From assembly GCA_002887195.1 (NCBI GenBank), contig PJAB01000637.1:1-22809 (forward strand): 22,809 nt of DNA, given 5' to 3'. Both the position numbers and the translations under genes were made by a program. Every line of letters starts with the position of its first letter. The first letter of the stretch is position 1. The notes beneath the pieces were generated by a model, which was not told the origin of the DNA, ran no database searches, and worked only from the letters and a program-made list of their open reading frames with translations. Of this stretch, positions 1 to 22,809 are shown in pieces. The DNA comes from Chrysochromulina parva. Its lineage: Eukaryota; Haptophyta; Prymnesiales; Chrysochromulinaceae.

Positions 1-411
1 GAGTCGGCCGCGGGGAGCGGTCGGCTCCGGGGCTGCGGCCGTTGAGTCGGCCGCTGATTCGGTCGTCTCGCGGTCGCTTGGGTGCGTTGGTGGGTTGGGA
101 TGCTTGTGAGGTTCGTCTGTCTCTGTGTGATTCGTGTGTCCGTGTGTGTCCCGGCTCCCCCCGGTGTCTTTTTACCGGGTAAGTAATCAATCAGTCAGTC
201 AGTCAGTTTCGTCTGTATGGAATCAGTTTCGTCGCGGTTCAGCCTCAACTTTGGGTGCATTCTGACCACCTGCATGGACTAATAAGCTGTACTTGGGGCC
301 TAGAACGTCGTACACGTCTGTCCAAAAAGACCGGACCCTCTACACTGTGTGTTAACGCGGGTTATTGAGATGACTTCAGACTTGCTCGCTCACCGTCGGC
401 TCACCGGCGCC
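1..411. other. Intergenic, downstream of gene 1
   Basis: No coding region is supported. The first ~120 bases are GC-rich with two copies of GAGTCGGCCG (1-10 and 45-54). A short CAGT microsatellite lies at 191-208. The stretch follows the stop codon of the minus-strand gene and probably holds its 3' UTR. I see no clear AATAAA signal on the minus strand. Confidence 0.5.
191..208. repeat. CAGT microsatellite
   Basis: About four tandem CAGT units, in non-coding sequence beyond the 3' end of the DUF3431 gene. Confidence 0.8.
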
Positions 412-2913
412 TCACGCGGGCGAGCGCGACTCCATCGTGCCCGGCTTGCAGCATCGGCTGAGGCGAGCGCGTCCCGTATCGGCGGATCCGTGGCCCTTGG
501 AGACACACATCCACCAGGTCCACCACGTGGGCAGTTCCGCCGGAGGGATGAGCAACAGGGGCACGTCGTTGGAGCCTAAGAGACTACCCTCGCTCGGGAG
601 CACGAGGACGGCGGGCAGTCCGAAAGGCTGAGGCTGCCGATCGAGGACCTGTTGGAGGCTGCGGTCATCATCCGCAAGGCCGGCAGCCCTCGAATGGGCT
701 TCAGACGACGCGTTGAGCCACGCGTCGCCGAGTGCAGCCACGGCTCCGGTCTGGCGACGCACGATGGCAGCCGTGGACACAGACGTTTCGGTGCCCGCCG
801 TCTGCGCCCGTATCGGAGCGGGCAACAGCATCGACGCAGCGCTCGACGTCAGGAAGCGTCCGCCGATGGCCTCGAGCACGGCAGGCACATTGAGGGTCCG
901 CCCCGCGGAGGCTACATAGAAGGCGCTGTAATCAAAGGCGGCCAAGGCCGTGTGCCGATGAGGTGCACGCTTGAGCACGCGGGCTTCGTGCTCGTGCGCG
1001 ATGCGGCTGGTGCGCCAGCCTCGGGTCTGTGCCGCCTCGAGATGCATGGGAGAATCGGAAAAGAAGAGGCACTCCACCGTGCTCATCCCGGCCGTCTTGG
1101 CAGCAAACGTGTCGTCACACGGCGGCGCGCCCACGGCCACATCGCGGCCACCATCGGCTGCAAGCACGATGGTATAGACGGCGAGCGTACTACGCAGACG
1201 CACGATTGGACGATGGGTGCGCTGGTGCGGCCCGTTGAAGGCAGCAAACCACGAGCGCTCCATAAAGTGACCCGCCTCGACGTTGGGCCCCCGACCAACA
1301 TCTAGGAGCATCCGCTCATAGATGGCGAGCGGCGTGCGCCGAATCGCCTTCGCCGACGCGGCGAAGATGCCACCGGGCACAAACTTGTAGGTCGTCTCGT
1401 TGCCCAAGCCCATGCGCATCCGCCACACGCCGAGCGGGCGGCTCTCTGCCCGAAGATATTCAAAGTCGCTCTTGTAGCACGCCTGGCCACGGGTGCGCTT
1501 CACGAAGCGGTTGCGACAAATGTCGCTGACGTATTCCTCCATCTCAAAGTCGGGCCCGGCGCGCCGAAGAGCGCGTGCGCCCCAAAAGTCGACGGGCGCT
1601 GGCAGCCGCCGCAGAAACGTCAGCAATTTGCTGCCGTAGCCCAAGTGCAAGTGCGCAAAGGTGGTGTCCTTCACAAAGAGAGTCAGCTTCGCAAGCGAGC
1701 TGAAGTGGCGGGTGATGTGCGTGAGATAGCTGTGGTCGCAGCGGCCCACGTTGGCCAGGCGCTCGATGCGCACGGTCAGGTGGCGAACGTTTGCGAGCCG
1801 GCGGCGTTCTTTCGGAGGTAGCTGGCCTTTTTGGTAGACATACACGGTGGTGGCCCGTGCGAGCTCCACGCTCAGAGCCTCGTGGATGGCGTCGACCAGG
1901 TCCACCATCGGCGTCGAGTGGAGCGCCACAACGACGTCGAGATTGAAGCTCCCCTCGATCCTGCGCAGGTAGCCGACGACGCTCGAGTCTTCGAGCTCGT
2001 GAAAACCGGGCGCAGGCAGCTGCTGGAGCACCTTGGAGAGGCACGGCCGCGCTCGGCTGGGCGCTTCGCACGGATCGTGCAGCGTGCTCGAGGCGTGGGC
2101 GAGGTCCTTTCGAAAGCCAAAGAGGGCGCTCAGGCTCTGGCCGCACGGTGTCTGCAGTGGCTTCGCCGCGCTCGGCCCAACGCAGAGGCAGTGCCCACCG
2201 CGGCCCGTGATGTCACACGCAGCGTTGGCAGCGGCGCTCCTTTGGGTCTGCGGCGGTGCTTGGATAAACCTCACGAATCCCGGCCCACGCGCAGACCGCC
2301 ACAGCGTGCAGCCTGTGAAGCTCTGCGGACGACCGGGCGCCACGCCGTCCCATCGCGCCGCCACGAGGGAAGCTGCACGCTGGCACTCTGGTGGCCCTCG
2401 CACGCCGCGCAGCGCTCGCCAGTCCTCGCAGCGGCCACCAGGCGGCAGAACGCGCGGAGCGAGCGCGCTCATGCCCGCAAGTCGTGCTGCTGCACGAGGC
2501 GTGACCCCCGCCGCAATGTCGAGCAACGCAGGAGGTCGGTCGCAATTCGACGCGTCAAAGCAGAGCGGCAGTCTTGACGGGCGGTCTAACCAGAAGGTGA
2601 AGGTGGCGATGTGCTGTCCCAAGTCACGGCGCTCGCTCTGCCGCGCCTTCTGTGAGCAGGCGAAGTACACGCGCGCCGTCCGTGGCAACAAGCCGACCGT
2701 CGGAGGCACCGATGGGGTCACCACCTCGACGAGCGTGGCCGAGTGGAAAGTGACATTTCTCGTCCTGAGCCGGACGTCGTCGTGGCCAAAGCTGAAGATG
2801 ACGCCTTGGTGGACCACGCCGTGATCGGCTCCAATGGTGCGCAAGTACAGCGTGGATCCGCCGATTGCTGGTCCGCCGAGCGGCCATGCCTCGAAGACCC
2901 ATGCGAGGCACAT
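412..2913 (-). CDS. DUF3431 protein with second glycosyltransferase-like region
   Basis: This is an uninterrupted minus-strand reading frame of 833 codons from the first in-frame ATG (2913-2911). The frame stays open to about 2976, so an upstream exon or a slightly longer N-terminus is possible. Residues ~323-560 resemble DUF3431: a strand with NLDVVVALHS, then NVGRCDHSYLTHITRHFSSL, then a late VPGGIFAAS segment and an HFMERSWFAAF segment, matching the family pattern of 'NVGREGHTYLHHI...GGCFAVS...ERLWHAIF'. Residues ~570-700 (AVYTIVLA, CLFFSDS, PHRHTALAAFDYSAFYV) recall DUF616/TOD1-like glycosyltransferase folds, but this is weaker. The first ~320 residues and the Trp/Pro-rich tail are unrecognised. 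No convincing signal peptide or membrane helix is seen. DUF3431 has no firmly established reaction; a role in glycan handling is inference. It shares a 332-bp divergent promoter region with the sulfotransferase gene. Confidence 0.75.
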   Translation of the reverse strand: MCLAWVFEAWPLGGPAIGGSTLYLRTIGADHGVVHQGVIFSFGHDDVRLRTRNVTFHSATLVEVVTPSVPPTVGLLPRTARVYFACSQKARQSERRDLGQHIATFTFWLDRPSRLPLCFDASNCDRPPALLDIAAGVTPRAAARLAGMSALAPRVLPPGGRCEDWRALRGVRGPPECQRAASLVAARWDGVAPGRPQSFTGCTLWRSARGPGFVRFIQAPPQTQRSAAANAACDITGRGGHCLCVGPSAAKPLQTPCGQSLSALFGFRKDLAHASSTLHDPCEAPSRARPCLSKVLQQLPAPGFHELEDSSVVGYLRRIEGSFNLDVVVALHSTPMVDLVDAIHEALSVELARATTVYVYQKGQLPPKERRRLANVRHLTVRIERLANVGRCDHSYLTHITRHFSSLAKLTLFVKDTTFAHLHLGYGSKLLTFLRRLPAPVDFWGARALRRAGPDFEMEEYVSDICRNRFVKRTRGQACYKSDFEYLRAESRPLGVWRMRMGLGNETTYKFVPGGIFAASAKAIRRTPLAIYERMLLDVGRGPNVEAGHFMERSWFAAFNGPHQRTHRPIVRLRSTLAVYTIVLAADGGRDVAVGAPPCDDTFAAKTAGMSTVECLFFSDSPMHLEAAQTRGWRTSRIAHEHEARVLKRAPHRHTALAAFDYSAFYVASAGRTLNVPAVLEAIGGRFLTSSAASMLLPAPIRAQTAGTETSVSTAAIVRRQTGAVAALGDAWLNASSEAHSRAAGLADDDRSLQQVLDRQPQPFGLPAVLVLPSEGSLLGSNDVPLLLIPPAELPTWWTWWMCVSKGHGSADTGRARLSRCCKPGTMESRSPA

Positions 2914-3000
2914 GCAGTCCAGTGCGGCACCGCGCGGATCGAAAGTGTGAACATGTGGTTTCACAAACTTGGCGATTCAGGGGATGGCACGCGAAGCGCA

Positions 3001-3021
3001 CAAGTCAAGTGACTTCACTTG
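3001..3021. repeat. 21-bp near-palindrome
   Basis: CAAGTCAAGTGACTTCACTT plus a final G reads almost the same on both strands: the centre base and one symmetric pair mismatch. It lies between two divergent start codons and could be a dimer-binding operator or a small hairpin. The function is unknown. Confidence 0.45.
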
Positions 3022-3190
3022 AATTGACAGCGACAAGGCAATTAAGATCAACAAGCCTCGCGCGCCGGCCCCGGCCGCACCGAGCAGTTCTGCCACCTCC
3101 TCGAAATGCTCGTCGTTCATGTGTTTCGAAGAGGCATCTCTCACGCTCGGCGTGGGAGCCCCATTTGAGATAGGAGGGGCTGTGTTCTGT

Positions 3191-3201
3191 TCTGACGAAA
3201 C
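3191..3201 (+). promoter_or_regulatory. Shared upstream 11-mer TCTGACGAAAC
   Basis: Starts 55 bp upstream of the sulfotransferase ATG. The identical 11-mer occurs at 16685-16695, starting 71 bp upstream of the HEAT-repeat gene. A shared core-promoter or 5' UTR element is inference from this coincidence. Confidence 0.35.
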
Positions 3202-3245
3202 CAGTTGTTAACGCATTCATTCACACGAGCAAATAAGTTTTCGGG

Positions 3246-5117
3246 ATGGCACAGCGCCCGCTCGCCCCGTGGCTGGTGACGCCTCTGAAGCCGTGCTCGA
3301 TCGTCCTCGAGCGTCATACGCACAAGAATGGTGGCAGTACGCTGCGCCACATCGTGAATACCAACGACATGTTGGACGGCTGGGGCTTTTGGGGTTATGG
3401 ACTGCACCAGCACTGGCAGGTGACTGACACGCTGACGGGCGCGCTGCTGGGCCCGCGCAACGCGAGCTGCTCGGACTGGGATCGCCGCGCACCGTTTCGC
3501 CTCTTCGCGGAGCACCACTACTCGCGCATGGGCATGCGCACGATCCTCGCCGCGTTTGGGCCCACGTCGCCGTTGCAGCAGGTCGCACTCCGCTGCCAGT
3601 GCACCGTGGTGCTCGTGACGCGGCTGCGCGAGCCGACGTCTTACTACGTCTCCTTCTACCGCTGGACAGTCTCGTGGCGTCAGGCGCGCAACTCGACCCT
3701 CTTCGGCGCGACCATTCTCGACTGGGCGCCGCGCAACTTGCAGAGCTCGATCATGCTGCGTCCGATCGATGCGACTTGGGCCGAGTTCCTGGGCGTGAAC
3801 ACGAAAGATGGGCAGGCGAAGCGCCGGGAGTACTCGCAGTTCGACGACGCGCCCGGCCCCGATGGCCAGCTGCCACCTGGGGCCACGGTCGCCCGCCGCC
3901 CTGGCGAGGGCGCCAAGCAGCGTGCCCTGCTGCGCTCCCTCCTCTCCTCTTTTGACCTGGTGGGCCTGATGGAGCGGTTTGACGAGACGCTGCTGCTGCT
4001 GGCAGACCTGACTGGTTTGCAGCGGCTGCTGCACATGCGCGCGGTGCCAGGCACCACCAACCCGCACTACGCGCAGCCGTCGGTCTCCGCCGTGTGCCCG
4101 GACCCAGCCGCGTGCGACGCGCGTATTCGTGAGGTCGCGCCCTTCGATCACGAGCTCTACGCGGCCTTCTCGGCGGCCTTCGCGGCCAAGGTGTCCGCGC
4201 TGGGCGCGCCGTTCCAAGCGCGGCTCCGCGCCTTCCGGCAGGCCAACGCCGCGTACCAGTCGCAGACGCTGCGCGCACGGGCCGAGCGGATCGCCGCGGC
4301 GAAACGGTCGGGCGCTGAAGACGACTTTGACGGCGAGGAGCTGCTTCGGGTCGTTGCTCGCCATCGCTCGTCGCCGACGCAGATGCACAGCCGGGTGCCG
4401 ATGAGCCGGCTGCACTGCCCAGTTGGGGGCAGCAGCCCCATTGCGTTGGAGGCGTGCCAGCGCATTTTTGCCGACACGCCATTCCGCTTCAACTGGCGCC
4501 ACACGCGCGCCTCGTGCTGTCAGCACATCCACGCGTGCTTGGCCATCCGCATGGCACGCCGCAGGCTACCCACGCACTGCTACCACTGGCTGCCGGAGGT
4601 GGGCGACCCGCGCAACGAGCGTGCCGTGCGAGGCCCTGGGTACGACGCCATGGCCAAGGCCATCAATGAGTCACTTCCCACGATCTGCGACACGGAGTGC
4701 TCACTGCCGCCCGACGTGGAGCCGCCGTTTGCGCCCGCGCCGTACCGTGTGCCGAGCGCCGCGGAGAGTGCCGTGCGCGCGTCCACGTTCGCGAAGCCCG
4801 TGCGCGACAGGCTGCGCCCGCTGACCTTCGAAGCGATTGGATGTAACGACACGCCGCCCGAGGTGCTCGCTTTCGGGAGCCCGTGGGCCGACTTTGCTGG
4901 GTGCGAGGCTGAGGGCAACTCGGCCGCGAACCTGCACGACAAGCAAGGCCCCTGCGCCACCTCGTCGTGGATGCGCACCAACTGCAAGAAGACGTGCGGC
5001 CTGTGCGGGCTCACGCTGCGGCAGGTGCTCGAGCTCTCGCCGGCGGGGGCGCTGCGCCAGGCGCGCAAGGCGGCGAAGAGGCGCGGGGTGCGTGCTGACG
5101 GAAAGGACACAGGGTGA
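3246..5117 (+). CDS. Sulfotransferase-like protein with C-terminal ShK-like domain
   Basis: A single open frame of 623 codons; TAA lies in frame 12 bp upstream of the ATG. Residues 24-34 (HTHKNGGSTLR) match the PAPS 5'-phosphosulfate loop of carbohydrate sulfotransferases (HxPKTGGTSLR-type). Residues 126-140 (RLREPTSYYVSFYRW) match the 3'-phosphate-binding 'REPxSRxxSxY' motif. This suggests transfer of sulfate from PAPS to a glycan or protein-linked sugar, normally in the Golgi lumen. Residues ~540-587 form an ShK-like module: cysteines at 553, 580, 584 and 587 with the ending CKKTCGLCG and a preceding WM motif, typical of extracellular or secretory proteins. A second Cys/His-rich patch lies near residues 400-450. 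A transmembrane anchor is expected for such an enzyme but absent, and the P-loop sits only 23 residues from the start, so an upstream exon encoding a signal anchor may be missing. Confidence 0.8.
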   Translation: MAQRPLAPWLVTPLKPCSIVLERHTHKNGGSTLRHIVNTNDMLDGWGFWGYGLHQHWQVTDTLTGALLGPRNASCSDWDRRAPFRLFAEHHYSRMGMRTILAAFGPTSPLQQVALRCQCTVVLVTRLREPTSYYVSFYRWTVSWRQARNSTLFGATILDWAPRNLQSSIMLRPIDATWAEFLGVNTKDGQAKRREYSQFDDAPGPDGQLPPGATVARRPGEGAKQRALLRSLLSSFDLVGLMERFDETLLLLADLTGLQRLLHMRAVPGTTNPHYAQPSVSAVCPDPAACDARIREVAPFDHELYAAFSAAFAAKVSALGAPFQARLRAFRQANAAYQSQTLRARAERIAAAKRSGAEDDFDGEELLRVVARHRSSPTQMHSRVPMSRLHCPVGGSSPIALEACQRIFADTPFRFNWRHTRASCCQHIHACLAIRMARRRLPTHCYHWLPEVGDPRNERAVRGPGYDAMAKAINESLPTICDTECSLPPDVEPPFAPAPYRVPSAAESAVRASTFAKPVRDRLRPLTFEAIGCNDTPPEVLAFGSPWADFAGCEAEGNSAANLHDKQGPCATSSWMRTNCKKTCGLCGLTLRQVLELSPAGALRQARKAAKRRGVRADGKDTG

Positions 5118-5356
5118 CGTGACTCATTTATTAAGGATTACAATCAAGATCTTGGAAGTGCTAAATCGACCGTTAAGCGCGGGCGGCAATTCAAACCGGC
5201 ACCATTGCGGGCAACTCGCGACACGGTTCGCGCGACGATCGTCGAGACTATTTTGGTTTCTCCCTGGCGGTATTTCACACTCGCTTTTTCACACGCGGTC
5301 CCCGAGAGACGCGTGGATTGCGCGCGCCGGAAGTCGCACAGACTTTCGGAGTGATC
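5118..5356. promoter_or_regulatory. Intergenic region upstream of gene 3
   Basis: A 239-bp spacer that is lower in GC than its flanks. It should hold the 3' UTR of gene 2 and the promoter and 5' UTR of gene 3. I see no recognisable element or small gene. The frame of gene 3 is open upstream of its ATG to at least 5318, but only with a TTG, so ATG 5357 is preferred. Confidence 0.45.
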
Positions 5357-8300
5357 ATGTCCCTCTTCACCTCCGAGCAGCTGCAACAGCAGCAGATGGG
5401 GATGGGCGGTAGCGCCTCCTCTCCGCGGAGGAGCAATTCCCTCTTCACGCAGGAGCAGCTCTCGTCCATGGGGCTCGATCCGCAGCAGGCCGTGGCGAGC
5501 GTGGCACCCTCGTCACGGATGGGCGCGCCCACGGTCGTGGCGCCCGCGTCGACCAAGGTGACGCTGCAAACGCCCGACGGGCAGGATGTTCAGCTGCCGA
5601 CGCCGTCGCCGCGCCGTGAGAACCCTCAATCCAACTCGATCGCCGCCTCCGACCCGGCGATTATTGCCGCCTCGACGGGCGGCGGCGGGTCAGTGGCCGG
5701 CGCGATGGGCGGCAAGGTGGACCTTCGCGCGCCCGACGGCACGCCCATCGAGCTGCCGCCCGCCGCCGCCCGCCGGCGCTCATCGTCGCAAAACGACGGC
5801 GGGTCGGCCGGCAGCGGCCCCACAGCCAGCGGCGGCTTCGGAGGCGCGAGAATGGGGGGGCAAGCTAACTACGACGCTCTGCAAGCTAGCCACTACGACG
5901 ACGGCGCGGATGGCGAGTGGGAGGGGGCGCCTACGATGGGTGGAGGCTCCACCGGCGTCATGTCGTCCTCCGGATGGGGCGGTGGTGGCGGCGGCATGGG
6001 GGGCGGAGGCGGCATGGGCAGCGGCGTCGGCGGTGCCGGATGGAACGCAAGTACCGGCACGTCGCAGCGCACGGCCGCCGCCCCCCCCGCGCGCTGGCCG
6101 GCGCCCGCTAACTCTGGGCCAGCCCCCCACGCCGCTCGCCCGAGCGCCGCCACGGGCGGCGTCTACTCTCCCAGCGGTGGCAACGCTTCCGATTTCGGAG
6201 GAGCTGACTTTGGCGTGGGTGGCAGCGGCGGCTGCGGCGCCGGTCGGTTGTCGATGCCACCGCTTCCCGACGGCGGCGCCCAACACGGCGCCCAGCACGG
6301 CGCCCAACACGGCGGCTTCGGACGGTCCTCGGCATCGGCCGACAGCGCGGGGCTCTACGGAAGCCTCGGCGGCGGCGGTCTGCGGGGCGGCGATGGCGGC
6401 GGCGGCATGGGCGGCGGCGGCGGCATGGGCGGCGGCGGCGGCATGGGCGGCGGCATGGGTGGCGGCGGCATGGGCGGCGGCATGGGTGGCGGCGGCATGG
6501 GCGGCGGCATGGGCGGCAGCGGTGGCATGGGCGGCAGCGGCGGCATGGGCGGCGCTATGCGAGGCGGCGGCATGGGGGGCGGCGGCATGGGGGGCGGCGG
6601 CATGGGGGGCGGCATGGGGGGCGGCATGAGCGGCGGCGGCGGCATGGGCGGCATGGGGGGCGGCATGGGCGGCGGCGGCATGGGCGGCGGCGGCATGGGC
6701 GGCATGGGCGGCGGCATGGGCGGCGGCATGGGCGGCCAGTTGCCTAATATGGGCACGATGCCCGGCGCGTTTGGCCTCGGCGCTCCGCTCGGGCACACCT
6801 CCCTCTCCCATGGCATGCATCTCTCCATGTCCTCCAACGGCGGCGTCCCACCCTCCGCCGCGGGCAACAACGCCTCCGCCAGCTTCCCCGTGCTCCTCCA
6901 GCCGTCCGCGCCCAACATGGCGCTGCCGCCCTTGTCGATGTTGCCTAATATGGGCACGATGCTCCCCGCGATGCTCCCACTCAACCAGCTCCCTGGCGCT
7001 GTTCCGGTCGGCGCTGCGCCTCTGGTGAACTCGATGGGCGCCGTGATGGGCGCCGGCGGATCGGCCTTCGGGGGCGCCGTGACGGGCGCATGCAATGCTT
7101 GCTCGCTGCCCCACATTCCCGCGCTCACGTGCCCCGGACCCACGTCTATGTTGGGCAGCAGCGCCATGTTGGGCGGCGCCGGCGCCGGCGGCGCCGGCGG
7201 CGCCGGCGCTTGCCCGCCCTACGGAGCCAGTGCGTCTGCATTTGGCGGCTCGAGCGTGCCCTCTGCCACGGGCTTGTCCGCCGGTCTGGCCGCCGCCGCC
7301 GCGGCCGCGAGCGCCAACGCGTCGTTCACGGGCCGAGGGATGCCAGGCATGCCTGGCGCCGCCATCTCGAACGACGCCGGTCTCGAAGGGCCGTTGGGCG
7401 GCGCTGGCGCGGGCGGCTTCGGCGCCGGCGCGAGGAAGCCGTATGGTGTGAATGGCGGCGCTGGTGTGAATGACGGCTGGTCTGGCGCCTCTTCGTACGA
7501 CGTGAATCGCGCGCGCTACCCGGCCGCCGCCGCCATGGGCAAGGGAAAGGGCGCCGACTTCGGACGGGGCGCCGACTACGGCTACGGCAAGGGCTTTCGC
7601 AAGGGGGGCAAGGGGGGACCCAACTTCGACGGGTTCGTCAGCGCTCATCACGGCGCGCCCGACACGATGCGCATGCCGGCCACGTATCGGGTGACGCTGC
7701 ACAAGCCCGATGCGTCCGCGCGGCTGGGCATCACTCTCATCAACAGCGATGAGACACACGCGCCGCGCGGCCCCACCGCGCCCATCACGGCGCCGGTCAT
7801 CACGGCGCTCGCGCCCGGCTGCCTCGCCGCGGCCTCAGGGCGCATCACCATCAACCAGCTGCTCGTCGCCGTCAACGGGCAGCGCGTGCACACGCACGAG
7901 GAGGCGACGGCGTTGCTACGGAATGCCGTGGGCGACGTCGAGCTCGATGTGACGGCCTCCGGCGGGGGCTCTGGCGGGCTTGTTCCTCCGGTCGTCGGCG
8001 GCGCGGTCGTCGACGACGTCCTCGGCGCGGCGGCGGCGACGTCGTTCGGTCCGACGGGCGCGGCGGACGGCGGCAAGGGAGGCGAGCGAGGAGAGGGGAA
8101 CGTGCACGCCTCCGTGAACGTGCACACCTCCGAGGACACCGCCGGCAGCGGCGGCAGGGGCGGCGCCGCCGACGGCGTGGGCCATGGCCTCTATGGAGCC
8201 GGCGCCGTCTCGGGCGCTGGCGGCAAAGGTGGCAAGGGCGGCAAGGGTGGCAAGGGCGAGGCCGCTGCCGTCGCCGGCGGCAAGGGAAGCGAGAGCGCCC

Positions 8301-11057
8301 GAGACGGCGCCGCCGACGGCGACGGCGGCAAGGCGGGCGGTGCTGGCGCCGGTACGCGCGGGGGCAAGGGCAAGGGCGCGGCGGCCTTCGCCCGACAACA
8401 AATGCTCGAGAACCTAGGTGGGGATGTGCCCTCCGGCATGTCTGCGAATGCGGAGCTGCGGGAGGAGCTGCGGCGCGTCCGCGCGGAGAATGAGCGGCTG
8501 CGGCTCGAAAAGGAGAAGCTGCTCGCCGGAGACGCCGACGAGATGTCGATCTCGATCTCGGCTGCAGCTCGCGCGGCCGCGGAGCGAGCTGCAGCCCCAG
8601 CGACGGCCAAAGGCGGCGACGAGGCCGGTGCGCCCGCGCCGCGCCTCGGCAAAGGCGAAGCGTTCGCCAAAGGCAAGGGCGGGCGGCTCGCCGAGGCGCC
8701 CGCGACGGCGCTCGACGCCGAGGGCAAGGTCGGTGCGTTCCTTGGCAAGGGCAAGGGCGGCAGGGGTGGCAAGGGCGTGACGGGCGGCGCGCCCGCCACG
8801 TGGCAGGTGCGCTGAGTGCCTCTGATGACCGCTGATTGCCCCTGATGACCGCTGATGACCGCTGATGACCGCTGATGACCGCTGATGACCGCTGATGACC
8901 GCTGATGACCCTCTGCCACGTGGCAGGAGTGGCTCAAGCAGGCCGACACGCTCGCGCTCACCGAGGCGCGTCGGCGCGTCGAGGATGGCACCTTGCCGCC
9001 GGTGGACGGGGCGGCGGCCGCCGTGCCCGGTACGGCGCCATCCGTTAGCGCCGTACCGGGCGCCAAGGGTTTCGTCAGAGGCGCGAAAGGCCTCGGGCTG
9101 CACTCGGCGCCAACGGCCGTCGAAACGGCCGCCCAGAACGGCGCGGTGCCCAAGGGAGGGCCCAAGAGTGCCCGGTACGGCGCCTCGTCGGAGGCGCCGG
9201 CCTCGAGCGCCGTCACGAGCGCCGCCGCCGAGGCGTCGGTGTCGACAGGGAAAGGTGCCAAGGGTGCGGGCAAGGGAGTTGGCAAAGGTGTGGGCAAAGG
9301 ACTGATGGTGGGCGCCGTGCCGGGCGCCGCCAACACCGCCCCGGCAGCGCCGGCCGCCGCCACCGAGGCAGCGCCGCCCCCTGCCAACCCCTGGGCGGCT
9401 GGCACTGTGAACATCAAGCTGAAGAAGCCCACAGCGAGCTCGCGACTTGGGATCACACTCAAGGGGAACAGCCAGAGCGCGCCGACGATCTTAACGGTCG
9501 TGCCGGGCTGCATCGCCGCCGAGTCGGGCGAGATCCTGCCTGGGCAGCTCCTGGTTGCTGTGAACGGCGAGGCGATCCTAGGGCACGATCATGGCTCCCA
9601 GGTGATGGCCTGATTGCATGTGATTGCATGTGATTGCATTGATGGCATGTGATTGCATGTGATTGCATGTGATTGCATGTGATTGCCTCCCTCATTAGGG
9701 CACGATCATGGCTCCCAAGTGCTACGCCCGGCACGGCGCCCGTCATGAGTCCTTTCCCCACACCTTTGCCCTCACCCTTGCCCACACCCTTGCCTCCCAG
9801 GTGCTACGCGCCGCCGTGGGCGTCATCCGGCTCACCCTCTCGTCCGCCGTGTACGATATCAGCGCCGAGACAGAGCCCAACACGGCGCCCGTGCCTGAGC
9901 CCGCGCCGGAGCCCAACACGGCGCCAGGTGCTCGGCACAGCGCCGCGCCCCCCGCGCCATCGGCGCCGCGCCCATCGGCGCCACGTCCGTCGGCACCGCG
10001 AAGCTCAGCACAGCGCCCGCACAACGCCCCGGCCGGTGCCAAGGGGTCGTCGATGCATGCAAGTGCTCATCACAACGCCCCGGCGGGTGCCAAGGGGTCG
10101 TCGATGCCAGGCAAGGGGAAAGGCAAGGGATTCGCGCGCAACGACGAGCACACGCAGGAGGTCGAAGCGGATGAGGAGGAGGAGGAGGTGGAGGAGGACG
10201 ACGAGGAGGACGAGGAGGACGAGCCTGCGTTCGCAGTGCGCTTGAGACGACGCGACGACGACGAAGAGGACGAGGACGGCGAGCAACCGTTTGACGAACA
10301 CGAGGACGACGACGACGACGAGGAGGAGGACGAGCCGGACGCGCGCGGAGGACGCACCAAGGGGCGGCGCGCCGTGTTGGGCGGCAAGGGGGGCGCCGTG
10401 TTGGGCGGCAAGGGGAGCGCCGCGAGCGCGAGCTTGGGCGCGAATGACCTTCGCCATCAGCTCGTCGGCAAGAAGGGCAAGGGGGCCAAGGCCGTTGCGG
10501 CCGCGGCCGTGGTCCGAGGGCTCGCCGCGGCGGTGGCTGCAGTCGAGGAGGTGTTTGACTGGGAGGCGGAGGCGGAGCTGGTGGAGCTGGCGGAGGTGGA
10601 GGCGGCGGAGGCGGCGGAGGCAGCGGAGGCGGGCGTGCCATCTGGGCACGCTGGGCCGCTGAAGACACTCGGGGCGGTGGCGGCCACACCATCACGGGGC
10701 GCGGTTTCGTCACGGGAGGCGGTTTCGTCACGGGGCGCGGTTTCGTCACGGGGGGCTGAGAGCGCCCCCCTCGAGGGCAGCGTCAGCGGCTCGCGGCCCG
10801 CGGCCCGCCTAGGGGTGAGCTTCTCGATCATCCCGACGAGCGCTTTCTCCCTCACGTCCACGATTGCCATCATCACCGTCGACGGCGCGGCCGGCGCCAA
10901 GGGAGGGGCTGGCAAGGGAGGTGCTGGCAAGGGCAAAGGCGGAAAGGGCAAAGGCGGAAAGGGAAAGGGCAAAGGCGCGGCCAAGGGCGCCGCCGCCAAA
11001 GGGGGCCGCGGCGGCGGCGGCGGCGGCCGCGGCGGCCAGGTGCGCTCGTTTGCGTGA
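5357..11057 (+). CDS. Low-complexity scaffold with PDZ domains (three exons)
   Basis: Model: join of 5357-8806, 8927-9601 and 9801-11057, ~1,793 residues, both introns phase 0. The N-terminus carries two copies of SLFTxEQL (residues ~2-9 and ~27-34), then two copies of a PDGxxxxLP hairpin-like motif (~74 and ~124). Residues ~333-460 are a Gly/Met-rich tract. PDZ 1 lies at ~774-870 (RLGITL, PGCLAAASG, LLVAVNGQ). A coiled coil follows at ~1031-1080 (ELREELRRVRAENERLRLEK). PDZ 2 (~1309-1393) is split by intron 2; joining the exons gives a domain tail of the same length as PDZ 1, which supports the splice choice. After an acidic Asp/Glu tract (~residues 1490-1550) comes a lone RLGVSF strand (~1710), a probable PDZ remnant, then Gly-Lys repeats. 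PDZ domains bind C-terminal peptides; an assembly-scaffold or condensate role is inference. I do not recognise an orthologue. Confidence 0.75.
6361..6735 (+). repeat. GGC/ATG-rich coding microsatellite
   Basis: A purine-biased GGC-rich tract encodes repeated GGGMGG units inside gene 3. It is in frame throughout, so it behaves as a coding repeat. The same tract gives long open frames on the other strand (Pro/Met and Ala/His), which are artefacts. Length polymorphism is likely. Confidence 0.85.
8807..8926 (+). other. Gene 3 intron 1, decamer array
   Basis: 120 nt, GTGCGC to CAG, phase 0. Nine decamers near GCTGATGACC fill 8821-8910. A 12-bp direct repeat GCCACGTGGCAG ends both the upstream exon (8795-8806) and the intron (8915-8926). 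The downstream frame resumes with EWLKQAD and stays open. The donor and acceptor fit GT-AG; exact boundaries are inferred. Confidence 0.75.
9602..9800 (+). other. Gene 3 intron 2, TGATTGCATG array
   Basis: 199 nt, GTGATG to CAG, phase 0, splitting PDZ 2. Eight units near TGATTGCATG lie at ~9611-9690. A 22-bp copy of the exon end (9579-9600) recurs perfectly at 9696-9717 inside the intron, and it continues into a degenerate copy of the next exon's start. The internal copy reads CCAAGTG instead of CCAGGTG, so its splice site is destroyed. The first 30 nt are identical to intron 2 of gene 4. Confidence 0.75.
10021..10110 (+). repeat. 51-bp coding tandem duplication carrying block B
   Basis: ACAACGCCCCGGC begins copies at 10021 and 10072 (period 51 bp, 17 codons). 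The joint between copies holds GCATGCAAGTGCTCATCAC (10055-10073), the same block B found in introns of genes 4 and 7. The reading frame stays open, adding a second NAPAGAKGSSM to the protein. It might instead be spliced (GTGCC at ~10036 to CAG at 10110), but nothing requires this. Confidence 0.65.
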
Positions 11058-11116
11058 GACATGAGAGGCGCGTGCCTAATATGGACGACCAGAGCCAGCA
11101 CGTGCACCAGCTCCAG

Positions 11117-11119
<3 letters not shown>

Positions 11120-11149
<30 letters not shown>
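11120..11149. repeat. CA dinucleotide microsatellite
   Basis: Fifteen uninterrupted CA units, 60 bp beyond the stop codon of gene 3. Confidence 0.95.
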
Positions 11150-11150
<1 letters not shown>

Positions 11151-12202
11151 CGGCAGAGCGACGCAGCAGCAGCAACGTGAGAGGAAACTCAACTTGCAGA
11201 GAGAGAGCGCGCGCGCCAAGTGCACATGAGACGGGGCGCCGGTGCGCGACGAGAGGCAGACTGATGGTGAACTCATGAACAAAGCGGAGGAGGGCGCCAA
11301 GCCCGCAGCCCGGGGTCAGGGGTGAATGCGAATGGAATGCTTGTGGAGTATAACCTAAACTGGCCAATGATATCGTTTTTTGCCGTGCTGGTCTATCCCC
11401 CTTTTAGCCTTTTTGAACCCCCGGCCTCTCGACGACGACGTTCGCGGGCATGCGCGATCTTGGGATTGCCGCATTTCAATGATTGCGGATTGGCCGGGTT
11501 AAGATTGGCGGTCTATGGCGTAGCGTGTGTTCTTCGCATCGGTTCTTCGTACGACGTCGTCAACGTCCGGTCATGCGTCATCGGACATCGCTGCCCACCC
11601 CCTCCACTCTATGGCTCGTTCTTAGCTCGTTCTCTGAATGTGGTACTGACTGTTCACGAATGCTTGCCCCCTGGCTTGCCCAATAGTATCTACGGGCAGC
11701 GAGCGGCAGGGCTGATCACGCGATAACCCTGTACGCTGTGCGCTGGGAGAGCCCGACGTGACGTTCTCACTAGCAACAATTGAGAATTGAGTACAGCCCA
11801 CGAGAGCGAGTACTAGAGACTTAGGAATTTCCTGACACCCCCGAGTCGCTTCAGATGTCATTGAAAGAACTTGTGTTTACCGGGGGTAGCGGAGCCGTCC
11901 TTTGAGACGGAGTGGGTGAGCGCGAGAGTGTTGTCTTGACAGAGACTGTCTTGTTTGGACACAGGCACCCATAAGTTTTGACTTCGTGAATATACGTGTT
12001 CGAGTAAAGGGGAGCTCGGAAGCTTAACCGTGTGCACTGGGGCGAGCACGGGCAGAGAGACGGACAGACCGAAAGAACTCCCTGCTGAATCCCAAAAACC
12101 CTAACGGACAAAACACGAGCCTAGAGAAACGGTCAGACGTTTCAGAGCCGACTAGTGAACATATGTCATATGAGGCTCGCTCACTGACGGACTTGACTTT
12201 GT

Positions 12203-12227
12203 TTGACTTGACTTGACTTGACTTGAC
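12203..12227 (+). promoter_or_regulatory. Five tandem TTGAC pentamers upstream of gene 4
   Basis: Five head-to-tail TTGAC units end 33 bp before the ATG of the OTU gene; another TTGAC lies at ~12193. TTGAC is the core of the plant W-box, but there is no evidence that a WRKY-type factor acts here. It may be a promoter element, a 5' UTR repeat, or a plain microsatellite. Confidence 0.4.
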
Positions 12228-12260
12228 TGAACTCGCGCAGGAAGTGCTCGCACTCTCAAC

Positions 12261-15200
12261 ATGGGGCGTGAGATGGAGCGGCTCGTGGCCGAGGGCGACA
12301 AGATCGGGTCCCTCGGCGACAAATCCAGCTTCTTAAACCCCGAGCGCCTCTATCAGCAGGCCGAGCACCTGCGCGTCGTCGCCTTCCAAAAGTACAATGC
12401 GAACACACTCGGCAGCCTAAAGGAGGCCTTTGTGTTCATGCTTCGCTTCGCAAAGTTCTACGAGACGATCAGCAAGGCCAATTCCATCAACAAAAAGTCG
12501 ACGGCGCACCTGAAACTCCAGCGCGACCTGTTATCGGTGGTCGACGCGCTCGAGGAGCTCAAACCACGGCTGACGAGGATGCTCAACGAGGCGGAGCCCG
12601 CGCCGCTGCCGGAGGCGGCGCCCGATGGCGACCAGTTTCGGATGGACATGATTGCGCAGCTCGAGCAGCGCTGGGCCAGCTTTAGGCCCAAGCCCAAGCC
12701 CAAGCTCAAGCCCAAGCTCAAGCCTGCGGCCGCCGCCGCGGCGGCTGGCGTGGCGGCCGCCGGCGTAGCGGCCGCCGGGGCAGGCGTAGCGGGTGTACCG
12801 CTCGTATTGGGGCGCGGCGATGCGACGGACGCCGCCTCGAGCATGGCTCCTGCTCGGGGAGTCTCAGCGCCGTCGCCGATGCCCGGAACTCCCTACGCCC
12901 TGCCGCCGAGCGCCCCGCCGCCACCCGCCGTGCTGTTCGCCAAGGGCGACGTGGTCCTCTATCACCCGGCTCAGGGTGCGCCGATCCCCGCCGAGGTCTT
13001 GGTGGTTCACAGCGACGACATGCCCCCGTACTACACGATTCGGTGCGAAGGCGTCGAGAAGCAGGTCGAGCAGCAGCAGCTCGCGTTGCCCACTACGGCG
13101 CTCGCACGGCCTCTGGCGGACCCGTATCAGCTGCCCACTACGGCGCCCTTGTTGCCCACTACGGCGCCCAAGTTGTCCACTACGGCGCCAAACGTGCCCA
13201 CTACGGCGCCCGACGTGCCCACTGGCGGCGACGCTGCGGACTTGGGCGCTGTCGTGAGCGCACCCATGGGCGGCGGCGCCGCAGAAGGGCCGTCGGCGTT
13301 CGCGCGACCCGACGAGCGCCGTAGTGGGCGACCCGACGAGCCGACGCCAACGCCGCCAACGCGGCCGGCGCCGACGCCGCCGTCGTACGAGTATGCGAAC
13401 ACCATGTATCCCAAGGTGGCCATCCCGATGGCCGCTATGCCCGCTGGAAAGATTGGTGGCAGCGCCGCCGCCGCCGCCGCCGCCGCTGCCGCCGCGGCGG
13501 GGACAAGGTCGGAGAGGCCGAAGAACTTTTGGGAAGACACGATTAGGCCAGACACGCTTGGTGGCGAGGGGCCTCACCACGCGAAGCCGCCAATAGCGAA
13601 GCCGCCAACGCGTGGGATCATGGCGCCCAACACAACGCGTGGGATCGTGGCGTCGGAGCCGTCGGCTGAGCTGCAGGTGACGAAGGCCATCTGAGTGCCT
13701 CTGAGTGCCTCTGAGTGCCTCTGAGTGCCTCTGAGTGCCTCTGAGTGCCTCTGAGTGCCTCTGAGTGCCTCTGAGTGCCTCTGAGTGCCTCTGAGTTCGT
13801 TTCCGTTGTGTGGCAAGTGCCTTGGAGTGCCTCGGATGACCTCTGATTGCGTCTGAATGACCTCTGATTGCGTCTGGATGACCTCTGATTGCGTCTGGAT
13901 GACCTCTGATTGCGTCTGGATGACCTCTGATTGCGTCTGGATGACCTCTGATTGCCCTCTCATCAGGCGCTGCGGGACCGCGTTAACAAGGCACGCGAAA
14001 AGGAAGCCGAGAAGCACCTGCCGCAGGACCCACGCTCTCGCCTCGCGCGCCACCTAGGGGTGCGCGGCTTCAAGATCAAGGACGTGCCCGGCGATAACAA
14101 CTGCCAGTTCCACGCGATCGCCGACCAGCTCGAGCAGGTGATGGCCTGATTGCATGTGATTGCATGTATTGAATTGATTGATTTGATTGCATGTGATTGC
14201 CCGCTGGAGCAGGTGATGGCATCTGATCGCCTGATTGCATGTGATTGCATATGATTGCATGTGATTGCCACTGATTGCGACGGATGGCGATGCTCGAGCA
14301 GGTGGGCTTGGGCGGCTATAATGCTCTCAAGCTTCGTCAAAAGGCGGTGCAATGGCTCAAGACGAATGGCAGTCGAGCGATGGATGATGGCAAGGTGATT
14401 GCATATGATTGCATGTGATTGCATGTGATTGCATTTGACGAATGGCAGTCAAGCGATGGACGATGGCAAGGTGATTGCCGCACGTTGCCTGGGGCTGCTC
14501 CCGAGAGCCCGAATGACCTTAATGACCTTAATGACCTTAATGACCTTAATGGGGCTGCTCCCGAGAGCCCCCGAGTGCCTCTCGTGCCTCACAGCGCCAG
14601 GTTTGGGCTGATTGCGTGATCCATCACCCGATTGCCATCACCTGATTGCGTGATCCATCACCCGATTGCCATCACCTGATTGCGTGATACATCACCTGAT
14701 TGCCATCACCTGATTGCGTGATCCATCACCCGATTGCCATCACCTCATTGCATGCCAGGTGGGCGAGCGATTCATGCTCAAGGATTCTGATTGCGTGATC
14801 CATCACCCGATTGCCATCACCCGATTGCCATCAGGTGGGCGAGCGATTCATGCTCAAGGATTCTGATTGCGTGATCCATCACCCGATTGCCATCACCCGA
14901 TTGCCATCAGGTGGGCGAGCGCTTCATGCTCAAGGATTCTGTGGGGGTGGACAATTGGCATGCGTACCTCGCCGAGATGGAGCAGCATGGGCGCACATGG
15001 GGCGATGAGGCGACCCTGCTCGCCATGTCGGTATGGCTTGATTGCCCCTCGACTGCGCCTCTGCATGCAAATAAAGTGCCCACCACGGTGCCCTCCGTCC
15101 CCGCAGGTGCTCTTTAAGGCCGAGATCTGCGTGATCTCGTCACTCTCCGAGGATTACTGCCACGTGGTCAAGCCGCCCGATGTGTGGAAAGTCGAGCTGC

Positions 15201-15265
15201 GCACGCGTCTCTACCTGGGGCACTTCGCCGAGTACCATTATGTGAGCACTCGGCCGGTCGGATGA
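12261..15265 (+). CDS. OTU-family deubiquitinase candidate (five exons)
   Basis: Model: 12261-13676, 13967-14137, 14302-14394, 14911-15030 and 15107-15265, 652 residues, all four introns phase 0. Residues ~25-115 (LYQQAEHLRVVAFQKYN, FVFMLRFAKFYETI) resemble the USP8/AMSH dimerisation domain (PF08969-like). Residues ~224-278 (GDVVLYHPAQG, DDMPPYYTIR) look like a small Tudor/KOW-like barrel seen in algal proteins. A TTAP-repeat, disordered linker follows. The OTU domain occupies ~500-646: GDNNCQFHAIADQL with catalytic Cys518, TWGDEATLLAMS, and AEYHY with catalytic His644, closely following the plant OTU order (DGNCQFRALADQL, WGDHVTLQAAAD, AEVHY). Catalytic residues look intact, so cleavage of ubiquitin chains is likely; linkage preference is unknown. 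The four introns cut the catalytic domain or its edge, and each exon junction restores the OTU alignment, which supports the model. Confidence 0.85.
13083..13222 (+). repeat. Coding repeat of CCCACTACGGCGCC
   Basis: Six imperfect copies of a unit containing CCCACTACGGCGC, mostly 18-24 bp apart, encode repeated PTTAP segments in the linker of the OTU protein. They are in frame. PTAP-like peptides recall ESCRT-I late-domain ligands, but PTTAP is not a strict match, so no function is claimed. Confidence 0.7.
13677..13966 (+). other. Gene 4 intron 1, two successive arrays
   Basis: 290 nt, GTGACG to CATCAG, phase 0. Ten perfect CTGAGTGCCT decamers (13691-13790) are followed by six ~21-bp units near ATGACCTCTGATTGCGTCTG (13836-13961). 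The last unit runs into the acceptor as GATTGCCCTCTCATCAG. The splice joins ...SAELQ to ALRDRVNKARE. The donor is the best GT near the end of the first exon, but it is not confirmed. Confidence 0.7.
14138..14301 (+). other. Gene 4 intron 2, TGATTGCATG array
   Basis: 164 nt, GTGATG to GAGCAG, phase 0, lying directly after the catalytic-cysteine segment. It starts with the same 30 nt as intron 2 of gene 3. GAGCAGGTG occurs at the donor, internally near 14206, and at the acceptor, so exon-end sequence has been copied into the intron. Joining gives ADQLEQVGLGGYNALKLRQK, a normal OTU continuation. Confidence 0.75.
14395..14910 (+). other. Gene 4 intron 3, complex duplicated intron
   Basis: 516 nt, GTGATT to CATCAG, phase 0. 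It contains a 42-bp copy of the preceding exon end (14361-14402 repeated at 14437-14478, two mismatches), a four-unit AATGACCTT array (14512-14547) flanked by perfect 20-bp repeats (14491-14510 and 14551-14570), a ~34-bp array (14609-14750), and two false copies of the next exon start (14759-14788, 14835-14864). Only the last acceptor keeps the OTU frame. Confidence 0.7.
14759..14940 (+). repeat. 76-bp tandem triplication over the exon 4 acceptor
   Basis: A 30-bp segment starting GTGGGCGAGCG occurs at 14759, 14835 and 14911, exactly 76 bp apart, each preceded by a CAG acceptor. The first two copies run into repeat sequence, and 76 is not a multiple of three. The third copy is the true exon start. 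Confidence 0.85.
15031..15106 (+). other. Gene 4 intron 4, short A+B intron
   Basis: 76 nt, GTATGG to CGCAG, phase 0, joining ...LLAMS to VLFKAEICVISS. It contains block A (CTTGATTGCCCCT near 15038) followed by block B-like sequence (GCATGCAAATAAAGTGCCCA from 15063). Without amplification it may resemble the founder intron. Confidence 0.75.
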
Positions 15266-15572
15266 GAACCGGAGGCGCCAGGCCAGCATGCAGGCCAGCC
15301 AGAGAAGCCGAGCAGAAGCATGGCACACGGCATGCCGCCGCTTTGCACATTGCAGTGCGTATTACTGCAGTACAAGTAAGTAGTACGTACATCTGACGTA
15401 CATTCGTTGTAGGCGTACACTGTTGCGGTAAACAAAAAGTCCTTAACGACTTATCTCTGCAATATTGGAGACTCACATCACATATTATGTAAGAAGTCCG
15501 GTCCTCCCTGTGACAGCCGACACTCTCACACTTCGATTTCGGATTTGGTCGGGGGTCCGATGCCATCGCGCG
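15266..15572. promoter_or_regulatory. Intergenic region between genes 4 and 5
   Basis: About 300 bp of lower-GC sequence holding the end of gene 4 and the promoter of gene 5. It has a small GTACGT/ACGTAC inverted pattern near 15383-15401. The ankyrin frame is open back to 15465, but only non-ATG codons occur before 15573. Confidence 0.4.
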
Positions 15573-16385
15573 ATGCGTTTTGAACGCGCGATTGCCCAGC
15601 AAAACCACGCAGCCTCTGAGTTTATCAAGCATGCATGCGAAACACAGCTCCCTTTCCTGGGGTGCACCGCAAAAACTGGAATTGGATCCTCGTGGGTCCA
15701 GGCAATGCTGAAGCTCGCTCACAGCCCGCGCGGCAGTGGCATCTCGGCTGTGCGCGCATTGAATAGGGAGGTGGTGAGCGCTACATCCGACGGTGACATT
15801 GTATACAGGACTAAGGTCGTCGCTCCGAGGCAGCAAGGGCTCATCGCCGCCACTGGAGAGCCGGCCTCGTTTGAGCAGCCTATGACCGGCGAGCAGCTCA
15901 TGTTGGAGATAGACCGCGGCAACCTGACCAAGGTACGTGTACTCTTGGCCTCGGGCGTACCTGCCGACACGTCCATGGATTCTGGTCAAAAGACGGCACT
16001 GATGCTCGCGGCTGAGCGAGGGCACGTGTCGGTGGCCAAGGAGCTCATCCTCAACGGAGCGGATCCGAATGGCACGTCGAAGCTCTTGGGCTTTACGCCC
16101 CTGATGGCCGCGGCCGCGTGGGGGCAGGCGGATGTCATCACACTGCTCATCTCCGCCGGCGCCGATGTCGACGCTAGGACGGTCACGGCGAACGCCGTCT
16201 CCGCCATCGACATCGCTCAGAAGCGAGGCCATGGAGAAGTCGTGCGGAAGTTGCTGATCGCCGGGGCAACTCTGCCCGCAATGGTAGATCCGACCTGGAG
16301 CGTCCTCGAGTTGGCCGCTTCGAATGCAACCCGACCACAGCGCGGCGAGGACGGACACAGCGGGGCAAGCTGTGTAATTCTTTGA
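15573..16385 (+). CDS. Ankyrin-repeat protein with C-terminal CaaX motif
   Basis: 270 codons from the first in-frame ATG. The N-terminal ~110 residues show no known domain. Residues ~112-240 form about four ankyrin repeats, clearest in GQKTALMLAAERGHVSVAKE with LILNGADPN, and LGFTPLMAAAAWGQADVITL with LISAGADVD. The last residues are CVIL followed by the stop: a CaaX box whose final Leu favours geranylgeranylation, so the protein is probably attached to a membrane. Ankyrin repeats bind partner proteins; no enzyme domain is visible. The gene is intronless in this model. The frame continues upstream without an ATG, so an extra 5' exon is possible. Confidence 0.75.
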   Translation: MRFERAIAQQNHAASEFIKHACETQLPFLGCTAKTGIGSSWVQAMLKLAHSPRGSGISAVRALNREVVSATSDGDIVYRTKVVAPRQQGLIAATGEPASFEQPMTGEQLMLEIDRGNLTKVRVLLASGVPADTSMDSGQKTALMLAAERGHVSVAKELILNGADPNGTSKLLGFTPLMAAAAWGQADVITLLISAGADVDARTVTANAVSAIDIAQKRGHGEVVRKLLIAGATLPAMVDPTWSVLELAASNATRPQRGEDGHSGASCVIL

Positions 16386-16755
16386 CGCCCTTACAATTGC
16401 TGTGACGCTGACGGGGGGACCGCGTACAAATAGGAAGGTCCTTCCTAAGTCTTCCCCGGTCGCAAATTGATTCTTGAAAACAGGGGACTCAAATATTTCA
16501 CTGTCAATCTCGGTTCTTGCTTCGTGTCGTGCTCGCATCGGCTTTGCCTTTGGGGGGTTTGGCTTTATCGCATCGCAGTTGGTCTTTTCATACACAATTT
16601 CTAGGCCCAGGTACAGCTGTAGTCCATGCAGGTGGTCAGAATACACCCGGAGTTGAGGCTGAACCGCGACGAAACTGTCTACTTTCTGACGAAACTGTCT
16701 TTCACACGTGGCGCAACCTTAGCAACCGAAATCCCCAAAGCGGTGTTGTCGCATC
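16386..16755. promoter_or_regulatory. Promoter region of gene 6
   Basis: 370 bp without a supported gene. It contains a 13-bp direct repeat GACGAAACTGTCT at 16668-16680 and 16688-16700, start to start 20 bp. The second copy overlaps the TCTGACGAAAC 11-mer shared with the gene 2 upstream region. The repeat lies 56-88 bp upstream of the ATG. Confidence 0.5.
16668..16700 (+). repeat. 13-bp direct repeat upstream of gene 6
   Basis: Two perfect copies of GACGAAACTGTCT spaced 20 bp start to start, about two helical turns. A protein-binding site is possible but untested. Confidence 0.7.
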
Positions 16756-19272
16756 ATGCGTCCGGGGCCGCGGACAATGCAGCATAGCTTCCGCGCGTTG
16801 TCGAGCAGTGTCAAGGGCTTGACCCTGCTGAAGCAGGACTCGGCGCTCGGTTCGGAGACTTGCGCCTCCTGTGACAGCCCCAGCGCGGCGCCACCAACGG
16901 TTGCCGCGAACAGCGCAGACTGTTCAGAAGAACTCGAGAAGCTGCGCAAGGATGTCGAACGGCTCAATGCCGACAATGAGCAGCTCCATGGAGACAATGA
17001 GCAGCTCAATGCAGACATCGAGCGGCTGAGGGACGAGGTCGAGAGATTAAGGGGTGAGAACAAACAGTTGAACGAGCGGCTGCGGTTCTATCCGCGGCAA
17101 GGAGTCTCCGAGTGGCTCTCGTTGTTCATGCACTTGCAACCAGCCGGAGAAAAAGCCGAGAAGGCCGTCGCCGCTGGCGAGGAGCGAAAAGCGGCGGCGA
17201 CGGCGCTTGAATATACGATGGCCGCATTCACACCGGAGGTTGTCGAGGCGCTCGCAAGGCTCGAGCACTCCAATCGGAGTGTGCGTAGGGAGGCGGTCTC
17301 GACTCTTGGCCAGCTTGATGCGGCGACGCTCGCTCCGCACGCGCCCGCGCTCGTCGCAAGGCTCGAGGACTCCGATTGGGATGTGCGTGAGGCGGCGGTC
17401 TCGACACTTGGCAAGCTGAATGCGGCGACGCTCGCTCAGCACGCGCCCGCGATCCTCGCAAGGCTCGAGGACTCCGTGTGGAGTGTGCGTAAGGCGGCGG
17501 TCTCGACTCTTGGCCAGCTGGATGCGGCGACGCTCGCTCAGCACGCGCCCGCGATTCTCGCAATGCTCGAGGACTCCGAGACGGATGTGCGTGAGGCGGC
17601 GGTCTCGACTCTTGGCCAGCTGGATGCGGCGACGCTCGCTCCGCACGCGCCCGCGCTCGTCGCAAGGCTCGAGCACTCCGAGTCGGGTGTGCGTAAGGCG
17701 GCGGTCTTGACACTTGGCAAGCTGAATGCGGCGACGCTCGCTCAGCACGCGCCCGCGATCCTCGCAAGGCTCGAGGACTCCGATTCGGGTGTGCGTTGTG
17801 CGGCGGTCTCGACTCTTGGCAAGCTGGATGCGGCGACGCTCGCTCAGTACGCGCCCGCGCTCCTCGCAAGGCTCGAGGACTCGGATTCTGATGTGCGTAC
17901 GGCGGCGGTCTCGACTCTTGGCAAGTTGAATGCGGCGACGCTCGCTCAGCACGCGCCCGCGATCCTCGCAAGGCTCGAGCACTCCGAGACGGACGTGCGT
18001 AAGGCTGCGGTCTCGACTCTTGGCAAGCTGAATGCGGCGACGCTCGCTCAGCACGCGCCCGCGATCCTCGCAAGGCTCGAGGACTCCGTGTGGAGTGTGC
18101 GTAAGGCGGCGGTCTCGACTCTTGGCAAGCTGGATGCGGCGACGCTCGCTCAGCACGCGCCCGCGATTCTCGCAATGCTCGAGGACTCCGATTGGCACGC
18201 GCCCGCGATCCTCGCAAGGCTCGAGCACTCTGATTCGGATGTGCGTACGGCGGCGGTCTCGACTCTTGGCAAGCTGGATGCGGCGACGCTCGCTCCGCAC
18301 GCGCCCGCGCTCGTCGCAAGGCTCGAGCACTCCGATTGGGGTGTGCGTTGTGCGGTGGTCTCGCTTCTAGGCAAGCTGGATGCGGCGACGCTCGCTCAGC
18401 ACGCGCCCGCGATCCTCGCAAGGCTCGAGCACTCCGAGTCGGGTGTGCGTAAGGCGGCGGTCTCGACTCTTGGCAAGCTGAATGCGGCGACGCTCGCTCC
18501 GCACGCGCCCGCGCTCGTCGCAAGGCTCGAGGACTCGGATTCGGATGTGCGTTGTGCGGCGGTCTCGACTCTTGGCCAGCTGGATGCGGCGACGCTCGCT
18601 CAGCACGCGCCCGCGATCCTCGCAAGGCTCGAGGACTCCGTGTGGAGTGTGCGTTGTGCGGCGGTCTCGACTCTTGGCCAGCTGGATGCGGCGACGCTCG
18701 CTCAGCACGCGACCGTGCTCGTCGCAAGGCTCAAGGACTCCGATTGGCATGTGCGTTGTGCGGCGGTCTCGACTCTTGGCCAGCTGGATGCGGCGACGCT
18801 CGCTCCGCACGCGCCCGCGCTCGTCGCAAGGCTCGAGGACTCCGATTGGGATGTGCGTGAGGCGGCGGTCTCGACTCTTGGCCAGCTGGATGTGGCGACG
18901 CTCGCTCAGCACGCGCCCGCGCTCGTCGCAAGGCTCGTGCACACCTATTGGAGTGTGCGTGAGGCGGCGGTCTCGACTCTTGGCCAGCTGGATGCGGCGA
19001 CGCTCGCTCAGCACGCGCCCGCGCTCGTCGCAAGGCTCGAGGACTCCGATTCGGGTGTGCGTTGTGCGGTGGTCTCGACTCTTGGCCAGCTGGATGCGGC
19101 GACGCTCGCTCAGTACGCGCCCGCCCTCGTCGCAAGGCTCGAGGACTCCGTGTCGAGTGTGCGTAAGGCTGCGGTCGCGACTCTTGGCAAGCTGAATGCG
19201 GCGACGCTCGCTCAGCACGCGCCCGCGCTCGTCGCAAGGCTCGAGGACTCCGATTCGAATCTCAGGGCTTAA
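16756..19272 (+). CDS. Coiled-coil HEAT-like repeat protein
   Basis: 838 codons in one exon. Residues ~58-112 form a strong coiled coil (EELEKLRKDVERL, NEQLHGDNEQLNADIERL). From residue 181 there are 19 tandem units of 34 residues (102 bp), consensus VSTLGxLxAATLAxHAP then A(I/L)(L/V)ARLExSxxxVRxAA, preceded by a partial unit at ~157-180. The pattern (helix, VR, helix) is HEAT/PBS-lyase-like, giving a superhelical protein-binding surface. Units are nearly identical at DNA level; variation is concentrated at unit positions 27-29 and 32. Unit 9 (18112-18255) is 48 residues, the product of two units with 20 residues lost. The coiled coil suggests dimerisation. No localisation signal is seen and no partner is known. 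Confidence 0.85.
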   Translation: MRPGPRTMQHSFRALSSSVKGLTLLKQDSALGSETCASCDSPSAAPPTVAANSADCSEELEKLRKDVERLNADNEQLHGDNEQLNADIERLRDEVERLRGENKQLNERLRFYPRQGVSEWLSLFMHLQPAGEKAEKAVAAGEERKAAATALEYTMAAFTPEVVEALARLEHSNRSVRREAVSTLGQLDAATLAPHAPALVARLEDSDWDVREAAVSTLGKLNAATLAQHAPAILARLEDSVWSVRKAAVSTLGQLDAATLAQHAPAILAMLEDSETDVREAAVSTLGQLDAATLAPHAPALVARLEHSESGVRKAAVLTLGKLNAATLAQHAPAILARLEDSDSGVRCAAVSTLGKLDAATLAQYAPALLARLEDSDSDVRTAAVSTLGKLNAATLAQHAPAILARLEHSETDVRKAAVSTLGKLNAATLAQHAPAILARLEDSVWSVRKAAVSTLGKLDAATLAQHAPAILAMLEDSDWHAPAILARLEHSDSDVRTAAVSTLGKLDAATLAPHAPALVARLEHSDWGVRCAVVSLLGKLDAATLAQHAPAILARLEHSESGVRKAAVSTLGKLNAATLAPHAPALVARLEDSDSDVRCAAVSTLGQLDAATLAQHAPAILARLEDSVWSVRCAAVSTLGQLDAATLAQHATVLVARLKDSDWHVRCAAVSTLGQLDAATLAPHAPALVARLEDSDWDVREAAVSTLGQLDVATLAQHAPALVARLVHTYWSVREAAVSTLGQLDAATLAQHAPALVARLEDSDSGVRCAVVSTLGQLDAATLAQYAPALVARLEDSVSSVRKAAVATLGKLNAATLAQHAPALVARLEDSDSNLRA
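17296..19269 (+). repeat. 102-bp coding tandem repeat, 19 units
   Basis: Units start at 17296 and every 102 bp to 18112, then resume at 18256 and continue every 102 bp to the final shortened unit at 19174. The frame is never broken. Units 1 and 15, and units 2 and 8, encode identical 34-residue peptides, so blocks have been copied within the array. Confidence 0.92.
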
Positions 19273-19760
19273 GACTGCAATCTTTACTGTAATGCCGAGG
19301 GCGCGCGCCATCCCTTAGAGCACTTTCGTTACTTAAGCGGAACGTCGCCGTCGGCCCGCGTCGGCCTCGCGCTCGCCGTCGTGCGTGCGTTCTCCGCGAT
19401 GTCGACCGTGCGCTGGTGGGCATACCGTTACGTTACGGGCACGCCACGGACGGCGTTTATCTATATAGTACGGAGCTATATCTTTCGGTACTCTCGACTG
19501 AGTAACGTGTACGACGTTTCACGTTAAGCCAAGAGTCGAACACTCGCTGAGTAAGCAGTAACGTGTCCGAAAGGCCCATGCCGAAAGGCTGTGCGCACGC
19601 GCGGCGGACCAGTGTACTCTACGTTCCCACATGCTGCAGGAATCCACATGCTACTCCGTATACCGTGCCTTCTCGTCTGTTGGGCTCACAACCTCAGGCC
19701 GGAGGCGCTCGGCCTCGTCCCGTGCCAGCGTCCGCCGGTGGCGTCTCCTTTTGGACCAAA
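19273..19760. other. Convergent intergenic region, 3' UTRs of genes 6 and 7
   Basis: No gene is supported. It is lower in GC, with a small hairpin (ATATAG at 19463-19468 pairing with CTATAT at 19476-19481) and paired AGTAACGTGT copies (near 19501 and 19557). Both neighbouring genes terminate here. A plus-strand frame from 19578 runs into a repeat array and is not credible. Confidence 0.45.
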
Positions 19761-19781
19761 TTAGGTGGCTTCGGCCGGTGC

Positions 19782-19880
19782 TGGTCTGCCCACGTCCGGC
19801 GGTCATCAATGGTCATCAGTGGTCATCAGTGGTCATCAGTGGTCATCAGTGGTCATCAGTGGTCCGCCCGCGTCCGGCGG
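19782..19880 (-). repeat. Decamer array flanked by 21-bp repeats at end of gene 7
   Basis: Read on the gene 7 strand, about six CTGATGACCA units (19803-19860) sit between two copies of a 21-bp segment (19860-19880 and 19782-19802, two differences). The array supplies the in-frame TGA at 19836-19838. No GT donor precedes it, so it is not an obvious intron. Confidence 0.75.
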
Positions 19881-21444
19881 CAGCGTCTTCTTCTTGCCTA
19901 AGGGGAGCTTGCGCACGAAGGAGCTCGCGACCATCATAGCGTTGACCGAGGACTGGATGGCCTGCCCCATCTCCTTGAACGCGGAGCTCTGCAGTGCAGT
20001 GAACCCGTTGGCGATGCACACGCGTGTGAAGGCGTCGCGATTGACCGGTAGCGTGAGCGGCGCACCCCCAACATCGGGTGCAAGGGAGAGGCGCTCAGAG
20101 GCGCGTTTGCTCGCGTTCGGGGCTCCGGCGGCGCCAGCCGGCTGTGAATCCCTTCCCATCTCATGAATGAGTCGGCTAGCGTCCGCCTAATGAGGGGTGC
20201 AATCAGGGAAGCACTCAGAGGCACCCCGAGGCACATACGGGAACTCATGAGGTCATCACTCCCCAATGAATCCACTCGGTCGTACCGGCGCAAAGGGAGC
20301 GTCATCAGTCGTCATCAGTCGTCATCAGTCGTCATCAGTCGTCATCAGTCGTCATCAGTCGTCATCAGTCGTCATCAGTCGTCATCAGTCGTCATCAGTC
20401 GTCATCAGTCGTACCGGCGCAAAGGGAGCGTCGAGCTGCTTGAGAAGTGTCTTGACTGCCTCGGCAGGCAGCTGGCCGTTGGCCGTGAGCTCCGCGATGG
20501 CGGTGGCGGCCTTAGCGGCGGCCACCTTGGCTGCGGGATCCTTGGCCAGGTCAATGTCCTTGGCGGCTTGGGTGGCCACATCAGCGCGTGCCTGGTCGAA
20601 GCGAGCGCGAAGCAGCTGGGCCGTGCGCGCCATCTCGGCGGAATAGAGACGCATCACCACGAGCATATACTCGTACACCTGCGCTCGATCAAGGGGAAGG
20701 CCATCAGAGGCAAGCAGGGGCAATCAGAGGCAAGCAGGGGCAAGCAGAGGGTGGGGGGCCCAGAGGGTACCCATGAGGCGCGCTCACCTCGACGCGCAGG
20801 TCGATCTTCTGAAGCCCTTTGGCGAGCTCGTGGAAGTCAATGGTGCCGCTGTGGTCGGTGTCGATGATGGTCATCAGCCGCTCGACTTGAGAGACGCTCA
20901 GACATCCCTCGAGCTCCTGCGGGGCATGCAATATCGCGCCGTCGTGAGCACTTGCATACGAACTCGCGCCGTGGTGAGCACTTACATGCGATCTCGCGCC
21001 GTGATGAGCACTCGCATGCGATCTCGCGCCAATCCGTCGCACTCAGCGATCATCACGCCATGGCACTCAGCGATCCTTCTCAGCGCGCGCTCATCACACC
21101 TGCACGCCCTTGACGAACTCGGAGGGGTCGATCTCCCCATCGCCATTCGTATCGAGCAGGTGGAAGAGCTCCCTCAAGGAGAGTCCACGACGCGAGAGGG
21201 CGCGTAAGACCTTGTTCTGCACGAGGGCCTCGTCGCGTCGCTGGAGCACCTGTGCAAAAGGGAGCACGGCGCCGTGGTGAGCACTTGCATGCACGAGGGC
21301 TTCGTCGCGTCGCTGGGAGCACCTTCTCCTTCTCGTCGGTCCCCTTTTGGTCGAGGACTTCGAGGCCCTGCCGGTCGTGCAGCATCGAGTGCAGCGACGA
21401 TGCGAGTGCAGGCTCCAGACCCGCGTACAGCTCGCTGTCGGCGG

Positions 21445-21477
<33 letters not shown>

Positions 21478-22809
21478 CGGCGGAGGAGCGGGCGGCGGAG
21501 GCGGCGGAGGAGGGCGCAGCGACCGTACATCCACTGAGTCGGGCGGACACGTCGGCCTTGGCGGCAGCGACGCCCGCGGCGCCAGCCTTGGCGCTCGACT
21601 CACCGGCGGCCATCATGGAACTGAACCGTTTCGAGTACTCGATAATCTCGTTCGGCAGGCGCACGAGATCCTCGATCTCGAGCGTCGCCTTCGCGATGTC
21701 GGGCGCGCGCGCGTTACGGAACTCGTTGCGCATCAGCTCGACGGCGCGGTCGATTGGTAGCCAAATCGAGCTGTCCTCCGACGTGCGCTCGTCGCCGCCC
21801 GCCGCGCGCACCGCCTTGCGCTCAAAGTCCAAAAAGAACTGGAGCGTCGCCGGAGCAGGTCGAGAGCGCTGTGGTGAGCACATGCATGCAAGGTCGGTCA
21901 TCAGAGGCAATCAACGCTGCCTCACCTGGAGCGTCGTCGGCTCGCGCATCGTGAGTGACGTGTCGCCCAAAAAAGGGAAGTAGCCCGCGAAGGCGCCGAA
22001 GAGGAAGGTGCGGCGTGAGCCGGCGACGGTGGAACTCTTCACGCCCTCTCGGAACTGCTGCAGGTGCTTGCTCGCTATCTGATGGATCCCGTGGCGCTGG
22101 GAGTACCAATCAAGCACGAAGGCGCCGAGCTCCACCTTGGTCCGATGCTCGAGCTCGTCGACGGCATCCCGCTTGAGCTTCGCGTCGTACATGATGCGGA
22201 TCGTCGAGTGCACCACAGCCCCTTGCAGCCGAAGAACACCTTCGCCGCCGCTGCCCAGAGACAGAGCCTTCTTCTGACCTTTCGGATTGTAGCTGCGCAC
22301 ATCTGACCGGTAACGTCCCTTGCGCCCACCACGGCGCTCCGCTCCGCCGCCGCTGCTCGCCTCCTCGCCCTCGAGATCGAATCTGGAGGTGCCGAGATCG
22401 AGATCGAATCTCTCCTCCTCGCCCTCGACGCCCTCGTCGTCGCCCTCCTCCTCGCCCTCCGCACCTCCAGATTCGATCTCGAGCACCGCACCTCCAGATT
22501 CGATCTCGACCTCGTCCACCTGGGTGCCCACGTCGGCGCGCGCGTCGGCGCCAGCGCCCTCCTCATCGGCGCCCGCGACGGCGCCATCCTCCGCTCCGAG
22601 CGTCATGAGCAGCCGCTGCATGTACGCGTCGCCCATCTGCGCGGCGAGGTGCTTCTTGAGCTTCTCGAGGACCCGTCGCTGCTTGCGCTCCTCATCAAGC
22701 TCAGCCTCGAGACGCTCCACCATATCGTCCTCGATTAGCCGCAGCGTATTCTGACGATGCAGCCCAGGCGGTGCCCCAGGCGCGCTGCTGGCGCTCAGAC
22801 CGCCGCCCT
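19836..22809 (-). CDS. EF-hand protein, six exons in window, 5' end missing
   Basis: Model, minus strand: >22809-21926, 21838-21323, 21249-21100, 20916-20788, 20678-20415, 20186-19836; 763 residues in the window, five phase 0 introns. The frame is open to the window edge, so the start lies outside. The first exon has a coiled coil (MVERLEAELDEERKQRRVLE), an acidic tract with repeated IESGGA, then an unrecognised well-ordered region (TIRIMYDAKLKRDAVDELE, FGAFAGYFPFLGDTSL) continuing into exon 2 (IWLPIDRAVELMRNEF), followed by an Ala-rich linker. Exons 3 and 4 encode a paired EF-hand with loops DTNGDGEIDPSE and DTDHSGTIDFHE; both have the acidic positions needed for Ca2+ binding. The C-terminal exons are Ala-rich helices and a basic KKK end. 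A calcium-sensing cytoskeletal or flagellar role is possible but not shown. The acceptor of the last exon (20187) is ambiguous; CACAG near 20146 is an in-frame alternative. Confidence 0.7.
20187..20414 (-). other. Gene 7 intron 5, CTGATGACGA array
   Basis: 228 nt, GTACGA to CATTAG, phase 0. Eleven 10-bp units (20301-20410 on plus as GTCATCAGTC) are bounded by two perfect 25-bp copies of exon-end sequence (20408-20432 and 20279-20303). The intron end reads GATTGCACCCCTCATTAG, nearly the same as sequence inside intron 2 of gene 3 (9681-9698). Confidence 0.65.
20679..20787 (-). other. Gene 7 intron 4, block A array
   Basis: 109 nt, GTGAGC to GCGCAG, phase 0, joining ...KIDLRVE to VYEYMLVV. Five decamers of the CTGATTGCCC/CTGCTTGCCT type lie near its 3' half. 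No block B. Confidence 0.7.
20917..21099 (-). other. Gene 7 intron 3, 30-bp block B array
   Basis: 183 nt, GTGTGA to CCGCAG, phase 0, between the two EF-hands. On the gene strand, block A-like GATCGCTGAGTGC occurs twice, then three 30-bp units (plus coordinates 21001-21030, 20971-21000, 20941-20970), each carrying GCATGCRAGTGCTCAYCAC or a near variant, and a partial fourth. Confidence 0.75.
21250..21322 (-). other. Gene 7 intron 2, made of an exon copy plus block B
   Basis: 73 nt, GTGCTC to ACAG, phase 0. Its first ~33 nt are a near copy of the first 32 nt of the following exon (GTGCTCCAGCGACGCGACG...), followed by block B at 21271-21293. Joining gives DEKEKVLQRRDEALVQ. This is the clearest signature of intron birth by tandem duplication of an exon segment. 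Confidence 0.75.
21839..21925 (-). other. Gene 7 intron 1, short A+B intron
   Basis: 87 nt, GTGAGG to CCAG, phase 0. The order is block A (TTGATTGCCTCTGATGACC) then block B (GCATGCATGTGCTCACCAC, within 21869-21890). CGACGCTCCAG ends both the upstream exon and the intron. Joining gives MREPTTLQFFLDFERKAV. Confidence 0.75.
22373..22507. repeat. 20-bp inverted and direct repeats inside an exon
   Basis: GAGATCGAATCTGGAGGTGC at 22373-22392 is present as its perfect reverse complement at 22461-22480 and 22488-22507. On the coding strand one orientation encodes EIESGGA and the other GTSRFDLE, both in frame, within the acidic tract of gene 7. Confidence 0.85.

Follow-up and report, generated by a model that had tools for sequence, protein, structure and literature searches.

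The origin of new introns is a long-standing question, and many characterised introners, families of similar introns dispersed among unrelated genes, resemble DNA transposons. Terminal inverted repeats are a feature of some introner families. In the survey of Gozashti et al. (2022), a Chrysochromulina sp. MAG is among the introner examples, and duplications of 3-9 bp are given for previously characterised families and of 4 bp for Chrysochromulina sp. (PMC9860276). That survey required similarity near both splice boundaries and discarded low-complexity families. Introners of Amoebophrya carry direct repeats of 3-5 nt together with inverted repeats and show much non-canonical splicing (PMC7789003). 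Intron gain by double-strand break repair and tandem genomic duplication is reviewed in PMC3443670, and Rogers and Bendich (2025) interpreted as insertion scars the direct repeats, 4-30 bp long with a mean of 11.4, that lie on or close to intron borders (PMC11782384). These statements apply to the sections of each paper covered here.

The window analysed here is the whole of a 22,809-nt contig (C637) of Chrysochromulina parva, from a genome of 45.07 Mb in 2,199 contigs. The GC content is 63.7% in 200 kb made up of 20 regularly spaced 10-kb regions, similar to the value published for C. tobin (63.4%, genome of 59 Mb), and Prymnesium records are among the protein relatives of one window gene. 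Eleven introns are predicted in genes 3, 4 and 7 of the window (two, four and five, respectively; Table 1), and two sequence blocks, termed A and B, recur in them. Re-annotation gave the same counts as the original prediction, with A-type heptamers in ten of the eleven introns (all except gene 7 intron 2) and B in four (gene 4 intron 4, where it is diverged, and gene 7 introns 1, 2 and 3). The two short introns said to carry A and then B are gene 4 intron 4 and gene 7 intron 1. The B count excludes three further introns in which TGATTGCATG units loosely resemble B. Each A array is on the same strand as the coding sequence of its gene. Both blocks had been described as missing from the intronless genes of the window, which needs amending for A in that single heptamers occur in two of these genes (670 and 16140), at the background level of single matches. 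Genes 3 and 4 likewise have single exonic heptamers (7802 and 12649), again at the rate of single matches.

Table 1. Predicted introns of genes 3, 4 and 7 and an exonic B remnant, with their repeats (positions in the window).
Feature	Positions	Strand	Make-up	Duplicated or repeated sequence	Domain interrupted
Gene 3 intron 1	8807-8926	+	A-decamer array; own GT; CAG taken from duplicated exon end	Exon end GCCACGTGGCAGG, 8795-8807 and 8915-8927	
Gene 3 intron 2	9602-9800	+	Array of TGATTGCATG	Direct repeat of 26 bp, 9579-9604 and 9696-9721, 25 identical	PDZ
Gene 3 exon, B remnant	10057-10070	+	In frame, between direct repeats	Direct repeats of 37 bp, 10020-10056 and 10071-10107, period 51	
Gene 4 intron 1	13677-13966	+	Decamers of CTGAGTGCCT, then 21-mer array; end CTCATCAG		
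Gene 4 intron 2	14138-14301	+	A arrays	Exon end GCTCGAGCAGGTG, 14128-14140 and 14292-14304	OTU
Gene 4 intron 3	14395-14910	+	Composite, with a 9-mer array	Nested copies of left exon end and right exon start (76-bp higher-order repeat); 21-bp repeats flanking the 9-mer array, 14490-14510 and 14550-14570	OTU
Gene 4 intron 4	15031-15106	+	Short A-then-B element; own GT and CAG		OTU
Gene 7 intron 1	21839-21925	-	Short A-then-B element	Exon end CCGRCGACGCTCCAG, 15 bp, 14 identical	
Gene 7 intron 2	21250-21322	-	B element; end CACAG; 5' splice site from duplicated exon start	Exon start GTGCTCC..., about 30 bp	
Gene 7 intron 3	20917-21099	-	Three B 30-mers		Junction within EF-hand pair
Gene 7 intron 4	20679-20787	-	A-type units		
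Gene 7 intron 5	20187-20414	-	A decamer array adjoining an A 3' module that ends in CTCATTAG	25-bp repeats flanking the array, 20279-20303 and 20408-20432	

The blocks are scattered through the whole genome, well beyond what chance would give. Counts that take in tandem copies gave 1,686 matches to a B 19-mer with up to two mismatches and, with up to three, 1,791 to a B 24-mer, 7,794 overlapping matches to an A 20-mer and 3,343 to the 20-mer at the A 3' end (GATTGCCTCCCTCATCAGGT, the A 3' module), each against 0 in the reversed control. The pattern CTGATTGCCC occurs 506 times and its reversed form 13 times. The short founder with A followed by B, which had been postulated from the window, is found as GTACGTTGATTGCCACTGATGACCTGCCTTGCATGC (GTACGT-A-B) in 104 genome copies with up to three mismatches against 0 in the control, and all ten founder copies that were fetched continue into B, with one of them (locus L163) stopping partway inside it. 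Both the dispersal of the family and the existence of a founder are thus upheld. In the 20 spaced regions there are 17 A clusters, as opposed to 0 in reversed sequence, and an acceptor-like word lies within 70 nt downstream of 14 of the 17 and upstream of 7, the value for random positions being 0.19.

Direct repeats of exon sequence flank many of these elements. Loci were chosen by exact or near-exact motif among the matches listed; the first among these matches supplied 80 B loci (exact 24-mer) and 40 A loci (exact 20-mer), and 8 further A loci were added later, giving 128 in total. A direct repeat scoring at least 13 is present at 61 of the 80 B loci, versus 4 of 316 chimeric null pairs, and absent from the other 19. 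An anchored test fixed the right copy at the base following the AG of the insert (70 B loci, as ten had no CAG within 60 nt). In this test, 48 of 70 B loci and 22 of 40 A loci exceeded the 99th percentile of the null, and 42 and 15, respectively, exceeded its maximum. This leaves 18 of the 40 A loci at or below the 99th percentile and 25 at or below the maximum, and an older age may explain the B and A loci without a repeat signal. A first, cruder flank-alignment test had placed 23 of 40 B loci and only 6 of 20 A loci above the 99th percentile of its null. Near repeat pairs of all kinds numbered 95 versus 3 at a far distance, where the control covers about 60% of the start positions. The association also holds in 200 kb not picked for B, which contain eight B matches with up to six mismatches (reversed control, 0); all seven with up to five mismatches lie between direct repeats of 18-35 bp. 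No flanking direct repeat was found for the eighth, which has six mismatches.

At the 66 anchored loci scoring at least 11 the repeat is 11-59 bp long (median 24.5), the two copies are identical in 23, and the period modulo 3 is divided 24/22/20. Across all 128 loci, a version of the analysis run without a null found a repeat scoring at least 13 in 92. Of these repeats, 53 begin at the AG boundary (-5 to 0) and extend beyond it, 15 begin after it, and the remaining 24 are tandem, nested or other; at some loci the repeats are copies of a tandem unit rather than insertion scars. Among maximal exact repeats in the unselected 200 kb (61 two-copy pairs, both strands), GT/AG starts account for 8 pairs and other combinations for up to 17, many of the pairs having the appearance of coding repeats.

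The elements fall into two classes that are mirror images of each other with respect to which splice site lies in the insert. In the 3' class, the left copy of the duplicate starts with GT at 56 of the 66 anchored loci. At 44 anchored B loci, 13-27 nt separate the core from the AG and 36 of the inserts end in CCACAG, while the 5' side is ragged, with 0-34 nt between the duplicate and the core (GCATGC) at 39 of the 44. The 5' class comprises eight of the ten founder loci. Here each exon copy finishes in AG, and the insert between them has GTACGTTGATTGCC or GCACGTTGATTGCC as its 5' part, then whole or partial B, then a ragged end. Against a null maximum of 9.5, six of these eight loci score higher and two the same; for all ten founder loci the figures are seven above, two equal and one below. 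Of the two loci outside the class, L167 has a significant repeat with a different geometry and L168 has none. Few elements with an exact 5' side also end in CCCCACAG within 20-50 nt (5 of 77), as compared with 49 of 80 exact B loci at a similar distance (Fisher p 6e-14, for sets picked by different motifs). By eye, the classes tend to differ inside B, with CACAGCGC in the 5' class versus CACGGCGC in the 80 B loci, which had been chosen for CACGGCGC, and based on this difference the two classes may be separate lineages. Four loci of the usual geometry (L044, L075, L126 and L120) have left copies that start with CT, AC, GA and GC, respectively, and are possible cases of non-canonical donors. At L162, L165, L167 and L168 the 5'-class insert has ...GGTTCTCG or GGCTCTCG as its last bases, and CTCG opens the right duplicate or lies close to its start, a possible junction homology.

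Protein domains are continuous across the predicted junctions. With the predicted introns removed, gene 4 encodes an OTU domain that spans three junctions (35.8 bits, cut-off 23.3), gene 3 without intron 2 encodes a PDZ domain that spans one (32.3 bits, cut-off 23.2), and the EF-hand pair of gene 7 encloses one (49.3 bits, cut-off 30). The gene 4 product aligns without gaps to MMETSP transcript protein P0029 at the three OTU-domain junctions, and likewise to four further relatives. Excised products from ten other loci gave a Pfam match in nine cases and none in one; six of the matches enclose the junction and three do not. Five of the six (UCH, Melibiase_2, Pyr_redox_2, Fn3-like and Gelsolin) are above the curated cut-off, and the sixth, Kinesin, is below it and comes from a locus without GT-AG. 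Since the domains differ between loci, the similar introns sit in unrelated genes. Open frames after excision were found at 25 of 43 loci, versus 20 and 20 for two shifted joins and 18 for the antisense, a test that discriminates poorly, probably because stops are few in a GC-rich genome. Domain homology argues that the GT-AG loci are probably spliced.

The preferred reading, to which we assign a probability of about 0.8, is that these elements are introner-like mobile introns formed through a staggered break and the recruitment of one splice site. Branch points follow the consensus yUnAy, and on that basis the conserved part would be a short module with a likely branch point, CTGAT in A and CTCAC in B (where the adenine is 23-37 nt from the AG, median 28), with a pyrimidine-rich tail after it in the 3' class. 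A staggered break in a gene would receive a copy of the element, and fill-in of the overhangs would leave about 11-59 bp of exon on either side. The insert would usually supply one splice site, its other end having been lost. In the 3' class, the insert would end in CACAG or CATCAG and directly abut a duplicate that starts with GT, and with such a duplicate right next to the insert the GT of the left duplicate would serve as the 5' splice site. For the 5' class, the insert would start with GTACGT, immediately downstream of an exon whose last bases are AG, and the 3' splice site would come from the AG that closes the right duplicate. Splicing in either class would take out one duplicate along with the insert, so that the mRNA would be unchanged and the intron would often be part element and part duplicated exon. 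A copy with both sites would retain the duplicate in the mRNA and is probably selected against, which offers a testable reason for the one-ended copies. Spliceability may therefore act as a filter on break, fill-in and end loss, and so produce the observed geometry; selection by itself could account for exact GT or AG ends. Growth of decamer arrays and of tandem units of a whole intron would come later. Under this reading, two mirror-image routes complete an intron around one branch-point-like module, and half-element introns are numerous in this single genome, many with intact insertion scars (the 23 identical pairs among 66), so that each locus may reveal its target, how wide the stagger was and perhaps its donor.

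Compared with introners as described in the covered parts of PMC9860276, the elements share dispersal as similar introns in unrelated genes and recruitment of a splice site from a duplication. They differ in the length of the duplication (11-59 bp and variable, median 24.5, rather than 3-9 bp) and in combining both modes of recruitment around one core with minisatellite growth. Similarity near both splice boundaries is absent, as one side is locus-specific duplicated exon (starting with GT at 56 of the 66 anchored loci). Since neither a short duplication nor similarity at both boundaries is found, the elements are best placed as introner-like and outside the families described there. Half-exon introns would probably escape the survey, to judge from its published criteria, which suggests that a survey demanding similarity at both splice sites has overlooked families of this kind. 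The routes reviewed in PMC3443670 likewise involve exon direct repeats at intron borders and the use of duplicated splice-site-like sequence; as described in the sections covered they have no tie to a repeated insert family, whereas here one core lies between the repeats. The 213 introns of Rogers and Bendich are of many kinds and, in the parts covered, have no common insert (PMC11782384), while the repeats reported here are longer, belong to one family and were tested against chimeric nulls. Amoebophrya also has repeated introns with direct repeats at their borders in a protist, the differences in the portion covered being the long repeats and mostly GT-AG splice sites found here (PMC7789003). 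Introners with long variable duplications are not described in the covered portions of the literature, mostly non-subscription (including PMC12768974, PMC12480563 and PMC4580454).

The copying route could involve DNA or RNA. Repair of a staggered break by microhomology-guided template switching could copy a piece of intron from elsewhere, the outcome being a tandem duplication plus a patch, with spliceable outcomes retained by selection. This is a serious candidate, held at a little under even odds. It accommodates truncation at either end, the probable in-frame exonic insertions that lack splice sites, and the composite nested introns of gene 4 and L150. Short words common to junctions (GCTCACCA at L163, CGGCGCC at L037 and GGCGCC at L069), as read by eye, would also fit if they exceed chance, but one core at high copy number would require a strong donor bias. 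Alternatively, and more tentatively, excised intron RNA may be reverse transcribed at a nick, as in target-primed reverse transcription of LINEs and SINEs. Such a route predicts duplications of variable length, as seen, with one exact and one truncated end, and the 3' class, exact at the AG and ragged on its 5' side, has this form. The 5' class, however, is exact at its 5' end and truncated at its 3' end, the opposite of what target priming gives; a constant 3' end with 5' truncation is thus found in the 3' class and reversed in the 5' class, and simple retroposition with a fixed 3' end is set aside as the sole model. The insert of L110 carries GAGGTGGAG, which is duplicated exon in L041, and an 18-mer containing it is exact in the assembly only at L041 (twice) and L110. 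This shared exon-derived 9-mer suggests copying of a whole intron, but it is a single case, spotted by eye, and the match requires a 10-nt gap. Among left extensions common to B copies, two pairs score above 9 (L032/L118 and L104/L106) and L041/L110 scores 8 ungapped. RVT_1 matches in the genome number at least five; so low a count may weigh against the RNA route. That excised intron RNA is itself the mobile form, recopied into staggered breaks with at least one exact spliceosomal end and the other site borrowed, is less likely than not; were it so, introns would multiply near the scale of retrotransposons without the usual transposon.

An introner of the DNA-transposon type would need an unusual transposase that makes long and variable target duplications. 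Recruitment of a splice site from a target duplication is known in introners, but the 3-9 bp of earlier characterised families (PMC9860276, in the parts covered) contrast with the 11-59 bp and ragged ends found here, which makes this origin improbable. It is also conceivable that tandem duplication of exon segments holding AGGT created the introns and that the blocks are later, convergent minisatellites. AGGT or CAG|GT lies within the duplicate at some loci (L014, L016 and L024), but AG precedes the left copy at only 30 of the 66 anchored loci, so that a duplicated AGGT does not generally supply both sites, and insert sequence common to dispersed loci lies between the copies; this explanation has very little probability. 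A viral reservoir of the blocks was rejected, the exact B 19-mer being found in one viral contig and the exact A 3'-end 19-mer in none.

Some copies appear to be kept in exons. The blocks occur outside introns too, and by appearance a small share of the B copies are in-frame exonic insertions. GT-AG excision is possible at 40 of the 61 B loci with a duplication, where the period modulo 3 is divided 12/14/14; among the other 21 the period is divisible by 3 in 15, versus 12 of the 40 (p 0.003). Judged from the sequence, the 21 seem to include both diverged or non-canonical introns and translated insertions, the latter as at the B remnant in the exon of gene 3 (Table 1).

Later enlargement of the founder into decamer arrays, also predicted originally, is supported, and the decamer arrays are secondary growth. 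The duplicate and the insert are repeated as one unit of 76 bp at 14710-14941 of the window, and twice in tandem at L041. In an alignment of 409 columns, 34 of them gaps, an environmental contig (L089) is 90.5% identical to L150 of the genome itself, or about 370 matches among 375 aligned bases. They also differ by indels, of 20 nt within the decamer array and of 14 nt where a B intron has its left duplicate, indicating that arrays vary between sources. The account of the family given originally, with dispersal, a founder and later growth, therefore stands as far as it goes; it had overlooked the flanking duplications, the mirror classes and the introns that are part exon. L089 (1-4554) is a contig from a viral collection (IMGVR_UViG_3300027760_000958) whose last 375 or so bases match L150; its last 355 bases were the part searched against the whole algal genome. 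The rest of L089 has no match to L150 and its ORFs have a phage-like look on inspection, so the contig is possibly a chimera of assembly.

A decamer array of GGTCATCAGT at 19801-19864 (-), close to the 3' end of gene 7, lies, by eye, between imperfect repeats of about 20 bp. It adds stops and has no clear splice sites, and may only alter the C-terminus. The intronless gene at 16756-19272 (+) encodes 838 amino acids, largely in near-identical 102-bp units, and the first 324 residues match HEAT and coiled-coil-type families. Another intronless gene, at 3246-5117 (+), encodes a 623-residue protein with weak matches to Gal-3-O-sulfotransferase and ShK, both below cut-off, and a protein 97% identical to it over 84% of its length is present in ENA-derived data.
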